From contig DATNEW010000041.1 in the NCBI GenBank assembly GCA_035606695.1, positions 124,001 through 188,000 on the forward strand: a stretch of 64,000 bases of DNA, written 5' to 3'. A model generated the notes under the pieces. It did not search any database and had not been told where the DNA came from. It was given only the letters and a program-made list of their open reading frames with translations. The position numbers and the translations under genes were made by a program. The DNA comes from Gemmatimonadaceae bacterium (GTDB taxonomy: Bacteria; Gemmatimonadota; Gemmatimonadetes; Gemmatimonadales; Gemmatimonadaceae). This document shows, piece after piece, positions 1 to 64,000 of the stretch (within the stretch, counting starts at the first letter, position 1; the number at the start of each line of letters is the position of its first letter).

Positions 1-2406
1 CGCGATGTTGACTCGGCCCGCCGGCAATCCGGCGAACCCCGTCGCCTGACTCTCCATGAACCGCGCGCGCTCGGCATTGAGATCGAGCGTCGGATAGAAA
101 TCCGAGTTCGCGTCGCCGGCCTCGCGCACGAGTGGGGCGAGCGAGTGTTCGTCGGCCATGCGCAGTGTCTCCATCGTCAGCGGCGTGATCGGCCACACGT
201 GACGAAGATCCTCCTGCACCATCGGAAATTTGAAGATCGACCAATCGGGCGCCGGCAGCTGCTTTTCAGTCGTCGCCACAATCAGGATGTCGCGGCCCGA
301 GATCTGAAAAATCGAATAGGTCGGGAAGTGCTGCGATAGCGCCGTGAGCACGCCGAGCACCAAGCCGTCGTCGATCTCGTAGAGGTGCAGCCACTGCGCG
401 AACACGCCGCCCTTCGCGAGGTACGTGCTGATGCGGCCGTAAAACTCCGTGGTGAACAGCCCGGATACGCCGGACACCCACGGGTTGGACGGCTCGGAGA
501 CGATGAGATCGAACTTGCGGCCGCTCGCCGCGAAATAGGCGCGCGCGTCATCGATCGCGAACGTCGAACGCGGATCGTCGTACGCGCGGTGATTCGCGCG
601 ATAGAACTCGCGCGAAGCGTGAATCATCTCGGGCTCGATCTCGATCGTTACGACCTGCGTGAGCGCGGGACTGCCAAGCAGCGCGTGCGTCGTCATCCCC
701 GTGCCGAAGCCGATCACCGCGGCGGTGCGTGCCCGCGGTGCGTGCGCCAGCGCAACCAGCGGAACGAACAGCTGCGTCGGCGCATCGTGCGTGAACGGAC
801 CGATCGGATATGTTCGCGTCGTGTCGAGCCACTCGGGCCCCAGCGAGCCGTCCGGTTTTCCATTCGTGCCGAGCGTGTAGCCGCCCGTCTCGGGAATGCG
901 GCGTACGCTCACCGTCGCCGTGCGTCCGTCCTTGTAGAAGAGAATCGTGCGCGAGTGCGGCGCCTGCACGCCGCCGTAGCGGTACACGCCGCTCGTCAAC
1001 ATCGTCGGATCGAAGTCCGCGCGCACCGCGATCGCGACGAGCGCGAGCGCGGCCGCACCCGCCAGCGCGATCCTCGGCATCCACGTCGCGCGCGCGGTGC
1101 GCATCATCCCGCGCCACTCGGTAGCCAGCAGCACCACGCCGAGCGCGAGATCGATCGACGCGCCGGCGACCAGCAGCCACTTGAGGCCGAGCAGCGGCAT
1201 CAGCACCAATCCCGCGAGGCCCGCGCCGACGATGGAGCCGAACGTGTTCACACCATACACCTGGCCGATCGCGCGCTCGCCCACGCCGACACCAACGAGC
1301 AAGCGCGTGATGAGCGGCAGCGTCATGCCCGCGCAGAACGTTGCCGGCAGCATGACCGACAGACACAGCGCGTACCGCGCGATGCTGAAGAACGTGTATC
1401 CCTGCGGCGTCTTCGCGAACGCGGCGATGAGATCCACCATCCAATAGAACGAGTGCAGATACACCGGCAGCGTCGCGATCGCGAGCGACCCCATCGCCAG
1501 TTGCACCATGCCGAGCAGACGGAGCGAATTTCCTCCCGCGTCCGCGCGGCGACGCACCCAGAAGGCGCCGAGCGCGAGCCCGAGAATGAACGCCGACAGC
1601 ATCAGTTCGAACGAATGCGTCGCGCTTCCCAGCACGAGCGCCAGCATGCGTATCCAGCCGATCTCATAGATGAAGCTCGAGAGCGCCGTGCCAAAACTGA
1701 CGATGAGCAGCAGGCGCCAGAGCGTGGGCCGCGACGCATCGTTCGTCGCGCTCGGCGCCACCGCGGGCGGCAGCGCCGCGTCGCCTTCCGTCGCGCGCGA
1801 GCGAATCGCGACGATCACGACACCGGCGACCACGATGTTGATCATCGCGGCGACGATCAGCGTTCCGGGCAACCCGGCGACGGCGACCAACCAGAACCCC
1901 GCGAGCAGCACGCCACCCGCGGCGCCGAGACTATTAGCAAAGTATAACATCGACAGCGCGCGTCCGGCCGATTGCGGAATGCGACGCACGACGCCCGCGC
2001 TCATGAGCGGGAACGTCATGCCGAGCAGAATCGATTGCGGCAGAATCAGCAGCGCTGCGAGACCCCATTTGGCGATCGTCTGCATCGGCCCCAGTCCCGC
2101 GGCCGGAAACACGGTCGCATACGCAAAGCCGGTCACGGAGACGAAGACGTCGTGAAAAACGAGACCGATGAGGCCCGTGACCAGCTCGACGATCGCGTAC
2201 CAGTAGAGCGGCCGCGTCAGCCGCTCGCTGCGGCGTCCAACGAGCAACGCACCGATCGACATGCCGCCAAGGAAGATGACGAGCACCAGGACCTGCGCGT
2301 ACGCGCTGTGCCCAACAAACAGGCCGAGGTAGCGGGTCCAGATCGATTCGTAGATCAGCCCCGCCGCGCCCGACAGGATGAAGACGGCGTAGAGAAGTCT
2401 CAGCAT
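1..2406 (-). CDS. fused MFS-type membrane / spermidine synthase-like protein (3' end outside window)
   Basis: The reading frame is open from an ATG at 2406 to the window edge, so 802 residues are visible and the C-terminus is missing. The N-terminal half has many hydrophobic segments (starting MLRLLYAVFILSGAAGLIYE), as in the membrane domain of 'fused MFS/spermidine synthase' proteins. The second half is a methyltransferase-like spermidine synthase domain: the SAM-binding loop reads VIGFGTGM near residues 564-571, followed by SNPWVSG and LFTTEFY, which match the aminopropyltransferase pattern. Enzymatic aminopropyl transfer is not certain in this fused family and many members have no proven function. 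No Shine-Dalgarno motif is visible before the ATG, and a 10-bp tandem repeat lies 35-100 bases upstream. Family assignment is firm; the substrate is unknown. Confidence 0.85.
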   Translation of the reverse strand, partial: MLRLLYAVFILSGAAGLIYESIWTRYLGLFVGHSAYAQVLVLVIFLGGMSIGALLVGRRSERLTRPLYWYAIVELVTGLIGLVFHDVFVSVTGFAYATVFPAAGLGPMQTIAKWGLAALLILPQSILLGMTFPLMSAGVVRRIPQSAGRALSMLYFANSLGAAGGVLLAGFWLVAVAGLPGTLIVAAMINIVVAGVVIVAIRSRATEGDAALPPAVAPSATNDASRPTLWRLLLIVSFGTALSSFIYEIGWIRMLALVLGSATHSFELMLSAFILGLALGAFWVRRRADAGGNSLRLLGMVQLAMGSLAIATLPVYLHSFYWMVDLIAAFAKTPQGYTFFSIARYALCLSVMLPATFCAGMTLPLITRLLVGVGVGERAIGQVYGVNTFGSIVGAGLAGLVLMPLLGLKWLLVAGASIDLALGVVLLATEWRGMMRTARATWMPRIALAGAAALALVAIAVRADFDPTMLTSGVYRYGGVQAPHSRTILFYKDGRTATVSVRRIPETGGYTLGTNGKPDGSLGPEWLDTTRTYPIGPFTHDAPTQLFVPLVALAHAPRARTAAVIGFGTGMTTHALLGSPALTQVVTIEIEPEMIHASREFYRANHRAYDDPRSTFAIDDARAYFAASGRKFDLIVSEPSNPWVSGVSGLFTTEFYGRISTYLAKGGVFAQWLHLYEIDDGLVLGVLTALSQHFPTYSIFQISGRDILIVATTEKQLPAPDWSIFKFPMVQEDLRHVWPITPLTMETLRMADEHSLAPLVREAGDANSDFYPTLDLNAERARFMESQATGFAGLPAGRVNIA

Positions 2407-2440
2407 ATGAACGGTCGACTGGTCGCGCGCGGGCCTCGTA

Positions 2441-2505
2441 ACACCCGGCGACACCCGGCGACACCCGGCGACACCCGGCGACACCCCGCAACACCCCGTA
2501 ACACT
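2441..2505. repeat. 10-bp tandem repeat upstream of the spermidine-synthase-like gene
   Basis: The unit ACACCCGGCG occurs four times perfectly at 2441-2480, followed by two degenerate copies (ACACCCCGCA, ACACCCCGTA) and a partial one. It lies 35-100 bases upstream of the minus-strand ATG at 2406, in its leader or promoter region. Copy number could vary by slippage. It codes for nothing recognisable. Confidence 0.9.
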
Positions 2506-2585
2506 TGTGCGGACTCCGCCACGACCGATAAATTGCTTCAGCGGCAAGCACTTGCGAGCCGTCTAGCCGCGCAGAGCGTGGTCGG

Positions 2586-2676
2586 GGGGAGGTGGCCGAG
2601 TGGCTGAAGGCAGCGGTTTGCTAAACCGCCATACGGGCTTAAACCTGTATCGAGGGTTCGAATCCCTCCCTTCCCG
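2586..2676 (+). tRNA. tRNA-Ser (anticodon GCT)
   Basis: A full cloverleaf can be folded. The acceptor stem GGGGAGG (2586-2592) pairs with CCTTCCC (2669-2675). The anticodon loop in CGGTTTGCTAAACCG presents GCT, which reads AGC/AGU serine codons. A long variable arm (ATACGGG with CCTGTAT) marks a class II tRNA, as expected for serine. The T arm is GAGGG-TTCGAAT-CCCTC. The discriminator is G and CCA is not encoded. Confidence 0.96.
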
Positions 2677-2711
2677 TCCTTTGGAGCAGCACGAACGCTG
2701 ATATGACAACT

Positions 2712-2740
2712 CGAAGAGCCCGCCGCCGGCGGGCTCTTCG
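2712..2740 (+). terminator. hairpin after tRNA-Ser, probable terminator
   Basis: A perfect 13-bp stem (CGAAGAGCCCGCC with GGCGGGCTCTTCG) closes a 3-nt loop 35 bases after tRNA-Ser. The shape is that of a Rho-independent terminator, but the downstream tract is TGCTTCGG rather than a clean T run, so termination efficiency is uncertain. Confidence 0.65.
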
Positions 2741-2806
2741 TGCTTCGGCCGCGTGCGACGCCCAAACGCCACGCTGACCTGACAGGACGCTGATAGCTTT
2801 CCCGCC

Positions 2807-4252
2807 ATGACGCACCGACTGCGCTTCGCACCGTCGCCGACCGGCTACCTCCACGTCGGCGGCGCTCGAACGGCCCTCTTCAACTGGCTGTACGTCAAGC
2901 ACTATGGCGGCCAGTTCTTGCTGCGCATCGAGGATACGGACCGGGCCCGAAGCACCGAAGCAAGCACCCGCGCCATCTTCGACGGCATGGAGTGGCTCGG
3001 CCTCTTGTGGGACGAAGAGGTCGTATACCAGGGCGCGAACCTCGCGCGTCACCAGGCCGATGCGAAGCGCCTCCTGGACGAGCGGAAAGCGTATCGGTGC
3101 TTCTGCACTCCGCAGGAGCTCGACGAGCAGCGCAAAGCGGCTGAGGCACGCGGCGATGCGTTCCGCTACGACGGACGATGCGATCGCCTGGCTGCCGACG
3201 ACGTCGAGCGCCGCGTCGCCGCGGGAACGCCGTTCGTCATTCGGTTTCGCATGCCAGGCGGCGTCACGTCGTGGACGGATCTCGTGAAGGGCAAGATCAC
3301 GTTCGCGAACGCCGACATCGGCGAAGGGGATTTCATCATCCTTCGCTCGGACGGGACGCCGATTTACAATCTTGCAGTGGTATCGGACGACATCGCCATG
3401 CGCATCACGCTCGTGATGCGCGGCGACGATCATGTGTCCAACACGCCCAAGCAAATCCTGCTTTACGAAGCCCTCGGGGCGGCGCTGCCGGAATTCGCGC
3501 ACCTGCCGAACATTCACGGATCCGATGGCAAGAAGCTGAGCAAGCGCCGCGGCGCCGTCGCGGTGAGCGACTATCAGAACATGGGCATTCTGCCGCAGGC
3601 GATGCTCAACTTCATCGCGCTGCTCGGATGGTCGCCCGGCAATGACATCGAGGTCATGACGGTGCGGCAGATGATCGATCTGTTCAGCACCGAGCACCTG
3701 TCGAAGAACGCCGCCGTGTTCGACATGCAGAAGCTGGAGTGGATGAACGGGCAGCATCTCGCGATGATGCCCGCGTCCGAGCTGCGCCCCTTGTTTCTCC
3801 GGGAGCTCGGCGACTCGGATCTCGGGGAACAGGCTCGGTTATTGGACGAAAGGGATCTGGACGCGCTCATCGATGTGTTGAAGGTTCGATCGCGCACGTT
3901 GCACGACATGGTTCGGCAGTCCGCACCCTTTCTCAGCGTATCGATCACGTACGAGCCGGAGGCAGCCGCGAAGGCGTGGAAGGACCGGGACGCGAGCGCG
4001 GACGTGTTGCGGGCGGCGGCTGCGACGTTGGAATCGCTGGATGATTGGTCGGCCCCGAGCCTGGAAGGCGCCCTGCGATCCCTGGCTGAATCGCGCGGAC
4101 TCGCCGTGGGAAAACTGTTCGGCCCGCTCCGGGTCGCTCTGACGGGCTTGAGCGCCAGTCCCGGCATCTTCGACGTATTGACGTTGCTCGGTCGAACACG
4201 CTCTTTGGAACGGATTCAGACCGCGGTGCGTTACATCACTGGAAACGCTTGA
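2807..4252 (+). CDS. gltX: glutamyl-tRNA synthetase
   Basis: Charges tRNA with glutamate in the cytoplasm. At 481 residues it has normal family length. The class I signature near the N-terminus reads FAPSPTGYLHVGGAR (HIGH equivalent HVGG at residues 16-19), and the KMSKS equivalent KLSKR lies at about residues 243-247. A CFC...C cysteine set near residues 103-124 resembles the zinc site of GluRS. The start ATG at 2807 begins directly with the family's N-terminal strand. Whether it is discriminating or also mischarges tRNA-Gln cannot be told here; no gatCAB genes are in the window. A tRNA-Ser lies upstream and lexA downstream, with a promoter of its own. Confidence 0.97.
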   Translation: MTHRLRFAPSPTGYLHVGGARTALFNWLYVKHYGGQFLLRIEDTDRARSTEASTRAIFDGMEWLGLLWDEEVVYQGANLARHQADAKRLLDERKAYRCFCTPQELDEQRKAAEARGDAFRYDGRCDRLAADDVERRVAAGTPFVIRFRMPGGVTSWTDLVKGKITFANADIGEGDFIILRSDGTPIYNLAVVSDDIAMRITLVMRGDDHVSNTPKQILLYEALGAALPEFAHLPNIHGSDGKKLSKRRGAVAVSDYQNMGILPQAMLNFIALLGWSPGNDIEVMTVRQMIDLFSTEHLSKNAAVFDMQKLEWMNGQHLAMMPASELRPLFLRELGDSDLGEQARLLDERDLDALIDVLKVRSRTLHDMVRQSAPFLSVSITYEPEAAAKAWKDRDASADVLRAAAATLESLDDWSAPSLEGALRSLAESRGLAVGKLFGPLRVALTGLSASPGIFDVLTLLGRTRSLERIQTAVRYITGNA

Positions 4253-4261
4253 CGAGGAGCG

Positions 4262-4291
4262 TTGACCGCGGACGGCACGCTACCGTACATT
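4262..4291 (+). promoter_or_regulatory. candidate sigma-70-type promoter for lexA
   Basis: TTGACC (5/6 to the -35 consensus) and TACATT (4/6 to the -10) are separated by 18 bases, placing transcription start near 4298, about 70 bases before the lexA ATG. No obvious SOS-box palindrome overlaps it, but the operator of this lineage is not known to me. Confidence 0.5.
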
Positions 4292-4304
4292 AGGGCCACG
4301 AGCT

Positions 4305-4336
4305 ACGCCGGGCCCTCCGATGCAGAGGCCCGGCGT
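4305..4336 (+). promoter_or_regulatory. stable hairpin between gltX and lexA (lexA leader or gltX terminator)
   Basis: ACGCCGGGCC pairs perfectly with GGCCCGGCGT around a 12-nt loop. There is no T run after it (CTTCATAG follows). If the upstream promoter is real, the hairpin sits in the lexA 5' leader; otherwise it could end gltX transcription. Confidence 0.5.
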
Positions 4337-4365
4337 CTTCATAGTGGTACGACGGGGGCAAGTCC

Positions 4366-5031
4366 ATGGCGGAGCCACTCACGCAGCTGGAACGGAAAGT
4401 CTATCACTACATGATAGACTTTCTGGCTGAGAACACCTATCAGCCAAGCATCCGCGAGATCGCGCGGAAATTCCGGATCAAGTCGACCAAGACCGTCTCG
4501 GACCTGCTCCATTCCCTCGAGAACAAGGGATTCATCGAGCGCGACGAGTCGCGTTCGCGCGGAGTGCGTCTGATCGGCTTCGCGGCGGCCGGAGCGACAC
4601 AGCCGATTCCGTATTACGGGAAGATTCACGCCGGCGAGCCGACGCTCATGCCGGAGAATCGGAAGGGATTCATCACGGTCGACCGGCGTTTCCTGCCGGG
4701 CGACGACGTGTACTTCCTCAAGGTGAAGGGCGACAGCATGGTCGGCCGCGGCATTCTCGAGGGCGACTTCGTGATGGTGAGCCCGCGCGCCATTCCGAAG
4801 GACGGCGACATCATCGCGGCGCGCCTGGGCGACGACGCGACGATCAAGACGCTGCGCCACCAGGGCTCGGCGGTCGTGCTCGAGCCCGCGGACGACGGCG
4901 AGCGGTCGATCGAAGTCGGGCCGCACGACGACTACGCGGCGCTCGGCGTGGTGTGCGGCGTCTTCCGTCCGTTCTGGGAGCAGGAGCCGCCGCCGTCGAT
5001 GCCGGCCGAGGACGCGACGCCCGTTTCCTGA
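4366..5031 (+). CDS. lexA: LexA repressor, SOS response regulator
   Basis: Transcriptional repressor of DNA-damage genes that self-cleaves when RecA filaments form. At 221 residues it carries an N-terminal winged helix (residues 1-70; QPSIREIARKF and KTVSDLLHSLENKGF match the DNA-reading helices), then the S24 peptidase domain. The cleavage bond is Ala89-Gly90 in GKIHAGEP, the nucleophile Ser124 is in KGDSM, and the general base is Lys161 in ATIKTL. All catalytic residues are present. It has its own promoter candidate at 4262 and a bidirectional terminator behind it. A DinG-like helicase, often an SOS-type gene, lies 2.8 kb away on the other strand, but I see no shared operator. Confidence 0.97.
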   Translation: MAEPLTQLERKVYHYMIDFLAENTYQPSIREIARKFRIKSTKTVSDLLHSLENKGFIERDESRSRGVRLIGFAAAGATQPIPYYGKIHAGEPTLMPENRKGFITVDRRFLPGDDVYFLKVKGDSMVGRGILEGDFVMVSPRAIPKDGDIIAARLGDDATIKTLRHQGSAVVLEPADDGERSIEVGPHDDYAALGVVCGVFRPFWEQEPPPSMPAEDATPVS

Positions 5032-5050
5032 GTCATGGTTAGAAAATGAT

Positions 5051-5086
5051 AATGCCAGTTCTCATATATGAGCACTGGCATTTTTT
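5051..5086. terminator. bidirectional Rho-independent terminator
   Basis: AATGCCAG (5051-5058) pairs with CTGGCATT (5075-5082), and an inner palindrome CTCATATATGAG extends the structure. TTTTTT follows on the plus strand; on the minus strand the stem is followed by ATTATCATTTTCT. It separates convergent lexA and the proline-rich gene. Confidence 0.85.
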
Positions 5087-5112
5087 CACGTCGTGGGAAA
5101 CGAACCTGCCCG

Positions 5113-5958
5113 TCACGGCACGATCGGCTGCGCCTTGGCTTTCGCCTCTTCCGCTTCGCGCTTCTCGCGGTCCTTGCGTTCGCGAATCCGCCGCACGGCG
5201 GCCCGGAAGTCGTCCTCGCTCAAGCCCTGCGAATGCGTGTAGATGTCGTTCCGAATCCACTCCGCATTGCGGCTGCGCATGATCTCGGCGCCGTCGGCGC
5301 CGCCGAAGTTGAACGGCAGCGCGGCAAGGATCGCCGACGGAATCTTGAAGCGGCCAAGGTAGATATAGGACGAGTCGAGCCCGTACTTCCCGCCGTTACG
5401 CTCGAACGTCCAGTCCTTGGGACTGCGGCCGGCGTGCGCTTCGGCCTCGACCTCGGCTTCGCGGTACGCGAGATAGATCGCCTTCACCGCGCTGTCGTTG
5501 CGCGCCGCCATCGACATCGGCACGCGAAGCGTGTTCGGCCGCAACTCGATGCGCGGATCGGGCATCGCGGGCTCGACGCCCGTGGCCATGCCCGCGGGCG
5601 CCGTTCCCGTCCCGCCGACGACACCCAATGGGTTGCCGGCAGGCGGAGTCGCCACAGCCGGCGCGGGAGGAATCTCCGTCGGAATGCTGGTCGGCGCGAC
5701 GAGCGGCGGCGGCGCGACAACTACTTTCTTGGGCTTGGCCTTCACCTCGGTCGTGCCGAGCGGCGCCGCGGGCGCCGGCCGAACCTGCAGATAGTGAATG
5801 CGTTCGGCCGGTGTGAGATCGCGATTGTTGAACAGCGAGGCGATCGGGTACGTGAAGGTGATCGACGCGATGAGCGCGATCACGACCACGTGCACCACGA
5901 CCGACACGACGATCGACGTCTTGCGATCTTCTCGCGGTCCGAACAGCCGCGCGTTCAT
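5113..5958 (-). CDS. membrane-anchored proline-rich protein (TonB-like layout, function unknown)
   Basis: 281 residues. A short basic cytoplasmic N-terminus (MNARLFGPREDRK) is followed by one transmembrane helix (about residues 14-38), then a proline/alanine-rich periplasmic stretch (about 60-130) containing KPKKVVVAPPP, and a C-terminal region ending in a charged helix (RKDREKREAEEAKAKA). The anchor plus proline spacer resembles TonB or TolA, but the C-terminal domain does not show the TonB YP motif, so I do not name it. The ATG shares one base with the stop of the aminotransferase upstream (TGATG), suggesting translational coupling. It is the last gene of the dinG-like/FAH/aminotransferase run and ends at the terminator near 5051-5086. 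Confidence 0.75.
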   Translation of the reverse strand: MNARLFGPREDRKTSIVVSVVVHVVVIALIASITFTYPIASLFNNRDLTPAERIHYLQVRPAPAAPLGTTEVKAKPKKVVVAPPPLVAPTSIPTEIPPAPAVATPPAGNPLGVVGGTGTAPAGMATGVEPAMPDPRIELRPNTLRVPMSMAARNDSAVKAIYLAYREAEVEAEAHAGRSPKDWTFERNGGKYGLDSSYIYLGRFKIPSAILAALPFNFGGADGAEIMRSRNAEWIRNDIYTHSQGLSEDDFRAAVRRIRERKDREKREAEEAKAKAQPIVP

Positions 5959-7181
5959 CAGACGGCGGCTCCGGCGGCGGCAGGCTCGTGGCCGGTCACG
6001 CCCGTTACACCGGTCATGGCCGCGAGTATCCGCCCGGCGCGCCGCGCCGCTTCGGCGATGCGCTCCGGCGACGTGATGAACGAGATGCGGAAGAATCCTT
6101 CCCCGCCCGCGCCGAAGCCCGATCCCGGCATGACGACCACCCCTTCCTCGTCGAGCAGGCGATCGGCGAACGCCGCGCTGGCGATTCCCTCGGGCAGCGG
6201 AATCCACAGATACATCGTGGCGCGCGGCGTTTCACAGTCGAAGCCCGCGGCGCGGAACGCCTGGACGGCGGCGTCACGCCGCGCCTGGAACGTGGCGAGA
6301 TTGCCCGGCAGAAATTCGTCGTAGCTCTCGATGGCCGCGACGCCCGCCGCTTGCACCGCCATGAATTGGCCGGTGTCGGTGAACGACTTGACCTTGGTCA
6401 GCACCGACGTGATCTCCGGCGCGGCGGCGGCCCAGCCGCAGCGCCAGCCGGTCATATTGTACGTCTTGGACAGCGAATGGAACTCGATCGCGACGTCGCG
6501 CGCGCCGTCGATCTCGAAGATCGACGGGGGCACATAGCCGTCGAACGCGAGCTCGGAGTACGCGTTGTCGAACACGAGCAGAATGTCCCGCTCGCGGCAC
6601 TGCCGCACGATCCGCTCGAGATAGTCCCGCGGGGCGATCGCCGCCGTCGGATTATTCGGATAATTTAAATAAAGAACTCTCGTCGAGCGCAGGACGTCGG
6701 CCGGGATCTCGTCGAGATCGATCAGGAAGTTCGTGCGCGGCCGCAACGCGTAGCGATACGGCGTGCCGCTCGCGAGCATCGTTCCGCCCTGATAGGCGTT
6801 GTACCCGGGCTCGGGGATGATGGCCGTCGTCCCCGGCTCGAGATACGCGAGCGCCAGGTGCGAGATGCCTTCTTTCGAGCCGATGAGCGGCACGATCTCG
6901 GTCATCGGATTGAAGGAGAGCCCGAAGCGCTTCTGCATCCACGCGGACACGGCCTCGCGATAGGCCACGAGGCCCATTCCGAAGCCGTAACGTTGCATCG
7001 CCGGCGTTTCCGACGCCTTGGCCAGCGCCGCGATCGCCTTGGGCGGCGGTGCCAGGTCCGCATCGCCCGCGCCCAGGTCGATGACGTCGACGCCGCGCGC
7101 GAGGAGCTCGCGCTTCTTCTGCGGTATCGTCGCCAACGGATACTCGGGCAACGTCTGAAAACGACCGGCGAGCTTCGGCAC
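5958..7181 (-). CDS. PLP-dependent class I/II aminotransferase (DapL / aspartate aminotransferase-like)
   Basis: Transfers an amino group using pyridoxal phosphate in the cytoplasm. 407 residues with the fold type I landmarks: NYPNNPTA (residues 173-180), FDNAYSE with Asp205 and Tyr208, and the Schiff-base lysine Lys239 in HSLSKTYNMTGWRCGW. The N-terminus (YPLATIPQKKREL, then DLGAGDADLAPP) is closest to LL-diaminopimelate / alanine-type aminotransferases. Substrate is not determined; lysine biosynthesis (DapL) is one possibility but no other dap gene is nearby. The start is GTG at 7181, sharing its G with the TAG stop of the FAH gene (TAGTG). Confidence 0.88.
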   Translation of the reverse strand: MPKLAGRFQTLPEYPLATIPQKKRELLARGVDVIDLGAGDADLAPPPKAIAALAKASETPAMQRYGFGMGLVAYREAVSAWMQKRFGLSFNPMTEIVPLIGSKEGISHLALAYLEPGTTAIIPEPGYNAYQGGTMLASGTPYRYALRPRTNFLIDLDEIPADVLRSTRVLYLNYPNNPTAAIAPRDYLERIVRQCRERDILLVFDNAYSELAFDGYVPPSIFEIDGARDVAIEFHSLSKTYNMTGWRCGWAAAAPEITSVLTKVKSFTDTGQFMAVQAAGVAAIESYDEFLPGNLATFQARRDAAVQAFRAAGFDCETPRATMYLWIPLPEGIASAAFADRLLDEEGVVVMPGSGFGAGGEGFFRISFITSPERIAEAARRAGRILAAMTGVTGVTGHEPAAAGAAV

Positions 7182-7798
7182 TACGCGTCCTTGGCGACTG
7201 GGTTCTTCACACGGCTCACGCCGACGATCTCAACTTCTACCTCGTCCCCCGGCGAGAGTTTCCCCACGCCGGCCGGCGTACCCGTGCAGACGAGATCGCC
7301 CGGCTCGAGTGTCATCACGTTCGAGATGTAGGCGAGCACGTCCGGAATGGAGAAGACCATGTCCGATGCCTTGCCTCGCTGACGTTCCACACCGTTCACG
7401 CGTGTCACCACTTCCAGGTCACGAAAATCTGCGGGGGGAGCCGCCGGTTCCCCGATGGGACAAAAGGTGTCAAACCCCTTGGCCCGCGTCCACTGCGACT
7501 CGGCGCGCTGAAGATCGCGTGCGGTCACGTCGTTGACGGCCACGACGCTCTGTATGGCCCCGCGCGCGTCCTCAGAGTTTACGCGCCGCAGACGCTTTCC
7601 GATGATCACCGCGATCTCGCCCTCGTATTCGATCTGCTGTGATTCAGGCGGCAACACGATGGAATCGCCGTTCCCGATCACGCTCGAGGGCGGCTTGAGA
7701 AAAATTAGTGGCTCTTTCGGAACATCATTGCCCAGTTCCTTGGCGTGGTCGACGTAGTTGCGGCCGACACAGACGATCTTGCCCGGACGATTAGCCAT
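7181..7798 (-). CDS. fumarylacetoacetate hydrolase family protein
   Basis: 205 residues, the single-domain FAH form. It begins IVCVGRNYVDHAKELGN, typical of FAHD1-type acylpyruvase / oxaloacetate decarboxylase and 2-hydroxyhepta-dienedioate isomerase relatives. The metal-binding acidic cluster EYEGEIAVIIG (Glu59, Glu61) and VVAVNDVTARDLQ are present, and the C-terminal LEPGDLVCTGTPAGVG loop is conserved. The actual substrate cannot be fixed from sequence. The ATG at 7798 is preceded by GTGAGGAACA, a ribosome-binding motif supplied by a dispersed repeat that fills the gap to the helicase gene upstream. Confidence 0.9.
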   Translation of the reverse strand: MANRPGKIVCVGRNYVDHAKELGNDVPKEPLIFLKPPSSVIGNGDSIVLPPESQQIEYEGEIAVIIGKRLRRVNSEDARGAIQSVVAVNDVTARDLQRAESQWTRAKGFDTFCPIGEPAAPPADFRDLEVVTRVNGVERQRGKASDMVFSIPDVLAYISNVMTLEPGDLVCTGTPAGVGKLSPGDEVEVEIVGVSRVKNPVAKDA

Positions 7799-7842
7799 TG
7801 TTCCTCACCTGGGCGTTACGCGCCTGCGCTCGGAATTCCGCG
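7799..7842 (-). repeat. 44-bp intercistronic repeat, diverged copy (family 2)
   Basis: In the minus direction the element runs from a CGGAATTCCG palindrome to GTGAGGAACA. It matches the two perfect copies at 53981-54081 at both ends (TTCCTCAC... and CGCTCGGAATTCCGC) and diverges in the middle. It occupies nearly the whole space between the dinG-like gene and the FAH gene, and its end doubles as the ribosome-binding site of the latter. Confidence 0.8.
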
Positions 7843-7852
7843 TTTCTGAGGA

Positions 7853-10351
7853 TCATTGCTGGTAGAAGGAGTTGATGGTTTCGAGGAGCTCGGTCCAGCG
7901 TCCCACGATGCGCCGCGCCGGCGGCAGGCCCTCCAGCAATCCGCGGCCGTAATTCTTCGTCACGACACGCGGATCGGCCAGCACCACGACGCCCCGATCG
8001 GCCGCGGTGCGCACGAGACGGCCAAAGCCCTGCTTCAATCGTAACGCGGCGTGGGGCAGCATGTATTCCTTGAACGCATCGCCGCCGCGCGACTCGATCG
8101 CCTCGCAGTGCGCGGCCGTGATCGGCTCGGTCGGCACGCGGAACGGCAGTTTCGCGATCAACAGCGCCCGCAATGCGTCGCCGGGTACGTCCACCCCTTC
8201 CCAGAACGACGCGGTGCCGAGCAGGACGGCGCCGCCCGAATCGCGAAAACGCGCGAGCAGTTGGTCGCGCAATTCTTCACCGTGCACCAGGAGCGGCCAG
8301 CGGCGGTCGGCGCCCCGCGCCCGCAGCTCGCTCGCCATCGCGCGCACGTCCTTGTGGCTGGTGAACAACACGAACATGCCGCCGTTCGCCGCGTTGGCGA
8401 GATCGAACGTCGCACGCGCGACGGCGGCAAAATGTGAACTCGGATTCACATTTGGCGCGGGGATGTCGCTCGGGATGGCGAGCAGCGCCTGATCACGATA
8501 CTTGAATGGCGATGGAAACACGCCGGTGCGCGGCTCGAGCTCCGGATCGTTCAGGCCGAGCCGCGCGCTCAGGAAATCGAACTTGCCGTCGGCCGTGAGC
8601 GTGGCGCTCGTCACCACCGTCGTCTCGGCGCGCTTGAACAGATCCTCGCGCAGAATCGGCGCGAGATCGAGCGGCACGGTGGAGACGCTGACGGCGCGAT
8701 CGCGGCCCTTCGCTTCAATCCAGCGAACCGTGCCCGCGCCGGGACCAGGATCGAGTGCGGCCTTGAGACCATCACCCGCCAATTGCAGCCGGCGCGTGAC
8801 GGCGCGCATCTCGTTCAACAGCGGCATCACGGAATCGTCGGGCCGCTTTCCTCCCTCGATGCGCTCGCGCACGAGCTGCAATCCTTCGGCAAGGAGGTCG
8901 ATCTCGTTCGTCGTGTCCTGCAGCGCGACGCGCAAGCCGGCGCGCCAGATCGGATGGCCGGCAAACTCCTCGGTGAGCCGCACGACGGACTCGCCGCTCT
9001 CCTGCAGGAACGTATCGAGCAGATCGAAGAGCAGCGCGCTCTTGTCGCGCACCGCGTGCACGCCCGGCGACAATCGCGAGCCGACGAGATCGAGACTGGC
9101 GACGCTGAGCAGATCGTTCGACGACGACAAGCGCGCGATCAGTGCGCTGAGCAATCCCTTGCCGCGGCGATCGAGCCGATTGAACAGTCGCTGCAGCGAA
9201 CGGCGAGACACCGTCGAGCCAAGGTGCGCGGCGGCGGCATCCTCGAGATGGTGGCCTTCGTCGATCACCAGTCGGGTGTACGCGGGCAGCACCGCGGCTT
9301 CGCCCCAGTTGCCCGACACGCGCCGCACCGCGAGATCAGACAGCAGCAAGTGATGGTTGACGACGATCACGTCCGCTTCCGCCGCCTGCTTGCGCGCCTG
9401 AAACAGGAAGCACTTCGAGTACACGGGACAGCGCGCGCGCTGGCAGATGTCCGGCTCGGCCGACACTTCGTCCCACACTTCGGCGCGCGGGGCGACCGTG
9501 AGATCGCTCAGCGAGCCGTCGCGCGTGCGCTCCGACCATTGCTGAATGGCGTCGAGCTCCTGCTGCAGCCCGTCCTCGAACAGCGCGTTGCCGGAGGCGC
9601 GCGCCTGCTCGAGCCGCACGAGGCACAGATAGTTGCGCCAGCCCTTGAGCAGCGCGAAGCGCACCTTCTGATCGTCGAGCGCGCGGGCAAGAAACGGCAG
9701 ATCCTTGCCGACGAGCTGCTCCTGCAGGTTGATCGTGTTCGTTGACACGATCGTGCGCTCGTTGTTCGCGTGTGCCCATCGGAGCGCCGGAACGAGGTAG
9801 CCGAGCGATTTGCCGACGCCCGTTCCTGCCTCGAGGAGCGCGACGCCGCCGTCGTTGTAGGCGCGCGCGATTTCGGCGGCCATGGCGCGCTGGCTTGGAC
9901 GGTCCTCGTACCGCGCGTGCTGGCGCGCGATGAGCCCATCAGGTCCCAGATCACGCGCGATGGCGTCCGGCGCGATGGACGATAGCGAGCGCGCCGCCGG
10001 CACTTCGACGACGACATACAGCTCGGTTGCGCCGTTGTCGACGATCGCGAACCCAATCCCGTCGTCGTGAAGTCGCGCGGCAACATCGAGGTCGGGCCCC
10101 GATGGCGAGAGGTTTCCCGACGGGTGGTTGTGGATGAGCATCTCGCCGCGATTGGCGAAGCCGGGGAGCGCGAGCACGCAGCTCGAATCGCCGCGCGCCA
10201 CCGTGCGAACCGTCTGCACGACGCCTTCGCCGTCGATGGAGCCGACGAAGCACACCTCGCGGCCGCCTGCCAGCCGAATGGCCGCGCGAACGGCGACGGC
10301 AGCCTTGGGGCTCAGCCGGGCGGCTGGATCGGCTGCGACGGAGGGGGGCAT
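7853..10351 (-). CDS. DinG/XPD-type Fe-S DNA helicase with N-terminal RadC-like JAMM domain
   Basis: 832 residues from the ATG at 10351. Residues 1-120 resemble the RadC/JAB fold, with a complete JAMM-type metal motif HNHPSGNLSPSGPD (His74, His76, Ser84, Asp87). The rest is a superfamily 2 helicase of the DinG/XPD group: Walker A LEAGTGVGKS (about 173-182), a cysteine cluster (CLVRLEQ... and ICQRARCPVYSKC) for a 4Fe-4S centre, the DEAH box VIDEGHHLEDAAA, and motif VI QGFGRLVR. It probably unwinds damaged or structured DNA, R-loops or stalled forks. An open frame continues upstream to 10441, but 10351 fits the JAMM domain start better; no clear Shine-Dalgarno supports either. It is first in a four-gene minus-strand run. 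Confidence 0.9.
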   Translation of the reverse strand: MPPSVAADPAARLSPKAAVAVRAAIRLAGGREVCFVGSIDGEGVVQTVRTVARGDSSCVLALPGFANRGEMLIHNHPSGNLSPSGPDLDVAARLHDDGIGFAIVDNGATELYVVVEVPAARSLSSIAPDAIARDLGPDGLIARQHARYEDRPSQRAMAAEIARAYNDGGVALLEAGTGVGKSLGYLVPALRWAHANNERTIVSTNTINLQEQLVGKDLPFLARALDDQKVRFALLKGWRNYLCLVRLEQARASGNALFEDGLQQELDAIQQWSERTRDGSLSDLTVAPRAEVWDEVSAEPDICQRARCPVYSKCFLFQARKQAAEADVIVVNHHLLLSDLAVRRVSGNWGEAAVLPAYTRLVIDEGHHLEDAAAAHLGSTVSRRSLQRLFNRLDRRGKGLLSALIARLSSSNDLLSVASLDLVGSRLSPGVHAVRDKSALLFDLLDTFLQESGESVVRLTEEFAGHPIWRAGLRVALQDTTNEIDLLAEGLQLVRERIEGGKRPDDSVMPLLNEMRAVTRRLQLAGDGLKAALDPGPGAGTVRWIEAKGRDRAVSVSTVPLDLAPILREDLFKRAETTVVTSATLTADGKFDFLSARLGLNDPELEPRTGVFPSPFKYRDQALLAIPSDIPAPNVNPSSHFAAVARATFDLANAANGGMFVLFTSHKDVRAMASELRARGADRRWPLLVHGEELRDQLLARFRDSGGAVLLGTASFWEGVDVPGDALRALLIAKLPFRVPTEPITAAHCEAIESRGGDAFKEYMLPHAALRLKQGFGRLVRTAADRGVVVLADPRVVTKNYGRGLLEGLPPARRIVGRWTELLETINSFYQQ

Positions 10352-10467
10352 ACACCCGAAAATTAACCGATAGCGCACCTCGCAGATAGCGTGATCTGCC
10401 CATGTCACGACGGACGCGGCCGTCCGACTATTCCGCATCACTCACCGGTTCGATGCCGGAGGAAATC

Positions 10468-11442
10468 ATGCGTGCCGTCCATGTCGTGCCGCTTGTCCTC
10501 GTTGCCGCACTCGCCGCCTGCGGCAGCCCCTCGCCCACCCCTGACGTCGCGCATCCGGTGGTCACCGGCAACGCGGCGGAGCTCAGCCGCATCGTGACGG
10601 GACCGCAAGCACACTTCTGGCCGCGCCCGTCGCCGGACGGCAGCATGCTGCTCCTGCACGTGCGCGACGATTCGAAGCTCGGCGACGACCGGTTCAGCAT
10701 CGTCAAGGTGGACATCAACAAACCAGGCCGCACGCTGGTCTCGGAGCGCGCGGCAGGCGAAGCGTCGTGGTATCCGGACAACTCGAACTTCGTGTACGTG
10801 ACGACGCGCACGGGCACCTCGCGTCTGGTGCGCTCGTCGATCGCGGGCAACGCGTCGGGCATGACGTTTCTCACGCCGAGCACCGCGGGCGAGTACGAGA
10901 CGACGCCCGACGTCAGCGCCGATGGAAAGAAGATCGCGTTCGTGACGACACTCGATCGGCCAAAGCCCGGTCAAAAGGATTTCGTCGGAACGCACACGCT
11001 CGCGACCATCAACACCGACGGATCATCGTTCACGATCTTCGCCGAGGGCGAGTACCCGCGCTGGTCGCCCGATGGAAAGCGACTCGCGTACGAGCGACTC
11101 GTGGGCCAGCATCGTCAGATCTTCACGATCGATCTGAGCTTCGGCGGCCAGGTCACGCAGCTCACGTCGGGCGAGGAGTTCAACAATGAGTTTCCGGCGT
11201 GGTCGAGCGACGGCAAGTATCTGGCGTACGTCTCGACGCGCGACGGCGCGCGCAACATCTGGGCGATGCACTCGGACGGCACGCAGCAGACCCAGCTCAC
11301 GCGCGGCAAGAACGACGACGATCATCCGTCGTGGTCGTCCGACGGCTATCTCTACTTCAGCTCGAAAGCGGCCGGCAATTACGAGATCTGGCGCATTCGT
11401 CCGCTGCTTGGCGGACCGGTGGCGTCGGGCTCAGGTTTTTAA
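10468..11442 (+). CDS. TolB-like beta-propeller lipoprotein
   Basis: 324 residues, exported and probably lipid-anchored: MRAVHVVPLVLVAALAAC gives a signal peptide with lipobox LAAC, cysteine at residue 18. GGAGG six bases before the ATG decides the start. The mature part is a series of PD40/WD40-like blades with repeating (W)SPDGK(R/K)(L/I)AY motifs (WSPDGKRLAYE, WSSDGKYLAYVS, WSSDGYLYF), as in TolB. The function is probably binding or scaffolding at the outer membrane; no ligand is evident. Its stop overlaps the convergent downstream gene by 12 bases. Confidence 0.88.
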   Translation: MRAVHVVPLVLVAALAACGSPSPTPDVAHPVVTGNAAELSRIVTGPQAHFWPRPSPDGSMLLLHVRDDSKLGDDRFSIVKVDINKPGRTLVSERAAGEASWYPDNSNFVYVTTRTGTSRLVRSSIAGNASGMTFLTPSTAGEYETTPDVSADGKKIAFVTTLDRPKPGQKDFVGTHTLATINTDGSSFTIFAEGEYPRWSPDGKRLAYERLVGQHRQIFTIDLSFGGQVTQLTSGEEFNNEFPAWSSDGKYLAYVSTRDGARNIWAMHSDGTQQTQLTRGKNDDDHPSWSSDGYLYFSSKAAGNYEIWRIRPLLGGPVASGSGF

Positions 11443-12702
11443 CGGCTTCTTCTTCGCCGCGGGGAACAGCACGTTGTTGAGAATGAGCCGGTAGCCCGGC
11501 GAATTCTTGAACAATGAAAGATCCGTTGGCGGATTGCCGATGGCGTGACGCGGGTCTTCGGGATCGTGGCCGCCGTAAAAGGTCCACGTTCCCTTCCCGT
11601 AGTCGCCGTGGATGTACTTGACCCACGGCGCACCTTCCTCGTTCGCCAGGATGATGTCGCCGGGCTTGAGGACCGCCTTGTTGAAGCTCGTCGTCACGCC
11701 GTAGAAGTCGTTGATCACGGCACGATGATTCTGCACCAGCATCGACGGCACCGGATCGAACTTCGCCGAGAAGTTGAAGAGCGTGAAGGTGCCGAGGGGC
11801 TGCTGGCGACCGGGGACGTTGACCTGATGGCCGTCGATGTCGCTCATCGCGTTCACGAACGGCGACTGCTCGAGGTGGGCGTCGCGGAACGCCATCGCGC
11901 GCTTCCAGTCCATCTTGCGGTCGGCGTCGGGATCCATCGGTGTCCCGTCGAGAAAGCTCTGGGCGATGTCGACGTTCTTGCCGGCGATCGCCAGCTCGAG
12001 CGTCTCGGTGGCGCCGCACATCGCGAACAGAAAACCGCCGCGGTCCACGAACTCACGAATCTTGTCCGCGACGTCCTTCTTGAGCGCCGGGATGTTCGCG
12101 AAGCCGAGCCGCTTGGCTTCGGCCGTGTTTTTCTGGAGCAGGTCGATGAACCACGGGGCATCGCGATAGCTCAGATAGAACTTGTTGAGCTGGCCGGTGA
12201 AGTCCTCGTGATGAAGGTGCAACCAGTCGTATTTCGAGAGGTCGCCGTGCTCCACCTCGTCGTCGTAGACGGAGGTGTACGGAATGCCGGCATAGTTGAG
12301 CGCGAGGGTCACCGCGTCGTCCCACGGCAATTCTTCGGACGGACGATACACCGCGATCTTCGGCGCTTTCTCGAGCGGCACTGCTTCCATGTTGTTCGAC
12401 GCGATCTCGGCCCGAATCTGACCGAGGCGGCCGTTGTCGATGGGTTCGATCGTGATGCCGGCCAGTCCCGCCTGCCGCCGAAGCTCCGGCGTGTCGGCGA
12501 GGAGGAAGGAGCCACCGCGATAGTTGAGCAGCCATTCGGCCGACGCGCCGGCTTTGATCGCCGTGTACGTGAGGCCGTACGCTTTGAGATGATTCTGTTG
12601 CGCGTCGTCCATCGGCACGAGCAGGCGTTGCGCGCGGGCGGCGTTCGCGGACAGCGCAAGCGCCGCCAGCCCGAGCATTATGAAACGATGAAATTTATAC
12701 AA
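11431..12702 (-). CDS. exported protein of unknown function with a GATase-like region
   Basis: 423 residues. MYKFHRFIMLGLAALALSANAARAQ is a classical signal peptide with cleavage after ARA. The middle (residues about 190-235) contains REFVDRGGFLFAMCGATETLE, reminiscent of a class I glutamine-amidotransferase/ThuA nucleophile elbow with a cysteine, but no full catalytic triad can be assigned. The C-terminus has TWTFYGGHDPEDP. I do not recognise a named family. It follows the TPR gene by 12 bases and ends the long minus-strand cluster beginning with the DUF4159 gene, so it is probably co-transcribed. It could be a periplasmic sensor or binding partner; that is a guess. Confidence 0.75.
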   Translation of the reverse strand: MYKFHRFIMLGLAALALSANAARAQRLLVPMDDAQQNHLKAYGLTYTAIKAGASAEWLLNYRGGSFLLADTPELRRQAGLAGITIEPIDNGRLGQIRAEIASNNMEAVPLEKAPKIAVYRPSEELPWDDAVTLALNYAGIPYTSVYDDEVEHGDLSKYDWLHLHHEDFTGQLNKFYLSYRDAPWFIDLLQKNTAEAKRLGFANIPALKKDVADKIREFVDRGGFLFAMCGATETLELAIAGKNVDIAQSFLDGTPMDPDADRKMDWKRAMAFRDAHLEQSPFVNAMSDIDGHQVNVPGRQQPLGTFTLFNFSAKFDPVPSMLVQNHRAVINDFYGVTTSFNKAVLKPGDIILANEEGAPWVKYIHGDYGKGTWTFYGGHDPEDPRHAIGNPPTDLSLFKNSPGYRLILNNVLFPAAKKKPLKT

Positions 12703-12714
12703 GATGATGAATCT

Positions 12715-14442
12715 CTAATTCGGCGGAATGGCGGCTTTCGCGAGATCGAGCTCGCGCCGCGCCTGAGGCACGAGCGCGCTGCCCCCGTAGGTGAGAATCA
12801 AATGCTCGAGGTGCGCGGCGGCGCCGGACGCGTCGCCGGCGCGGCGCAGCGTTCGCGCCCACTCGAGCTCGGCCTGCGGTGCCTCCGGAGAGTCGTTCTC
12901 GGTGTCGAGAATGCGCTTCCACAGCGCGATGGCGTCAGCGTCGTTGCCGCGCCGCGACTGAATCTGCGCGGCGCTGAGAAGCAGGAGCGAGCGAACGACG
13001 GGCGTTTTGTCGGCGGCGTCCACGAACTGGGCGGCCGCCGCGGTGCTATCGCTTCGCGCGAGCGCGAGGAACGCCTTGCCGATCGCCGGGGCCGTGTCCG
13101 CCTTGATGCGCGCGATGAGCGCAAGCGCCATCGCAAGCTCGGGTGAGCTCTCGGTGCCGCCGCGCAGCAGCACACGGGCCGTTTTCAGATTCCCTTCATA
13201 CAACGCGAGCCAACCCGCCGCGTCGCTCGAGTCGCCCTCGGCTCCCGTCGCCGCCAAGGCGGCGCGCGCGCGATTCATGTCGCCGGTGCGCACCCAGCCC
13301 CAGGCAATCGTGCGAATCAGCGAGTTGTGCGCGCCGGGCGAGATGAAGCGATCATACGCCGCCACCATGCGCTCCGCTTCCGCCGGCCGGCCGAGCGACG
13401 ACAGCGCGCGGGCATAGAGCGGCACGTAGGATTTGGCGATGAGCGCCGAGTCACCGTTGGCATCCGCCAGCGGTGCGAGCCGGAGCGCGGCCGCCGCGTC
13501 GCCGCCATTGAGCGCGGCCGTACCGGCGCGCAACGCAACGTCCGGCGTGTGCTTCCAGCGCAATGCCGCCTCGAGCGCCTCGCGGGCGAGCGTCCAGCGC
13601 TCCTCCGATTCGGCGCGCTTGGCGAACTCCGACCACGCATCGGCCGCGGCGCTGTCGGGCGGAATGGACTTGAGCGCATTCCAGCCGTCGCTCGCCGATC
13701 CCCAACTGGTCTCGAGATCCGCCAGCGCGCGTCGCGAGGAGACTTCGATCGGCAACGAAAGAAAGATCTCCCGCACCTGCGGTCGCGACGACATCGGCGT
13801 CGGCGCGAGCGCGTATGCCGCGGCCTGCTCGAGGTAGTCCGCCTTGATGAGCGCCTGGCGCCATGCCTGCGCCGATTCGACCCACTGCCCCTGCGCGGCG
13901 CGCGCTTGAGCAACCTCTAATTGCAGATCTTTAGTCGATCCAAGCGTCATGTTCGCGCGCGCGAGCACGCTGTCGGCGGCCGCGGAGCGGTTGCGCTGCA
14001 GCAGCAAGTCGGCGTACTCGCGGTACGGCGACGGACTGTCCGGCACGTCGTGCACCCACTTGTCGAACGCCGCGCGCAAGGCGGCCTCGCGGCCGAGCGA
14101 TTGCAGCGTGCGCAGCTGTACGGTGCGATACGTCTCTTCGTGCGGGTTGGACGCGATCAACGTATCGAGCGTGGCGACGAGCGAGTCGGACTGGCCGATC
14201 TCGGCGAGCACTCGTTCCAGACCGAGGAGCGCGTTGACGCTGGCGGGCGTATGCAGCGCGACGCGAAAGAGCGGCGCCGCCTCCTTGTACTTGCCGGCGG
14301 CCTCGAGATCGAGGGCCTTGTAGAAGGCCATCGTGTCGGCGGGCGCTTGCGCGGCGATGGTCGGTGGGCGGCGGGCGATGGGCGCAATGCCGATGGCGAC
14401 CATGAGAAGCGAGCGCCGAACGCGCGCGGCGTTCACGCCCAT
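12715..14442 (-). CDS. exported tetratricopeptide-repeat protein
   Basis: 575 residues. An N-terminal signal peptide (RVRR, then SLLMVAIGIAPIA, cleavage near IAAQ) precedes many alanine-rich helix pairs typical of TPR repeats (EAAGKYKEAAPLFRVAL near the N-terminus, QSRRGNDADAIALWKRIL and LRRAGDASGAAAHLEHLIL near the C-terminus). TPR proteins scaffold protein complexes; partners are probably the DUF4175/DUF4159 membrane proteins encoded just upstream. The ATG lies inside the G-rich arm of a heptamer repeat element, and the C-rich arm encodes signal-peptide residues 21-32 (PIARRPPTIAAQ). The start is therefore uncertain: Met14 is an alternative, but it would leave no basic n-region. Confidence 0.8.
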   Translation of the reverse strand: MGVNAARVRRSLLMVAIGIAPIARRPPTIAAQAPADTMAFYKALDLEAAGKYKEAAPLFRVALHTPASVNALLGLERVLAEIGQSDSLVATLDTLIASNPHEETYRTVQLRTLQSLGREAALRAAFDKWVHDVPDSPSPYREYADLLLQRNRSAAADSVLARANMTLGSTKDLQLEVAQARAAQGQWVESAQAWRQALIKADYLEQAAAYALAPTPMSSRPQVREIFLSLPIEVSSRRALADLETSWGSASDGWNALKSIPPDSAAADAWSEFAKRAESEERWTLAREALEAALRWKHTPDVALRAGTAALNGGDAAAALRLAPLADANGDSALIAKSYVPLYARALSSLGRPAEAERMVAAYDRFISPGAHNSLIRTIAWGWVRTGDMNRARAALAATGAEGDSSDAAGWLALYEGNLKTARVLLRGGTESSPELAMALALIARIKADTAPAIGKAFLALARSDSTAAAAQFVDAADKTPVVRSLLLLSAAQIQSRRGNDADAIALWKRILDTENDSPEAPQAELEWARTLRRAGDASGAAAHLEHLILTYGGSALVPQARRELDLAKAAIPPN

Positions 14443-14466
14443 CGCCCAGCGCCCATCGCCCAGCGC
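14347..14466 (-). repeat. heptamer (GCGNTGG)n hairpin element, copy A
   Basis: Read on the minus strand, the DUF4175 stop codon TAG is followed at once by GCGCTGG GCGATGG and a second GCGCTGG GCGATGG pair (14434-14466). About 50 bases later comes a complementary C-rich arm (14347-14383) built of CCCATCG/CCCACCG-like heptamers. The C-rich arm lies within the TPR gene and is translated as part of its signal peptide. Confidence 0.85.
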
Positions 14467-17400
14467 CTACGGCGTCCCAGCATTGATCTTCTTAAAGTAC
14501 TCTAATATCGCGCGCCGCTCGTCCGCGCTCAGACCGCGCAGCTCGTCCCACGTGGGCTCGCGGAACTTCGTGGCGGCGCGGCCGCTGGCGTTCGTGTTGT
14601 CGGGCTTGAGCTCATTGCCGCCCTTGGCGGACGTCGCCTCGCGCTTCTTGTCGTCGTCGCGTTCATCCTTCTGCAGCGACCGGCCGGCATCGAGCAAGCG
14701 GCGGAACAACTGCTGTTGTCTCGCGATCGTCGTCGCGTCGAGGCGGCCGCCCTCGAGCGCTTCGGCGAGCTGCTTTGCTTCCTTCGCGAGCTGCGCGGCG
14801 CGATCGCCGCCGACGCCTTCACCCAGTTCATCGAGTTGCTGCGAGACCTGACGCTGTTCGCGGGCGAGCGCCCGCGCGGTCGCTTGCATCTGCGACGACA
14901 TCGGCTGGCCCATGCCGGGCATGAGTCCCTGGGCCTGCGCGTTGATCGAGCCCTGCTTCTTCGCCATCTCCTGCAATTGCTGCATCATCTCGGCGAAGCC
15001 GGTCGCGGAGCTCGAGGTGTTGGCCTTTTCGCGATCGCGCGCAAGCGACGCCGCGGCGCGATTCAACGCGTCGGCCGCGTCGCTCATCGCGCTCGCGGCT
15101 TGCTGGCCACTGCGCGAGTCGGCGGTGGATTGCATCGCCTCGGACACCTTCTGTTGCGCTTCGCTCACCGAGCGTTGCGAGCGACCGGATAGCAACGACG
15201 TTTTCTGGCCTTCCTGCTGAAGCTTCTGCGCCGAGTTGTCGAGTCCTTGCTTTACCGCGCTCTGTTCGCCGCGCAGCTCTTCGGGCTTCGCCTGGCCGGA
15301 GCGCGCCTTCTGCTCGAGCTGCTGCTCTTGCCGTGCCATCTGAAGCATTTCCTGCACGGCTTGATCGAGCGCGTTAGTGAGCTCGGACTTCCATTCGTTG
15401 ACTTGTGACTCGCGCGCATCCTTCATGGCTTGCGATGCGCGGTCCATTTGGGAGGCAGCGTCGCGTGCGTTTTGTTCGACGCCTTGCTGGCCTTGCTGGC
15501 CTTGCTGGCCTTGCTGGCTTTGCTGTCCCTTCGCGTTCTGTTGTTGGCCGTTCTGTTGTTGACCGCTTTGTTGCTGGCCGTTCTGTTGTTGGCCGTTCTG
15601 TTGTTGACCGTTTTGCTGCTGCCCTGATTGTTGCTGTCCGCTCTGCGGCTTGGCATTCTGGGGCTTGCCGGTCTGCTGCTGATTGCCGGCTGCTTGCTGT
15701 TGCTTCGGATCCTTCCCGCTCGAGCGCAGCGCTTCCTCGGCGGCATCGGCGTGCTTCTGTGCTTCCTTCGCGCCCGAGGCCCCCGCATCGGCCTTGTCCT
15801 TCTCCAGGCGATCCTGAAGCTTCTTCACTTCGTCGGAGAAGCGTTGCGACCGATCCGCGAGATTCTTCGCATCCGACTTCTGCTCGTCGCTCGGCTTCGC
15901 CGATGCCGAGTCGGCGAGCTTGCGATCGTGGTCGGCGATGTCCTTCGCTTCGTCCTTGAGCGTCTGCATCGACCCTTCGAGCGCGGCACGCTTGAGCATC
16001 TCCGCGCTCTTCTCGAGCTGCTCGCGAAGCTTCTCCTGCATCGCCTGCAGGTCCTTGAGCGATTGCTGCGATTGGTCGCGCGAAAGCTGTTGCGTCGCGT
16101 TGTCGAGTTTCTGCATCTGCGCCAACAATTCCGGCGACAATGCGTCGCGGAGGAGCGCCTGCGCTTCCTGGAGCTGGCGCGCCAGGCTGCTGTCGAGAGC
16201 GCCCGCCTGCTTGAGCTGATCCTCGAGCGCTTTGGCGGTTTGCTGCAGCTGCTTCACCTGATCGGCCAGCGCGCGCTGATCCTTCGCCACGGCTTTCGCC
16301 TTCTCGGCGGCGTCGTAGCTCATGTTGCCTTTCTGATCGCCGGCACCGCTCGCATTGCTCGGCATGTCGTTCGGGCTGCGCTGCGCGCGATCGCGCGCGG
16401 CATCGCTCGTCCGCTGCTCGAGCGACTTCTCCGCGGCGGCGGCCGAACGCGCCTGACTGACGGCCGAATCCATCGCGTCGCGCGCGATGGCGCGGCGCTC
16501 TTCCATCGTGGGAATCTTGAGCAGCAGCTCGCGGCTCTCGCCGCGCTGCGCCCAGGGCGAGTTGTCGACGGCGACGATCTTGACGTGCAAGGCGTCGCCT
16601 GGCTTGAGGGCGCGCGGCGCGAGATCGAGGATTGCCGTGCCATCCCACACGTTCGTCAGCGCATCGGCGATGCGCTGAGTGATCGCCGTCTGCTGGCCAC
16701 CGGTGCTTCCCTGCTTCCAGCTCATGATTTCCACGCGCGCGAGGCCGTGATCGTCCGAGGCGGTCGCGCGCAACGGAATGCGATCGTCGCCCGCGACGAG
16801 CGTGTCGGTCGCCGGAGAAACCAGCTCGACTTTCGGCGCCGAATCCGGCACGACCTCGAGGTCGATCGGTTGCGGCACGTCGGCGATCGGGCCCGACGCG
16901 CCGGTCGCGAGCCACGCATACTTCCCGCTCTTCGTCGGTTGCATGCGCCCGGCGAACGAATGGTCGTTCACGCGCAGCGCGACCGTGTCGCTACCGTTGC
17001 CCAGTCGAACGTCGCGCAGCGCGGTCGATGCGCGACCGCTGATGTCGATGACGGTTCCCTGTGGTACGCGCACCGCATCGCCGACGGCAAGCGCCTCGGC
17101 GGCGCGACCGAGATACGCCGGATAGACTGCGCGCATCTGCACCGCGCCAACGAACGGGCGGTCCGTAACCCGTACGACCGCGGTGTCGCTTCCCGACCGT
17201 CCGTCACTCGCGACGATCGTCAGGTCGCCGCGCAGTGGACCAACCTCGGCCACGCCAAGTCCGTTGCGATCGACCGCCACGGACTGCGTCACCCACGCTT
17301 CGCCGGGAATGCGCTGCGTCAGCGTCACGCTGCCGCGATGCGGCGCCGCGATTTGGAGTCGAACCGACTCACCACGCAACACGGCGGGCGGCAAGTTCTG

Positions 17401-17964
17401 GAACGCGATGCGCGGGAGCAGCGTCCCATCCCACGCGCTCACTGGACGCATGATCGCCAGCACGCCGTCGTTGAAATTCGGGACGACGAACGCCAGCGCC
17501 GCCACCGCGACCGTCGCCGCTCCCGACGCGCGCACGAAGCCGCGCCGCACGCCACGCTGCTCACCCGGCGCCAGGCGTGATCGCACCGGCGCGAGCTGTT
17601 CGCCCAGCCGCGTGGCCGCACGCCGTCCCAACGTGCCGCTGTCCGCCACTTCGAGCGCGCCGCGCAGCGCGCCGGCGCGCAACGACTGCTCGCGCTCGAT
17701 CGCGGCGGCGACGTTCTGCCGCGTCGTACGGCGCTGGAGCTGCCGCGCCGTCCACACGATCACCGCCGCATCGGCGGCGATGAGCAGCACCCACACCAGG
17801 AACGGCACCAAGCGCGGCAACGACATCCAGCGCGCGCCGCCGAGCACCGACGCGCCGAGCGCGAGTACGAGCGCCGTCGCCCCGACGGCCAGCGCCAGGC
17901 CGACGAGGACGTGCATGCGCCGCAGCCGCGCGCGTTCAGAATCTACTAATTCAAGAATACTCAT
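14467..17964 (-). CDS. DUF4175-family membrane protein with coiled coils and Gln-rich tract
   Basis: 1165 residues. After MSILELVDSERARLRR come two membrane helices (about 20-45 and 55-80) and a third near 155-175. A large extracytoplasmic region with beta-rich segments follows (PAYLGRAAEAL, VELVSPATDTLVAGDD), then a long alanine/glutamine-rich coiled coil (about 520-1100) interrupted by a Gln/Gly/Asn tract. The layout matches DUF4175 proteins found beside DUF4159 and MoxR/BatA-type clusters. Molecular role unproven, probably cell-envelope associated. Start ATG 17964 overlaps the DUF4159 stop by 4 bases (ATGA), so the two are coupled. An upstream in-frame extension is rejected because it overlaps the DUF4159 gene. 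Confidence 0.85.
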   Translation of the reverse strand: MSILELVDSERARLRRMHVLVGLALAVGATALVLALGASVLGGARWMSLPRLVPFLVWVLLIAADAAVIVWTARQLQRRTTRQNVAAAIEREQSLRAGALRGALEVADSGTLGRRAATRLGEQLAPVRSRLAPGEQRGVRRGFVRASGAATVAVAALAFVVPNFNDGVLAIMRPVSAWDGTLLPRIAFQNLPPAVLRGESVRLQIAAPHRGSVTLTQRIPGEAWVTQSVAVDRNGLGVAEVGPLRGDLTIVASDGRSGSDTAVVRVTDRPFVGAVQMRAVYPAYLGRAAEALAVGDAVRVPQGTVIDISGRASTALRDVRLGNGSDTVALRVNDHSFAGRMQPTKSGKYAWLATGASGPIADVPQPIDLEVVPDSAPKVELVSPATDTLVAGDDRIPLRATASDDHGLARVEIMSWKQGSTGGQQTAITQRIADALTNVWDGTAILDLAPRALKPGDALHVKIVAVDNSPWAQRGESRELLLKIPTMEERRAIARDAMDSAVSQARSAAAAEKSLEQRTSDAARDRAQRSPNDMPSNASGAGDQKGNMSYDAAEKAKAVAKDQRALADQVKQLQQTAKALEDQLKQAGALDSSLARQLQEAQALLRDALSPELLAQMQKLDNATQQLSRDQSQQSLKDLQAMQEKLREQLEKSAEMLKRAALEGSMQTLKDEAKDIADHDRKLADSASAKPSDEQKSDAKNLADRSQRFSDEVKKLQDRLEKDKADAGASGAKEAQKHADAAEEALRSSGKDPKQQQAAGNQQQTGKPQNAKPQSGQQQSGQQQNGQQQNGQQQNGQQQSGQQQNGQQQNAKGQQSQQGQQGQQGQQGVEQNARDAASQMDRASQAMKDARESQVNEWKSELTNALDQAVQEMLQMARQEQQLEQKARSGQAKPEELRGEQSAVKQGLDNSAQKLQQEGQKTSLLSGRSQRSVSEAQQKVSEAMQSTADSRSGQQAASAMSDAADALNRAAASLARDREKANTSSSATGFAEMMQQLQEMAKKQGSINAQAQGLMPGMGQPMSSQMQATARALAREQRQVSQQLDELGEGVGGDRAAQLAKEAKQLAEALEGGRLDATTIARQQQLFRRLLDAGRSLQKDERDDDKKREATSAKGGNELKPDNTNASGRAATKFREPTWDELRGLSADERRAILEYFKKINAGTP
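15480..15660 (-). repeat. low-complexity Gln/Gly/Asn-coding repeat inside the DUF4175 gene
   Basis: Imperfect tandem units of 15-21 bases (variants of CAACAGAACGGC on the minus strand, and a 9-bp CAAGGCCAG unit at one end) encode QQQNGQQQSG- and QGQQGQQGQ-type sequence. The reading frame stays open. It is likely a flexible linker prone to length change. Confidence 0.8.
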
Positions 17965-18662
17965 GGCGTCGGCCGGCTGGTCACCGCGTACACGAACAGG
18001 TTCACGCCCATCCGCAGCGCCGCTTCGTGCAGCGCCGGTGGATCGTGATAGACCTCGGGATCCTCCCACCCGTTGCCGAGGTCGCTCGAGAAGCTGTAGT
18101 ACACCGCGAGACGGTCGCCCAGGAAAATCCCGAACCCGCGGGCCGGCAGGCCGTCATGCTCGTGGATCTTCGGAATCCCCTTCGGGAAGTCGTACACGAT
18201 GTGATAAATCGGATGCGACAGCGGCACGTCGACCAGTGGACGATCGGGAAACACGCGCTTGATCTCGCGCCGAAAGCTCGAGTCGATGCCGTAGTTGTCG
18301 TCCACGTGCAGAAAACCGCCGCGCTGGAGATACTCGCGCAGGCGCACGACTTCCGCATCGCTGAACTTGATGTTGCCGTGACCCGTCGCGTGAATGAACG
18401 GGTAATCCCACAGCTTGTCGTCCATCAACGTGACGCGCGCTTCGGTCTTGTCCACCTGCAGCGACGTGCGCTGACGAATGGCGGCGAGCAGGTTGGGAAG
18501 GCTCGACGGATTGGCGTACCAATCGCCGCCGCCGTCGTACTGCAGCCGCGCGATGGTGAGCACGGGCGGCAGCCGGACCGCCGGGCGCGCGCCGACGAGC
18601 GGCAGCAACGCCAGCGCCAACACCGCACGCACACGCGCACCCATGCGACTCAGGGCCATCAT
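17961..18662 (-). CDS. DUF4159 domain protein, exported
   Basis: 233 residues. A basic n-region and hydrophobic segment (VRAVLALALLPLVGARP) form a signal peptide. The domain shows QYDGGGDWYANPSSLPNLL, then FIHATGHGNIKFSD, LREYLQRGGFLHVDDNYG and YHIVYDFPKGIPKIHEHDG, which are DUF4159 hallmarks. This fold is GATase/ThuA-like; its biochemical role is unknown. The start is ATG at 18662 or the adjacent ATG at 18659, both overlapping the rsmI stop. The next gene (DUF4175) overlaps by ATGA. The pair is common in envelope-related clusters. Confidence 0.85.
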   Translation of the reverse strand: MMALSRMGARVRAVLALALLPLVGARPAVRLPPVLTIARLQYDGGGDWYANPSSLPNLLAAIRQRTSLQVDKTEARVTLMDDKLWDYPFIHATGHGNIKFSDAEVVRLREYLQRGGFLHVDDNYGIDSSFRREIKRVFPDRPLVDVPLSHPIYHIVYDFPKGIPKIHEHDGLPARGFGIFLGDRLAVYYSFSSDLGNGWEDPEVYHDPPALHEAALRMGVNLFVYAVTSRPTP

Positions 18663-19564
18663 TCGCCTGCTCCCTCCTCGTGCTCTGCCCCGGCCGTGAA
18701 TTCCCGCGCCAGGCGGTACGCCACCTTTTTCGACACTCCCAGCTCGGCCGCGGTTGCCGCTGCCGCATCGCGCGCGCTCATTCCCGACGCGCGCAGCGAG
18801 TACACCCGCTCGCGCACCACCGTCTCGCTCGCTTCAACCGCCGGCGCCCCGCCAAGGACGAGAACGATCTCGCCTCGCGGAGTCGTCTCCTGATAGTACG
18901 CACGGAGTTGGGCGACCGTTCCTCGCCGGACCTCCTCGAATTGCTTCGTCATTTCGCGGGCCACCGCCGCGGGCCGCTCGCCATTGCCGAGTCGCTCGAG
19001 CTCGGCGAGCGTATCGCCGAGGCGATTCGGTGATTCGTAGAGCACCGCGGTGTGCCCCAACCTCGTAATCTCGCCGAGCGTCTCACGGCGCTCCGCACCC
19101 GAGCGTGTAAGGAAACCGAAAAACGTGAATCGGTCGGCCGCGATGCCCGACGCCACGAGCGCGGCGAGGAGCGCGGATGCGCCTGGAATCGGCGTCACGG
19201 TGAGACCCGACTCCGTCGCCGCTCGCACGAGGCGCGCTCCAGGATCGGACAGAAGCGGCGTGCCGGCGTCGGTGATGAGCGCGAACGATTCGCCGGCGCG
19301 CAACCGTGCGACGATCTGCGGCGTCATGCGTGCTTCGTTGTGCTCGTGATACGACACGAGCGGCGTCGCGATCTCGTAGCGATCGAGCAAATGCCGAGAA
19401 TGGCGCGTGTCTTCAGCGAGCACCGCGTTGACCGACGCCAGCGTCTCGACCGCGCGAAAAGAAAAATCCCCCATGTTGCCGATGGGGGTGCTCACGATGA
19501 ACAACGTGCCCGCGAACAGCGTACCCGCGCCGGCCGGCGATGCATCCGGGCGCGCTTCGGCCAT
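18659..19564 (-). CDS. rsmI: 16S rRNA (cytidine-1402 2'-O)-methyltransferase
   Basis: Methylates the ribose of C1402 in 16S rRNA using S-adenosylmethionine. 301 residues, normal length. The tetrapyrrole-methylase fold motifs are clear: GTLFIVSTPIGNMGDFSFRA, LAEDTRHSRHLLDRY, YHEHNEAR, ITDAGTPLLSDPGARLV, VTPIPGASALLAAL and FFGFLTRSGAERR, plus the C-terminal helical region (GVSKKVAYRLAREF). The ATG at 19564 overlaps the stop of the upstream unknown gene (TGATG); a longer in-frame extension inside that gene is rejected. Confidence 0.95.
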   Translation of the reverse strand: MAEARPDASPAGAGTLFAGTLFIVSTPIGNMGDFSFRAVETLASVNAVLAEDTRHSRHLLDRYEIATPLVSYHEHNEARMTPQIVARLRAGESFALITDAGTPLLSDPGARLVRAATESGLTVTPIPGASALLAALVASGIAADRFTFFGFLTRSGAERRETLGEITRLGHTAVLYESPNRLGDTLAELERLGNGERPAAVAREMTKQFEEVRRGTVAQLRAYYQETTPRGEIVLVLGGAPAVEASETVVRERVYSLRASGMSARDAAAATAAELGVSKKVAYRLAREFTAGAEHEEGAGE

Positions 19565-20538
19565 CAGATGACCTTCCAGGGAATCTCGTCGTACAGGCCG
19601 GCGCTCTGGAACATGTGCCGCCGCTCCCACGTCACTTCGCGGAGCAGCGCTTCAGGCGCCATCGCGTCTTGATCCACCGCCGCCCACATCACATCGCGAA
19701 TCCACGCCGCGACCGCCGTCGTCAGTCCTGCCGAATCGGCGAGCGGATCCTTGGTCGGCCGTCCCGCGAAGGAAAAGCCGTCGAGCGCCGGGTACGACGT
19801 CACGAGATGCTGGCGCGTTTGCTCGGCGATTTCGGGAGCGCCGTCGCGCCCACTGTCGACGAGGCGGCGCACGAGCGTCGTCGTCAGATCACGATACGCC
19901 TGCACGAGCGCGGGCGGGGCCTGAATCGGCAGCGGAACTGGAACGCCCCATCGCGTGACGCGCAGATCGCCCGTACGCCCTTCTCGCGCGAACAACTTCT
20001 TCACGCGATCGATGAGCGTTCCGTGATGCGCGGACGAGAGAAACGCCCGCGCCACGCTGCCGTTGCGGAAGATGAGATAGTTGACGTTCTCGTTCGCGAT
20101 GATCTCCACGACGCCGTCGAACGTCGTCGCCATGAGATACGGAAACAGCGCGGCCGGATCCTGTGCCGACATGCCCGCCGGCCACGGCTCGATCGAGACG
20201 GCGTGCGTGGCATACATGCAGCTCAGCTGCTCTTCATCGGCTTCGTGGAAGCAGATGTCACCGTACTCCGGCTCGGACGGAACCAGGTCGAGTGCTTCGG
20301 CGATCGGTACCGGCCGTGGTCCGCGGGCGTCGCGAACCGTTGCGTTCACGACTTCGCCGCTCAGCATGTAGAGGATGACCATCTCCTCGGGCAGCGTGAT
20401 CGCGACATACCCTGAGATCCGCGCCGCACGGTCGCGCTTGGCGTCGGTGAGCAGGTTTCTCAGGTGGATGTACGCGAGCCGCGTGCGGGGCAGGACGACT
20501 CGGCTGTGCGGGAACCGAAGGCCGGCGAGGGAGGACAC
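19564..20538 (-). CDS. conserved-looking protein of unknown function
   Basis: 324 residues beginning at GTG 20538. No signal peptide or membrane helix. It appears to be a soluble two-part protein: an N-terminal segment (ITLPEEMVILYMLSGEVVNA) followed by FEADEEQ-like acidic stretches, and a central part VEIIANENVNYLIFRNGSVARAF that looks like a repeated beta-strand/turn 'output' motif. I do not recognise the family. It is translationally coupled to rsmI (TGATG) and separated from trxA upstream by a heptamer hairpin element. The composition matches its neighbours, so there is no sign of transfer. Confidence 0.7.
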   Translation of the reverse strand: MSSLAGLRFPHSRVVLPRTRLAYIHLRNLLTDAKRDRAARISGYVAITLPEEMVILYMLSGEVVNATVRDARGPRPVPIAEALDLVPSEPEYGDICFHEADEEQLSCMYATHAVSIEPWPAGMSAQDPAALFPYLMATTFDGVVEIIANENVNYLIFRNGSVARAFLSSAHHGTLIDRVKKLFAREGRTGDLRVTRWGVPVPLPIQAPPALVQAYRDLTTTLVRRLVDSGRDGAPEIAEQTRQHLVTSYPALDGFSFAGRPTKDPLADSAGLTTAVAAWIRDVMWAAVDQDAMAPEALLREVTWERRHMFQSAGLYDEIPWKVI

Positions 20539-20578
20539 GGCCGTAAGATGGCGATGGGCGCCGACGCGCGGAAGCTTT

Positions 20579-20694
20579 CGCGATGGGCGATGGGGGATGG
20601 GCGATGGGCGTGGAATTCAAAGGGCGACGGATTTTTCTCCGTCGCCCTTTGCCGTTCCGCCCAACGCCCAACGCCCAACGCCCATCGTCCATCG
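20579..20694 (-). repeat. heptamer (GCGNTGG)n hairpin element, copy B, with inner hairpin
   Basis: On the minus strand the trxA stop is followed directly by CGATGGACGATGGGCGTTGG and further GCGTTGG units (20658-20694). The complementary C-rich arm lies at 20579-20613. Between them sits a separate 13-bp perfect hairpin (AAAGGGCGACGGA with TCCGTCGCCCTTT, 20618-20650). The whole could fold as one long stem with an inner stem. Confidence 0.88.
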
Positions 20695-21021
20695 CTACGC
20701 GGAATGCTGCTGCAACTTCGCTTCGATCGAGGCGCGCGGCACCGCGCCGATGATCTGATCCACGACCTTGCCGCCCTTGAAGAACAGCATCGTCGGGATG
20801 GAGCGCACGTTGAAGCGCGAACCGGTCTTGATGTTGGCGTCGACGTCGAGCTTCGTGATCTTCACTTTGCCTTCGTAGTCGGTCGCCAGCTGATCGAGGA
20901 TCGGCGCGACCATACGGCACGGGCCACACCACGTCGCCCAGAAGTCGACGATGGTGAGTCCGTCGGCCTTCTCGACTTCCTGCTCGAAGTTCGCGTCCGT
21001 TACAGCCATGATGTTCGACAT
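20695..21021 (-). CDS. trxA: thioredoxin
   Basis: Cytoplasmic dithiol-disulfide oxidoreductase, 108 residues. The active site is FWATWCGPCRMVAP with Cys32 and Cys35; the cis-proline is in VRSIPTMLFFKGG. The start ATG 21021 is set by GGGGAG seven bases upstream; an extension to 21156 would translate a tandem repeat and is rejected. The upstream leader carries a 10-bp tandem repeat. A heptamer hairpin begins right after the stop. Confidence 0.97.
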   Translation of the reverse strand: MSNIMAVTDANFEQEVEKADGLTIVDFWATWCGPCRMVAPILDQLATDYEGKVKITKLDVDANIKTGSRFNVRSIPTMLFFKGGKVVDQIIGAVPRASIEAKLQQHSA

Positions 21022-21060
21022 AGGTGCTCCCCTAACCGAATCTGTTGAATGCTTTTGATG

Positions 21061-21100
21061 CTGCTGAAAGCCGTTGAAAGCGGTTGAAAGCCGTTGAATC
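21061..21100. repeat. 10-bp tandem repeat in the trxA leader
   Basis: Four imperfect copies of CYGTTGAAAG (CTGCTGAAAG, CCGTTGAAAG, CGGTTGAAAG, CCGTTGAATC) lie 40-80 bases upstream of the trxA ATG, in the gap between the divergent trxA and methylmalonyl-CoA epimerase genes. They could bind a regulator or simply be slippage products. Confidence 0.8.
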
Positions 21101-21173
21101 TGCGCGCTGCCGCGGGAAAAATTTCGTGCGGCAATCGATGTCTGGCGTTTTCCCAAGTAAGTAGCTTAACCGC

Positions 21174-21611
21174 ATGGAAAAGCCCCACAATTCCAACAGT
21201 TCGGCCGCGTCAGGACCGCGCGGCACCACGATCGCGCACATCGGCATTGCCGTGCGCGGCCTGACCGATGGAGTTGCGTTCTATCGCGACATTTTGGGAA
21301 TGCCCCGGGTCCCGCTCGACGATTCGGACGGCGCGCGCATCGCCGGGCTCGCCGCGGGTGCGTCGCTCGTCGAGCTGCTCGAGCCCGAGACCGACGAGTC
21401 GCCGATTGGAAAGTTCGTCGCGAAGCGCGGCCCGGGAATCCATCACGTGTGCTTCGCGGTCGACGACCTCGACGGCACCCTTGCGCGATGCAAAGCCGCG
21501 GGCGTGCGCTTGATCGACGAGACGCCGCGGCGCGGCGCTGACGGCAAGCGGATCGCCTTCGTCCATCCGGCAGCGACGGGTGGCGTGCTGGTCGAGCTGA
21601 CCGAGTATTGA
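21174..21611 (+). CDS. mce: methylmalonyl-CoA epimerase (glyoxalase/VOC family)
   Basis: Interconverts the (S) and (R) epimers of methylmalonyl-CoA, in propionate or branched-chain degradation. 145 residues with the diagnostic motifs HIGIAVRGL, PIGKFVAKRGPGIHHVCF, VRLIDETPRRGADGKRIAF and HPAATGGVLVELTEY. Metal ligands His22 (HIG), His in IHHVCF and Glu in VELTE are conserved. No mutase genes are in the window. The ATG at 21174 lies within an AT-rich divergent region. Its 3' end runs into a small 11-bp tandem repeat. Confidence 0.93.
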   Translation: MEKPHNSNSSAASGPRGTTIAHIGIAVRGLTDGVAFYRDILGMPRVPLDDSDGARIAGLAAGASLVELLEPETDESPIGKFVAKRGPGIHHVCFAVDDLDGTLARCKAAGVRLIDETPRRGADGKRIAFVHPAATGGVLVELTEY

Positions 21612-21650
21612 GCGAGTATTGAGCGAGTAGTGAGCGAGTATTGAGCGAGG
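21603..21650. repeat. 11-bp tandem repeat at the end of the epimerase gene
   Basis: Four copies of GAGTATTGAGC (one with AGT for ATT) start inside the last codons of the epimerase gene and run into the intergenic space. The TGA stop is part of the repeat unit, so every copy would offer a stop. Confidence 0.85.
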
Positions 21651-21665
21651 GGCGCCCGGAGCGCC

Positions 21666-22115
21666 TCAGGCCTTTCCGCAGGTCGTCAGCACTTTCACAT
21701 CGACGGATTTCACAAACCAACGGCCGCCGGGCCCCTGCACCACATCGAATGTGCGCGCTCGATTGTCGCCCTTCGAGAACAGATTCACGACGATCGAATG
21801 TCCGCCGCTCGGGTTCGGCGCTTCGCCGACGATGTCGTAGCGATCGTGTTTGAGGGTGCACATCATCACGACTTCGCGCTGGAACAGTTCCTCGCGTGGC
21901 AGGAGGTCGCGCGCCGGACCGTCGGGCCCGCCCCACACAGCGCCCATCGCCTGGAGGTCCTGATGTTCGACGGACTCGAGATACGCGCGCACCGCCGACG
22001 TCGCGTCAACGGCGCCGGGCAGGTTCGACGCGGCGGCCGCCGGCGCGGGGTTCGACGACACGGTCGACGTGTGACACGCGGCGATGAGCACGAGACTGCT
22101 GATTAGTTTCTTCAC
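21666..22115 (-). CDS. small lipoprotein of unknown function
   Basis: 149 residues from GTG 22115, chosen because GGGAG stands six bases upstream. VKKLISSLVLIAACHTS is a lipoprotein signal with cysteine at residue 14. The mature part has SAVRAYLESVEHQDLQAMGAVWG and a C-terminal beta-rich half (GGHSIVVNLFSKGD, WFVKSVDVKVLTTC), reminiscent of NTF2-like/DUF4878-type domains, but I cannot assign a family with confidence. Divergent from pdxJ. Confidence 0.75.
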   Translation of the reverse strand: MKKLISSLVLIAACHTSTVSSNPAPAAAASNLPGAVDATSAVRAYLESVEHQDLQAMGAVWGGPDGPARDLLPREELFQREVVMMCTLKHDRYDIVGEAPNPSGGHSIVVNLFSKGDNRARTFDVVQGPGGRWFVKSVDVKVLTTCGKA

Positions 22116-22153
22116 TCGATCTCCCAAACGTTGCACGCGCCAGGTCTCACGCG

Positions 22154-22891
22154 ATGAAACTTCAGAAACATCAACGGCTGTACATCAACATCGATCACGT
22201 CGCCACGCTGCGACAAGCGCGCCGCGGCGCGTATCCGGACCCGGTCGAAGCGGTGTCGCTCTGCCTCAAGGGCGGCGCGGACGGCATTACCGCGCATCTG
22301 CGCGAAGACCGCCGCCACATTCAGGACGACGACATCGAGCGGCTGGGCACAATGGCCGGTTTGACGTTCAATCTCGAGATGGCGGCGACCGATGAGCTGA
22401 TCGGCTTGGCGCTGCGGCTCAAACCACACGAGGTCACGCTCGTCCCCGAACGGCGGCAGGAAGTCACGACCGAGGGTGGTCTGCACGTCGCGGGGCATCG
22501 AACGCACATCGCGGAGGCGGTCGCGCGGCTCAACGACGGCGGCATCAAGACCAGTCTCTTCATCGATCCCGTGCCGCGGGTGCTGGACGTGTCGCGCGAG
22601 ATCGGCGCGGCCGCCGTCGAGCTGCATACGGGAACTTATGCGCACGCGCCGAACGATCCGGCAACCCTGCAAGCGCTGCGTGACGCGGCGCGTCACGGTG
22701 CGTCGATTGGATTGGCGGTCCATGCCGGTCACGGGCTCGCGATCGACAACATCGCGCCCGTGGCGGCAATTCCGGAAATCGAAGAGTTGAACATCGGCCA
22801 CGCCGTCGTGGGTCGAGCGGTGTTCGTGGGGATCGAACAGGCGGTGCGAGAGCTGCGCCGCGCCATGGACGATGCACGCGCGGGTTCCTAA
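22154..22891 (+). CDS. pdxJ: pyridoxine 5'-phosphate synthase
   Basis: Condenses 3-amino-2-oxopropyl phosphate with 1-deoxyxylulose 5-phosphate in the last step of de novo vitamin B6 synthesis. 245 residues, normal length. Conserved stretches are LYINIDHVATLRQARRG, GGADGITAHLREDRRHIQD (with the catalytic glutamate region), FNLEMAATDE, ELHTGTYA and VHAGHGLAIDN. It is the first gene of a plus-strand run through ispE. Confidence 0.97.
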   Translation: MKLQKHQRLYINIDHVATLRQARRGAYPDPVEAVSLCLKGGADGITAHLREDRRHIQDDDIERLGTMAGLTFNLEMAATDELIGLALRLKPHEVTLVPERRQEVTTEGGLHVAGHRTHIAEAVARLNDGGIKTSLFIDPVPRVLDVSREIGAAAVELHTGTYAHAPNDPATLQALRDAARHGASIGLAVHAGHGLAIDNIAPVAAIPEIEELNIGHAVVGRAVFVGIEQAVRELRRAMDDARAGS

Positions 22892-22936
22892 CTTCGCCAT
22901 GCAGGATCACGAGCGTCACATGCACGAGGAGTTGGA

Positions 22937-24616
22937 ATGAGCGCAGCACCCGGCGGTGGCGGCGGCTTTCTCGAGTTCTTCATTCTCGAAGCGGGCGACT
23001 ACGTCGAGCAGCTCGACGGCGTGTTGCTCGGTGCCAGCCGTGGCGCCGGCGGACCCGACTCCGACGCGCTGCAACGCGTGGCCCGTGCGCTCCGCGGCAC
23101 CGCGACGATGGCCAAGATTCCAAGCTTCGCTGAGCTGGCCGGCAGCGTCGAACGAGTCGGCCGCGCGCTTCAGGACGGCGCGGTGCAATGGAACCCGGCG
23201 ATCGGCGGCGCGCTGACGTCGGCGATCGACGATCTCAAGATCCTGCTGCGCGCCGCGCGTGATTGGTCGCCGAACGAAGACGAGCGCGCGAGCTCACGAA
23301 GCCAGGAGCTCTCGCGCCTCGCTCCGTCGCGAACGCCTGCCACCGCGGCTTCGGCCGCGAGCGCCGTACATGGAACCTCCGGCGCGCCGCCGCATGCATT
23401 TCTCGGCACCGAAGCGTCGAACATCGCGGCGGGTCTGGAGTTGCTCACGACGCGCGCGGGCGACGCGGACACCGCGGCCAATGTGCTTCGACGCGTTCGC
23501 GCGTTGCGCGGCGTCGCTGGCGTGAAGGAGATCGGACCGCTCGCGGATGTGCTCGAGGCGACCGAAGATGCGTCGCGCGGACTCGAGAACGGACGCGAGC
23601 CGTTGAGCAATGAATCGAGGCAGCTCCTCGAGGCGGCGGCCGCGTATCTCCGGGCATTGTCGGGCGCGCTGCGTGGCAACGGCGACGTGAACGCACCGAG
23701 CTCGGCGCGCGAGGCTTTTTCGGCCGCACTCGAGTCGTGGCACGGACGCGACGGTGATCGCGAGCGCGTCGTCCCGATTGCCACGCTCTTCTACGCCGAC
23801 GGCGGTGCCGGCGTGGTCGAAGCGTCGGCGCATCCGCCGACGTCGGCCGCCGAACGCTTTCGTCTGGAGCTGGTGAGTCTCGGCGAGCATTTGCGCCAGG
23901 TCGTCGACGCCGCGCGCCGGGCAAGCGATACGTCGTCGACCCTGCGCGCGCGCCGCGATCTGCGGCGTGCGCTCGCGGCGCTGCAGGCCGCCGCGGACAG
24001 CTTCGGCGAGCGCGAGGTCGCGGAATTCGTCGGCACCCACATCGACGCCACCGAGCATGTGGATTTTCTGGGGCTCGCGGCGCTCGAGGACTTGGCGTCG
24101 CTGCTCACGGAGCCCGGCATGAACGGCGAGCGGCTCACGGCGCGTCTCGAGGAGATCGCGGGCGGCCGAGACTTGAGCAGCGCGATCGGCGAAGGGTTTG
24201 GCGAAGCGTTGAGCGGCGAGCACGCTCCCTCGGCACCTGCAGCGGTTGCTGCGGTTGCTGCACCTGTTGCGGCTGCTACGCCCGTTGCACCCGCTGCACC
24301 TCCACGGGTCGCGACGCCGCCGATCGCGGCACCTCTCGCGCCGCAGCCGCCGACAATAACAGCCGCAGCGTCGTCTTCATCTCTCCTCGACCAGACGATC
24401 TCCACCCTCGAATCCTTCGCCGACACGCCGATGCTCGAGCCGACGCCGCTGCCGGAAGAAGAGTTGGTGCCGATCGCCAACCTGCTGTATCGCGGCCGCT
24501 CGGCGATCGAGCGCGCGATCGAGCTGCGCGACCAGCTGCGCCAGCCCGGCAGCGCCAACGATCAGACGGCGCTCGATGAATTGTTCGACCTGCTCGAGCT
24601 GGCGCGCGCGGAGTAA
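22937..24616 (+). CDS. Hpt-like helical protein lacking the phospho-histidine
   Basis: 559 residues, no signal peptide. The N-terminus (FLEFFILEAGDYVEQLDGVL) looks like the opening helix of CheA/ChpA-type Hpt domains. The helix that would carry the phosphorylated histidine reads RVARALRGTATMAK (about 49-62) instead of the usual H..KG; a second copy reads RRVRALRGVAGVKE. The histidine is absent in both. An Ala/Val/Pro-rich linker (about 425-470) separates a short C-terminal helical region. It is probably a scaffold or degenerate signalling protein. GAGGAG upstream supports the ATG. Confidence 0.7.
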   Translation: MSAAPGGGGGFLEFFILEAGDYVEQLDGVLLGASRGAGGPDSDALQRVARALRGTATMAKIPSFAELAGSVERVGRALQDGAVQWNPAIGGALTSAIDDLKILLRAARDWSPNEDERASSRSQELSRLAPSRTPATAASAASAVHGTSGAPPHAFLGTEASNIAAGLELLTTRAGDADTAANVLRRVRALRGVAGVKEIGPLADVLEATEDASRGLENGREPLSNESRQLLEAAAAYLRALSGALRGNGDVNAPSSAREAFSAALESWHGRDGDRERVVPIATLFYADGGAGVVEASAHPPTSAAERFRLELVSLGEHLRQVVDAARRASDTSSTLRARRDLRRALAALQAAADSFGEREVAEFVGTHIDATEHVDFLGLAALEDLASLLTEPGMNGERLTARLEEIAGGRDLSSAIGEGFGEALSGEHAPSAPAAVAAVAAPVAAATPVAPAAPPRVATPPIAAPLAPQPPTITAAASSSSLLDQTISTLESFADTPMLEPTPLPEEELVPIANLLYRGRSAIERAIELRDQLRQPGSANDQTALDELFDLLELARAE

Positions 24617-24622
24617 TCCCCG

Positions 24623-25636
24623 GTGAAATTCGGGTGGAAGGGCGCGCTGGCCATCGCGATCAGCGTAGCGTGCCTGTATTACGTGTTCCACTCGCTCGAG
24701 TGGTCGAAGGCGGCGCATGCGGCTCGCGACGCGAACTACGGACTGCTGCTGCTCTCCGTTATTGCGTCCATCGGGATGTTCGTGCTTCGCGCGCGTCGTT
24801 GGCGCACGATCCTCGATCCCGTCGCGCCCAAGGTTCCGTTTGGGCCGCTCTGGCGATCGATTATGATCGGCCAGATGATGACGAACATCATTCCGGGCCG
24901 AATCGGAGAGATCGTTCGTCCGTTCGCGCTGACGCGTGAAGTGCCGAGCATTCCGTTTTCGATGTCGCTCGCCTCGGTGGCGGTGGATCGCATCTTCGAC
25001 GCGATCGTCGTGCTCCTTCTGTTCGGCGTCGCCATGTTGAGCCCAGGCCTGCCTGACACGCTCACGTTTTACGGTACCACGCTCTCCATCACACAGATCG
25101 TGCGGACGCTCAGCGTGGCGCCGCTCGCGTTGCTCGTCTGCCTGTACGCGCTCGTCTTCTTTCCCGACCGCCTGATTCGCGTGTTCGAGGCGTTCGCGCG
25201 CCCGGTGTCGCGCACCCTCGAGACGAAAGGCAGCGAAATGCTGCGGCGCTTTGCCGAGGGAGTGAGCGTGCTCCGCAATCCGCGGCATTTCGTCGCGGTT
25301 TTCTTGTGGACGCTCGCTCACTGGCTGCTTCAGCCTCTGGCATTCTGGCTGTCGATGCGTGCCTTCGGCATCAGCGTCCCGTGGCAAGCGACGCTCTTCG
25401 TACAAGGCGTGATCGTCGTTGGTGTCGCGGTCGCGCCGACCCCGGGTTTCTTCGGCATCTTCGAAGCGGCCGGCGCCGCGGCGCTGTCCGCCTACGGCAT
25501 CGATAAGACGTTCGGCGCCACCTGGGCGCTCGCCTATCACTTCGCGTCGTTCATTCCGATTACGCTGATCGGCGCGTACTACTTCGCGCGTGCGGGCTTT
25601 TCGATGCGCGACATCGGCACCGCGAGCCAGGAATGA
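24623..25636 (+). CDS. flippase-like integral membrane protein (UPF0104 / LPG synthase TM family)
   Basis: 337 residues from GTG 24623, with about eight predicted membrane helices. The motifs RRWRTILDP, MTNIIPGRIGEIVRPFAL and SVAVDRIFDAI match the lysylphosphatidylglycerol-synthase transmembrane / AglD-like family. Members are thought to move or modify lipid-linked molecules; the substrate is unknown here. It overlaps ispE by 4 bases (ATGA), indicating one transcript. Confidence 0.85.
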   Translation: MKFGWKGALAIAISVACLYYVFHSLEWSKAAHAARDANYGLLLLSVIASIGMFVLRARRWRTILDPVAPKVPFGPLWRSIMIGQMMTNIIPGRIGEIVRPFALTREVPSIPFSMSLASVAVDRIFDAIVVLLLFGVAMLSPGLPDTLTFYGTTLSITQIVRTLSVAPLALLVCLYALVFFPDRLIRVFEAFARPVSRTLETKGSEMLRRFAEGVSVLRNPRHFVAVFLWTLAHWLLQPLAFWLSMRAFGISVPWQATLFVQGVIVVGVAVAPTPGFFGIFEAAGAAALSAYGIDKTFGATWALAYHFASFIPITLIGAYYFARAGFSMRDIGTASQE

Positions 25637-26517
25637 CCGCGAGCGCGCGCGTGCTCGCGCAAGCCAAGATCAACCTGCTGCTTCACGTCATCGCGCGCGA
25701 AGCGAGCGGCTATCACTCGATCGAAACCCTGTTTCTTCGCCTCGACTGGGGCGACGACGTGCGCGTCCGCGTCGCGAGCGGCCGCTCGCTCGAGTGCGCC
25801 GGATCGGTGATCCCGCCCTCGGGTCTCGGGCCCGTCGAGAAGAACCTCGCGTATCGCGCGGCGGTGGCGTACGCCGACGCGACCGGCTGGCCGAACGGCT
25901 TCGCCATCGAGATCGACAAGCGGATTCCGGTCGGCGGAGGGCTGGGCGGCGGAAGCGCGGACGCCGGCGCCGTGCTTCGTGCGCTCGACGCACTATCGCC
26001 GCGCCCGCTCGGCCCGCAACTCGTCGAAGTCGCGTCGTCGATCGGCGCCGACGTCCCATTCCTGTCGATCGAGAGCGCGATGGCGCTCGCGTGGGGTCGC
26101 GGCGAACGGCTATTCCCCGTGCATCCGCTCGAATCGCGTCCGATCGTGCTCCTGATTCCGGAGGTGGCGGTCGCCACGGCGGAGGCCTACGGCTGGCTCT
26201 CGGCGGATCGCGGGCGCTACGAACCGGAGGCGCGCGTTCTGACGCCGGAGTCGATCGCGACGTGGGAAGCGATCGCGGCCGTAGCGTCGAACGACTTCGA
26301 GCGCGTTGTCGCGGCGCGGCATCCGGTGATCTCCGAGCTGGTCGACGAGCTGGCGGCGTTCGACGCCGTCGTCTCGATGATGAGCGGCTCTGGTTCGACG
26401 GTGTTCGGCATCTTCGGCGAAGCCCCGGATGCCGCTGCCATCGCGCGAAGCACGGGGCGCACGCCAATCGTCACGCGAACGGCGAATCGAGTTGTAAGAG
26501 TGCAGCGGGACGAATAG
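25633..26517 (+). CDS. ispE: 4-diphosphocytidyl-2-C-methyl-D-erythritol kinase
   Basis: Phosphorylates CDP-methylerythritol in the non-mevalonate (MEP) isoprenoid pathway. 294 residues of the GHMP kinase family: AKINLLLHVIAREASGYHSI at the N-terminus, ATP loop IPVGGGLGGGSADAGAVLRAL, IGADVPFL, and C-terminal VSMMSGSGSTVFGIF. It follows the flippase-like gene with an ATGA overlap and precedes tRNA-Gln. Confidence 0.96.
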   Translation: MTASARVLAQAKINLLLHVIAREASGYHSIETLFLRLDWGDDVRVRVASGRSLECAGSVIPPSGLGPVEKNLAYRAAVAYADATGWPNGFAIEIDKRIPVGGGLGGGSADAGAVLRALDALSPRPLGPQLVEVASSIGADVPFLSIESAMALAWGRGERLFPVHPLESRPIVLLIPEVAVATAEAYGWLSADRGRYEPEARVLTPESIATWEAIAAVASNDFERVVAARHPVISELVDELAAFDAVVSMMSGSGSTVFGIFGEAPDAAAIARSTGRTPIVTRTANRVVRVQRDE

Positions 26518-26554
26518 CTTTCCGGCTCGCGGCAGCAGCGCGACCGCCGCGTAC

Positions 26555-26625
26555 TGCCCCCTCGTCCAATGGCAGGACATCGGACTTTGGATCCGAGAAT
26601 GGTGGTTCGAATCCACCGGGGGCAA
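26555..26625 (+). tRNA. tRNA-Gln (anticodon TTG)
   Basis: The acceptor stem TGCCCCC pairs with GGGGGCA. The anticodon stem TCGGA/TCCGA encloses loop CTTTGGA, anticodon TTG, reading CAA/CAG. The T arm is GGTGG-TTCGAAT-CCACC. Discriminator A; CCA not encoded. A perfect inverted repeat starts six bases after it. Confidence 0.96.
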
Positions 26626-26630
26626 TCGCG

Positions 26631-26713
26631 CATTGCGCTGGGCGCTGGGCGTTGAGCGATGGGCGTTGCACGGCGCTCCGAACCACGCCCAACGCCCAGC
26701 GCCCAGCGCAATG
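26631..26713 (+). repeat. heptamer (GCGNTGG)n hairpin element, copy C, perfect 24-bp inverted repeat
   Basis: The 24 bases at 26631-26654 (beginning CATTGCGCTGG) are an exact reverse complement of 26690-26713, with a 35-nt loop that contains two further GCGNTGG-type units. It lies between tRNA-Gln and prs. As RNA the stem would be extremely stable and could separate or protect the tRNA transcript. Confidence 0.95.
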
Positions 26714-26757
26714 CCCTACCGTAACTCTTTCCCTTTATTTAGCTTAATGGGCTCCGC

Positions 26758-27711
26758 ATGGACGGCTTAGCAGTACCGAGTCACGGCCTCAAGCTGTTGG
26801 CCGGCACCGCCAATCGGCCCCTCGCGGAGGGGATCGCCGGGCACCTCGGTATCGAGCTGTGCAAGGTCAACCTCGGCCGGTTCGCCGACGGGGAGATCTC
26901 GGTTCGCATCGACGAGAACGTGCGCGGCAATGATGTCTTCATCATGCAGCCCACGAATCCACCCGCCGAGAACATCATGGAGCTGTTGCTCCTGATCGAC
27001 GCGGCGCGGCGGGCCTCGGCGGCGCGCATCACGTGTGTCATGCCGTACTACGGATACGGACGGCAGGATCGAAAGGATCAACCTCGTGTTCCCATCGGCG
27101 CCAAGCTGATGGCGAACATGATTCAGGCAGCGGGAGTCGATCGCGTGCTCGGGATCGACTTTCACCAGCATCAGTTGCAGGGCTTCTTCGACGTTCCGGT
27201 CGATCACCTGTACGCGATGCCGGTGTTCACCACGCACTACCGCAAGATGGGATTGAACGACCCGGTCGTCGTCGCACCCGACGTCGGCTCGGCGAAGATG
27301 GCACGGGGATTCGCGAAGCGACTGAACGCCGCACTGGCGATCATCGACAAGCGGCGCCCCAAGCCGAACGTATCGGAGGTCGTGAACGTCGTCGGTGAAG
27401 TCGAGGGACACGATTGTATTCTCGTCGACGACATGATCGACACCGCCGGCACGGTGACGGAAGCGGCCCGCGCGCTCGTGAAGTTGGGCGCGAAGGACAT
27501 CTACGTGTGCGCGACGCATGCGCTGTTGTCCGGGCCGGCACGGCAGCGGCTGGACGATGCGCCGATCAAGGAGCTCGCGGTGACGGACACCGTGGCGATC
27601 CCCGAGGAGCGGCGGCCCAAGTCGCTGTACATGCTGTCGGTCGCCGAACTGTTGTCGAAGGCCATTCGCTTCACGCACGCCGAGCAGTCGGTGAGCTCGT
27701 TGTTCGATTAA
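26758..27711 (+). CDS. prs: ribose-phosphate pyrophosphokinase (PRPP synthetase)
   Basis: Makes phosphoribosyl pyrophosphate for nucleotide, histidine and tryptophan synthesis. 317 residues, usual length. Landmarks: GRFADGEISVRIDENVRG, FIMQPTNPPAENIMELL, MPYYGYGRQDRKDQPRVPI (ATP loop) and DCILVDDMIDTAGTVTEAA (the PRPP-binding motif). The ATG at 26758 fits the family start. Preceded by heptamer element C. Confidence 0.97.
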   Translation: MDGLAVPSHGLKLLAGTANRPLAEGIAGHLGIELCKVNLGRFADGEISVRIDENVRGNDVFIMQPTNPPAENIMELLLLIDAARRASAARITCVMPYYGYGRQDRKDQPRVPIGAKLMANMIQAAGVDRVLGIDFHQHQLQGFFDVPVDHLYAMPVFTTHYRKMGLNDPVVVAPDVGSAKMARGFAKRLNAALAIIDKRRPKPNVSEVVNVVGEVEGHDCILVDDMIDTAGTVTEAARALVKLGAKDIYVCATHALLSGPARQRLDDAPIKELAVTDTVAIPEERRPKSLYMLSVAELLSKAIRFTHAEQSVSSLFD

Positions 27712-27718
27712 TTGTCCG

Positions 27719-27767
27719 CCTCGCGCAGGCGAGGAGGAGTGATGGTCATCCTCGCGCAGGCGAGGAT
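27719..27767. repeat. pair of short palindromes (CCTCGCGCAGGCGAGG)
   Basis: The palindrome CCTCGCGCAGGCGAGG at 27719-27734 recurs within ATCCTCGCGCAGGCGAGGAT at 27748-27767. Each folds into a 6-8-bp stem with a GCAG loop. Similar CGCGCAGGCG hairpins are widespread dispersed repeats in GC-rich bacteria. The remaining bases up to rplY at 27901 show no gene. Confidence 0.85.
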
Positions 27768-27900
27768 CTGCTGTTGTGGTCGATCGTGTACGACCTCGCC
27801 CGTTCCGGAAATGGTAGGGAGGACGCAGCCTCCCGAGAGTTGACACGGACGACGCGAGCGGGCTGCGAAGATCTGTAATTCAAGCATTGGTATTCACGTC

Positions 27901-28560
27901 ATGGCAACTGTTTCCCTGAGCGCTCAGGTGCGCACCGAGACCGGCACGGGCGTCGCACGCAAGCTCCGCGTCGCCGGCCAGGTTCCCGCCGTCATCTACG
28001 GCCACGGCCGCGCGCCGCAGTCCCTCGCCATCAACACCCGCGAGATCGAAAAGCTCTTGAGCACCGTGTCGGCCGGCAGCACCGTGATCGAGCTCGGCGT
28101 CGACGGCCGCACGGCCCGCACGCTGATCCGCGAGATCCAGCGCCACCCGACCAAGCGCAGCATCGTCCACGTCGACTTCCAGGAGCTCGTGGCCGGTGAG
28201 AAGATCACCGTCAGCATTCCGCTCCGCTTCACCGGCACCGCCGACGGCGTGCGCAACTTGGGCGGCATTCTCGAGGAAGTCATGCACCAGGTGCACCTGC
28301 GCCTGGATCCGGCGAGCATCCCCGACCACGTGGACGTAGACGTCACGCCGCTGACGATCGGTCACAGCATCCACATTCGCGAGTTGAAGCTGCCCGAAGG
28401 CGTCACGGTGCTCGACGATCCGGGCGCGACGGTCTGCGTCTGCACCGCGCCGAAGGCGGAAGTCGCCGCCGTCGCGGCGGAAGGCGTCGAGGGCGCCGCC
28501 GTGCCCGAGCCGGAGCTCATTCGCAAGCCCAAGGCTGAGGGCGAGGAAGAAGCGAAGTAG
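27901..28560 (+). CDS. rplY: 50S ribosomal protein L25 (general stress protein Ctc form)
   Basis: Binds 5S rRNA. 219 residues, the long CTC form with an N-terminal L25 domain (GVARKLRVAGQVPAVIYGHG) and a C-terminal TL5-like beta domain (VHVDFQELVAGEKI, then HIRELKLPEGVTVLDDP). It ends in an acidic/alanine tail. It forms the classical prs-rplY-pth-ychF series with its neighbours. Confidence 0.95.
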   Translation: MATVSLSAQVRTETGTGVARKLRVAGQVPAVIYGHGRAPQSLAINTREIEKLLSTVSAGSTVIELGVDGRTARTLIREIQRHPTKRSIVHVDFQELVAGEKITVSIPLRFTGTADGVRNLGGILEEVMHQVHLRLDPASIPDHVDVDVTPLTIGHSIHIRELKLPEGVTVLDDPGATVCVCTAPKAEVAAVAAEGVEGAAVPEPELIRKPKAEGEEEAK

Positions 28561-28569
28561 CGCTCGGTG

Positions 28570-28660
28570 CCGGGCGCTGGGCGATGATCGCCACGCGATT
28601 TCGAGCGCTTCTGTCCGCGCTCTTCACTCGCCCAACGCCCAGCGCCGAACGCCCATCGCC
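28570..28660 (+). repeat. heptamer (GCGNTGG)n hairpin element, copy D
   Basis: Starting ten bases after the rplY stop, the G-rich arm GCCGGGCGCTGGGCGATG (28570-28587) is followed about 40 bases later by the C-rich arm CGCCCAACGCCCAGCG and further CCGAACG/CCCATCG units (28629-28660). The arms share an 11-base perfect complement (GGCGCTGGGCG region). The C-rich arm touches the pth start codon, so it occupies the place of a Shine-Dalgarno motif. Confidence 0.82.
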
Positions 28661-28661
28661 A

Positions 28662-29237
28662 ATGAAAGTCATCGTCGGCCTGGGCAATCCGGGCAAGGAA
28701 TACGAGCGCACGCGACACAACGTCGGCTGGTGGGTGGTCGACCACCTCGCCGACGTTTGGCGTTTCGACGGATGGAAGAAGGACGGCGAAGCGCGCGTCG
28801 CGAACGGCACGCTCGGGAACGTGAAGGTGCGGCTGGTGAAGCCGCAGACCTACATGAATCTGAGCGGGCAGGCGCTGCGCCCCTATGCGCGGCGGCCGTT
28901 CTGGTCGGCGGCGACCGATCTGATCGTCGTCGTCGACGAAGTGCAGCTCCCGATCGGACGCTTTCGCTTTCGCGCGAAAGGAAGCGCCGGCGGGCACAAC
29001 GGCCTCAAAAGCATCGAACATCATCTCGAAACGCAGGATTACTCGCGCCTGCGCATTGGCGTGGGGCCCGAGGAAGGCCGTGAGCGCGGCGCCATTCTCA
29101 GTGACTACGTGCTCGGCGACTTCGGCAAGCACGACGCCGAGGTGGTGCGGAATCTCCTGCCCGAGCTGACCGAGGCGCTGGAGGTGTGGGCGAAGGACGG
29201 TATCACGCCGGTGATGAACCGATTTCCCGGTCATTAG
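28662..29237 (+). CDS. pth: peptidyl-tRNA hydrolase
   Basis: Releases tRNA from prematurely dropped peptidyl-tRNA. 191 residues. MKVIVGLGNPGKEYERTRHN gives the N-terminal signature with His19/Asn20; KPQTYMNLSG and GSAGGHNGLKSIE are conserved. The start ATG 28662 is set by the family; an in-frame extension to 28584 would translate the C-rich repeat arm. No Shine-Dalgarno is possible because the repeat abuts the ATG. Confidence 0.96.
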   Translation: MKVIVGLGNPGKEYERTRHNVGWWVVDHLADVWRFDGWKKDGEARVANGTLGNVKVRLVKPQTYMNLSGQALRPYARRPFWSAATDLIVVVDEVQLPIGRFRFRAKGSAGGHNGLKSIEHHLETQDYSRLRIGVGPEEGRERGAILSDYVLGDFGKHDAEVVRNLLPELTEALEVWAKDGITPVMNRFPGH

Positions 29238-29261
29238 TAAATACTCATTAGTCTTTTATAA

Positions 29262-30362
29262 ATGCTCAGACTCGGCATCGTGGGACTGCCCAACGTCGGC
29301 AAGTCGACGCTGTTCAATGCGCTGACCTCGGCCAATGTCCTGGCCGCGAACTATCCGTTCGCGACCAAGGATCCGAACGTCGGCCGCGTCAACGTGCCCG
29401 ACCCGCGCCTCGACGTGCTCACCGGCATCGTGAAACCGGAGCGCACCGTCCCGGCGGCCGTCGAATTCGTCGACATCGCGGGACTCGTCAAGGGCGCATC
29501 GCAAGGCGAAGGGCTCGGAAACCAGTTCCTGGCCAACATTCGCGAGACCGACGCGATCGTCCACGTCGTCCGCGCCTTCGAGGACGACGACGTGCTGCAC
29601 GTCATGGGCGGCATCGATCCGGCGCGCGATCGCGAAGTCATCGAGTTCGAGCTCGCGCTCGCCGACCTGTCGGTGGTCGAGAAGCGTCTCGACCGCGTGA
29701 AGCGCGCCTCGAAGACCGGCGACAAGGAAGCACTCGCCGAGCTCGGTGCGCTCGAGCGCGCGAATGCCTCGCTGGCCGAAGGCAAGCCCCTGTGGCACGC
29801 GGGCCTCTCGGCCGGCGATAAGGAAACGCTAAAGCCGCTCTCGCTGCTCACGCTCAAGCCGATTCTCTACGCGGCCAACGTCACCGACGCCGAGCTGTCG
29901 GGCAAAGAAGGCAAGTACCTCAAGACGCTGCGCGACACCGTGGCAAAGAGCGGCGAGATCGCCGAGGTCGTTCCCTTCTCCGCCAAGATCGAAGCCGAGT
30001 TGGCCGAGCTGCCGGCGGACGATCGCAAGGCGTTTCTCGAGTCGCTCGGGCTGGAATCGGCGGGACTCGACCGCCTCATTCGCGCCGGCTATCACCTGCT
30101 CGGCCTGCAGACGTATTTCACGGCGGGCGAGCAGGAAGTTCGCGCGTGGACGATTCACCGCGGCGACACCGCGCCCGTTGCCGCCGGCGTGATTCACACC
30201 GACTTCGAGCGCGGCTTCATTCGCGCCGAGACCGTGAGCTACGACGACTTCGTCGCGAACGGTGGCTGGAAGGCTGCCCGCGAAAAAGGCGTCGTGCGAT
30301 CGGAAGGCAAGGAGTACGTCGTCCAGGACGGCGACGTGATGCTCTTCCGGTTCAACGTCTAA
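29262..30362 (+). CDS. ychF: YchF/OLA1-family ribosome-binding ATPase
   Basis: 366 residues, normal length. Obg-like P-loop NTPase: G1 GLPNVGKSTLFNAL, a central coiled-coil segment, and the C-terminal TGS domain (LQTYFTAGEQEVRAWTIHRGD...FERGFIRAETVSYDDF). Members prefer ATP and associate with ribosomes and stress responses. It follows pth by 24 bases. Confidence 0.96.
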   Translation: MLRLGIVGLPNVGKSTLFNALTSANVLAANYPFATKDPNVGRVNVPDPRLDVLTGIVKPERTVPAAVEFVDIAGLVKGASQGEGLGNQFLANIRETDAIVHVVRAFEDDDVLHVMGGIDPARDREVIEFELALADLSVVEKRLDRVKRASKTGDKEALAELGALERANASLAEGKPLWHAGLSAGDKETLKPLSLLTLKPILYAANVTDAELSGKEGKYLKTLRDTVAKSGEIAEVVPFSAKIEAELAELPADDRKAFLESLGLESAGLDRLIRAGYHLLGLQTYFTAGEQEVRAWTIHRGDTAPVAAGVIHTDFERGFIRAETVSYDDFVANGGWKAAREKGVVRSEGKEYVVQDGDVMLFRFNV

Positions 30363-30382
30363 GTCAGCGTGTAACTCGACGT

Positions 30383-31402
30383 CTACGTCAGCGACGGCAG
30401 CGTAATCGAGTCGTTGCCGTTCCGATTGCTCGGCGGCGGCGTGTGGATCGCCGGCATCGTCGGTTTGGGCACGCGAATCTGAATGCCCAGGTCGCACTTC
30501 GACTTCACCGGCATGACCCAATGCGCATCCGCATCGATCGCCGTGTGGTCCGAGATGCGGTTGTGCTCCGCCAGCAACACGTCGTCCGACGCGCTGGGAT
30601 CGTAGTTCACGAGCTCGCGGAAAATGATCTCTCGCTGCTCGTCGGTGAGCTGCACCTTGTACGCCTTGTTCGGGCGGTCGAACAACTTGGCGAAGGTGCC
30701 GCGCGGAAACACGAGGTTCTTGGCGTTTTCGTCGAGCGCGTCCACGAACTCCTGCGGCACGATGTGGTTCACCACGGCGCTGAACCACTTCTCCGGATTT
30801 CGCATCTGCGTTTGCGTCGTGTACGCGTTCGTCTGCGGCTTGATGGCCGCCGCATCCTTGCCGCGAATCTGCTTCATGCCGGCGTTACCGCCGTAATACG
30901 TGTTGCAGAACGCCTGTGCGGCCTCGACGGAGCCGAACAGTGTCACCGTGAGCACGTAGTGCCGTTCGCGATACGCTCCGGAGACCGACGTCTTGCCGTA
31001 CATGTTGATGTTGTCGAAGCTCGCCTGCGCGTTCTGGCCGCGCTCGCCCGGCCCGAAGCGCGACGCCTTCCAGTGCACGGGAGAATCGATGGCCAGGTAG
31101 ATCTTGTCGTCGGACATGTACCACAAGTCCATCGCGGCGGCCTGATATCTCTTGTCCGCGAGCAAGCCCGCCACGTACGTGTATACCCACGCCGGCAGCT
31201 TGCGGCGCTTTGGAAACTCCACCGGCCGCTCCGTGTCGCACCACTTCTTGAAGTACGCCAGGTCCGACGTCGGAAACGCCGTGGCCGCGACGAATTTCCG
31301 GGCTGGAATCACCGGAATGAACACGTTGCTGATGACCTTTCCCTTCAGCAACCCGCTCGGAATCTTGTCTCGCTCGAGAATGTCGTACCGGGAAATACCC
31401 AT
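30383..31402 (-). CDS. orphan protein of unknown function
   Basis: 339 residues from ATG 31402; no signal peptide or membrane helix. Features include an aromatic-rich core (LPAWVYTYVAGLLADKRYQAAAMDLWYM; described as residues about 70-97), RERHYVLTVTLFGSVEAAQAF, and a hydrophilic proline-rich C-terminus (PAIHTPPPSNRNGNDS). I recognise no family. It stands alone: convergent with ychF (20 bases apart) and divergent from the ClC gene. No mobile gene is adjacent and base composition is similar to neighbours. Confidence 0.65.
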   Translation of the reverse strand: MGISRYDILERDKIPSGLLKGKVISNVFIPVIPARKFVAATAFPTSDLAYFKKWCDTERPVEFPKRRKLPAWVYTYVAGLLADKRYQAAAMDLWYMSDDKIYLAIDSPVHWKASRFGPGERGQNAQASFDNINMYGKTSVSGAYRERHYVLTVTLFGSVEAAQAFCNTYYGGNAGMKQIRGKDAAAIKPQTNAYTTQTQMRNPEKWFSAVVNHIVPQEFVDALDENAKNLVFPRGTFAKLFDRPNKAYKVQLTDEQREIIFRELVNYDPSASDDVLLAEHNRISDHTAIDADAHWVMPVKSKCDLGIQIRVPKPTMPAIHTPPPSNRNGNDSITLPSLT

Positions 31403-31522
31403 GATCTACGCCTGCGCCGACTACTGGTTTCCGCTATTGCGTCTGTGATGCGACGTCGCAGCCGCTAACATGATTTCCGTGCACCAGCTTACGCAACCGT
31501 TTGCCGCTAGAATTCATTGGTC

Positions 31523-33250
31523 GTGCAACGGTTTCTTGACTGGCTTCAGCAACGCGATTGGGACGAGGGTGCCACACTCATGGTGTTTGGCGCCCTCATT
31601 GGCGTTGCCGGCGGCCTTTCCGTCGTTGGATTCTACGGTCTCATCGACCTGGCGCACTTCGTCTTCATTCGCTTCACCGAAGTGCGCCTGCCGCGTGTGG
31701 CGCAGGCGTTCTATCGCCCGCTGCTGACAGGCGTCGGCTTGTGGTCCGCGTGGTTCGTCGTGCGCCGAACGCGCATTCCCGACGGACAAAACGTTCCGGA
31801 TGTGCAGTTGGCGATCGCGAAGCGCGACGGCGTCATTCGCACGAGACCCGTCGTCGTGCGCACGATTGCGTCCGCGCTGACGCTCGGCTCGGGAGGATCC
31901 GCCGGCAGCGAGGGACCGGTCGCGGTGCTCGGCGCGGGACTCGGCTCGACGATCGCACGACGCCTTCGCTTTCAGGCCCGCCACACGAAGATCCTCGTCG
32001 GATGCGGCGCCGCCGCGGGCATCGCGGCCGCGTTCAACGCGCCGTTCGCCGGCGCCTTCTTCGCGCTCGAGGAAGTGCTTGGCTCGTTCTCGGTTGGCGC
32101 GTTCAGTCCCGTGGTGATCGCAAGCGTGGTTGGCTCACTCACCGTGCGTCCGTTCCTGGGCGGGCATCCAATCTTCAACGCGCGGGTGCCGGGGAGCACG
32201 CATCCCGCCGAAGTGCTGCTCTATCCCGTGCTTGGCATCGCCTGCGGGCTGGCGTCGGCGTTCTACTCGCGCGCGTATCTGCTCGCGAGCTCGATCGGCG
32301 GTCGCGCCCCTCGGCCACGCTGGTTGTGGCCGATCGTCGCGGGCGCCGTCGTCGGCGCGATCGTATTGCTCTCGGGTACGTTGCTCGCAGGCAATGGGCA
32401 CCTCGCCATTCCGGAGCCGATCTTCGGGGGACTGGCGTGGTACACGCTGCTCGCGATCGCCCTCGCCAAGATTGTCGCGACCGTCGTCACGCTCGGCTTC
32501 GGCGGCTCGGGTGGAGTGTTCACACCGACCCTGTTCATCGGCGCCGCGCTCGGCGGCGGACTCGGTGTGCTCGGCAACCAGCTCGTACCATCGCTGATCA
32601 GAGCACGTGCGTGGGCCTTCGTCGGCATGGGCGGCATGGTGGCCGGAGCGACGCGCGCGCCACTGACCGCAATGTTCATCGTATTCGAGATGACGGACGA
32701 TTACACGTACGTGGTGCCGTTGATGATCGTCGGCGTCATCGCCTTCACGTCGGCGCGACGCTTTGCGCCGCACGGGCTGTATGACGGATGGCTCGCCGCG
32801 CGAGGCGAACACGTCGCGCACGGTGTGGATCAGTCGATCATGGATCGGACGCACGTCGCCGACGCGATCGATCATGACGTCGGCGCCGTGCCCGAAGGCG
32901 CGTCGATCGACGAACTGGTGACCGCTGCCGCGGCGACGCGACACGGCGTGCTGCCCGTGGTCGACGCGAGCCGCAGGTATGTGGGCTTGATCACCCACCA
33001 TCGGCTCCGTGACGCCATCGTCGCGCGCGATACGTTGGGCGCCGTAGTGCTCGCGGCGGATCTCGCCGAGTGGACGGAGCCGGTGTTGCCGCACAATTCC
33101 CTGCGGCAGGCGCTCGCGGTGATGAATGCACGCGGCGTCGATGCTCTTCCGGTGACGTCAGCTGCGACCGACGGCGCCGAGTTCGCGGGACTACTCAGCC
33201 GTCACGACGTGCTGCTCGTGTACGAGCGCAGCCTTGCCACCTCGGTGTAG
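31523..33250 (+). CDS. ClC-family chloride channel / H+-Cl- antiporter with C-terminal CBS domains
   Basis: About 575 residues. Ten or so membrane helices with the ClC filter motifs: LGSGGSAGSEGP (selectivity and gating-glutamate region), FNAPFAGAFFALEE, and GFGGSGGVFTPTLFIGAALGG. The C-terminal 150 residues hold two CBS modules (HDVGAVPEGASIDELV..., TEPVLPHNSLRQALAVM). The gating glutamate in GSEGP is present, which fits an antiporter, but the class cannot be proven. The start could be GTG 31523 or TTG 31517; no Shine-Dalgarno is seen. Confidence 0.9.
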   Translation: MQRFLDWLQQRDWDEGATLMVFGALIGVAGGLSVVGFYGLIDLAHFVFIRFTEVRLPRVAQAFYRPLLTGVGLWSAWFVVRRTRIPDGQNVPDVQLAIAKRDGVIRTRPVVVRTIASALTLGSGGSAGSEGPVAVLGAGLGSTIARRLRFQARHTKILVGCGAAAGIAAAFNAPFAGAFFALEEVLGSFSVGAFSPVVIASVVGSLTVRPFLGGHPIFNARVPGSTHPAEVLLYPVLGIACGLASAFYSRAYLLASSIGGRAPRPRWLWPIVAGAVVGAIVLLSGTLLAGNGHLAIPEPIFGGLAWYTLLAIALAKIVATVVTLGFGGSGGVFTPTLFIGAALGGGLGVLGNQLVPSLIRARAWAFVGMGGMVAGATRAPLTAMFIVFEMTDDYTYVVPLMIVGVIAFTSARRFAPHGLYDGWLAARGEHVAHGVDQSIMDRTHVADAIDHDVGAVPEGASIDELVTAAAATRHGVLPVVDASRRYVGLITHHRLRDAIVARDTLGAVVLAADLAEWTEPVLPHNSLRQALAVMNARGVDALPVTSAATDGAEFAGLLSRHDVLLVYERSLATSV

Positions 33251-33259
33251 TCGGCGCGA

Positions 33260-33874
33260 TCAGCAGGCCGGCGAGTGTGCGAGCGTCACGAGATAACTGA
33301 CCAGGACAGTGCTGTCCGCCGCCGTGGCCGTGTATTGAAGCGCGCCGGTCGTCGAGCTGGGCGTGGCGTCGATCGCCAGATCGAGCATTCGCGCGAGCGA
33401 CACATCGACGGACGGGATCTGGATGAAGTACGGATCGCTCGTCGAGGTGCGGGTCACCGCCTCGGTGGCGGCGGTCCGCGAAGGGGCGTCGTTCACGCGG
33501 CCGATCGGCGTCCACAAACCGCCCGCAGGAACCACGAACGGCGTAAATGGAGCGTGCGTTGCCCAGGCGGTGATTGCCGTCTGGTTGTAGCTCTGCGTCG
33601 TGCATCCGGCCGGAGCGATGCCGACAGTCGTCGTCAGGTCCGATAGCAGCGCCGGCGTCGTAAACGACGCGCCGCCACGCTTGACGTAGAGATTGAACGA
33701 ATCAACCCCGAGGCCGAGCTGCGTGAGTGTTTCAGCCGCGGAGTTGACACGGCTGACGTCGTTGACTTGCTGCAGGGAGGGAGCAGCCGCAGCAGCCAGC
33801 ACTGCGATGACGCCGAGGGTGAAGATCGCCCAGAGATAGGCGTAACCCTGGCGCAGACGGGAGGGAGAGTACAT
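33260..33874 (-). CDS. pilin-like protein, paralogue of the next gene
   Basis: 204 residues. The N-terminus RQGYAYLWAIFTLGVIAVLAA resembles a type IV prepilin/pseudopilin: a basic leader, a glycine before the cleavage point, then one hydrophobic helix. The Glu at mature position 5 found in most pilins is missing (GYAYLWA). The rest contains GLWTPIGRVND and ends SPAC with a terminal cysteine that might pair with the internal GCTT cysteine. AT-rich DNA (33875-33979) lies upstream. It is convergent with the ClC gene, 10 bases apart. Shares the N-terminus and GLWTPIG with the 33980 gene. Confidence 0.75.
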   Translation of the reverse strand: MYSPSRLRQGYAYLWAIFTLGVIAVLAAAAAPSLQQVNDVSRVNSAAETLTQLGLGVDSFNLYVKRGGASFTTPALLSDLTTTVGIAPAGCTTQSYNQTAITAWATHAPFTPFVVPAGGLWTPIGRVNDAPSRTAATEAVTRTSTSDPYFIQIPSVDVSLARMLDLAIDATPSSTTGALQYTATAADSTVLVSYLVTLAHSPAC

Positions 33875-33979
33875 GCGCGGGCCGAAGGATGGGAGTAGAA
33901 CCTATATACATTGGTCCCTATCCTATGGTTCCGCAAGTATTTCATTTGTTTTTGCGTGCTTATGTACGCTGGGACTGAA

Positions 33980-34639
33980 TCAACAGTTGTTGAACTGCCC
34001 CGCTAGGAACAGCCGCATCCGAATGGTCACCGTGTCGCCTGAACCGGCCGTGACAGTCACCGTATCTCCGGCCGTGGTCGCGTTGGAATCCACGAGCGCC
34101 TTGAACAACGCCGCGTCGCTGCGCTCCACGCCAGGCATCTCGATGAACATCGCCCCGTTCGCCACGCGCGACGGGATCGAATCGCGCAGCAGACCGATCG
34201 GTGTCCAGAGGCCGTGTCCAGGACTGACCATGAACTTCAGGAAAGGGCCGTTCGTCGTCCAATCCGTCGAATCGTGCGCGGTCATGTTGCCCGCCGTTCC
34301 GCTCCAACAACTGTTCTTGTCGATCGTTGGGCGGACAGGCGTAGCAAGCTCCGAGATTTCGCCTGGAAAATTGTTGGTGCCGGTGTTGGTGGTGCTGTGG
34401 ATTGCGGTACGGAACGCGATGATCGCCGTGCCCACCGTCCGCAGCGTAGAAATCGACTTCGTCACGCGATCGATGTCATTGATGCGCGCGAGCTGAGGCG
34501 CCGCCGTCGCGGCAAGCGCCGCGGCAACGGCGACGGTGACGATCGCCCAGAAGTACGCGAATCCGCGACGATGAGGACGATGCGGGAGATGCAAGCGAGG
34601 GGAATCGAGGCGGCGAGGCATGATGCAGTAGACGAGCAT
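33980..34639 (-). CDS. pilin-like protein, paralogue of the preceding gene
   Basis: 219 residues from ATG 34639 (AGAGAG upstream; ATG 34621 is an alternative). RRGFAYFWAIVTVAVAAALAA is a prepilin-like leader and helix without Glu5. Later motifs GHGLWTPIGLLRDS and FIEMPGVERSD parallel the sister gene, and it also ends in cysteine (FNNC). The two genes probably arose by tandem duplication. They might be minor pseudopilins of a secretion or pilus system, but no pilus assembly gene is in the window. Confidence 0.75.
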   Translation of the reverse strand: MLVYCIMPRRLDSPRLHLPHRPHRRGFAYFWAIVTVAVAAALAATAAPQLARINDIDRVTKSISTLRTVGTAIIAFRTAIHSTTNTGTNNFPGEISELATPVRPTIDKNSCWSGTAGNMTAHDSTDWTTNGPFLKFMVSPGHGLWTPIGLLRDSIPSRVANGAMFIEMPGVERSDAALFKALVDSNATTAGDTVTVTAGSGDTVTIRMRLFLAGQFNNC

Positions 34640-34818
34640 TCGAGCTCTCTGTTACGCAAAGAGTGTCGACGCCTTGCGCGTGTCTGCAACGCTTGGGATC
34701 CCGTTCAGAAAACTTGATTGGCTCCTGATGAATCATTCTCCCGCGAGACGCGTATGATCAGCAGACTCGGCATCGCCGCCGCGGTCGCTGGTGCACTTCC
34801 CTTCGCACCTCACGTCCC

Positions 34819-35859
34819 GTGTTCGTCCCTCTTCCAGCGTTGTCGACCGTCTGGCGCGGAGCGATGCTCGCCCTGGGCTTCGCCGCGGTAGTTCCCGCTC
34901 GCACCGGCGACGTTGCGTCGCATCCCAATCCCGCACACGGATTCGCCGATGCATCGCAACGCGCGCTTCGTTGGATCGCGGCAGACGAGAATGTCGTCGC
35001 GGACGGCGGCGCGACGATTCTCCGCTCGCACGGTCAGCGTACCGCGCGCGCCGTGGTGCTGTTTCACGGCTTCACGGATTCACCGCGCCAATTCGCCGAT
35101 CTCGCCGATTCACTCTACGCCGCGGGCGACAACGTGCTCGTGCCGCGGCTCCCCCATCACGCCGAGCGTGGCAAGAGTGTGCGCGAGCTGGCGCGACTCA
35201 CGGCGAGCGAGTTGTGCCGCGTCGCGGATGAGTCGATCGACATCGCGTCGGGGCTGGGCGATACCGTGGTCGTCGCCGGCTTGAGCGCGGGCGGGACGAT
35301 GGCGGCGTGGAGCGCCGAGCACCGCGCGGAGGTGAAGCGGGCCGTCGTGATCGCGCCGCCCTTCGAGGTCGCGCACGTTCCCTCGATGCTCGAGCGGCCG
35401 CTGGTCAATCTCGGTGCGCACGTGCCGAACGTATCACGGCGCGCGGCGCCTGACAGCGGGCGCCCGGATCGCGACCCGGGATTCGCGACTCACGGACTGG
35501 CCGCGGTGCTTCGGCTCGGGATGGCCGTGCGCGGCGACGCCGAGCGTCACGCGCCGCCGCGGGCCGAGGTGCTGTTCCTGATAAACGCGCACGACGGGAC
35601 CGTCAAGACGCCGCCCGTGCTCGATCTCGCGCGCACGTGGCACCGGCGTGGCATTCCAGTTTCAGTATATGAGTTTCCTGATTCGCTGCGCCTGCCGCAC
35701 AACGTGATCGACCCGTTGGGGCGGGCGACGGACCGTGCCATGACGCTCGGCGTCATCCGGACGCTCGTCGCCGGCGGCGAACCGCCGCGCTGGATGGCGC
35801 GGCGAACCGCCGCGCTGGATGGCGCGGCGGTGACCCACGGCAGTCCGCCTAACGAATGA
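34819..35859 (+). CDS. exported alpha/beta hydrolase with altered C-terminus
   Basis: 346 residues from GTG 34819. The N-terminus is hydrophobic (possible signal, WRGAMLALGFAAVVPA). The alpha/beta hydrolase landmarks are the oxyanion loop LFHGFTDSPRQ, the nucleophile elbow AGLSAGG with serine, and an acid/histidine pair near NAHDGTVK and LPHN. Substrate unknown (esterase/lipase-like). The last 17 residues are an artefact of a 25-bp tandem duplication that shifts the frame and skips an older TGA; the extended tail overlaps the convergent lipoprotein gene by 11 bases. Confidence 0.85.
   Translation: MFVPLPALSTVWRGAMLALGFAAVVPARTGDVASHPNPAHGFADASQRALRWIAADENVVADGGATILRSHGQRTARAVVLFHGFTDSPRQFADLADSLYAAGDNVLVPRLPHHAERGKSVRELARLTASELCRVADESIDIASGLGDTVVVAGLSAGGTMAAWSAEHRAEVKRAVVIAPPFEVAHVPSMLERPLVNLGAHVPNVSRRAAPDSGRPDRDPGFATHGLAAVLRLGMAVRGDAERHAPPRAEVLFLINAHDGTVKTPPVLDLARTWHRRGIPVSVYEFPDSLRLPHNVIDPLGRATDRAMTLGVIRTLVAGGEPPRWMARRTAALDGAAVTHGSPPNE
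35776..35825 (+). repeat. perfect 25-bp tandem duplication at the end of the hydrolase gene
   Basis: The unit GGCGAACCGCCGCGCTGGAT plus GGCGC is present twice without mismatch (35776-35800 and 35801-35825). As 25 is not a multiple of three, the second copy is read in another frame. With one copy the reading would be ...PPRWMARR followed by TGA. Confidence 0.97.
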
Positions 35860-36244
35860 AGACGGTGCTGTTGCGCAAGACCGATCCGATCGTGAAGTCG
35901 ACCGTCTGTCCGGCGCTCACCGCGATGTTGCCCGTGGAGGCGCGTCCGTTGCCGCCGATCGGCGACGCGACGATGCGGAAGTCCTGATTCGCCATCGACG
36001 CGTCGACGACGAAGTCCCGCGACGAACTGCCCGTTACGGTGCCGATGCGCGTCGCGAGCCCGGACGACACGGCGTAGACGTCCATGTCCAGGAAGTTCTG
36101 ATTGGTGACGTGCACGACGATCGCGTTCGCCGGAACGACCTGACCGCCCATTTCGTACGGGTTGTGTGAACACGCGGCGGTGCTCAAGACCGCCGTCGCC
36201 GACAAGATCGAGAGTGCGCCCGCCACCAGTTGTTTGCCTCGCAT
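35849..36244 (-). CDS. small lipoprotein of unknown function
   Basis: 131 residues. MRGKQLVAGALSILSATAVL then STAAC is a lipoprotein signal, cysteine at residue 25. The mature part is short and beta-rich (IVVHVTNQNFLDMDVYAV, TGNIAVSAGQTVDFTIGS), compatible with an Ig-like or transthyretin-like fold; no family named. GGAGGAAGG stands upstream of the ATG. Its 3' end overlaps the hydrolase's shifted tail. Confidence 0.8.
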   Translation of the reverse strand: MRGKQLVAGALSILSATAVLSTAACSHNPYEMGGQVVPANAIVVHVTNQNFLDMDVYAVSSGLATRIGTVTGSSSRDFVVDASMANQDFRIVASPIGGNGRASTGNIAVSAGQTVDFTIGSVLRNSTVFIR

Positions 36245-36340
36245 ATAGCCCTTCCTCCACCCCAGAGACCGGTTCGAATTTCGAGTACGCCCTTCGTCCC
36301 AGGAGTAAAAGCAGATGCGATGCCAAGACTAGCGCCCAGC

Positions 36341-36369
36341 TTGAGTTAATCTGTTGCGGCGGCTATGAT
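36341..36369 (+). promoter_or_regulatory. promoter of the rpsF-rpsR-DUF2232-rplI operon
   Basis: TTGAGT (4/6) and TATGAT (5/6) are spaced by exactly 17 bases. Transcription would start near 36376, giving a leader of about 90 bases before rpsF. Confidence 0.65.
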
Positions 36370-36408
36370 TAAAGGCTGTTCAAAACACACGAAGGACACA
36401 TTCACCCT

Positions 36409-36435
36409 CCTCTCGCTCCGGCAACCAACGAGAGG
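36409..36435 (+). promoter_or_regulatory. candidate ribosomal-protein leader hairpin upstream of rpsF
   Basis: CCTCTCG pairs with CGAGAGG around the 13-nt loop CTCCGGCAACCAA, 31 bases before the rpsF ATG. The position and the CCG in the loop are reminiscent of the S6:S18-binding leader motif that lets S6/S18 repress their own operon. The match is by eye only. Confidence 0.4.
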
Positions 36436-36466
36436 CGGACACGACCAAAGGGAGGATTGCCAACGC

Positions 36467-36835
36467 ATGACGCGTCAATATGAGGCCGTCTATGTCTTCG
36501 ACTCGACGCTCGAGGATACGGCCATCACCGACAAGCTGAGCCGCCTGCATGGCCTGCTCGGCAACCCAGGCGACCTGGAAGTGAATCATTGGGGCCGCCG
36601 CCAGCTCGCCTACGCGATCGGACGCCGCGAGAACGGCTACTACGCCATCGCCAAGTTCACGGCCGATGCCGCGACGCTGCCCGAGTACGAGCGCGCGATC
36701 AAGCTCGACGACAGCATCATTCGCCATCTCATCACGCTCTACGAGCACGAGCTCGGCGCTCCGCCGATGTCGGAAGAAGAGCTCGCCCTGGCCAACCGTC
36801 GTCGCGAGCAGGATGACGACGAGGACGAGGAATAA
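36467..36835 (+). CDS. rpsF: 30S ribosomal protein S6
   Basis: 122 residues beginning [17 protein letters not shown], with the S6 core [20 protein letters not shown] and IRHLITLY. It ends in a strongly acidic tail (EQDDDEDEE), as S6 often does. GGAGG lies 12 bases upstream of the ATG; in-frame codons further upstream are leader. Forms a heterodimer with S18, encoded next. Confidence 0.96.
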
Positions 36836-36840
36836 ACACC

Positions 36841-37062
36841 ATGCGCAGACCACAGAAGACCTGCCCGTTTTGCGAGACCCGCGTCCGTTTCATCGACTAC
36901 AAGGATGATCGCACGCTCGGCCGCTTCATCACCGATCACGGCAAAATATTGCCGAGCCGCCTGAGCGGCACCTGCTCGCGTCATCAGCGCCAGTTGTCGA
37001 CGGCGATTAAGCGTGCCCGCTATCTCGCGATCATTCCCTACATCCGCGGAATGCAGGCGTAG
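36841..37062 (+). CDS. rpsR: 30S ribosomal protein S18
   Basis: 73 residues; [17 protein letters not shown], then [20 protein letters not shown] and [20 protein letters not shown] are the conserved S18 sequence. The CPFC...C cysteines show the zinc-type form. Five bases after rpsF. Confidence 0.97.
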
Positions 37063-37080
37063 TTCCGGTCGATACGCAGC

Positions 37081-38226
37081 ATGACTGACCCAGGCATCGC
37101 ACCGCCGCCCGATACGCCGACCCCGACGGTACCTCCCGTGCCGCCGGCGTCACCCGTGCCGCCCGTGCCGAACGCTCCCGTGGTGTCGGCGCCGGCGGAG
37201 CGCGGATGGGGAAAGCTCCTCATCGCGATCGCGGCGTTTCTATTCATCCCCACGATCCCGCAGATGCGGGCGTTGCTGCCGCTCGAACAGACGATGACGC
37301 TGTTCGTGCCGGCCGTCGCCGCGTGTGCGCTCGTGGGTTGGTGGGCGGGAGGGCGCGCGTTTCTCGCGATTGCTTGGGTCGCGATTGCCGTGCTGGTCAC
37401 GGCGCCGTCGCCGGCGGCAACGGATCCGTTCTACAATCTCGCGCGCGGTTGGAGCTTGCTGCTCGCCGGGGCGTTCGGACTCGTCTGCTTGTTCGGGACC
37501 CAGCGGCCGCTGTTTCCGCGAGCACTCGTCGCGCTCGGCGTGACGTTGGCGCTGGCGATGGTCATGAGTTTGATCGGACCGGTGACGCTGTCGCAGGCGG
37601 CCACGATCATCGCGGGAGAATTCGCACGGCGCAATCGCGAGACGATGGACGTGATGAATCAGTTCATCGCGGGCCACCCGAAGGAATGGCAGCAGTTCAC
37701 GACGGCGGTGCCGCAGTTCGCGTCGCTGCCGGCGGAGACCGAGCAGGCCCTGACACTGCTGAGCAAGGCCGGCCTCGCGGTCTTTCCGGCGTTGCTCGCG
37801 CTGCAATCGCTGGCGGCGATGGCGATGGCGTGGGCAACGTATCATCGTCTCGGGCGGGCGCGGCTTGGTCCGCCGCTTCGTCCGCTGCGCGAATTTCGTT
37901 TCAACGATCAGCTGGTGTGGGGCCTCATCGTGGGTCTCACGATCATGCTGCTGCCGACGCTTACCGCGCTGAGCGGTGCGGGTCGGAATCTGCTCGTGTT
38001 TTTCGGTGCGCTGTACGCCGTGCGCGGCCTGGGTGTGTTGTCCTGGTTCTCCAAACCCGGACGGCTGCGCTGGGCGGCCATCATCGGATTCGCATTGCTC
38101 TTCGCGCCCATCGTCAACGTCGCCGCGTTGCTCGGATTCCTGATGCTTGGCGTCGCGGCGTTGGCACTTGGGTTAGGCGACACCTGGGCCGACTGGCGCG
38201 GGCGTGCGCGCTCTAGTCCTCTCTAA
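37081..38226 (+). CDS. DUF2232 (YybS-like) integral membrane protein
   Basis: 381 residues. A proline-rich cytoplasmic N-terminus (about 1-40, PPVPPASPVPPVP) is followed by eight or so hydrophobic helices. Its place between rpsR and rplI is the usual setting of DUF2232/YybS proteins. Function is unknown. A loop with REFRFNDQLVWGLIVGL fits the family's C-terminal half. Confidence 0.82.
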   Translation: MTDPGIAPPPDTPTPTVPPVPPASPVPPVPNAPVVSAPAERGWGKLLIAIAAFLFIPTIPQMRALLPLEQTMTLFVPAVAACALVGWWAGGRAFLAIAWVAIAVLVTAPSPAATDPFYNLARGWSLLLAGAFGLVCLFGTQRPLFPRALVALGVTLALAMVMSLIGPVTLSQAATIIAGEFARRNRETMDVMNQFIAGHPKEWQQFTTAVPQFASLPAETEQALTLLSKAGLAVFPALLALQSLAAMAMAWATYHRLGRARLGPPLRPLREFRFNDQLVWGLIVGLTIMLLPTLTALSGAGRNLLVFFGALYAVRGLGVLSWFSKPGRLRWAAIIGFALLFAPIVNVAALLGFLMLGVAALALGLGDTWADWRGRARSSPL

Positions 38227-38236
38227 TCCGGACAAA

Positions 38237-38283
38237 GTTCTTCGCTGCGGCGCTTCGCGCCGCTCGCACCACCGCTCGGAATA
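38237..38283 (-). repeat. 44-bp intercistronic repeat, diverged copy (family 2)
   Basis: GTTCTTCGCTGCGGCGCTTCGC followed by ...ACCGCTCGGAAT resembles the 53981-54081 copies, with an extra internal CGCTCGCACC segment and a degenerate end. It lies between DUF2232 and rplI but in the opposite orientation to transcription, so here it cannot provide a ribosome-binding site. Confidence 0.6.
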
Positions 38284-38310
38284 CCTTTAACTCAGTGTTT
38301 GGGGTTCACC

Positions 38311-38754
38311 ATGGAAATCATTCTCCGCCAGGCGATCGAGAATCTCGGCAAGCCGGGCGACGTCGTGAAAGTGAAGTCGGGCTACGCTCGCAACTATCTG
38401 CTCCCGCACGGTCTCGCGTACGAAGCGACGGCCGGCAATCTCAAGCGCATTCAGCAGGAGCGCGACCGCCTCGAAGCCGCCGAGAACGAGCGTCGTCAGG
38501 CGGCGAGCGGCATCGCCGAAAAGCTGGAGCAGGTCTCGCTGACCTTCTCGGCGCGCGTGGGCGAAGAGGGGAAACTGTTCGGCTCCGTCACGGCGGCGGA
38601 CGTTGCGCAGCAGCTCGAGGCGCAGGGCTTCCACATCGAGAAACGGCAGATCGACCTGCACGAGCCGATCAAGGCGCTCGGCGTGTATCGCGTGCCGGTC
38701 CGCCTGCATGCGGATGTGAAGCCGGAAGTGCGTGTTTGGGTGATTAAGCAGTAA
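38311..38754 (+). CDS. rplI: 50S ribosomal protein L9
   Basis: 147 residues. MEIILRQAIENLGKPGDVVKVKSGYARNYLLPHGLA is the N-terminal L9 domain (residues 1-36), joined by the long helix to the C-terminal domain (GKLFGSVTAADVAQQL, PIKALGVYRVPVRLH). The start is ATG 38311; four codons upstream in frame are leader. Last gene of the rpsF operon, followed by a terminator. Confidence 0.97.
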   Translation: MEIILRQAIENLGKPGDVVKVKSGYARNYLLPHGLAYEATAGNLKRIQQERDRLEAAENERRQAASGIAEKLEQVSLTFSARVGEEGKLFGSVTAADVAQQLEAQGFHIEKRQIDLHEPIKALGVYRVPVRLHADVKPEVRVWVIKQ

Positions 38755-38780
38755 GAACCGGCCCGACGCGGTACCGAGAA

Positions 38781-38816
38781 ACGGAAACGGCGGCACTTCG
38801 GTGTCGCCGTTTCCGT
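38781..38816 (+). terminator. terminator hairpin after rplI
   Basis: ACGGAAACGGCGGCAC and GTGTCGCCGTTTCCGT form a 16-bp stem with one mismatch, closed by the very stable TTCG tetraloop. ATTT then GGGG follows, so the U tract is short, but stem strength and position 27 bases after the stop favour a terminator. Confidence 0.75.
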
Positions 38817-38851
38817 ATTTGGGGGGTACTACGACCGGCCGCTCCAGACTC

Positions 38852-38879
38852 TTACCAACCCCAGCACAGCGGTTATCCT
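38852..38879 (+). promoter_or_regulatory. possible promoter for rsfS
   Basis: TTACCA and TATCCT are spaced by 16 bases, 35 bases before the rsfS ATG and after the rplI terminator. The match is modest. Confidence 0.35.
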
Positions 38880-38913
38880 ACTAGAGGAACCAACGAGCAC
38901 CCCAACACACTTC

Positions 38914-39270
38914 ATGACATCGACTCCAACGACCAACTCGCTGGCACTCGCGCAGCGCGCGGCTCAGATCGCGATCGACAACAAGGCGCAGGACGTGGTG
39001 CTGCTCGATCTGCGCGGCGTCACCGACATGACGGACTTCTTCATCATAGCCAGCGGCACGTCGGACACGGCGACCCGATCCATTGGTGAGCACGTGTTGG
39101 AGGAGATGAAGAAGGAAGGGTCGCCCGCGCATCACATCGAAGGGTTGGAAAAGGGCCGGTGGGTGCTGCTCGACTTCGTTGATTTCGTGGTGCACGTGTT
39201 CCATCCGACCTTGCGCAACTTCTATCAGCTCGAGCGGCTGTGGGCCGACGCGGAACAGATTCCGATCTAG
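38914..39270 (+). CDS. rsfS: ribosome silencing factor RsfS (Iojap family)
   Basis: Binds L14 and blocks subunit joining when nutrients are scarce. 118 residues; AAQIAIDNKAQDVVLLDLRG, TDFFIIASGTSDT-type signature (MTDFFIIASGTSD), GWVLLDF-like GRWVLLDFVDFVVHVF and FYQLERLW are conserved. The stop TAG is followed without a gap by heptamer element E. Confidence 0.95.
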   Translation: MTSTPTTNSLALAQRAAQIAIDNKAQDVVLLDLRGVTDMTDFFIIASGTSDTATRSIGEHVLEEMKKEGSPAHHIEGLEKGRWVLLDFVDFVVHVFHPTLRNFYQLERLWADAEQIPI

Positions 39271-42200
39271 GCGTTGGGCGTTGGGCGCAGGGCGCTGGGC
39301 GGATCGTCTCGGCCAGCGTCTGGCGAGCAGTGCTCATCGGCATACTGGTTTTGCCCATCGCCCAGCGCCCATCGGCCATCGCGGCCCAGAATTACTTCGG
39401 CCAGAATCAAGTCCAGTACGACACGTTTCATTGGCAGATTCTCGAGACCGAACACTTTCAGATTTACTACTATCCGGATGAGGCGCGCGCAGTCAACGAC
39501 GCGGCGCGTCTCGCCGAGCGCGCGTACGCGCGCCTGTCGCGCGTGCTGGACCATCAGTTTCGCGAGAAGAAACCGATCATGCTCTTCTCGTCGCGCACCG
39601 ATTTCGGGCAGAACAACGTCACCGGCGATCTCGGCGAGGCCACGAGTGGAGTGACCGAGGCCATGCGCCATCGCATGCTCCTCAACTTCACCGGCGACTA
39701 CAAGAGCTTCGAGCACGTGCTCACGCACGAGATGGTGCACGCATTCCAATACGACATCTTCGCGCACGGCAAGGCGGGCAACGGGCTGCAGGCGCTCGCG
39801 CAGTACATGCCGCCGCTCTGGTTCGCCGAGGGGATGGCGGAGTATCTGTCGCTCGGTCCGAACAGCACGGTGACGACGTCGTGGATGAGGGACGCGGCGC
39901 TCAACGGCCGCATTCCGACGATCAAGGAGCTGACCGACGATCCGGACAAGTACTTCCCGTATCGCTACGGCCACTCGCTCTGGACGTTCATCGGCCAGAA
40001 ATGGGGCGACGAGGTCATCGGCCAGATCATGAGCTCCGTGCCGGCGGTCGGAGTCGAGCGCGCGTTCCGGCGCGAGCTCGGCATCACGCTCGAGGATCTT
40101 GGCGAAGAATGGCGCGAAGACGTGCAGACACGCTTGTTGCCCGCAGTGGCGACGCTCGACCGGCCGCGCAAGTTCGCGCAGCCGCTGTTGAACAAGGAGC
40201 GGAGCGGCGGCGACGTGTTTCTGGCGCCGACGCTCTCGAGCGATGGACGCACGATCGCGTTCCTGTCGAACGGCAGCGTGCGGCGCGGCGAAATATTCAT
40301 CGATCTGTGGCTGGCCGATGGCGAGAACGGCCAGCGCCAGGGCCGGCTGGTCAAGAGCACGTTCAGTCGCGACTTCGAGGAGCTGCGGCTGCTCTACGCG
40401 CAGAGCGCGTTTTCGCCGGACGGCCGTTACCTCGCCTTCACGGCGCAACAGCGCGGCCGCGACGTGCTGTACATCTTCGACGTCGCGTCGCGGAAGGAAG
40501 TGCGCCGCCTCGACAAGCTGGGGCTGGAGTCGGCGACGAGCCCGAGCTGGTCGCCGGACGGAAAGCAGCTCGTCTTCAGCGGCAATCACGGCGGAATTAC
40601 AGATCTTTATATAGTAAATACTAATGGCACGGGGCTGCGCAAGCTCACCGACGACCGATTCGGCGAGCTGCAGCCCCAGTGGTCGCCGGACGGCCGCACG
40701 ATCGCGTTCGCGACGGACCGCGACAGCGCCAACCTCGCCCTGCTCCGCTTCAAGCCCTGGCGCATCGCGCTGCTCGACCTTGCCTCCGGAATCGTCAGCG
40801 TGCTCCCCGGGCAGAGCGGCCTCAATCTCAATCCGCAGTGGGCGCCCGACGGCAAGTCGATCGCGTACGTGTCCGACCGATCCGGCTCGCCGAACATCTT
40901 CCTGTACGACCTCCCGACGCACGAGCACTTCCAGCTCACGAACGTCGTCGGCGCCGTCTCGGCGCTGACCGAGTACAGTCCGGCGATCACGTGGGCGAGG
41001 CAGGCCGACCGTCTCGCCTTCACGTACTTCGATGACGGCGAATACACCATCTGGAGCGTCAACAACCCGCGCGCGCTGAAGCGCCTGCCGTACCAGGATC
41101 GGCCGGCGACCGTCGTGCAGACCGGAAGCGACAGCGCGTCCAAGGCCGTGTCGATCGTCGCGCTGCTCGATTCGTTCAGCCTCGGTCTTCCCGACACGAC
41201 CAGGTTCCGCACCGCGCCGTATCACGTGCGCTTCCAACCCGACTTCTCGGCGCGGCCGAGTATCGCGTATTCACCGGATGCGTTCGGCCGGACGATCTTC
41301 GGCGGCACAACGCTCGTGATGAGCGACATGCTCGGCAACAACCATCTGGCGATCGCCGGGGAGATCAACGGGCGCATGAGCGAGGCGCGCGCGTTCCTTG
41401 GCTACACGAACATCGCGCATCGCTGGCAATTCTCCACCGGCTTGTCGCAGACTCCCTACTACTTCCTGTCGTCCGACTCGCTCTCGAGCACCGGTGCGAC
41501 CGGCCGCTCGCTCGAGAATCAGCAGATCACGACGTACGTCGCGCGCCAGGCGTTCGGCGTCACCGCGTACCCGATCGACCGATTCACCCGCATCGAGTTC
41601 GGCGCGGGATTCAACAACATCGATCGCAGCCGGTTGTTCGTCACGCGAAACCTCGTCGGTGGAACGGCGGCGACGGGCTATTCCGTCGACAGCACGCATC
41701 GCGATCCCTCGCTCAACTACATCGACGGGCAGATCGCGCTCGTCTCCGACAACACGCTCTTCGGCTACACGGGACCAGTGATGGGCCGACGCTTTCGCGT
41801 GCAGCTCACGCCGGTCGCGGGCACGTATCAATGGAAGGAATACCTCGTCGACTATCGCCGATACGATCCCGTCATCTTCAACTATCTGACGATCGCGTCG
41901 CGCCTCTACACCGACCTGTCGATCGGGCGAGACGAGGAAGCGTTTCCGAAGTACATCGCGCGGCCGGATTTCGTGCGCGGATACGATCGCAACAGCACCT
42001 TCTATCTCGCGTGCCCGGTGATCGGCGCCAATCCCACCAATTGCAGCGCGGTCCAATTGCTTGGCAGCCGAGTCGCCGTGGCGAACGTCGAGGCGCGCTT
42101 TCCCCTCGTTCGGCGCCTCGAGCTCGGCTTTCTGCCGTTCGACTTACCGCCCGTGGATGGCCTGTTTTTCTACGACGCGGGCCTCGCCTGGTCGGCTGGC

Positions 42201-42389
42201 CAGACCGTCTACGGCTCTCGGCCCGAGGGCTATGACGTGAACACGCAGCGGTACCCGCTCCGCAGCTACGGCGCGGGGATTCGGGTCAACCTCTTCAATT
42301 ACGCCATCCTGCGCTGGGATTACGCCGTCCCCGTCGATCAGCAGGGGCACAAGGGCGTCTGGACCTGGTCGCTCTGGCCGTCGTTCTGA
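39240..42389 (+). CDS. exported peptidase MA-like / TolB propeller / beta-barrel protein
   Basis: Up to 1049 residues. After a signal peptide (AVLIGILVLPIAQRPSAIAAQ, residues 30-50) comes a gluzincin-like peptidase domain with HEMVH (His163-His167) and WFAEGMAEYL (Glu197/Glu201) for zinc. Residues about 310-640 form a PD40 beta-propeller (WSPDGKQLVFSG, WSPDGRTIAFATD, WAPDGKSIAYVSD). The last 400 residues look like an outer-membrane barrel (LRSYGAGIRVNLF, terminal aromatic LWPSF). The start is uncertain: GTG 39240 overlaps rsfS by 31 bases, GTG 39330 would leave almost no n-region. Both arms of heptamer element E are inside the reading frame from 39240. Role unknown; possibly surface proteolysis. 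Confidence 0.82.
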   Translation: MGRRGTDSDLGVGRWAQGAGRIVSASVWRAVLIGILVLPIAQRPSAIAAQNYFGQNQVQYDTFHWQILETEHFQIYYYPDEARAVNDAARLAERAYARLSRVLDHQFREKKPIMLFSSRTDFGQNNVTGDLGEATSGVTEAMRHRMLLNFTGDYKSFEHVLTHEMVHAFQYDIFAHGKAGNGLQALAQYMPPLWFAEGMAEYLSLGPNSTVTTSWMRDAALNGRIPTIKELTDDPDKYFPYRYGHSLWTFIGQKWGDEVIGQIMSSVPAVGVERAFRRELGITLEDLGEEWREDVQTRLLPAVATLDRPRKFAQPLLNKERSGGDVFLAPTLSSDGRTIAFLSNGSVRRGEIFIDLWLADGENGQRQGRLVKSTFSRDFEELRLLYAQSAFSPDGRYLAFTAQQRGRDVLYIFDVASRKEVRRLDKLGLESATSPSWSPDGKQLVFSGNHGGITDLYIVNTNGTGLRKLTDDRFGELQPQWSPDGRTIAFATDRDSANLALLRFKPWRIALLDLASGIVSVLPGQSGLNLNPQWAPDGKSIAYVSDRSGSPNIFLYDLPTHEHFQLTNVVGAVSALTEYSPAITWARQADRLAFTYFDDGEYTIWSVNNPRALKRLPYQDRPATVVQTGSDSASKAVSIVALLDSFSLGLPDTTRFRTAPYHVRFQPDFSARPSIAYSPDAFGRTIFGGTTLVMSDMLGNNHLAIAGEINGRMSEARAFLGYTNIAHRWQFSTGLSQTPYYFLSSDSLSSTGATGRSLENQQITTYVARQAFGVTAYPIDRFTRIEFGAGFNNIDRSRLFVTRNLVGGTAATGYSVDSTHRDPSLNYIDGQIALVSDNTLFGYTGPVMGRRFRVQLTPVAGTYQWKEYLVDYRRYDPVIFNYLTIASRLYTDLSIGRDEEAFPKYIARPDFVRGYDRNSTFYLACPVIGANPTNCSAVQLLGSRVAVANVEARFPLVRRLELGFLPFDLPPVDGLFFYDAGLAWSAGQTVYGSRPEGYDVNTQRYPLRSYGAGIRVNLFNYAILRWDYAVPVDQQGHKGVWTWSLWPSF
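39271..39387 (+). repeat. heptamer (GCGNTGG)n hairpin element, copy E
   Basis: GCGTTGG GCGTTGG GCGCAGG GCGCTGG (39271-39298) starts at the base after the rsfS stop. After about 50 bases the C-rich arm CCCATCG CCCAGCG and further CCCATCG/GCCATCG units (39354-39381) follows. The C-rich arm encodes residues 39-50 of the peptidase/propeller protein. Confidence 0.88.
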
Positions 42390-42418
42390 CCAGGGACCTC
42401 ACCGCTTAATTTCATCGC

Positions 42419-43882
42419 GTGCGCCGCCTTCTCGCGTTCGCGATCGCAACGATTCTGATCCTCGCGTGTCGGGGCGATGAGCAGTCGAATCCCCCGCCCC
42501 CGCGCAACGCGTCCGTGTCGCCCGCGCGGGGGCCGGACGCGCTCGTGCTGCGCGTGAAGCGAAGCGGCGGCGTGCCCACGGTCGTCGCGTACCCGCGGAT
42601 CGATTCAACGGTGTGGACCGCCACCGACGCCGCGCCGGCCATCGAGCGTGTGCTGGCCTTTGACCAGGACGCCGGACTCATCGCGGCGGTGGATTCGCGC
42701 CAGCTTCCATTCTGGATCGATTTGAATGTCGGCGCGGTCACGATCGGCTCGCGGAAACCGCTGCGCGGCCTGATTTCAGTGGATGGCTCGACGATTTACG
42801 GCGTCGGCGCCGACGGCGCGGTTGCTCGCTTCACGCCGTCGGGGAACTGGACGTTCAAACCGCGGCTTCCGGCGCGCGCCGTCTTTCCCCAGACGAACGG
42901 CACCGTGCTGATTCTTGGCGGCCGCGGCGCGTCGACGCGGGTGTGGCGCATCCATCCACCCGAGACGCGCATCACCGACAGTGTCTTGATTCCCGAGGTC
43001 CTTTCGGGCGTCGGCGCTCCGTTGGGCGATCGCATTTATTTCACGACCGCCGATCATGCATTGATCGGCTTGCGCGCCCGCACGCTGGCGCTCGGCCGGC
43101 GCATCGAGTTCGACCATCCGATTCGCGCCGTCGCGACGACACCGAGTGGCGATCGATTCTACGTGCTGACCGATTCGTCGACTACGCTGTACGTCATCGA
43201 CAGCTTTCAGGATCGCATCGAGGCGCGGCCCGAGCTTCCGGGTCAGGCGCGCGATCTTCGCGTCGACGCGTTCGGGCGCTACGTGCTCGTGCGTCCCGCA
43301 AAAGGCGATTCGGTGTGGGTGCTCGCCATTGGCACGAATCAGATCGTTCGCACGGTCGCGTCCGAGTGGCGAGGCGACGCACCGTTCGTGTCGATCGACG
43401 GCGCGATTGCCGGGGTCGTCAATCAGAATCTCGTCATCACGGGCGGTTCGAGCGCGACCACGCGCACCCTTGCGGGAGGGGCATCAGAGTTCTGGTATCC
43501 ATTCACGTGGAACGGGCTTCGCCCGCGTGCAGCGGCATTGGACCAGCCCGTGAAGCTGCCGGGGGACAGTGATACGACGCACGTCGGCTCGCCGACGGCG
43601 GAGACGACCACGGTCGTGCATGCCGCGCCGCCGCCCGCGCGACTCGATTCAACGAAGCTTGGATTCTCCGTGTCGTTCGCCGCACTGCTCGATGAAACGC
43701 GCGCGCGCGAGGCGGCCGCGAAAATCACGATCAATGGACAGACCGCGCGCGTCGTCGCCGGCATGGCCGGCGGCACCGCGGTGTACAACGTCATCCTCGG
43801 CCCCTATCCAACACGCGACGAAGCGGAGCGCATCGGCAAAGCATCGGGACAGAGCTACGTCGTCGTGGTGGGGACGCCGTGA
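42419..43882 (+). CDS. lipoprotein with propeller-like region and C-terminal SPOR domain
   Basis: 487 residues from GTG 42419. MRRLLAFAIATILILAC is a lipoprotein signal with cysteine 17. The central 300 residues look like a beta-propeller (GLISVDGSTIYGVGADGAVARF, DRFYVLTDSSTTLYVIDSF). The last 75 residues (FSVSFAALLDETRAREAAAKI...YNVILGPYPTRDEAERIGKA) are a SPOR domain, which binds denuded septal peptidoglycan. It overlaps the next gene by GTGA, so the two are translated together. Confidence 0.85.
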   Translation: MRRLLAFAIATILILACRGDEQSNPPPPRNASVSPARGPDALVLRVKRSGGVPTVVAYPRIDSTVWTATDAAPAIERVLAFDQDAGLIAAVDSRQLPFWIDLNVGAVTIGSRKPLRGLISVDGSTIYGVGADGAVARFTPSGNWTFKPRLPARAVFPQTNGTVLILGGRGASTRVWRIHPPETRITDSVLIPEVLSGVGAPLGDRIYFTTADHALIGLRARTLALGRRIEFDHPIRAVATTPSGDRFYVLTDSSTTLYVIDSFQDRIEARPELPGQARDLRVDAFGRYVLVRPAKGDSVWVLAIGTNQIVRTVASEWRGDAPFVSIDGAIAGVVNQNLVITGGSSATTRTLAGGASEFWYPFTWNGLRPRAAALDQPVKLPGDSDTTHVGSPTAETTTVVHAAPPPARLDSTKLGFSVSFAALLDETRAREAAAKITINGQTARVVAGMAGGTAVYNVILGPYPTRDEAERIGKASGQSYVVVVGTP

Positions 43883-45228
43883 CGTTTCCATCGATGCGCC
43901 GCGCGTTCGATTGGGAGGCGGCGGGCTTCGCGCTCGGTGAAACGCTCGGTGAATATTGCGCGATCGTCGTGATCGGAACCGATCCGGTGACGACGGGGCG
44001 CGTTGCGGTGGGCGTCGGTCGCGCGCAGGCAACGAAGCGCCGCGTGGCGGTCGGCGATCTCTTCGCTGAATCGCCGCCGATTCAGGAGCTCGTGGAGACG
44101 GACGATCCGCACGGACTCGTCGACAGCTTTCTCTATGGCGTGTCGCTGAGCAAGATCGCGCACGAGGTTCGCGACGCCGGCGAATTATACGTGATGCCGA
44201 GTGGCACGGAGCCGCCGACCTACGAGGAGATACTTCCCAATCCGCGCTGGCACCGGCTGACCGCCGGCTTCCGCGAGGTCGGCGCGCTGCTGGTGCTCGC
44301 CGCGCCGGCGAGCGCGCCGCACATCGAGGATCTGGTAGCCGCCACCGATGGCGCGGTGCTCGTGGGCGAAGCGGTACCGCGCAAGCTGCCGGTGGCGAAC
44401 GTGATTGGATCGGTACGCGAGCCGAAAGCCGATGCGGCTGCCGAGGAAGAGTCGGTCGCCGTTCCACCGGTGGAGCGTCGATGGACGCGCCGGCAGCGGT
44501 TCGCCGCGGGCGGCGGCGTGCTGCTTACCCTTGCGCTGGCGTTCGTCGCGTTCTGGCTGGCGACGCGGCCAATCTCGGTGATGACGCGTGGACATACCGC
44601 AGTCCCGCAGAAGCCCGATACCTCGCGAGCAAAGACCGTCGCCGGGCTTGGCCGCGACAGTCTGACAGCCGATTCCGCACGCGACTCGCTGCGCGACACT
44701 GTGCCGGTCGGTGCCGTGGTCGCGACGCCGGCGATTTCCGATCCGGCAGATTCCGCGACGGCAGCCGCATTCGCCGTCGAGTTGAGCATCGCGAACACCG
44801 AGGCAGGCGCTATCTTGAAGCTGCAGGAAAACGGCAAGAATCTGCCGGCCGCGACGTTTTCGCCGGTCCTCATTCAGGGATCGCGGTGGTTCAAGGTGGT
44901 CGGCGGAGCGTTCATCAATCGCGGGAGCGCGGATTCGCTGCTTGCGGTGTTGCGCCAGCGGAAGATCGTGGAACCCGGCAGCGGCAGTGTGGTGCGGTTG
45001 CCGTTCGCGTTCCTGATCGAAGTAGTGACCGCGGCGGCGGTGCCGGGCATGCTCGCGGCCCACGCCGATCATGGAATTCCCGTCTACGCACTGCGCCAGG
45101 ACGACGGCTCGGCCTGGCTCCTGGCGGGCGCGTTCGAGACGACGGATCAAGCTTCATTGTACGCCGAATCACTGCGGGCGTCGGGAATCACGCCGAAACT
45201 CGTGTATCGCAAAGGGAGAATGTTCTAG
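43879..45228 (+). CDS. membrane-spanning protein with SPOR-like C-terminus
   Basis: 449 residues from GTG 43879. The cytoplasmic N-terminal 200 residues have a Rossmann-like core (FREVGALLVLAAPASAP, LVAATDGAVLVGEA) resembling MinD/BY-kinase folds but without a P-loop. One membrane helix follows WTRRQRFAAG (about 215-235). The periplasmic part ends with DGSAWLLAGAFETTDQASLYAESL, a SPOR-like repeat. With the preceding SPOR lipoprotein it probably acts in division or envelope maintenance. It overlaps smc (TAGTG), unusual company for a SPOR protein. Confidence 0.72.
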   Translation: MTFPSMRRAFDWEAAGFALGETLGEYCAIVVIGTDPVTTGRVAVGVGRAQATKRRVAVGDLFAESPPIQELVETDDPHGLVDSFLYGVSLSKIAHEVRDAGELYVMPSGTEPPTYEEILPNPRWHRLTAGFREVGALLVLAAPASAPHIEDLVAATDGAVLVGEAVPRKLPVANVIGSVREPKADAAAEEESVAVPPVERRWTRRQRFAAGGGVLLTLALAFVAFWLATRPISVMTRGHTAVPQKPDTSRAKTVAGLGRDSLTADSARDSLRDTVPVGAVVATPAISDPADSATAAAFAVELSIANTEAGAILKLQENGKNLPAATFSPVLIQGSRWFKVVGGAFINRGSADSLLAVLRQRKIVEPGSGSVVRLPFAFLIEVVTAAAVPGMLAAHADHGIPVYALRQDDGSAWLLAGAFETTDQASLYAESLRASGITPKLVYRKGRMF

Positions 45229-48200
45229 TGCGGCTGACCAAGCTGGAGATGCAGGGCTTCAAGTCGTTCGCGGACAGCACCGACATGCTGTTCAACCCGG
45301 GCGTCACGGCCATCGTCGGTCCGAACGGCTGCGGCAAGTCCAACGTCTCCGACGCGGTGCGCTGGGTACTCGGCGAGCAGCGCGCGCGGTTGATGCGCGG
45401 CGCGAAGATGGAAGAGGTGATCTTCCAAGGCTCGTCGGCGCGGCGCGCGGTGAACGTGGCCGAAGTCTCGCTGCACTTCTCCAACGAAGACGGCACGCTG
45501 CCGGTCGCGTTTCAGGAAGTCGTGATCACGAGGCGTTTGTCGCGGTCGGGCGAAAGTGAGTATTTCCTCAATCGCGCGGCGTGCCGGCTGCGCGACATCT
45601 CGGATTTGCTGCGCGGCACGGGGCTGGGCGCGGGCACGGGCGTCGTCATCGAGAGCAAGATGATCGATGCGCTGCTCTCCGACCGTCCCGACGATCGCCG
45701 CGAGTTGTTCGAGGAAGCCGCGGGCGTTGGTCTGTATCGCGATCGCCGCCGCACGACGGAACGCCGCCTCGAGGAGACCACCGTCGATCTGCAGCGGCTC
45801 GACGATCTCATTGCGGAAGTGCAGAGTCAGGTGCGCTCGCTGGCGCGCCAACGCAAACGCGCCGAGCGATATTCCGAGCTCACGGCGCGCCGCTTCACGA
45901 TCGAGATCGCGCTGGCCAAGCGCGAGATGGTCGCGTGGCACGACGAGCTCCGGCGTCTCGACGCGCGCGTGCGCGAGCTGCGCGACGCGCTCCCGCAAGT
46001 CGAAGAAGCGGTGGGCCTCGCCGAACAGGCGCGGGACTCCGCCCATGGCAATCGTGCGGCGAGCGAAGCGCAGCGCACGGAATTGCTGCGCCTCGTCTCC
46101 ACGCAGCGCGAGCACGTGCAACAGATTCGCGGTGAGATGGCCGTGGCCGAAGAACGCCAGCGCAACGCGATGGCTCGCCGCCAGCGCGCGGAGCTCGAGG
46201 CCACCGAAGGCGAAGCGTACGGTGAACGGATATCCAGCGACCGTGAGCAGGCTGCCAACGAGCAGGCGGACAACGAAGAGCAACTGCGCGTCGCGCGCGA
46301 ATCGCTGGCCGTGCGCCAGCGTGAGGAAGAGGAGTCGCGCCACAACGTCACGCAGGTGCGCGGCGCGCTCGAGGACGCGGAACGCCGCCAGCGCGAGCTG
46401 CAGGACCGCGCCCGGCGCGTCGAGATCGATCGTGAGCGCGCGCGACACGAGAGCGAAGAGCTCGCGCAGCGCCTGGAGCAGCTCGGCGAAGAGCGCGCGC
46501 AGCTCGTCGACGCGCTGAACACCGTGCATCGCGAGCTCGAGGAAGCGGCGGTCGCCGTCGAAGCCGCGCGCGTGCAGGCGACCCAGCTCGCCGAAGCGCT
46601 CGAGGTGGCGCGCGTCGAGGACCGCGACACGCGCGAACGTGAATCGGCCGCGCGCGCCGAGCTGTTCCGGGCAGACGAAGCACACACGTCGCTTCAGGGA
46701 AAGGTCAACGCGCTCGATGCACTCGAGCGCGAGCGCGTCGGTCTCGCACCCGCGGCGGCACGCCTGCTTCGCGAGCGCGAGCAATTCGGCGAAGGCGCCA
46801 TTCTCGGACCGCTGTCCGATTTCATCAGCGCCGATCAGGCGTCGGCACTACTCGTAGAACGCTTCCTTGGCGCGACCGTGCACGCGGTGCTCGTGCGCGA
46901 TCGCGAAGTCGCACAGGCAGTGCGCGAGTGGCATAACACCGCCAACCCCGGTCCCCTGCTGCTGCTTCCCCTCGACGCACTCTCCGACGCGCAGGTCGGC
47001 GAGGTGCTGCCCGACGCGCTTTCTCACAACGTCGATGCACAAGGTCCGGGGCGCGCATGGGTCCGCGCGCTGCTCGGGCATGCGCAGGCCGTCGATGGCG
47101 GAGCCGCATTCGTCGATGCACGCGGCGCGGTCTGGCTGCCCGGCAGCATTGCCGGTCCTGGTCCGCTTCGCCGTCGCGCCGAGCTGTTTGCGTTGCGCTC
47201 GGAGCTCACTGCCACCGAGCAGGCGCGCCAGCAAGCAATGGTCGCGGCCGACGCGCTGCGCGCCGCGGTGCAGGAATCAGAACGTCGCGTGCTCGAGGCG
47301 TCAGGCGCGTTGGAAGCAGCGCAGGTCGACGCACGCCGCGCCGCCGAGCAGCACGGTGAGCTCGAGCGCCGGCGCCAGCGCGCCGAGCGAGAGGTGAACG
47401 ACGCCGATGCACTCAGCGCGCGCCTCGGCGCACGCCGCGACGCATTGACCGAACAGCTCACGCGTCTCGATGAGGAAAGTCGCACGCTCGGCGAATCATT
47501 GACGGAACGCAACGACGCGGTCGCGCAGGCGCGCGAGCAACTCAGCGTCGCCGAACGCGCGCACGAGGAAGCGCGCGAAGCGCGCACCGCGGCGCAGGTC
47601 GAGGAAGCGCAGGCCCAGGCGCGCGTGCAGGTCGCACACGATCGCGTTCGACGGTTGTCCGAGGAGCATCAATCCGCCTCGGCGCGACTCCATGCGCTGC
47701 GCGCCGAGTTGTCCGAGCTCTCGCACTCCGATTCGGCGCTCGCCGAGCAGATGGCGAACTGGCAGCTCGATCTCGAAACGCGCGAGGCGACGCTCGCCGA
47801 CGGCGAGGCGCGGCTCGAGCTCGCGGAAGCGGCGGTAAGAACGGCGGACGACGCGCTGACGAACGCCGAGCATGCGCTCGACGAGTCTCGGCGCCGGCTG
47901 CAGGGTCACAGCGACGAGCTGCATCACGCCGAGCTGCGGCACACGGAGCTCGGCGGACGGCGCGCGGCGATTCGCGAGCGCCTGGAGACCGAATGGCGCC
48001 GCCCGCTCGACGACATGCTCAACGAAGCGGTCGACGTGGAGCTCGATGACGACGGATTGCGCACCGAGGCCGAGTCGCTCCGTCAGGAGCTCGAGCGCCT
48101 GGGTCCCGTGAACGTGCTCGCGATCGAAGAACATGAGGAAACGCAAAAGAGACAAGATTTTCTCACCTCTCAGCGCGCCGACCTGGCCGAGGCGAAGGCG

Positions 48201-48737
48201 TCCCTCCAGCAGGCGATTCGCGAGATCGACAGCACGGCCCGCGAGCTCTTCCTGGCGACATTTACGCAGGTGCGCGAGAACTTCCGCCAGATCTTCATGT
48301 CGCTGTTCGGCGGCGGCGAATGCGACCTTCGTCTGGAGAACCCCGACGCGCCGCTCGACTGCGACATCGAGATCCATGCGTCGCCGCGCGGCAAGCGCAC
48401 GCAGCGCATCAACCTGCTCTCGAGCGGCGAGCGTGCGCTCGTGGCGCTGTCGCTGCTGTTCGGCATCTTCCTCACGAAGCCCAGTCCGTTCTGTCTGCTC
48501 GACGAAGTGGACGCTCCGCTCGACGACGCGAACGTCGGCCGCTTCGTCCGCATGCTCACGCAGTTCAAGTCGCGGACGCAGTTCATCGTCATCACGCACA
48601 ATCCGCGCACCAGCACGGAAGCCGCGGACGCGGTGTACGGCGTGACCATGCAGGAGCCGGGTGTCTCGTCGCTCGTCAGCGTGCGGATGCGCGGCGCCGC
48701 GCCGGTCGACGAGGACGCAGTCGCCGCGACGGTATGA
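45228..48737 (+). CDS. smc: chromosome segregation protein SMC
   Basis: 1169 residues, typical length. The N-terminal head has Walker A GPNGCGKSN and the Q-loop region (VRWVLGEQRARLMRG). Two long coiled coils (about 170-490 and 640-1000) flank a hinge (ILGPLSDFISADQASALLVE onward). The C-terminal head shows signature LLSSGERALVALSLLF and Walker B FCLLDEVDAPLDD. The ATPase ring organises chromosomes with ScpAB. The start GTG 45228 shares its G with the upstream TAG; an open frame further upstream belongs to another gene's shadow. It overlaps the downstream gene by ATGA. Confidence 0.97.
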   Translation: MRLTKLEMQGFKSFADSTDMLFNPGVTAIVGPNGCGKSNVSDAVRWVLGEQRARLMRGAKMEEVIFQGSSARRAVNVAEVSLHFSNEDGTLPVAFQEVVITRRLSRSGESEYFLNRAACRLRDISDLLRGTGLGAGTGVVIESKMIDALLSDRPDDRRELFEEAAGVGLYRDRRRTTERRLEETTVDLQRLDDLIAEVQSQVRSLARQRKRAERYSELTARRFTIEIALAKREMVAWHDELRRLDARVRELRDALPQVEEAVGLAEQARDSAHGNRAASEAQRTELLRLVSTQREHVQQIRGEMAVAEERQRNAMARRQRAELEATEGEAYGERISSDREQAANEQADNEEQLRVARESLAVRQREEEESRHNVTQVRGALEDAERRQRELQDRARRVEIDRERARHESEELAQRLEQLGEERAQLVDALNTVHRELEEAAVAVEAARVQATQLAEALEVARVEDRDTRERESAARAELFRADEAHTSLQGKVNALDALERERVGLAPAAARLLREREQFGEGAILGPLSDFISADQASALLVERFLGATVHAVLVRDREVAQAVREWHNTANPGPLLLLPLDALSDAQVGEVLPDALSHNVDAQGPGRAWVRALLGHAQAVDGGAAFVDARGAVWLPGSIAGPGPLRRRAELFALRSELTATEQARQQAMVAADALRAAVQESERRVLEASGALEAAQVDARRAAEQHGELERRRQRAEREVNDADALSARLGARRDALTEQLTRLDEESRTLGESLTERNDAVAQAREQLSVAERAHEEAREARTAAQVEEAQAQARVQVAHDRVRRLSEEHQSASARLHALRAELSELSHSDSALAEQMANWQLDLETREATLADGEARLELAEAAVRTADDALTNAEHALDESRRRLQGHSDELHHAELRHTELGGRRAAIRERLETEWRRPLDDMLNEAVDVELDDDGLRTEAESLRQELERLGPVNVLAIEEHEETQKRQDFLTSQRADLAEAKASLQQAIREIDSTARELFLATFTQVRENFRQIFMSLFGGGECDLRLENPDAPLDCDIEIHASPRGKRTQRINLLSSGERALVALSLLFGIFLTKPSPFCLLDEVDAPLDDANVGRFVRMLTQFKSRTQFIVITHNPRTSTEAADAVYGVTMQEPGVSSLVSVRMRGAAPVDEDAVAATV

Positions 48738-49804
48738 TCGTCGTGTGCGGTCGGGCGATCGTTCCGGTCGCGTGGCTCTGCGCCAGTCTGCTCGCGATCG
48801 GCGGACGCCCGCTGGCCGCGCAGGACAACGGTTCCGTGCACTTGAGCGTGCCCGCGATCGCCGGCGCGGGCGACAGCATCAGCCCGGCACCGGCGATGTC
48901 GCTGATCGCAACGCCCGTACCGGCGGAGGTGCAGCCGTCGTCCGTCCAGCTCACGCTGTCGCTCGATCCGCAGTTCGGATCTCCGCTCTTCGTGGGCTCG
49001 ACGCAGAATCTGTCGGGGCAGTTTCACGTCGATTCGCTGTTGCCGCAGAATCGCCGTGTGTTCTTTCGCGCGCGCCTGCTGGATAAATTCGGCGCCGTGC
49101 GCGCTGAAACGACGTTCTCGCGCCCTGTCGTGACGTGGCTGACGCTGGTGACGGCCAACCAGCCCACGAACCTGCTCTTCTCGCGCACGCCGCGCTTCGA
49201 GTGGAACAGCCCGGAAATCACGCTGCCGCCCGGTTTGTGGCGATATACGCTGACGGTCATGAGCGTCGCGCACGACAGCGTGGTCTATCGCAAGGGCGAG
49301 CTTCACAACACGTCATTCGTCGTCGACGTGCCGCTCGACGCATGCACGTCGTACCGATGGAGCGTGGGCGCACACCCCGAGAACAGCACCGGCGTGGACT
49401 CGGTCGTCGCGACGAGTATCGGCACCTTCGTCATTCAGACGGAGGATTGCCCGACGGCAACGATCTTCTTCAACAATTTTCCGAATCCATTCGGACGAGG
49501 CCAACGCTCGAACCAGACGTGCTTCTGGTTCGACTTGCAGCATCGCACCGCGGTGCGTTTGACCCTGTATGACGCGCGACTGCGCCAGGTGAAGCGGATC
49601 ATACCGAGCGCGAAAGTGGCCGCGGTGCTGGACTCCGGTGCCTATGGCCGGCCGGCAGCAACCGACGTCGGCGGGTGCGACGCGAACTTCAGCTGGGACG
49701 GACTCGACGAGCAGGGGCGCCCCGTTCCGTCGGGATTGTACTTCGCCGTGTTCGAGGCCGACGGCAAGCGCGTCACGCACAAGATCGTCTTCACCGGACG
49801 CTGA
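48734..49804 (+). CDS. exported protein with FlgD-Ig-like C-terminal domain
   Basis: 356 residues from ATG 48734 (ATGA overlap with smc). The signal peptide region is PVAWLCASLLAIGGRPLAAQ. The middle contains fibronectin/Ig-like strands (LFSRTPRFEWNSPEITLPPG, YRWSVGAHPENSTG). The C-terminus (NFPNPFGRG, then SWDGLDEQGRPVPSGLYFAVFEADGKRVT) is the FlgD-Ig-like / sorting-domain pattern, common on secreted proteins. Function unknown. Confidence 0.82.
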   Translation: MIVVCGRAIVPVAWLCASLLAIGGRPLAAQDNGSVHLSVPAIAGAGDSISPAPAMSLIATPVPAEVQPSSVQLTLSLDPQFGSPLFVGSTQNLSGQFHVDSLLPQNRRVFFRARLLDKFGAVRAETTFSRPVVTWLTLVTANQPTNLLFSRTPRFEWNSPEITLPPGLWRYTLTVMSVAHDSVVYRKGELHNTSFVVDVPLDACTSYRWSVGAHPENSTGVDSVVATSIGTFVIQTEDCPTATIFFNNFPNPFGRGQRSNQTCFWFDLQHRTAVRLTLYDARLRQVKRIIPSAKVAAVLDSGAYGRPAATDVGGCDANFSWDGLDEQGRPVPSGLYFAVFEADGKRVTHKIVFTGR

Positions 49805-49807
49805 TCC

Positions 49808-50584
49808 GTGCGCTTCACGACCCTCGGCACGGGGACCGTGTCCCTCACGCCCGAGCGGAGTTGTGCCGGCTACTTGCTCGAGACAAGCGCCGTTCGCCTG
49901 TTGATCGACTGCGGATCGGGCATCACACGGCGCCTGGCCGAACGTGGACCGGCGTGGCAAACGATCACGCACGTGGCCATTACGCATTTTCATATCGATC
50001 ACCACGGCGATCTGCCAACGCTGGTCTTCGCGTGGAAGTACGGCTTTTTGCCGCCGCGCACGGCGCCGCTCGAAATCATCGGCCCGGTCGGCACACAATC
50101 GCTTCTCGAGCGGCTGGCCGGCGCGTACGGCGACTGGCTCGTGAACCCGGGATTCCCCCTCACGGTCCGGGAAATCACACCCGCCGACGTGTTCGAGCTG
50201 CCCGAGGGGCTGCGCCTTCGGTGCCACCCAGTTCCACACACGCCGGAGAGTGTGGCATATTCCATGGAACGCGGCCGGCGGCGAATCGTCTTTACGGGGG
50301 ACACGGGACCGTCGCCGCTGCTCGCCGAATGGGCGCACGGGTGCGACCTTCTGGTCGCCGAATGCTCGCTGCCGAGCGCAATGCAGATCCCGGAGCACCT
50401 CACGCCGGAGCAATGCGGCGAGCTCGCGGCGGCGGCCGAGCCGGGGCATCTCGCGCTGACGCACTTTTACCCGCCGGTGGAACACGTGGACGTTCACACC
50501 ATCGTCGGCGCGCGATACGCGGGACCCGTCACGCTGGCGCGCGACGGCTGGCACATGGACTTCGCTGATCTCGAGGACGAGTAA
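49808..50584 (+). CDS. MBL-fold metallo-hydrolase (RNase Z-like)
   Basis: 258 residues from GTG 49808. [14 protein letters not shown] is the HxHxDH zinc motif (near residues 59-64); the other ligands lie in [20 protein letters not shown] and LTHFYPP. It most resembles ribonuclease Z/ElaC-like hydrolases without the exosite arm. Substrate undetermined. The stop overlaps the DAHP synthase ATG (TAATG). Confidence 0.88.
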
Positions 50585-51663
50585 TGCTGGTGGTGATGCA
50601 GAATCACGCGACGCAGGAACAGATCGATCGCGTCGTCGAAACGATAAGGGAAATGGGCTACGAAGCGCGGCCGATGCCGGGCGAAACGCGTACGACCGTG
50701 GGCCTCGTCGGCAACGACGGCCGCGTCGACGGCTCGCGCATCGAATCGCTCGCCGGCGTGGCCGAAGTCATTCACGTCAGCAAGCCGTACAAGCAGGTCT
50801 CGCGCGAGTGGAAGGAAGCGAATACGGTCGTCACGATCGCGCCCGGCGTGTCGTTCGGCGGACAGGACATCGTCATCGTCGCGGGCCCGTGCTCCGTCGA
50901 GTCCGAGGAGCAGATCGTGACGGCCGCGAAGCAGGTCCGCGACGCGGGAGCCTCGGCGCTGCGCGGCGGCGCGTTCAAGCCGCGCTCATCCCCGTATTCG
51001 TTTCAGGGACTCGGCAAGAAAGGGCTCGAGTTTCTCGCGACCGCGCGCGCGGAAACCGGGTTGCCGGTCGTCACCGAAGCGCTCGACGAAGAAGGGGCGC
51101 ATCTCGTCGCCGAGTACGCGGACATGCTGCAGATCGGCGCGCGCAACATGCAGAACTATTCTCTGCTCCGCGCCGTGGGCCGCATCGGCAAGCCAGTGCT
51201 CCTCAAGCGCGGCATGGCGGCGACTATTACAGATCTCTTAATGAGCGCCGAGTACATCCTGGCCGAGGGCAACGGCCAGGTGGTGTTGTGCGAGCGCGGC
51301 ATTCGGAGCTTCGACAATCTCACGCGCAACCTGTTCGATCTCACGGCCATTCCGCTCGTGCAGCGCTTGTCGCATCTGCCGATCATCGGCGATCCGAGCC
51401 ACGGTACCGGATTGCGCGACAAGGTGATTCCGATGGCGCGGGCGGCGGTGGCGGCCGGCGCGGACGGCGTGATCGTCGAAGTGCACCCCAATCCGGATCG
51501 TGCGCTCTCGGACGGCGGACAGTCGTTGTATCCGGATCAGTTCGCTCGTCTCGTGGCCGAGCTTCGCGCGATCACGAACGCGATCGGCCGCTCGGTGTCT
51601 TCGGGTCCCACGTCGAACCGCCAGCCGAGCGCGCGCGGAACGGCGGCCAAGGCCGGCGTGTAA
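50584..51663 (+). CDS. aroF: 3-deoxy-7-phosphoheptulonate (DAHP) synthase, type I-beta
   Basis: Condenses PEP with erythrose 4-phosphate, the first step of the shikimate pathway. 359 residues: an N-terminal ferredoxin-like/ACT-like regulatory domain (1-75, [19 protein letters not shown]), then the barrel with [54 protein letters not shown] and [10 protein letters not shown]. The extra N-terminal domain is the feedback-control module of Thermotoga-like enzymes. The gene symbol is by family; paralogue naming varies. Confidence 0.94.
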
Positions 51664-51670
51664 GAGAATC

Positions 51671-52345
51671 ATGCGTCTTTCATCGTTCGTTGCCGTGTTG
51701 GTGGTTGGTGGAATCGCCGCGTCTCCGGTGTGTGCCCAGTCGGCTCAATCCGTCGATGGAATCCTCGACCGCGCGGTCGGGGCGTGGGCCAAGGTCCACA
51801 CCGTTCGCGGGGCATTCGAGCAGACCGTGACGAACCCGCTCACGGGCTCGAGCGCGACGGCGCGCGGTGACTTCTCACAGGAACGGCCGAACCGCCTGGC
51901 GATTCGCTTCAGCAGGCCCGATTCCGGTGCGATCGTGGCCGACGGCAAGTACCTCTGGGTGTACCTCCCGAGCACGGCGCCGGGCCAGGTGATCAAGCGT
52001 GCGGCGACGGATCGCGGGTCGGTGCCGATCGACGTCACCGGCCAGTTCCTCGACGCGCCGAAGTCGAAGTACGACATCACGGCGGCAGGCACGCGTACCG
52101 TGAGCGGCCATCCGGCGCACGGCCTGGCGCTGGTCGCGAAGCAGGGCGCGTCGTCGCCGGTGCTCAGGGCGACCGTCTGGGTCGACGATGATGATTCATT
52201 TATTCGAGAATTTGAATCGACGGAGCAGAGCGGGATCACGCGGCACGTCCGGCTCACGACGCTCGAGGTGAACGAGCCCGTGGCGCGCGAGGCGTTCGTG
52301 TTCAGCGTGCCGAAAGGCGCGCGGGTGATCGATCAGACGAAGTAG
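51671..52345 (+). CDS. lolA: outer-membrane lipoprotein carrier protein LolA
   Basis: 224 residues. MRLSSFVAVLVVGGIAASPVCAQ is the signal peptide. The mature part follows the LolA pattern: VHTVRGAFEQTVTNPLTG, ARGDFSQERPNRLAIRFSRP, GKYLWVYLPS and VWVDDDDSFIREFESTEQSG. It carries lipoproteins across the periplasm. Several lipoproteins are encoded in this window, consistent with need. Eight bases after the DAHP synthase stop. Confidence 0.9.
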   Translation: MRLSSFVAVLVVGGIAASPVCAQSAQSVDGILDRAVGAWAKVHTVRGAFEQTVTNPLTGSSATARGDFSQERPNRLAIRFSRPDSGAIVADGKYLWVYLPSTAPGQVIKRAATDRGSVPIDVTGQFLDAPKSKYDITAAGTRTVSGHPAHGLALVAKQGASSPVLRATVWVDDDDSFIREFESTEQSGITRHVRLTTLEVNEPVAREAFVFSVPKGARVIDQTK

Positions 52346-52387
52346 AGCGCTCGCGTGCGCATGTCTCAGGGTCAGGATGACAACGTT

Positions 52388-53974
52388 TTACTTCTTCGCC
52401 CGATCCAACAACTCCCGCTCGGTCTTCGCCCCACGCGCGAACGTCACCGCGCGGGCGATCATTTGATCGTCGCGAACCCGGCGAGCATACTCCGCCGCGT
52501 CGCCGAACGCGTAGCGCGCAGTCTCGTAGCCCAGCAAGCGATCGATCAACGGCGCGGCCGTCTCGAACGTCTTGTCGTCGAGCGTCACGCCGTGCGCCTT
52601 CATGCGCGCGCGAAGCGCCGCGCGCATGGCCGGCGTCACGACAAAATCGGGTGACGTCACCGCGTGCGAGGTCTTGAGCGACAACGCCTCTTCGGTGACG
52701 GCGTCGCGGAAGCTCGGAATCTGCTTGCCCAGCCCCCGCTGCAGCGCGCTGTCCGCCGCGCTCGGCTGGGTCATCGGGACGATCACGTCGGGCGTGATGC
52801 CACCGCCGCCAAGCACGGTTCGTCCCGCGTCGGTCTTGAACGTCGGCGGCTTCTTGCTGCTCGAGTCGGCATCGCTCCCGTCGGATGCATCACGCTTACG
52901 ATTGATGCTTCGCCCCGACGGCGTGAACCACAGCGCGGTCGTCAGCTTCGCCGCGCCGCCGTTCGCCAGCTGAAACACGTTCTGCGCGCTCCCCTTCCCG
53001 TAGGTCGTGGTGCCGAGCAGCACCGCGCGGTCGTGGTCCTGGAGCGCGCCCGAGACGATCTCCGCGGCGCTCGCGGTATTGCTGTCCACGAGAACCACGA
53101 GCGGCATGCTCGGCCACGGCTGCGCTTCACGATCGTCGTACGTCGCCGTCGCCTGCGGCGTGCGGCCGCGAATCGAGACGATGCGCTGATTGGGATTCAG
53201 AAAGAGGTCGCTCACGGCCACGCCCTGCGTGAGCAGTCCGCCCGGGTCGCCGCGCAGATCGAAGATCAGCGTCTGCATGCCGGCACCGCGCAGCGAATCG
53301 ATCGCGTGGCGAAGATCCGCGGCGGACTCCTCGCTGAAGATCGTCAGCGCGACATACCCCACGCCGTTGCCGAGCAGCTGTGCGTGCTGCACGGAACGCA
53401 CGTGAATTTCCTTGCGCGTGAGTGCGAACTTGAGCGGCGTCGGAACGCCCGGCCGCTCGATCGTGACGCGAACGACTGAATTCGGCTCGCCGCGCAGCGC
53501 TTTCTGTGCGGCATCGAGCGGCGCGCCGCGGAGGTCCTTGCCGTCGACTTCCGTGATGCGATCGCCGGCCTGAATCCCGGCGGCAAGCGCCGGTCCGCCC
53601 GGAAGCGGCGCGGCGACGATCACATAGCCGTCGCGGGCGTCGACTTGAATGCCGACACCCGCGTACCGCCCGGTCGTGCGCTCGGACAGCGACGCGGCAA
53701 GCTTCGGCGGCAGGTAGTTGCTGTGCGGATCGCCCAGTTCCCCGATCAATCCCTCGGCCGCATCGCGGTAGATCGTCGAATCGCTCAACGTATCGACGTA
53801 GTCGCGCGCGACGTGCTGCATGACTTCGGCGAACATGTGCGCGCGGTCGCCGGATCCGGTCAGCGACGCGGACACGCCGGTCGCCGAGCCAATCAAGCCT
53901 CGTTCGACGAGCCAGCCACCGGAGACCAGCGCGGTGCTCAACACCGCGACGGCCAGGATCGCGCGCGATTTCAT
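52388..53974 (-). CDS. S41-family carboxy-terminal processing peptidase
   Basis: 528 residues. A single N-terminal membrane/signal segment (MKSRAILAVAVLSTALVSGG), then a PDZ domain (GVGIQVDARDGYVIVAAPLPGGPALAAG, residues about 100-185) and the S41 core with VDSNTASAAEIVSGAL (nucleophile serine) and TTYGKGSAQNVF (lysine). It degrades periplasmic proteins from their C-termini. The start is ATG 53974; the frame is open upstream but there it only translates two repeat copies (GIPSEGAKRRSEEQ twice). GAGGAACA of the repeat is 10 bases before the ATG. It follows tmk. Confidence 0.93.
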   Translation of the reverse strand: MKSRAILAVAVLSTALVSGGWLVERGLIGSATGVSASLTGSGDRAHMFAEVMQHVARDYVDTLSDSTIYRDAAEGLIGELGDPHSNYLPPKLAASLSERTTGRYAGVGIQVDARDGYVIVAAPLPGGPALAAGIQAGDRITEVDGKDLRGAPLDAAQKALRGEPNSVVRVTIERPGVPTPLKFALTRKEIHVRSVQHAQLLGNGVGYVALTIFSEESAADLRHAIDSLRGAGMQTLIFDLRGDPGGLLTQGVAVSDLFLNPNQRIVSIRGRTPQATATYDDREAQPWPSMPLVVLVDSNTASAAEIVSGALQDHDRAVLLGTTTYGKGSAQNVFQLANGGAAKLTTALWFTPSGRSINRKRDASDGSDADSSSKKPPTFKTDAGRTVLGGGGITPDVIVPMTQPSAADSALQRGLGKQIPSFRDAVTEEALSLKTSHAVTSPDFVVTPAMRAALRARMKAHGVTLDDKTFETAAPLIDRLLGYETARYAFGDAAEYARRVRDDQMIARAVTFARGAKTERELLDRAKK

Positions 53975-53980
53975 TAAAGA

Positions 53981-54081
53981 TTGTTCCTCACTGCGGCGCT
54001 TCGCACCTTCGCTCGGAATTCCGCCGAGAAAATAGGATTGTTCCTCACTGCGGCGCTTCGCACCTTCGCTCGGAATTCCGC
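53981..54081 (-). repeat. two perfect copies of the 44-bp intercistronic repeat (family 2)
   Basis: The 44-bp segment TTGTTCCTCACTGCGGCGCT...GGAATTCCGC is present at 53981-54024 and again at 54038-54081 without mismatch, 57 bases apart. It fills the space between tmk and the S41 peptidase gene. In the transcription direction each copy starts at GCGGAATTCC and ends in GTGAGGAACAA, which can serve as a ribosome-binding site. Confidence 0.95.
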
Positions 54082-54089
54082 ACAAAGAG

Positions 54090-54767
54090 TCACTCGCTCA
54101 AAAGGAAAATATCGGGCCAGCGCTCGCCGAGCGTCGCACGCAAACGCGCGAAAACCTCCGCCTCGGTTCCGCGGGCGTCCACGATCACGACCGGCCCACA
54201 CTCGGGATGCGCGCGCTGCCACTCGGGCTTGGCGAACGTGTCGAACGCATGGGCGACACGCTCGTGAAATTCAAGCTCGGCGCGCTCCATGCGGTCCCGC
54301 TCGCCGCGCTGGATCGCTCGCTCGAGTCCTTGCTCGACGGGCAGCATCAGCAGCAGCGTGAGATCCGGCTGAAGCCGCTGCGTCGCGAAAACATTCGCGG
54401 CGCTCAGCTCGTCTTCCGGCAGGCCGCGTCCAATGCCCTGATAGGCGTACGTCGCGAGAAAAAACCGATCGATGAGCACGATGGCGCCCTGGTCGAGCAC
54501 CGGCCGGATCTCGCGCTCGACCAGCTGAGCGCGCGATGCCATGAACAACAACGCCTCGCTGCGGGGGACGATGTCCGACGCGGGATCGAGCAGGATGCGG
54601 CGAATCTCGTCGCCGACGACGGTTCCCCCAGGCTCGCGCAGCGCCACCACCATCTGCCCGTGCGCGCCGAGCCATTCGGCGAGCAGCCGGAGCTGCGTGG
54701 TCTTACCCGCGCCTTCGGGCCCTTCGAGCACCACGAGGAGGCCGCGCGCCATGGTGCGCCGCGTCAC
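54090..54767 (-). CDS. tmk: thymidylate kinase
   Basis: Phosphorylates dTMP to dTDP. 225 residues from GTG 54767; ATG 54752 is an alternative. P-loop LEGPEGAGKTTQLRLLA, REPGGTVVGDEIR (DRX-like substrate loop), and LIDRFFLATYAYQGIGRGL are diagnostic. GTGA overlaps the YlbF-like stop. Part of the rpmE-prfA-prmC-ylbF-like-tmk-ctp run. Confidence 0.95.
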   Translation of the reverse strand: MTRRTMARGLLVVLEGPEGAGKTTQLRLLAEWLGAHGQMVVALREPGGTVVGDEIRRILLDPASDIVPRSEALLFMASRAQLVEREIRPVLDQGAIVLIDRFFLATYAYQGIGRGLPEDELSAANVFATQRLQPDLTLLLMLPVEQGLERAIQRGERDRMERAELEFHERVAHAFDTFAKPEWQRAHPECGPVVIVDARGTEAEVFARLRATLGERWPDIFLLSE

Positions 54768-55117
54768 CCAAGCGTGATGATCGGACTGGCCGCGCCCTTC
54801 TCGATGCCTTCGACGATCCAGTCGTTCACTTTCCCCATGATCTTGTCGAAGTTTTCCTGCGCCGCCAGCACGCGCTGGTACGACGTCCGGGTCTGCACCT
54901 GTGACAACAGCGTGTCGAGCTCGCGCTCCATGTCTTCGGTCGGCCGCTGGCCCTGCGACAGCATGCGCTGCGCGTTGACGCGAAGCTGCTCCATCTTCTG
55001 CAGCAGCGCCACGGTGTCCTTGTCCTCGTTCAACGCATCCGAGGAGCGTTTCACTTCCTTGTACTCGGTGCTCTGGCCGATCAGGCGGCCGAGCTCCTTT
55101 GCCTTGTCCTCGATCAT
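54764..55117 (-). CDS. YlbF/YmcA-family (DUF964) helical protein
   Basis: 117 residues from ATG 55117, preceded by AGGAG. Almost entirely helical: KAKELGRLIGQSTEYKEVKRSSDAL, then ALLQKMEQLRVNAQRML. The family includes YlbF, YmcA and YheA; in Bacillus YlbF/YmcA/YaaT act with RNase Y and in development. Role here unknown. In one transcript with prmC and tmk. Confidence 0.8.
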   Translation of the reverse strand: MIEDKAKELGRLIGQSTEYKEVKRSSDALNEDKDTVALLQKMEQLRVNAQRMLSQGQRPTEDMERELDTLLSQVQTRTSYQRVLAAQENFDKIMGKVNDWIVEGIEKGAASPIITLG

Positions 55118-55127
55118 CGCATTCTCC

Positions 55128-56021
55128 TCAGGTCGCCTGACGCCTCGCGAGCACGAAACGCTCGCGGCCAAACAGATCCAGCTCGACTCGAATTCTGTGG
55201 AACCGCCGTTCGCGACTGACCAACTCGGCGACGAGCGAGGCGCGGCGCGCGTCCACTTCCAGCGCGATCAGGCCGCCCGGGCTCAGCACCTCCGCGGCTT
55301 GGCGCACGAGTCGCGCCGTCGCGGTCATGCCGTCCGCGCCGCTGAACAGCGCGACCGCCGGCTCCCAATCACGCACGGCCGCCGGCAGTGTTTCCGCCTC
55401 GCCCAGTGCAATGTAGGGCGGGTTGGAAACGACGACACGCGCGCGGACGTCGAGCAGCGGCGCCAGGAGCGACCCGTGCACGAGATCCACCGGCGCGCGC
55501 CGCACCGCGGCACACAGCTCGACGTTATGTCTCGCGACCGCGAGCGCGTCGAGCGAGATGTCGGTGCCGTACACGCGCGAGAACGTCCCTTCGCTGGCGA
55601 GCGCGATGGCGATCGCGCCCGAACCGACGCCGACGTCCACTGCGACGCCGCCGTGTTCACCGCGCGTCTCGTCGAGCACGAGATCGACGATCTGCTCGGT
55701 CTCGGGCCGCGGGATCAACACGCGCTCGTCGACGTCCAATGTGAGATTTCTAAATGCGGCGCGGCCGACGGCGTACGCGAGCGGCGCGCCCTGAATGCGG
55801 CGCGCCATCGCTTGCCTGGCGCGGTCGAACGTCTCGCGATCGACCAGCAGCTCGCCGTTCGCGATGGGCCAGAAACGCGGCGCGTCGTAGAGCGCGGCGA
55901 CGATCTCGCGCGCCTCTGACGTCGGCTCGGCAATCCCTTCTCGCTGAAACGCGCCCGCGAGCATGTCGACGAGCCGGCTCACGGAAACCGACGTGAGCTG
56001 CTGAACCAGCTCGCCCGTCAT
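55128..56021 (-). CDS. prmC: peptide chain release factor N5-glutamine methyltransferase
   Basis: Methylates the GGQ glutamine of RF1/RF2. 297 residues: an N-terminal helical RF-binding domain (1-75), VDVGVGSGAIAIALA (SAM loop), and the catalytic VVSNPPYIAL. The ATG overlaps the stop of prfA, its substrate (ATGA), the usual arrangement. Confidence 0.95.
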   Translation of the reverse strand: MTGELVQQLTSVSVSRLVDMLAGAFQREGIAEPTSEAREIVAALYDAPRFWPIANGELLVDRETFDRARQAMARRIQGAPLAYAVGRAAFRNLTLDVDERVLIPRPETEQIVDLVLDETRGEHGGVAVDVGVGSGAIAIALASEGTFSRVYGTDISLDALAVARHNVELCAAVRRAPVDLVHGSLLAPLLDVRARVVVSNPPYIALGEAETLPAAVRDWEPAVALFSGADGMTATARLVRQAAEVLSPGGLIALEVDARRASLVAELVSRERRFHRIRVELDLFGRERFVLARRQAT

Positions 56022-57088
56022 TCCGTGCCTCCGAGCTGCTCCTCGACGTCGGCGAGACGCAGCGCTTCGATCACCGGACCGATGTTGCCGTCGACGAAGC
56101 CCTGCAGATCGTGCGTCGTCCAGCCGATGCGATGATCCGTGACGCGGCTTTGCGGATAGTTGTAGGTGCGAATCTTCGCCGAGCGATCGCCGGTGCCCAC
56201 CTGCGTCTTGCGCATGCGGGCGCGTTCCGCCTCCTGCTCGGCGATGCGCATGTCGAGCAGCCGCGCGCGCAGGACTTCCATGGCCTTGAGCTTGTTCTGA
56301 AGCTGGGATTTCTGATCCTGCTGGCTGACCACGAGCCCGGTCGGAAGATGCGTGATGCGCACCGCCGAATCCGTGGTGTTCACGCTCTGGCCACCCGGTC
56401 CCGACGAGCGAAACACGTCGATGCGAAGATCCTTGTCCTCGATCTTCACGTCGACCTCTTCGGCCTCGGGCAGCACGGCGACCGTTGCCGCGGAGGTGTG
56501 AATGCGCCCCTGCGCCTCGGTGGCCGGCACGCGCTGCACGCGATGCACGCCGGACTCCCAGCGGAGATTGCCGAACGGGGTATCGCCAGTAATCTTGAAT
56601 ACTACTTCTTTAATTCCGCCGAGTGGCGCGTCGGACATCGACATGACCTCGATACGCATGCCGTGGCGCTCGATGTACCGCGTATACATGCGATGCAGAT
56701 CCGCGGCGAACAGCGCCGCTTCGTCGCCGCCGGTGCCGGCGCGGATCTCGACGATGGCGTTGCGGTCGTCCAGCGGATCGCGCGGAATGAGCGCAGGCAG
56801 CAGCCGCGCCTCGAGATCGGCGATCGTGGCCTCGAGCCGTGCGACGTCGGCGCGTGCTTCGGCGGCCATCTCGGGGTCGTCAATGGAAACGAGCTCGCGC
56901 GACTGCACGAGCTCGTTTTCAGCCTTCTGGAGTTGGGCGGCCATCTCGACCACCGGGGTCAACCGGCGGTGCTCCCGGCCGAGCTCCGCAAATTCTTTTG
57001 CGTCTCGGAGCCCGGCTGGATTGGCGAGCGCCCGTTCGACCTCGTCGGCACGGGCGAGCGCCGCCGCTAAACGATCGCGGAGCGCCAG
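56018..57088 (-). CDS. prfA: peptide chain release factor 1, no canonical start codon at the conserved N-terminus
   Basis: Terminates translation at UAA/UAG. 356 residues if started at CTG 57088. VPATEAQGRIHTS carries the RF1 PAT tripeptide and SSGPGGQSVNTTDSAVRI the GGQ. Residues 1-42 (LALRDRLAAALARADEVERA..., RDAKEFAELGREHRRLTPVVE) match the RF1 N-terminal domain and are in frame, yet between the upstream TAA (57101-57103, the rpmE stop) and TTG 56962 there is no ATG, GTG or TTG. AAGG stands five bases before the CTG. Either CTG is used, translation starts at TTG 56962 giving 314 residues and losing a conserved helix, or the sequence has an error. Confidence 0.9.
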   Translation of the reverse strand: MALRDRLAAALARADEVERALANPAGLRDAKEFAELGREHRRLTPVVEMAAQLQKAENELVQSRELVSIDDPEMAAEARADVARLEATIADLEARLLPALIPRDPLDDRNAIVEIRAGTGGDEAALFAADLHRMYTRYIERHGMRIEVMSMSDAPLGGIKEVVFKITGDTPFGNLRWESGVHRVQRVPATEAQGRIHTSAATVAVLPEAEEVDVKIEDKDLRIDVFRSSGPGGQSVNTTDSAVRITHLPTGLVVSQQDQKSQLQNKLKAMEVLRARLLDMRIAEQEAERARMRKTQVGTGDRSAKIRTYNYPQSRVTDHRIGWTTHDLQGFVDGNIGPVIEALRLADVEEQLGGTE

Positions 57089-57100
57089 AGAATCCTTGCC

Positions 57101-57361
57101 TTAGCTCGCGCTGTTCGCGGTGGCCGCGGTGGCCGCGGTCGCTTTTGCCTCACCCTTGGATTCCGGCTTGGCGAACTTCTGACGGAAGCGCTCGATACGG
57201 CCGGCGGTGTCCATGAGGCGCTGCTTGCCCGTGAAGAACGGGTGGCACGCGGCGCACACGTCCGTGTGAATCTCGGCCTGCGTGGAACGGGTCTGGAACG
57301 TATTACCGCAGGCGCACTTCACAGTTGCCGTGGCGTATTCGGGATGGATGTCGGCTTTCAT
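57101..57361 (-). CDS. rpmE: 50S ribosomal protein L31
   Basis: 86 residues. [22 protein letters not shown] and [25 protein letters not shown] are the L31 consensus; the CAC...CAAC cysteines show the zinc-binding (C+) form. A short Ala/Thr tail follows. First gene of the minus-strand run down to the S41 peptidase; its stop TAA is 12 bases from the proposed prfA start. Confidence 0.97.
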
Positions 57362-57467
57362 GACGAGCCTCATTGATTCGTGGAGCGCGAAACCGTGGAG
57401 CACGGCGCCCGAGAGTGGGTCACCGCAACCTCCAGCGTGCACGCTGCCGGTTATGTGCTAGCCTCGG

Positions 57468-57496
57468 AATATACCCCGCTCGAGCGTAACACACAA
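57468..57496 (-). promoter_or_regulatory. candidate promoter of the rpmE-prfA-prmC-tmk operon
   Basis: On the minus strand TTGTGT (3/6) and TATATT (5/6) are spaced by 17 bases. Transcription would start near 57461, about 100 bases before rpmE. Confidence 0.5.
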
Positions 57497-57553
57497 GATC
57501 GCAACGGGTTACTGAGAGTGCCGTTGTGTCATCCTGAGCATTACCTTGCGCCC

Positions 57554-58237
57554 ATGGCCGACCTCGAACACCTCTTCGCCAACAATCACCGCTGGGCCTC
57601 CAAGGTCGTGGCGGACCATCCGCGCTTTTTCGCCGAGCTGGCCGCGCAGCAGGCGCCGGAATATTTGTGGATCGGCTGCTCGGATTCTCGGGTTCCGGCG
57701 AACGAAATCGTCAATCTGCTCCCGGGCGAGCTGTTCGTGCATCGCAACGTCGCGAACGTCGTCGTGCACACAGACCTCAACTGTCTTTCCGTCCTGCAGT
57801 TCGCCGTCGACGTGCTGCACGTCAAGCACATCATGGTCGTGGGCCACTACGGCTGCGGCGGCGTACGCGCGGCGCTCGAGGGCAACAAGCTCGGGTTGAT
57901 CGACAATTGGCTGCGGCACGTGCGCGATGTGTATCTGTCGCATCGCGCGCTCGTGGATGCCGCGGGCAAGACGGCCGCCCCCGACCGGCTGTGCGAGCTC
58001 AACGCGATCGAGCAGGCGCAGCACATCTGCGAGACCACCATCGTGCAGGACGCGTGGGCGCGCGGGCGACCGCTCACGGTGCACGCGTGGGTCTATTCAC
58101 TGCGCGACGGGTTGCTGCGTGACATCGGCTTCAGTGCCGACTCGGCGTCGCGCGTGGAGGTCGCGTACAAAGCCGCGCTGAACGGCGTACGGGCCGCCGG
58201 CGGCGAACCGGAGCGGCGCCCCGCGATCACGCGCTAG
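57554..58237 (+). CDS. can: beta-class carbonic anhydrase
   Basis: Interconverts CO2 and bicarbonate. 227 residues; zinc ligands are in GCSDSRVP (Cys, Asp) and GHYGCGGVRAAL (His, Cys). ADLEHLFANNHRWA, HRNVANVV and VHAWVYSLRDGLL match E. coli Can-type enzymes. ATG 57554 fits the family start. Its stop overlaps the end of a broken convergent gene. Confidence 0.95.
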   Translation: MADLEHLFANNHRWASKVVADHPRFFAELAAQQAPEYLWIGCSDSRVPANEIVNLLPGELFVHRNVANVVVHTDLNCLSVLQFAVDVLHVKHIMVVGHYGCGGVRAALEGNKLGLIDNWLRHVRDVYLSHRALVDAAGKTAAPDRLCELNAIEQAQHICETTIVQDAWARGRPLTVHAWVYSLRDGLLRDIGFSADSASRVEVAYKAALNGVRAAGGEPERRPAITR

Positions 58238-58486
58238 GGATATGGAATGCCGGCGGCGAACAATCCCGCCAACGCGCCGATCAATGCGCCGGCGAGTGCG
58301 CCGCCCAACACCGCACCTAGGGTCGCGTGACACCCCGGCGAGTCGCACACGCCATTTACGAACTCATATGTGGCCCAGCCGCCAAGTACGCTCCCACTCG
58401 CGGCTCCGATCGCCGACCACGCTCGGCAGCGCGAATGTGATGGTCGTCACCAGGAGCCACACAAAACGCTTCACGATCATGAACAT
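58234..58486 (-). pseudogene. frameshifted small exported glycine-zipper protein
   Basis: From ATG 58486 the frame reads a good signal peptide (MFMIVKRFVWLLVTTITFAL, then PSVVG) and stops soon after in a nonsense tail. In the neighbouring frame, from about 58413, an open stretch reads AIGAASGSVLGGW, ATYEFVNGVCDSPGCH and AVLGGALAGALIGALAGLF down to the TAG at 58236-58234. It is an obvious glycine-zipper membrane segment with two cysteines. Removing one base near 58411-58416 joins the halves into a protein of about 83 residues. So this is a recent frameshift, a sequencing error, or a programmed shift. Confidence 0.65.
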
Positions 58487-58501
58487 AGGTGTATTCGTGG
58501 T

Positions 58502-58530
58502 TTGACACTATCGAACGCCCGGACTAACTT
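58502..58530 (+). promoter_or_regulatory. candidate promoter for the Crp/Fnr-family gene
   Basis: A perfect -35 TTGACA is followed after 17 bases by TAACTT (3/6 to TATAAT). It lies about 105 bases before the proposed start of the regulator. Confidence 0.5.
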
Positions 58531-58633
58531 CGCGCCGACTGTTTCGTGCTGCTCCGTGCTGTTCGTCGCTCGGTTGCCCGGCCCGGCGCCGCCTGCCACT
58601 GGCACCGTCCGTTTCCCGCAATCCGGTCCGATC

Positions 58634-59314
58634 TTGCAAACAACCACCGCCGACTTCCTCGCCACGGTCCCGCTCTTCTCCGGACTCGATCGCGTCGAGC
58701 TCGAACGTTTCGCCGAGCTGACGCGCGAGAAGTTCTATCCGCGCGGCAGCGTGATTCTGTTCGAGAACGACCCGGGCGATTCCCTCTTCGTCGTTCGTCA
58801 GGGGCGCGTGAAGGTCGTACTCATCGGCGAGGATGGGCGCGAAGTCATCCTCGGCGTACTCGGGGTGAGCGAGCATTTCGGGGAGCTCGCGCTCATCGAC
58901 GACCGGCCGCGTTCCGCCCACGTGATCGCGATGGAGGATGCGCATCTCCTCGTGCTGCGCCGTGAGGATTTCAGAAAGCGGGTCGAATCGTCGCCGGCCG
59001 TGGCGTGGTCGCTGTTGACCGAGCTGTCGCGCCGCTTGCGTCGCGCGGATGAAAAGATCGGCGGCCTCGTGCTGCTCGACGTGCCGGGCCGCATTGCGCG
59101 GCTGCTGCTCGATCTCGCGGAGGAGGCGGGCGGGAACACGATCGAGAAGCCGCTGACGCACCAGACCATCGCCCAGATGATCGGCGCGAGCCGCGAAACC
59201 GTGTCGCGCGCGATGAAGGACTTTCAGGATGCCAACTGGGTATCGGTGGAGCGCCGGCGCATCACGTTGTCCGACCGCGCGGCGTTGGAGCAGCGCGCGC
59301 AGGCACGCGTGTGA
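58634..59314 (+). CDS. Crp/Fnr-family transcriptional regulator
   Basis: 226 residues if started at TTG 58634 (LQTTTADFLATVPLFSGLD); the frame is open to 58370 but the family begins here. An N-terminal cyclic-nucleotide-binding-like beta barrel (YPRGSVILFENDPGDSLFVVRQGRVKVV, FGELALIDDRPRSAHVIA) and a C-terminal helix-turn-helix (TIAQMIGASRETVSRAMKDF). No N-terminal cysteine cluster, so it is not FNR-like; a CRP-type ligand is possible. A GTGA-N6-TCAC palindrome, the shape of a CRP site, lies just after its stop. Confidence 0.88.
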   Translation: MQTTTADFLATVPLFSGLDRVELERFAELTREKFYPRGSVILFENDPGDSLFVVRQGRVKVVLIGEDGREVILGVLGVSEHFGELALIDDRPRSAHVIAMEDAHLLVLRREDFRKRVESSPAVAWSLLTELSRRLRRADEKIGGLVLLDVPGRIARLLLDLAEEAGGNTIEKPLTHQTIAQMIGASRETVSRAMKDFQDANWVSVERRRITLSDRAALEQRAQARV

Positions 59315-59327
59315 TCTGCGTCCGCGG

Positions 59328-59354
59328 GCGCCGGTGACTAACGTCACACGGCGC
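59328..59354 (+). promoter_or_regulatory. CRP-type palindrome inside a hairpin, between the regulator and an MBL gene
   Basis: GTGACTAACGTCAC (59334-59347) equals GTGA-N6-TCAC, the core of the CRP operator, and is nested in a larger stem (GCGCCG with CGGCGC, one bulged A). It lies 14 bases after the regulator's stop and 70 bases before the next start. It may be an operator for the MBL gene, a terminator, or both. No T run follows. Confidence 0.45.
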
Positions 59355-59422
59355 TCGTGACACCCTTCCTAGCCCTTTTTGACCGATTCCCCAATCTTAT
59401 CGCCTAGCGCTGAGGCGCTGAT

Positions 59423-60319
59423 ATGACTTTGCGATTGCGGTTCTGGGGAACGCGGGGCTCGATCCCGACTCCAGGCACAGGGACGGTGCGGTACGGCGGT
59501 AACACGCCGTGCGTGGAGGTCAGAACAGACACGGGTTGGCTGGTGATTCTGGACGCGGGCACTGGCATTCGAGAGCTCGGCCGCGCACTGATGGGCGGGG
59601 CGACGGGCAACGGAGACGGACGCGGCAGCGTCGCCGCGGACATCTTTCTCACCCACGCGCATTGGGATCACATCCAGGGTATTCCGTTCTTCGCGCCGAT
59701 CTTTCAGGCGGGGAATCATTTCACGATCTGGGGCTCGAAGGCGCTCGAGACCAGCATCGATCGGGTGATTCGGGATCAGATGTCCCCGGTCGTTTTTCCG
59801 GTGTCGTTCGAGGAGCTCAGCGCTAGGATTGATTTTCGCGAGATTGCTGAAGAGCGGTGCGTTGGGAACGGCTACGAGGTGACGGCGTTCGCGGTGCAGC
59901 ATCCGGGCGGGGCGCTGGGATACCGCTTCGCCGGGCTGCACGATCGTGATTCGAATGCCCGTTCGTTCGTCTATATCTCGGACAACGAACTGGCCGCGCA
60001 CGAGACGTACAAGTCGCGCGCGGACTGGCGCGACCGGCTGGTCGGGTTCGTGCGGGGCGCGACGCTGCTCGTGCACGACGCGACGTACACGACGGAAGAA
60101 TACGAGCGTCATCGCGGGTGGGGGCACTCGACGTTCGAGGATGCGGTGGCGCTCGCGCTCGATGCCGGGGTGGAGGAGCTGGTGCTCTTCCACCATCGGC
60201 CGGAGCGCACGGACGACGAGGTGGATCGCTGCCTCGAGGCAGCTCGTGCGCTCGTGAAGAGCCGTGGCGGCACGCTGCGGGTTCGCGCGGCCGCGGAAGG
60301 CATGACGCTGGTGGTTTAG
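59423..60319 (+). CDS. MBL-fold metallo-hydrolase
   Basis: 298 residues. It begins LRFWGTRGSIPTPGTGTVRYGGNTPCVEV and has the zinc motif FLTHAHWDHIQGIPFF, then QHPGGALGYRF, VYISDNEL, HDATYTTEEYERHRGWGHST and HHRPERTDDEV. This is the PhnP/cAMP-phosphodiesterase-like group often seen in signalling operons. Substrate unknown. ATG 59423. Confidence 0.88.
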   Translation: MTLRLRFWGTRGSIPTPGTGTVRYGGNTPCVEVRTDTGWLVILDAGTGIRELGRALMGGATGNGDGRGSVAADIFLTHAHWDHIQGIPFFAPIFQAGNHFTIWGSKALETSIDRVIRDQMSPVVFPVSFEELSARIDFREIAEERCVGNGYEVTAFAVQHPGGALGYRFAGLHDRDSNARSFVYISDNELAAHETYKSRADWRDRLVGFVRGATLLVHDATYTTEEYERHRGWGHSTFEDAVALALDAGVEELVLFHHRPERTDDEVDRCLEAARALVKSRGGTLRVRAAAEGMTLVV

Positions 60320-60348
60320 TGTTTTATAAAGTGTCTCAGGAGGACACC

Positions 60349-61176
60349 ATGTTGCGTTCGACGTTGCGTTCGACGTTGCGTTCGAAGCCGTACGCCACTC
60401 ACATCGCCATGCTGCTGGCCGCCGCGTCGTTCGCGCTGCCGGCTGTTGCACGGGCACAGGACAACCGCCCGGTGGTGGTCGTCTTCACGTTCGACAACAG
60501 CTCCATGGGCCCGGGGCACGCCGACTTCGAGGGCATCCGCACCGCCGTGCAGGATCTGCTCATCACCGACATGGCGTCCAACACCAAGATCCGCCTGATC
60601 GATCGCGCGCGCATCGCCGAGGTGTTGCAGGAACAGAACATGGTGCAGAACGGCCAGATCGATCCGCAAACCGCGGTGCGCCTGGGCAAGCTCTTCGGCG
60701 CGCAATACGCCGTGACCGGCGCGTTCATCAGCGACCCGCATGGCAAGGCCATTCTGACGGCACACACGATCGACGTCGAGACGTCGCAGATCGCGAATCC
60801 GAATTCGGTGAACGGGACGACGGACGACGTGCTCGGTATGATCGCGCAGCTGTCGTCGCGGCTCGCCAGCAATCTGAATCTCGCGCCGAAGCCGGGTGCC
60901 GCGCGTCGTACGGGCGATGCCGGTACGGGCGCCAAGTCCGAGCCGGCACAGAGCGGCGCGCCCGCATCGAAGGCCGTCGAAACGTTCGCCAAGCCCGTCG
61001 CGGAAGAGGCGATGAAGATCAAACTCGATCCGGCAACGGTCAGAGTCTACTCGAGCGCCATCGACGAAGCCGACAAGAAGAACAAGGCGAAGGCTACTGA
61101 TCTGTTCAGGCAGGTGCTGGCGAAATACCCCAAGTTTGAGCCCGCGCAGCGGCAGCTCGATCGCCTAACGCACTAA
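60349..61176 (+). CDS. exported CsgG/LpoB-like protein
   Basis: 275 residues. AGGAGG six bases upstream fixes ATG 60349. Signal peptide: basic LRST-type repeats, then IAMLLAAASFALPAVARAQ. The mature domain (VVVVFTFDNSSM, IRTAVQDLLITDMASNTKIRLIDRARIAEVLQEQ, GKLFGAQYAVTGAFI) is the CsgG/LpoB/FlgT-like fold. A linker and a short helical C-terminus (EADKKNKAKATDLFRQVLAKYPKFEPA) like a half TPR follow. Lacks an obvious lipobox, so it is probably periplasmic. Confidence 0.85.
   Translation: MLRSTLRSTLRSKPYATHIAMLLAAASFALPAVARAQDNRPVVVVFTFDNSSMGPGHADFEGIRTAVQDLLITDMASNTKIRLIDRARIAEVLQEQNMVQNGQIDPQTAVRLGKLFGAQYAVTGAFISDPHGKAILTAHTIDVETSQIANPNSVNGTTDDVLGMIAQLSSRLASNLNLAPKPGAARRTGDAGTGAKSEPAQSGAPASKAVETFAKPVAEEAMKIKLDPATVRVYSSAIDEADKKNKAKATDLFRQVLAKYPKFEPAQRQLDRLTH
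60351..60386 (+). repeat. 12-bp in-frame tandem repeat in the signal peptide of the CsgG-like gene
   Basis: TTGCGTTCGACG occurs three times (the last ends AAG), directly after the ATG. It encodes LRST-LRST-LRSK, the basic n-region of the signal peptide. Gain or loss of a unit would keep the frame. Confidence 0.9.
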
Positions 61177-61181
61177 ATCAG

Positions 61182-62090
61182 TCAGGGGCGTATACGCCCG
61201 ATCGCGACGGTGATGTTGTCTTTCCCGCCCCGATCGAGCGCCAGCTCCACGAGGGCTCGGCACGCCTGTTCGGAGCTCGTCATCGTGCGCAAATGCTCGG
61301 CGATCTCGTCGTCGCTGACGTGGCGCGTCAAACCGTCGCTGCAGACAAGCTGCACGGCTCCCCGTTCGCGAATGTCCACGCGGGTGACGACGGGCATCGC
61401 CATGTCGCCGCCGATCGCGCTGGATAACACATGGTGGAACGGCGACGCGTGCGCCTGCGACTCCGTGAGCACGCCCCGTTCGACGAGATCCATCGCGACC
61501 GTCTGATCGCGCGAGACCTGCCGCAGCTTGCCCTGCGAAAAGAAGTAGTACCGGCTGTCGCCGACCTGCACGACATACAGCCAGGGCCACACGACGAGGC
61601 CCAGCGTGAGCGTGGTCGCGTTGATATCACCGCCGTGCTGCGCTTCGGAGTCGGCACGGACGGCGTCGTGCGCCTCCATTGCCGCCGCGTGCAGGGCATC
61701 GAGAAACTCGCGGTCCTGCGCGGTGCCGACGGCGTGGTAGCAGCGCAGCGACGACGCGACGTACCGCGTGACCGCCTCGGTCGCGATGCGACTCGCGTCT
61801 TCCCCGGCAACTCCACCCCCGACACCGTCCGCCACGAGTAGAACGGTCGCCAGGCGCTGGCCGCGCAGCGGCAGCGTGTCCACGTTCGGCAGACTCGTGG
61901 CGTGCACCACGACTTGCGGATGCACCGTCGCGAGCAGGAAGTGATCCTGATTCTCAGCGCGAACGTGTCCCGGATGCGTCATGCCGAACAAATCCAATTC
62001 CTCGTCACGCGGACGAGGACCCGCCGGTGGCGACGGCGGCGTAGCGAACAGTTCGGCGAGCTTCATTCGTCCGGGTGTCATGCGAGGCAT
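61182..62090 (-). CDS. PP2C-family serine/threonine protein phosphatase
   Basis: About 302 residues from ATG 62090; ATG 62081 or 62066 are alternatives. The family motifs are GMTHPGHVRAENQDHFLL, TVLLVADGVGGGVAGEDAS (metal site), LYVVQVGDSRYYFFS, VQLVCSDGLTRHVSDDEI and RGGKDNITVAIGRI. It removes phosphate from Ser/Thr residues, opposing a Hanks-type kinase not seen in this window. Divergent from the GAF/HD-GYP gene with no room for separate long promoters. Confidence 0.9.
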   Translation of the reverse strand: MPRMTPGRMKLAELFATPPSPPAGPRPRDEELDLFGMTHPGHVRAENQDHFLLATVHPQVVVHATSLPNVDTLPLRGQRLATVLLVADGVGGGVAGEDASRIATEAVTRYVASSLRCYHAVGTAQDREFLDALHAAAMEAHDAVRADSEAQHGGDINATTLTLGLVVWPWLYVVQVGDSRYYFFSQGKLRQVSRDQTVAMDLVERGVLTESQAHASPFHHVLSSAIGGDMAMPVVTRVDIRERGAVQLVCSDGLTRHVSDDEIAEHLRTMTSSEQACRALVELALDRGGKDNITVAIGRIRP

Positions 62091-62145
62091 GAGTTTGGAG
62101 TACTTTCGCACCATTCGGCAAGTGCGGCCCGCACGGTCCAGGCGG

Positions 62146-64000
62146 ATGCTGGCTCGCAGATTGGCTCGCCGGTATGTTTGCGAGTTCCCGCCCAGCGATC
62201 CGCGCCCGACGATCTCATCCCCATCCGTGAAGCCGCTTCTCATCGCAGCGCTCGGCCAGCCTGTTTCGGCGGCGCCCATTGGACGCAGAGAGGACGACGT
62301 CGAGCTGCGGCGCGTGCCGGTGCTTCCCGCGCCCGGGACGCTCGATGTCGCCCGGCCAACGGTGATTCTGCTCGACCGATCTCTGCTCGCCTCCGCGGGC
62401 GGCGACACGCAGCGCGTGATCGACTTGGCGCGCGATGCCGCAATCGTGGGCGTGGGCGATGCCGGCGAAGCGGAGCCGCCGTCGGATTTCCCGCTCGACC
62501 TGTTGACCAGCTACGCCGCCTCGGACGCGCCGGCAGCGACGCTCCGCGCGCTTCTCCGCGGCGCGATGCGCCACGCGGCGACGCTCGTTGCGGCGCGGCG
62601 CGCCGAACAACAGGTCGAGGAGCGCCATCGCGAGCTCAAGGAGCTCACCAGCGTCGGCGTCGCGCTCTCCACCGAGCGCGATCTGCTCACGCTGCTCGAG
62701 ATGATTCTGAATCAGGCGCGCCGCATTACCGACAGCGACGCCGGTTCGCTGTATCTGACCGAGCGCCCGGAGCATGGCGCCGCGGCGACGCTGTTGCGAT
62801 TCAAGCTCTCGCAGAATCACACACTGCCGGCGCTGCCGCTCACGGAGTTCACCGTTCCAATCGACCACGCGAGCCTGGCGGGCTACGCGGCGGCGACCGG
62901 CGAGCCGCTCGTGATCGCCGACGTGTACCTGCTGCCTGACGACGTCACGTACAAGCAGAATCGCAGCTTCGACGAGAAGTTCGGTTATCGGACGAAATCG
63001 ATGCTCGTGATTCCGATGAAGACGCATCGCGACGAGGTGATCGGCGTGCTGCAGCTCATCAATCGCAAGCGCGACGCGGCCGTGCGCTTGACGTCGGCCG
63101 AGGCCACCGATCGAGAGGTTGTGGCGTATGACCAGCGCGCCGTGGAGCTCGTGAGCGCGCTCGCGTCCCAAGCGGCGGTGGCGATCGAGAACAGCAGGTT
63201 GTACGAGGACATCGAGCGGCTCTTCGAGGGCTTCGTGACCGCCGCCGTCACGGCGATCGAGTCGCGGGATCCGACGACGTCCGGGCATTCGAGCCGGGTC
63301 GCCGCGCTTACCGTGGGGTTGGCGGAGGCGGTGGATCGCGGCGGCGAGGGGCCGTACCGGGCCGTGCACTTCACGCGCGAACAGATTCGCGAGCTGCGCT
63401 ACGCCGGCCTGCTGCACGACTTCGGCAAAGTTGGCGTTAGAGAACAGGTATTAGTAAAACAGAAAAAACTCTACGCGCCCGATTTGGCGATCATCAAGAA
63501 TCGATTCGCGTATTTACTCCAGGCGGCGGACCTGAGCTTCGAGCGCGAGCGGGCGGACGTGCTGCTGGCCGGCGGCCGCGACGCGCACGAAGCCGCGCTG
63601 GAACGGCTACACGAGGCGCGCCGCACGTCGCGCGAGCGACTCGAGCGCTACCTCGACGCCATCGTCAAGGCAAACGAGCCGACGATCCTGCCGGAAGGCA
63701 GCTTCGACGAGCTGCGCGACATCAATCGCCAGACGTACGTCGATTTCGAGGGCGTCGAACGCCCGTTGCTCGAAGACGCCGAGCTGCAATTTCTGATGAT
63801 CCGCAAAGGCAATCTCGACGACCGCGAGCGCCGCGAGATCGAGTCGCACGTCACGCACACGTACCGCTTTCTCGAGCAGATTCCATGGACGCGCGAGCTC
63901 AAGGGAATTCCCGAGATCGCGTACGGGCATCACGAGAAGCTGAACGGCCGCGGCTATCCACGCGCCGTGACGGGCGATGCCATTCCCGTGCAAACGCGTA
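62146..64000 (+). CDS. GAF domain and HD-GYP domain protein, probable c-di-GMP phosphodiesterase (3' end outside window)
   Basis: The frame is open to the window end, 618 residues visible. The N-terminal 140 residues look like a degenerate receiver (RPTVILLDRSLLASAGGD). A GAF domain follows (LLTLLEMILNQARRITDSDAGSLYL, TKSMLVIPMKTHRDEVIGVLQLINRK). The HD-GYP domain has GHSSRVAALTVGL, LLHDFGKVGVREQVL and HHEKLNGRGYPR, with a large insert (about 110 residues) between the HDxGK and GYP parts. The start is uncertain: ATG 62089, ATG 62146 and GTG 62227 are all in frame; 62089 would overlap the divergent phosphatase start. Probably degrades cyclic di-GMP. Confidence 0.86.
   Translation, partial: MLARRLARRYVCEFPPSDPRPTISSPSVKPLLIAALGQPVSAAPIGRREDDVELRRVPVLPAPGTLDVARPTVILLDRSLLASAGGDTQRVIDLARDAAIVGVGDAGEAEPPSDFPLDLLTSYAASDAPAATLRALLRGAMRHAATLVAARRAEQQVEERHRELKELTSVGVALSTERDLLTLLEMILNQARRITDSDAGSLYLTERPEHGAAATLLRFKLSQNHTLPALPLTEFTVPIDHASLAGYAAATGEPLVIADVYLLPDDVTYKQNRSFDEKFGYRTKSMLVIPMKTHRDEVIGVLQLINRKRDAAVRLTSAEATDREVVAYDQRAVELVSALASQAAVAIENSRLYEDIERLFEGFVTAAVTAIESRDPTTSGHSSRVAALTVGLAEAVDRGGEGPYRAVHFTREQIRELRYAGLLHDFGKVGVREQVLVKQKKLYAPDLAIIKNRFAYLLQAADLSFERERADVLLAGGRDAHEAALERLHEARRTSRERLERYLDAIVKANEPTILPEGSFDELRDINRQTYVDFEGVERPLLEDAELQFLMIRKGNLDDRERREIESHVTHTYRFLEQIPWTRELKGIPEIAYGHHEKLNGRGYPRAVTGDAIPVQTR

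Follow-up and report, generated by a model that had tools for sequence, protein, structure and literature searches.

A lineage-specific heptamer repeat at the start codon and apparent signal-peptide end of a TPR protein gene in Gemmatimonadaceae

Introduction

The start of a TPR protein gene in a Gemmatimonadaceae genome raises the question of whether an intergenic repeat can become the beginning of an exported protein, as the first-pass annotation of this locus proposed. The gene lies in the window, by which we mean the whole 64,000-nt stretch of DNA that was analysed. We refer to the genome of the window as G000 and to its congeners as G001-G005. The features of the junction between the TPR gene and the gene upstream of it are as follows.

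12715..14442, minus strand: TPR protein gene, 575 aa, with an apparent signal peptide; Pfam TPR_19 (7.5e-7) and TPR_14
14347..14352, minus strand: A31-Q32, non-repeat; matches the A-Q kept at the signal-peptide end in most orthologues
14353..14384, minus strand: C-rich arm (gene sense), the inverted partner; translated as residues 20-30, APIARRPPTIA (codon map)
14385..14435, minus strand: loop between the arms; encodes the hydrophobic core and the greater part of the n-region (NAARVRRSLLMVAIGI)
14433..14483, minus strand: mini-ORF from an old-type ATG, in a different frame from that of the TPR protein (MLGRRRRWAMGAGRWA, then stop)
14434..14436, minus strand: alternative GTG start at the edge of the G-rich arm, overlapping the TGA of the mini-ORF (GTGA)
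14436..14467, minus strand: G-rich arm in the gene sense, an array of GGGCGHT heptamers that begins with the final base of the upstream stop and takes in the TPR start codon
14440..14442, minus strand: called ATG of the TPR gene, within the G-rich arm
14467..18069, minus strand: upstream gene, a 1200-aa ORF with its stop TAG at 14469-14467

Results

Arms, loop, and start codons at the TPR junction

The two arms (14353-14384 and 14436-14467) are 32 nt each and 84% complementary, with 51 nt between them. For the upstream gene, the coding model favours a start near 17916. The codon map places the ATG of the TPR gene (14442-14440) inside the G-rich arm, in agreement with the first-pass annotation, which had also read the C-rich arm as residues 21-32: the arm is indeed translated, but as residues 20-30, and A31-Q32 lie outside it. 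The repeat thus contributes the start codon and 11 of the 32 residues, but neither the A-Q site nor the hydrophobic core (SLLMVAIGIA), which is inside the loop and outside the repeat. The loop itself is non-repeat and resembles the core that the orthologues have of their own. The arrays lie on either side of a native hydrophobic core, and repeat sequence makes up the start codon and most of the end of the signal peptide.

The old ATG (14483) survives in G000 out of frame (offset 41 nt), and its reading frame ends after 16 codons; the TPR protein therefore needs a new start, either within the G-rich arm or at its edge. Viewed against the Sec pattern of a charged n-region, a hydrophobic core, and small residues ahead of the cleavage site, the TPR N-terminus has a hydropathy of 2.88 over nine residues, with Arg before them. 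The signal peptide, its export, and its cleavage, judged by eye and from hydropathy, are all apparent. An RR within the end of a signal peptide is unusual, so the TPR peptide may export poorly.

The GGGCGHT family in the window and the genome

With at most one mismatch allowed, the window contains 25 copies of GGGCGATGGGCG where 2.2 are expected, a number that none of 100 shuffles reached, and the exact 12-mer occurs 141 times in the genome, against one occurrence of the reversed pattern. The three-unit GGGCGHT pattern has 147 matches in G000, six in G002, five in G055, two in G024, and one in G006; the remaining 54 of the 59 genomes searched have none. Among 13 lag-7 segments in a 524-kb sample, 12 are GGGCGHT-like. 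A GC-rich genome in a draft assembly of 50 contigs could invite chance resemblance or an assembly artefact; against this stand the counts above, the size of the arrays (just 20-40 nt), and the congeners' having families of their own, and we consider such an origin next to impossible.

Elements in G000 were placed with a home-made coding model trained on 237 long ORFs, in which starts are uncertain and stops firm. We found 106 clusters (84 + 22). All 26 that have both arm types run G then C (26/26); the remainder are mostly single-armed, and three are C-C. We then considered the 84 arms of at least 19 nt that have a gene boundary no more than 400 nt away. On the outer side, the nearest boundary is a stop for 38 of these (35 of them within -10 to +20 nt, median +4) and a start for 46 (20 of them within -10 to +20 nt); for comparison, inner arm edges are flush with a gene boundary in 16 of 84. 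The first repeat unit is often fused to the stop codon, as TAGCGHT or TAGGCGHT, and TAG is found at 27 of 44 array-side stops in G000 versus 108 of 433 stops in the sample (P = 1.7e-6). GGGCGHT has no stop codon in any frame of either arm; the G-arm supplies ATG or GTG and Arg codons, and the C-arm supplies Pro, Ala, Gln, and Ser codons. Further elements in the window, with loci of a second family found elsewhere in the genome, are listed here.

20549..20694, no strand assigned: intergenic GGGCGHT element whose spacer holds a terminator-like hairpin
26632..26712, no strand assigned: GGGCGHT element directly after a putative tRNA 3' end (by eye)
28572..28661, plus strand: GGGCGHT element separating two genes, its C-arm directly abutting the ATG of 28662-29237
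39269..39384, plus strand: second element with the same layout as that of the TPR junction, its C-arm falling within the apparent signal peptide that gene 39330-42389 encodes
Octamer family loci: L079 12826-12935; L077 7985-8102; L140 10886-10968 and 12061-12182; L068 13806-18507

At 20549-20694 the heptamer arms stand on both sides of the terminator-like hairpin (AAAGGGCGACGGATTTTTCTCCGTCGCCCTTT), as if filling its flanks. At L104 3029-3128, a complete G-then-C element sits in frame midway through a gene of 1165 codons, in an apparent linker. The second family of G000 has octamer units (GGGCGTAT, GGGCGTCG, GGGCGTGT), which in several places run from a G-rich to a C-rich arm. The window also contains tandem repeats with periods of 10 (ACACCCGGCG) and 11 (TGAGCGAGTAT), at 2441-2504 and 21598-21649. 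We rejected as examples runs of 12-14 nt within genes, which resemble ordinary coding sequence (window 21939, L063, L064, L076, L092 1112, L119, L123, and L133 5661).

Could each element have inserted as a unit, a mobile element of MITE or REP type with its own spacer? The copies are dispersed and species-specific, and their arms are inverted, as this would predict. However, the spacers are unrelated by eye and have native functional content (hydrophobic cores, the terminator-like hairpin), and we regard unit insertion as very unlikely. The REP-type Y1_Tnp (RAYT-type) transposase domain, PF01797, was not found in G000 (0/1); the same search was positive in five of 14 controls.

TPR orthologues and the same junction in relatives

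The TPR gene has a match in 53 of the 59 genomes searched. We compared the N-termini of 28 loci, including the window's own, out of 30 (L035 and L037 were excluded, their match beginning inside the protein). The start of the mature protein is conserved (ADTMAFYKALDLEAAGKY in the congeners), and the signal peptides vary. PIARRP occurs only in the window's own protein among the 28 N-termini. In this alignment, which the first-pass annotation had suggested, relatives without the array keep the mature protein and carry a different signal peptide, which supports its proposal that an intergenic repeat became the start of an exported protein. The case that it had named as refuting, a PIARRP...IAAQ sequence without a nearby repeat, is absent from the five congeners G001-G005 and from the other orthologue starts compared.

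Several relatives have no array, and their ATG overlaps the upstream stop: L012 (G004), L017 (G006), L019 (G032), L023 (G025), L027 (G016), and L028 (G010). Four loci (L010, L011, L012, and L013) keep the old-type ATG in frame, with extra sequence after the stop in L010, L011, and L013. We compared the post-stop stretch with the signal-peptide end at 20 junctions, with 200 shuffles each. An inverted repeat is present in G000 and G005 (0/200 shuffles each), G002 and G003 (2/200 each), and G024 (6/200), with motifs that differ among these genomes, and no such repeat was found at the other 15 of the 20 junctions; the G023 junction, which was anchored wrongly (5 of 15 residues), is given no weight. 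Seven-base periodicity at the TPR junction is reached by 0 of 200 shuffles in G000, G002, G005, and G030. G001 and G014 have other inserted sequence there, without a significant inverted repeat.

In the congener G005 the same junction is occupied by an unrelated heptamer, TGGAGAG, in the same architecture, and its C-arm reads LLHSPLSTLHALQAQ. Matches to GTGGAGAGTGGAGAGTGG number 45 in G005, two in G024, and 0 in the other 57 of the 59 genomes. The 15 G005 loci examined contain 17 TGGAGAG clusters, of which 11 run G to C, none C to G, and six are single-armed. The motif has no GGG tract, and its layout is that of GGGCGHT. We also considered whether the junctions common to G000 and G005 indicate replacement of one motif by another in place, and set this argument aside as too weak: three of 17 junctions are common, one of them the TPR junction by selection, and excluding it leaves two of 16 (P = 0.025, with 70 per 4500 junctions taken as a rough background). 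Other members of the Gemmatimonadaceae have further heptamers: TGATGGC (with an inverted partner), CATCTCC, AGGCATC, and TTGCGCC (L052 2271-2357; L060 1903-9777).

The hairpin might instead have been selected as a regulatory RNA or DNA device, by burying the start codon, stabilizing the mRNA, or forming a G-quadruplex, with the change in the signal peptide as a by-product. The strict G-then-C order is consistent with this, as is the predicted mRNA fold, in which both arms are paired over the AUG (-86.1 kcal/mol, with a modest z of -2.2). On the other hand, the G005 elements share the layout without a GGG tract, several TPR-junction orthologues have no array at all, and the genes adjoining elements are presumably of all kinds, as judged from their N-termini. 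Exactly four GGG tracts are found in 47 of 89 runs, which were picked with GGG seeds; this count would fit a quadruplex requirement such as that described by Rehm et al. (2015; PMC4692102). We set aside the G-quadruplex as a general cause, given the G005 motif, and regard a regulatory device as rather unlikely to be the primary explanation.

Other genes with repeat-coded signal-peptide ends

The C-arms of G000 lie inside the starts of exported-type proteins in the TPR gene, gene 39330, L084, L085, L117, L128, and L188/L211. Gene 39330 (plus strand) has the layout of the TPR gene, with VLIGILVLPIAQRPSAIAAQ followed by NYFG, and no good start codon with a charged n-region. Protein identities beyond the TPR Pfam matches are those that we presume from the look of the sequence.

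Within the genus, orthologues of gene 39330 (four) and of L128 (four) lack the arm-coded residues, a clean result in both cases. L085 is also clean against five loci that are 55%-68% identical, for which orthology is less sure, and L188/L211 is clean, compared within the L085 set. L084 is mixed (three orthologues): AQR is common to its relatives, and the 35-nt array is not. L117 fails this comparison with five relatives, in which AQR stands at the same place, and its run is only 14 nt; we dropped it as an example because its relatives share AQR. L185, the G005 relative of L085, has TGGAGAG-type arms and STLHSPLSS at its signal-peptide end. In the L128 orthologue of G001 (L199), an octamer-like repeat (AGTCGCCG) codes for the signal-peptide end.

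These comparisons bear on the possibility that the signal peptide came first, a native A-Q-R/P cleavage-site sequence (GCCCAGCGC) having seeded the repeat or merely resembling it, with no co-option. The relatives of L117, and in part those of L084, carry AQR without an array, as expected under such an origin. However, the native A-Q of the TPR protein is outside the arm, its PIARRP has no counterpart in any other orthologue compared, and arm-coded residues are missing from the relatives of 39330, L085, L128, and L188/L211. In addition, an inverted array beyond the core matches the C-arm (0/200 shuffles). We consider an origin from the signal peptide very unlikely.

C-arms are also found in the N-terminal tails of cytosolic-type proteins (L099, L101, L110, L121, L134, L210, L212, and L214), some of whose starts may be miscalled, and in apparent linkers (L089, L094, L099 4710, L100, and L104). 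Across the old and new sets, the C-arm is inside coding sequence in eight of 11 genes with a signal-like N-terminus versus nine of 41 others (P = 0.003) at a hydropathy threshold of 1.7, which was set after the first threshold, 1.9, had given P = 0.08. At 1.7, the old set gives P = 0.014, and the new set alone, two of two versus two of seven (P = 0.17), is too small. One protein had been misclassified, and we take it to be DNA polymerase I-like by the look of its sequence. After its reclassification P = 0.009, and with L117 dropped as well the counts are six of nine versus 10 of 42 (P = 0.02). C-arms therefore likely enter coding sequence more often at signal-like N-termini, a tendency that is unproven.

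Discussion

We think it probable that the junction separating the TPR gene from its upstream neighbour came to be occupied by a lineage-specific heptamer element, made up of a G-rich array followed by an inverted C-rich one. We read the repeat as filling unconstrained DNA around genes and as tolerated where the protein sequence is free: at signal-peptide ends, in N-terminal tails, and in linkers.

Arrays of this kind would grow by slippage on 7-nt units, with one arm also serving as template for the other, or else by taking up copies from other loci. Growth would halt at sequence that selection protects: on one flank the stop codon, on the other either a start codon or the earliest conserved residue. 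Array edges would be flush with genes for this reason. Signal peptides, N-terminal tails, and inter-domain linkers would yield because nearly any suitable stop-free stretch is acceptable there, with compositions of Gly/Arg/Trp/Ala from the G-arm and Pro/Ala/Gln/Ser/His/Arg from the C-arm. Pairing of the arms in the mRNA would bury the TPR start codon, and translation of the gene would therefore rely on ribosomes coming from the gene before it; whatever role the hairpin may have is in our account an inference only.

A broader reading is tentative, and we hold it as a possibility with less than even chances: that Gemmatimonadaceae have lineage-specific heptamer "dialects" of shared architecture, and that at the same junctions between genes the motif of one lineage gives way in place to that of the next. 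Each replacement would rewrite a signal peptide's n- and c-regions and leave the conserved hydrophobic core between them, so that arm, loop, and arm map onto n-, h-, and c-regions. If true, new start codons and signal-peptide ends would arise repeatedly from the repeat. Apart from this broader reading, the case is replicated, sister species serve it as natural controls, and it illustrates how the fastest-evolving part of exported proteins can be rebuilt from intergenic repeat DNA.

Comparison with known repeat systems

In the open-licence PMC literature we found no report of such repeats in Gemmatimonadetes or of repeat-derived signal peptides. Several known systems share parts of the architecture. 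Rickettsia palindromic elements are likewise intergenic palindromic repeats also found in frame within genes (reviewed in PMC10969869). They differ in being ~150 bp long, in encoding a conserved peptide, and in inserting as units, whereas in the GGGCGHT elements the arms alone repeat and the loop is native. Sequence conserved across the whole element, interior included, a feature of MITEs and of these palindromic elements, is absent here: the spacers are unrelated and native by eye. The TAACTGA heptamers of Beggiatoaceae (PMC4679880) also lie beside start codons, but they are direct repeats with one inverted case and are not G-rich, and "signal peptide" has 0 occurrences there. In the mitochondrial coding palindromes of Nematomorpha, as in the TPR gene, both arms of an inverted repeat are translated; those arms are long, perfect, and in conserved protein regions (PMC6649704), whereas the GGGCGHT arms avoid conserved protein sequence.

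The closest likeness is to the heptameric G-rich repeats of Rehm et al. (2015; PMC4692102), GGGAATC in Xanthomonas and GGGGA(C/T)T in Nostoc. There, the G-strand is found just past stops and the C-strand just ahead of starts, two Xanthomonas genomes have 70 and 75 convergent inverted pairs, and 7%-11% of Xanthomonas copies are intragenic. Both PMC4692102 and PMC4679880 cite polymerase slippage as a hypothesis for how heptamer arrays grow. GGGCGHT shares with the repeats of Xanthomonas and Nostoc a 7-nt tandem unit with a mode of four units, genome-wide dispersal, convergent inverted pairs, and the placing of the G-strand after stops and the C-strand before starts. It also shares their quadruplex potential, at least three Gs per unit with a preference for four units, a combination that the TGGAGAG family of G005 lacks. 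The existence of this motif without GGG argues that the shared features are period seven, inverted order, and a position at gene edges, rather than the quadruplex alone.

The differences lie in the motif and the phylum, in a separate heptamer for each lineage (one without GGG), in the fusion of arrays to TAG stops, and in the entry of arms into signal peptides; the term "signal peptide" occurs 0 times in PMC4692102. A heptamer hairpin of the Xanthomonas and Nostoc type is thus present in another phylum with other motifs, one of them without GGG tracts, and what is new relative to Rehm et al. (2015) is this phylum, its lineage-specific motifs, the fusion to TAG, and the entry into signal peptides.

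Follow-up and report, generated by a model that had tools for sequence, protein, structure and literature searches.

The closest described relatives of the repeats reported here are the quadruplex-forming heptamer repeats of the GGGNATC type from Xanthomonas and Nostoc (Rehm et al. 2015, PMC4692102). Common to both are a heptamer with a GGG tract, a preference for four units, genome-wide dispersal and a mostly intergenic location, as well as convergent inverted pairs in which the G-rich strand follows or overlaps stop codons and the C-rich strand lies just upstream of starts. In both, arrays are rare within open reading frames (ORFs) and rarer still with the G-rich sequence on the coding strand (PMC4692102). 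The units themselves differ, being GGGNATC or GGGGA(C/T)T in the Rehm-type repeats and GGGCGNT here, and the GTGGAGA unit of a sister species (G005) lacks a GGG run. Quadruplex formation in vitro (CD, K+ preference) characterizes the Rehm-type repeats; the present repeats, which have the sequence pattern G3N4G3N4G3N4G3, are putative quadruplex formers. The text of PMC4692102 mentions neither a repeat-encoded peptide, nor its location in signal peptides, nor a change of unit between sister species.

Translated repeats have been described in other bacteria. The Rickettsia palindromic elements (RPE; Ogata et al. 2000), going by their descriptions in PMC10969869 and PMC2759123, are in-frame palindromic repeats of approximately 150 bp. 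Like the present repeats, they are dispersed inverted-repeat DNA found in frame in unrelated genes, where they yield a recurrent peptide that is missing in orthologues. On the same descriptions, the approximately 150-bp RPE unit contrasts with the 7-bp tandem array, the frame-independent peptide and, in the signal-peptide cases, the unrelated spacers found here. The enterobacterial RU-1, RU-2 and RU-3 (ERIC-type) repeats are also translated in genes (Delihas 2007, PMC2759123), but these are 127-168 bp long, are not tandem heptamers, and are translated in one or a few cases, whereas the heptapeptide described here is recurrent (PMC2759123). In MITE and REP-RAYT elements, which a transposase moves with target-site duplication, terminal repeats surround a conserved core; a 47-nt terminator core lies between the arms in a subset of the present pairs, but not in the signal-peptide cases. 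Our literature search found no heptamer repeats in Gemmatimonadota. New relative to these precedents are the tandem heptamers, the frame-independent peptide, its occurrence in many genes, and the change of unit between species.

Results

Two unrelated secreted proteins share a repeat-coded signal-peptide stretch

The window analyzed here is a stretch of 64,000 nucleotides of the source genome, designated G000 (G000:C41:124001-188000). It holds an ORF for a secreted peptidase, whose translation contains VLIGILVLPIAQRPSAIAAQNYFGQ, and an ORF for a secreted TPR protein, whose translation reads MGVNAARVRRSLLMVAIGIAPIARRPPTIAAQAPAD. The two share a 12-residue signal-peptide stretch, PIAQRPSAIAAQ in the peptidase and PIARRPPTIAAQ in the TPR protein. 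The initial annotation attributed this stretch to a heptamer element, and both copies are indeed read from the C-rich arm (sense strand) of inverted heptamer pairs. The features of the two sites are as follows.

39240-42389, + strand: BSP-like peptidase/PD40 propeller/barrel protein, secreted (longest ORF, from GTG 39240)
39270-39301, + strand: G-rich arm of the peptidase site, GGCGTTGGGCGTTGGGCGCAGGGCGCTGGGCG, with four GGG tracts
39302-39352, + strand: 51-nt spacer coding the n-region and h-region (GSSAS..VWRAVLIGILVL), with two candidate start codons
39353-39382, + strand: C-rich arm of the peptidase site
12715-14442, - strand: secreted TPR protein
14436-14467, - strand: G-rich arm of the TPR site, as read along the gene
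14385-14435, - strand: 51-nt spacer coding the n-region and h-region (VNAARVRRSLLMVAIGIA)
14353-14384, - strand: C-rich arm of the TPR site, as read along the gene

PIAQRPSAIAAQ is coded by 39354-39389 (+ strand), corresponding to residues 39-50 counted from GTG 39240, and consists of the end of the C-rich arm followed by the gene's own GCGGCCCAG; PIARRPPTIAAQ is coded by 14347-14382 (- strand). Searched as a degenerate DNA pattern, the shared motif matched exactly twice in the whole 5.9 Mb genome, in the peptidase and TPR genes, and the reversed control had no match. At the peptidase site, the first G of the G-rich arm is also the last base of the TAG codon that ends the RsfS gene upstream (38914-39270). 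At the TPR site, the gene upstream (14467-18069) likewise ends in TAG, whose G is the first base of the G-rich arm, and the TPR start, ATG 14442, sits within the arm itself.

The mature proteins are unrelated, as had been proposed, one being a BSP-like peptidase with a PD40 propeller and a putative barrel and the other a TPR protein. In both genes, homology to relatives starts directly after the repeat peptide. The closest named relative with the peptidase in a scan of the genome collection was a soil MAG of Gemmatimonas sp. (68% identity), which was the sole close one.

Three start candidates were found for the peptidase gene, GTG 39240, GTG 39330 and TTG 39348, all of them upstream of the C-rich arm. 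GTG 39240 lies inside rsfS and would give a signal peptide of 50 residues with the G-rich arm translated too. The other two lie within the 51-nt spacer, and GTG 39330, the gene caller's pick, would give a signal peptide whose n-region carries no charge. No start codon is present between the C-rich arm and the conserved block of this gene, and the C-arm peptide is predicted to be translated whichever candidate is used.

The repeat encodes one heptapeptide in every frame

Translation of the C-rich arm gave one cyclic heptapeptide, P-x-A-(Q/H/R)-R-P-x, in all three frames alike, because the 7-nt unit, seven not being a multiple of three, runs through every codon phase. The units CCCATCG, CCCAGCG, CCCAACG and CCCACCG specify PIAHRPS, PSAQRPA, PNAQRPT and PTAHRPP, respectively, and mixed arrays specify mixed peptides, such as PIAQRPS. 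Stop codons were absent from the C-arm translations of these four unit variants in the three frames. Capture of the C-rich arm in the same frame in the two genes, which the initial annotation had put forward, therefore carries no weight, and the codon phases at the arm ends are mixed, being 9/7/4 among the 20 arms within ORFs. A convergent pair reads G-rich arm then C-rich arm on either strand, and thus the orientation needs no explanation either. What is left over is the register relative to the AAQ end: the codon phase agrees, a one-in-three coincidence, and so does the distance to the cleavage site, for which tolerance by itself is only a loose explanation.

The description of the peptide as small hydrophobic residues was incorrect. 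Every heptad has Arg plus Gln or His, with mean Kyte-Doolittle values of -0.8 to -1.9, and the heptapeptide, being polar, therefore fills the c-region behind the hydrophobic core and makes no core itself. Nor does the repeat supply an AxA-like cleavage end, since the terminal A-Q belongs to the gene itself and is kept in nearly all orthologues. In orthologues from 27-29 further genomes, the mature protein nearly always follows an xAQ-type end, and of the 426 signal-peptide-like N-termini sampled, 127 had such an end in a rough screen for [AVSGTIL]xAQ. Since the repeat-coded peptide recurs in numerous other proteins of G000, it is best seen as a by-product of the repeat and not as a dedicated targeting signal.

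The heptamer arrays are dispersed through the genome and mostly intergenic

The repeat, (GGGCGNT)n, is dispersed, and its arms often form inverted pairs. With up to 3 mismatches, CGCCCANCGCCCANCGCCCANCG had 474 matches in the genome, compared to 2 for the reversed pattern. Arms scoring at least 18 were surveyed in 1.51 Mb (approximately 26%) of the 5.9 Mb genome, taken in stretches and with genes predicted by a caller of our own making. The presence of perfect arms was the reason for choosing half of these stretches; the unselected subset comprised 0.97 Mb. The survey yielded 89 arms, and the reversed-unit control none. The modal arm was 31 nt, GCG(NTGGGCG)x4, with exactly four GGG tracts in 53 of the 89 arms and the pattern G3N4G3N4G3N4G3 matched by 62. 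Neighbouring arms were ordered G-rich then C-rich in all 20 pairs, and neither the opposite order nor a same-sense pair was found within 250 nt in the 1.51 Mb.

Although the DNA is 89% coding, 27 of the 34 arms in the unselected 0.97 Mb were outside ORFs and 7 inside (p ~ 1e-20), a scarcity consistent with purging everywhere except at permissive sites. In the sample, 34 G-sense and 14 C-sense arms were within 30 nt of a stop, and 20 C-sense and 5 G-sense arms were within 30 nt upstream of a start. Eight pairs had one layout, in which the G-rich arm lies at the upstream stop or shortly after it, the spacer contains the start codon and the C-rich arm falls in the first codons. Where an arm abutted a stop, the G-rich arm began exactly at the G of TAG (TA/G) in 21 of 26 cases, for example at 14467, 20695 and 39270 of the window; the remaining abutting stops were TGA (5), with no TAA, and TAG makes up 374 of 1250 stops overall (p ~ 1e-7).

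Intergenic members of the family in the window are listed below.

20580-20695: two arms around a terminator-like hairpin
26635-26709: pair with a 17-nt spacer
28560-28660: pair with a degenerate left arm; 1 nt separates its end from the next start

The pair at 26635-26709 stands behind an apparent tRNA-Gln gene (identified by eye) and, unlike other pairs, is extended by an outer stem, GCATTGCGC/GCGCAATGC. Between their heptamer arms, a subset of pairs (20580-20695 of the window, C15:282458, C1:167545, C26:303030, C27:5170, C32:28405 and C9:31733) have in common a core of approximately 47 nt, TGAAAACAAAAGGGCGACGG..CCGTCGCCCTTT, which resembles a terminator hairpin. These pairs look like a copied compound element. 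The signal-peptide elements have neither a shared spacer nor this core, and arms of the family are often single.

Other ORFs also contain the repeat

Within ORFs of the 1.51 Mb sample, 20 C-sense arms (in 19 ORFs) were found versus 3 G-sense arms (p = 0.0005). Four of the 19 ORFs were signal-peptide-like, namely the peptidase, the TPR protein, P0006 and an ORF with MALYALIAASANAFAQRPAPTAQR at C4:5810; in the rest, the arms formed N-terminal extensions or linkers. P0006, on the same contig as the window, has the third such signal peptide, TPVVHRPTPTAHLPAQ, which derives from the same kind of pair and is missing in orthologues. With the heptapeptide present in approximately 19 sampled ORFs, mostly cytoplasmic, the view that it is a signal-peptide phenomenon as such found no support.

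In isoleucyl-tRNA synthetase, the repeat peptide APIARRPSPIARR occupies an internal loop (L186:5616-5646, C41:29616). The loop is surface-variable, and where this protein has APIARRPSPI relatives lack the insertion or have the loop filled otherwise. Empty sites were thus found in relatives for the peptidase, TPR, P0006 and isoleucyl-tRNA synthetase genes.

Orthologous sites are empty or hold another heptamer

In a multiple alignment of orthologous DNA, CGCCCAN arrays were absent at all five window sites in G002, G005, G004, G001, G003, G014 and G024. The CGCCCAN-coded peptide was likewise absent from the orthologues of the peptidase and TPR genes in approximately 30 related genomes, which have other signal peptides instead; the captures in the two genes were therefore independent, as the initial annotation had supposed.

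The sister species G005 lacks the CGCCCAN family (7 matches versus 11 in its own control). Its CTCCACT arrays had 260 matches compared to 4 in the control, and G000 has none at all. In the G005 TPR gene, a GTGGAGA arm follows the stop and a CTCCACT arm lies just before AQAPAD, giving LLHSPLSTLHALQAQ. The same signal-peptide site of the TPR gene is thus filled by two unrelated species-specific heptamers, which may be a coincidence at a permissive site or the rewriting of a persistent one; one of the five window sites has a different heptamer in the sister species. Private heptamer families were noted in several genomes, namely CTCCACT in G005 (L220, L226, L227, L229), CTCNCCT in G003, and GTTGTTG/GTAGAGG in G024.

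Discussion

A species-specific dispersed (GGGCGNT)n repeat landed independently in two secreted-protein genes, and we consider it very probable that it is tolerated, rather than selected, at permissive sites. In both genes the repeat, usually with four units per arm and often as a convergent pair, lies downstream of the preceding gene's stop codon and ahead of the mature protein, such that the G-rich arm takes the intergenic side and the C-rich arm takes the stretch from the hydrophobic core to the signal-peptidase site. Because the pair always reads G-rich then C-rich, and the C-rich arm is stop-free with one cyclic heptapeptide in every frame, any in-frame capture would give the same residues. 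Permissive coding places would be the c-regions of signal peptides, N-terminal extensions and domain linkers. The strand bias within ORFs is probably due to the quadruplex-prone RNA that a G-rich sense strand would put in the message. The altered signal peptides presumably still work and are presumably kept by tolerance, not by selection.

The inverted pair might instead have been domesticated as something useful at the start region, either a translation-tuning RNA hairpin or quadruplex or a working signal-peptide module. The eight pairs of identical layout are in keeping with such a role, as is the pair of a different heptamer at the orthologous TPR site in G005. The RNA folds are also strong, at -72.1 kcal/mol (z = -4.7) for 39265-39395 of the peptidase element and -75.8 kcal/mol (z = -2.4) for the TPR element, and effects on translation are possible. 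We nonetheless regard domestication as unlikely. The orthologues of 27-29 of approximately 30 other species manage without any repeat, arms also occur in intergenic gaps and in ORFs of no common function, and the variable bases of paired arms match no better than chance (24/66, p = 0.13), giving no sign of selection for perfect pairing. Covariation between the arms at this base, a mark expected of template switching or of selection for a perfect hairpin, was not significant.

The position-by-position match over 12 residues could suggest that recombination copied the signal peptide of one gene into the other, or that of a common donor into both, but the match stops at the repeat. The two genes show no relationship in their spacers, hydrophobic cores or mature parts, and each has flanks typical of its own orthologous group, which makes such copying extremely improbable. 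Hardly more credible is that the arms are untranslated, with the true starts downstream of the repeat, an outcome that the initial annotation had named as contrary to its proposal. The starts are predicted ones, and the peptidase gene has only GTG and TTG candidates near the element; on paper, however, all plausible starts are upstream of the C-rich arm in both genes. Orthologues moreover start their signal peptide upstream and have conserved sequence directly after AAQ, and a later TPR start would cost a signal peptide present in all orthologues.

Independent landing of a tolerated repeat makes these genes a clean case of dispersed DNA repeats that supply translated sequence to many proteins, with residues that are always the same. 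It also warns against inferring a common export route whenever unrelated proteins encoded by one genome have a short identical stretch in their signal peptides or linkers. With one heptamer replaced by another at the TPR signal-peptide site between sister species, the origin and turnover of bacterial heptamer arrays become testable by comparative genomics. More speculatively, and in our estimation with the odds against it, each species of the lineage may have its own heptamer (CGCCCAN in G000, CTCCACT in G005, CTCNCCT in G003), and some process may rewrite arrays at persistent sites, precisely to the codon. The start of the G-rich arm at the G of TAG in 21 of 26 abutting cases and the TPR signal peptide, made from the local heptamer in two species, would point this way. 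If so, heptamer arrays would be an actively renewed genome-wide system for which signal peptides are one recurrent landing site.

A homocysteine methyltransferase linker was considered as a shared site of the heptamers of both species; alignment identified two different neighbouring genes, and the case was not counted. In the G000 metH linker (L172:3790-3925), a different palindrome, TGTCATCCCGAGCG..GGATGACA, is translated in frame where G005 has a heptamer pair. In G005, both arms are in frame in further ORFs, for example an ABC-transporter-like ORF (L227:6355-6425), where the two arms of a pair encode ERRVESGNGVSTLHSPLSTLPSR.

Follow-up and report, generated by a model that had tools for sequence, protein, structure and literature searches.

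A probable REP-like hairpin element at gene junctions of a Gemmatimonadaceae genome, with a Shine-Dalgarno-like motif in its 3' arm

Introduction

Three described systems come closest to the repeat considered here. The CGTC-tagged REPs are, like our element, dispersed short palindromes with complementary stem variation and many copies, and no dedicated transposase is known for them (Di Nocera et al. 2013, PMC3733652). The GTAG REPs and REPINs with their RAYT transposases are likewise short repeats that form hairpins and are believed to be mobile as single-stranded DNA, and MITEs such as ERIC, NEMIS and RUP resemble it as non-coding repeats of intergenic regions, folded at the RNA level and able to affect neighbouring genes. 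In the open-access literature we found no published description of the element itself.

We analysed a 64-kb stretch of a Gemmatimonadaceae genome (hereafter, the window) and the distribution of the element in the whole genome (the own genome) and in relatives. We read the element, with a probability of roughly 0.7, as a REP-like variant, that is, a dispersed palindromic repeat of about 46 bp.

Results

The unit consists of a head GCGGAA, a 35-nt core and a tail CNAT(C/G)A (CNATSA). Table 1 lists its copies in the window together with the flanking genes and the other repeats discussed.

Table 1. Coordinates of the element, its neighbours and related or co-occurring repeats (window positions unless a locus handle is given)
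Feature	Position	Strand	Remarks
Element copy 1, farther upstream in the tmk-S41 gap	54036..54081	-	Hairpin core TTCC...GGAA 54041-54075; E=1.4e-15 against the family model
Element copy 2	53979..54024	-	Core 53984-54018; head-to-tail with copy 1, 57-bp period
GTGAGGAACA in element copy 2	53982-53991		
S41 C-terminal processing peptidase gene	52388..53974	-	Downstream of both element copies
Thymidylate kinase gene (tmk)	54090..54767	-	Upstream of both element copies
Diverged element copy between helicase gene and FAH-family gene	7796..7841	-	Tail provides ATG start (GAGGAACA-ATG)
Fumarylacetoacetate hydrolase (FAH) family gene	7181..7798	-	Start codon overlaps element tail
Helicase gene	7853..10441	-	Upstream of FAH copy
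Mutated element relic near rplI	38237..38283	-	25 bits; 9-nt inner insertion; antisense to flanking + genes (DUF2232 protein, rplI)
Contig-end tandem arrays of the element	L089:2-153, L121:32-189, L085:2024-2158, L133:5-106		
GTCAT-tagged REPs, own genome	L103-L117, L137 and others (e.g. L108:2012-2125)		Includes longer GTCATCCCGAGCGNAGGCGCGNAGCGCCGNAGTCGAGGGACCC form
Other dispersed GCCCATCGCCCAGCGCC-type repeat	14354-14470, 20580-20692, 26628-26717, 28560-28663, 39271-39383		Inverted arms

The first-pass annotation had reported two identical 44-bp copies before the S41 gene; they are indeed 100% identical, over a unit that is slightly longer (46 bp), and the S41 start ATG at 53974 lies 5 nt beyond the modelled end of copy 2. 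The diverged copy announced before the FAH gene is also there, 83% identical to both S41 copies. Exact matches to GTGAGGAACA occur in the window at these three copies only, and allowing up to one mismatch yields seven matches against 2.0 expected. A partial inverted copy had been placed before rplI: it is a weaker relative in which the motif has decayed to GAAGAAC, and since it lies on the minus strand and rplI on the plus strand, it cannot supply rplI with a Shine-Dalgarno (SD) sequence. That the copies read as open frames giving GIPSEGAKRRSEEQ is true of the sequence, but such a frame is merely incidental. The GCCCATCGCCCAGCGCC-type repeat is probably what had been noted as a first intercistronic repeat family. 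The window also holds a 15-bp tandem repeat inside a long minus-strand reading frame (15511-15690) and a 10-bp ACACCCGGCG tandem repeat at 2431-2500, near a tRNA (2586-2676).

Genome-wide, a strict pattern gave 27 matches and its reversed control none, and a looser one, which also picks up a sibling repeat family, gave 109 against one for the reversed control. A family sequence model recovered about 115 element-type matches, and annotation of the flanking stretches led to 81-83 sites carrying 112-117 copies, present singly or as two to four head-to-tail copies with periods mostly of about 56-62 bp. Tandem arrays of the element end several contigs of the own genome (C21, C27, C39, C47), and the assembly probably breaks at the longer arrays.

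Judged from the compared sequences, the hairpin fold of the purine-rich (G/A) strand, TTCC-GA-GC-GNA-GGYGC-GNA-GCGCC-GNA-GC-GA-GGAA, is a conserved feature, and the compensatory changes prove folding. Among 105 distinct cores, 97.7% of the pair cells are paired, and six outer pairs vary on both sides, which constitutes complementary stem variation: the outer stem alternates between TTCC/GGAA, CTCC/GGAG, TTTC/GAAA and CTCG/CGAG, with a further exchange between GC/GC and CC/GG, and pairs in 616 of 630 cells, against a maximum of 549 in 2000 shuffles. Every loop is a G.A-type motif whose G and A are conserved at about 91-95%, the N positions varying freely. The predicted RNA minimum free energy (MFE) is -14.7 kcal/mol for the G/A strand, with this hairpin as the MFE fold, versus -6.9 kcal/mol for the complement, and G-U wobbles occur in this strand-specific G.A fold. 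With DNA energy parameters the hairpin was not obtained as the minimum fold. A search of Rfam with the element returned no family at the gathering threshold (best E 4.7). The SD-like GAGGAA is the 3' arm of the hairpin; being one arm of a covarying stem, its conservation is explained by structure.

As for location, 56 of the 63 clean sites in the own genome lie between co-directional genes, 40 of them running in sense and 16 in antisense (p=0.0018). Genes were predicted with a simple codon-usage caller, so that some starts and a few neighbours are imperfect (e.g., the tRNA sites L059 and L065). The distance from the upstream stop codon to the stem is mostly 6-22 nt. The first-pass annotation had proposed a genome-wide pattern search combined with proximity to gene starts, and in the own genome its expectation was partly borne out: besides the 27 strict matches against none, a gene starts within 10 nt of the element's 3' end at 23 sites and on the other side at five. 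Its observation that the copies end in a motif at the SD position holds for the sense copies, next to which genes have a mean SD pairing energy of -6.3 kcal/mol (background, -3.8) and an SD motif in 70% of cases (background, 26%; p=4e-7), but the 16 reversed junctions do not conform, and antisense-adjacent genes have the motif in 12.5%. When the element is masked, the motif is left in none of the 17 near-sense genes. In several downstream proteins the match to the family profile runs from residue 1 or close to it, in agreement with the starts called for these genes, and the Ddl gene is preceded by a canonical GGAGGAGCA-ATG. The ribosome-binding site is thus correct as anatomy for many genes of the own genome, and may be exploited. 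The idea that the ATG at the element's end is a carried start codon was rejected, because at least nine antisense copies have it too. Gene orientation in the own genome correlates with local GC skew, so that a strand-of-replication cause is possible for part of the 40:16 bias. Element copies also lie directly 5' of tRNA-like sequences (L059:2010-2054, L065:1991-2041), where an SD is meaningless.

Relatives offer a view of such sites without the element. In four genomes of the same genus the tmk-S41 gap is short and lacks the element, and in the relative G095 the helicase stop overlaps the FAH start (ATGA), a junction that the element interrupts in the own genome. Start-like codons overlap the stop at 24 of 56 element-adjacent junctions versus 42 of 179 long-gap or non-co-directional ones (p=0.006). 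Empty sites and start-overlapping stops together support insertion into tight junctions. The FAH site resembles a CAATG target-site duplication, a candidate dropped since none is consistent across sites; matched flanks had a similarity of 4.29 versus 4.04 (sd 0.10) for mismatched pairs, a tiny difference with no fixed duplication.

The same element has multiplied in another genome of the family (G105), where its stem is of the version CTCC/GGAG, CC/GG; this second genome has at least 50 copies with a covarying stem, and its copies and flanks match the MAG Gemmatimonadetes bacterium SH_69_11. There, in a small orientation sample and with G105 77% complete, the element shows no strand preference: 7 sites are sense and 11 antisense, with 5 more between divergent and 5 between convergent genes. 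This suggests that a role at gene starts does not belong to the element as such; the two genomes differ in orientation (p=0.023) and in operon concentration (p=0.009). Across 84,980 species genomes a tight pattern had no match, and a looser one matched mainly SH_69_11, one other Gemmatimonadetes contig and one Acidobacteriota-labelled contig. The last, a 3.9-kb contig of the MAG CP_BM_RX_49, holds one copy (L211:2960-2994), by misbinning or transfer.

The own genome also harbors GTCAT-tagged REPs, which are inverted in 27 of 27 close pairs, often lie between convergent genes and fit the description of the CGTC REPs (PMC3733652). The core TTCC-GA-GC-GNA-GC-GA-GGAA is common to the element and to this local GTCATTCCGAGCGAAGCGAGGAATC family, and by this shared core sequence the element is related to the GTC-tagged REPs of the genome.

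Discussion

The best reading of these data is that the element spreads as a structured repeat rather than as a dedicated mobile ribosome-binding site, the SD-like motif being a by-product of the hairpin arm. A different force is implied by the term "mobile ribosome-binding site" of the first-pass annotation, according to which the element owes its maintenance to the SD that its 3' end offers to the genes downstream. The sense bias of the own genome, the SD energies and motif frequencies, the disappearance of the motif on masking and the canonical sequence ahead of Ddl all speak for it, but not as the defining function: 16 junctions are antisense, SH_69_11 is unbiased (7 versus 11) though its motif GGAGGAG is a better SD, most background genes of the own genome have no SD motif, and the motif is accounted for as a hairpin arm. 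We regard this explanation as unlikely. It is also improbable that the element is kept as an intercistronic mRNA hairpin for RNA stability or processing, as proposed for REPs, the bias arising since only the G/A strand folds well; the strand-specific fold with its wobbles, the nearness to upstream stop codons and the sense bias agree with this, but the antisense copies and the absence of bias in SH_69_11 do not.

The same two observations weigh against a translational-coupling or thermometer-like switch, in which the hairpin would hide the SD until the ribosome ending the upstream gene unfolds it. Covariation and the MFE fold do place the SD inside the stem, which is mostly 6-22 nt from the upstream stop, and RNA unfolding has been proposed as a coupling mechanism (PMC12548453), but the predicted SD accessibility is just mildly reduced (0.35 versus 0.46 in the background) and a modelled footprint of the terminating ribosome barely opens it (0.39). 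Simple coupling by the terminating ribosome was rejected on this fold model, and we consider such a switch very unlikely. A combined possibility, quite doubtful in our opinion, is that the lineage has turned a REP-type hairpin into a mobile module for initiation between cistrons, one that inserts at overlapping stop/start junctions, splits them and equips the downstream gene with a structure-gated SD of its own in a genome with otherwise few SDs.

The REP-like hairpin reading has its own difficulties. No transposition was observed, no target-site duplication is consistent, and DNA energy parameters give another minimum; moreover, the operon concentration and the sense bias could reflect selection for a translational role. 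The Y1/RAYT transposase (PF01797) has no match in the own genome, control genomes being positive; it is present in G105 and G041, and in the stretches covered around the Y1 loci of relatives the element does not occur.

On the preferred REP-like reading, the element would have inserted into short gaps and been tandem-duplicated there locally, with the G/A-rich strand folding into the G.A-rich hairpin as single-stranded DNA and/or mRNA. The favored conjecture for its mobilisation is a single-strand mechanism of the HUH/Y1 type, such as has been suggested for REPs. In the own genome most surviving copies sit at operon junctions; an element lodged between a stop and a start codon would do little harm there. 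In sense orientation the 3' arm GAGGAAC lands at the SD position, probably serving several genes as their SD, and we infer that this service, itself a by-product of the hairpin sequence, favors the retention of sense copies in the own lineage.

The genome thus offers a natural sibling pair built on one hairpin core, a classical inverted-pair REP and an untagged head-to-tail form between operon genes. Their comparison could show what sets the survival sites of REP-like elements, and if the translation of operons is rewired by them. Annotators should also take warning, since the element has an SD-like motif and, in many copies, an ATG at which no gene starts.

Compared with the known systems, the element differs from the CGTC-tagged REPs in having no terminal CGTC/TGTC/CCTC tag (each position of its head GCGGAA agrees with the consensus in 66-77 of 79 sites), an extra inner hairpin and a tail CNATSA instead of CCA; it lies at operon junctions, and in the clusters seen it is single or head-to-tail, not in head-to-head inverted dimers. 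Unlike MITEs, it is shorter, with neither proper terminal inverted repeats nor a consistent target duplication. With respect to the GTAG REPs and REPINs, its flank profile has no GTAG tag, it forms no inverted pairs, and its own genome has no RAYT (Y1) transposase.
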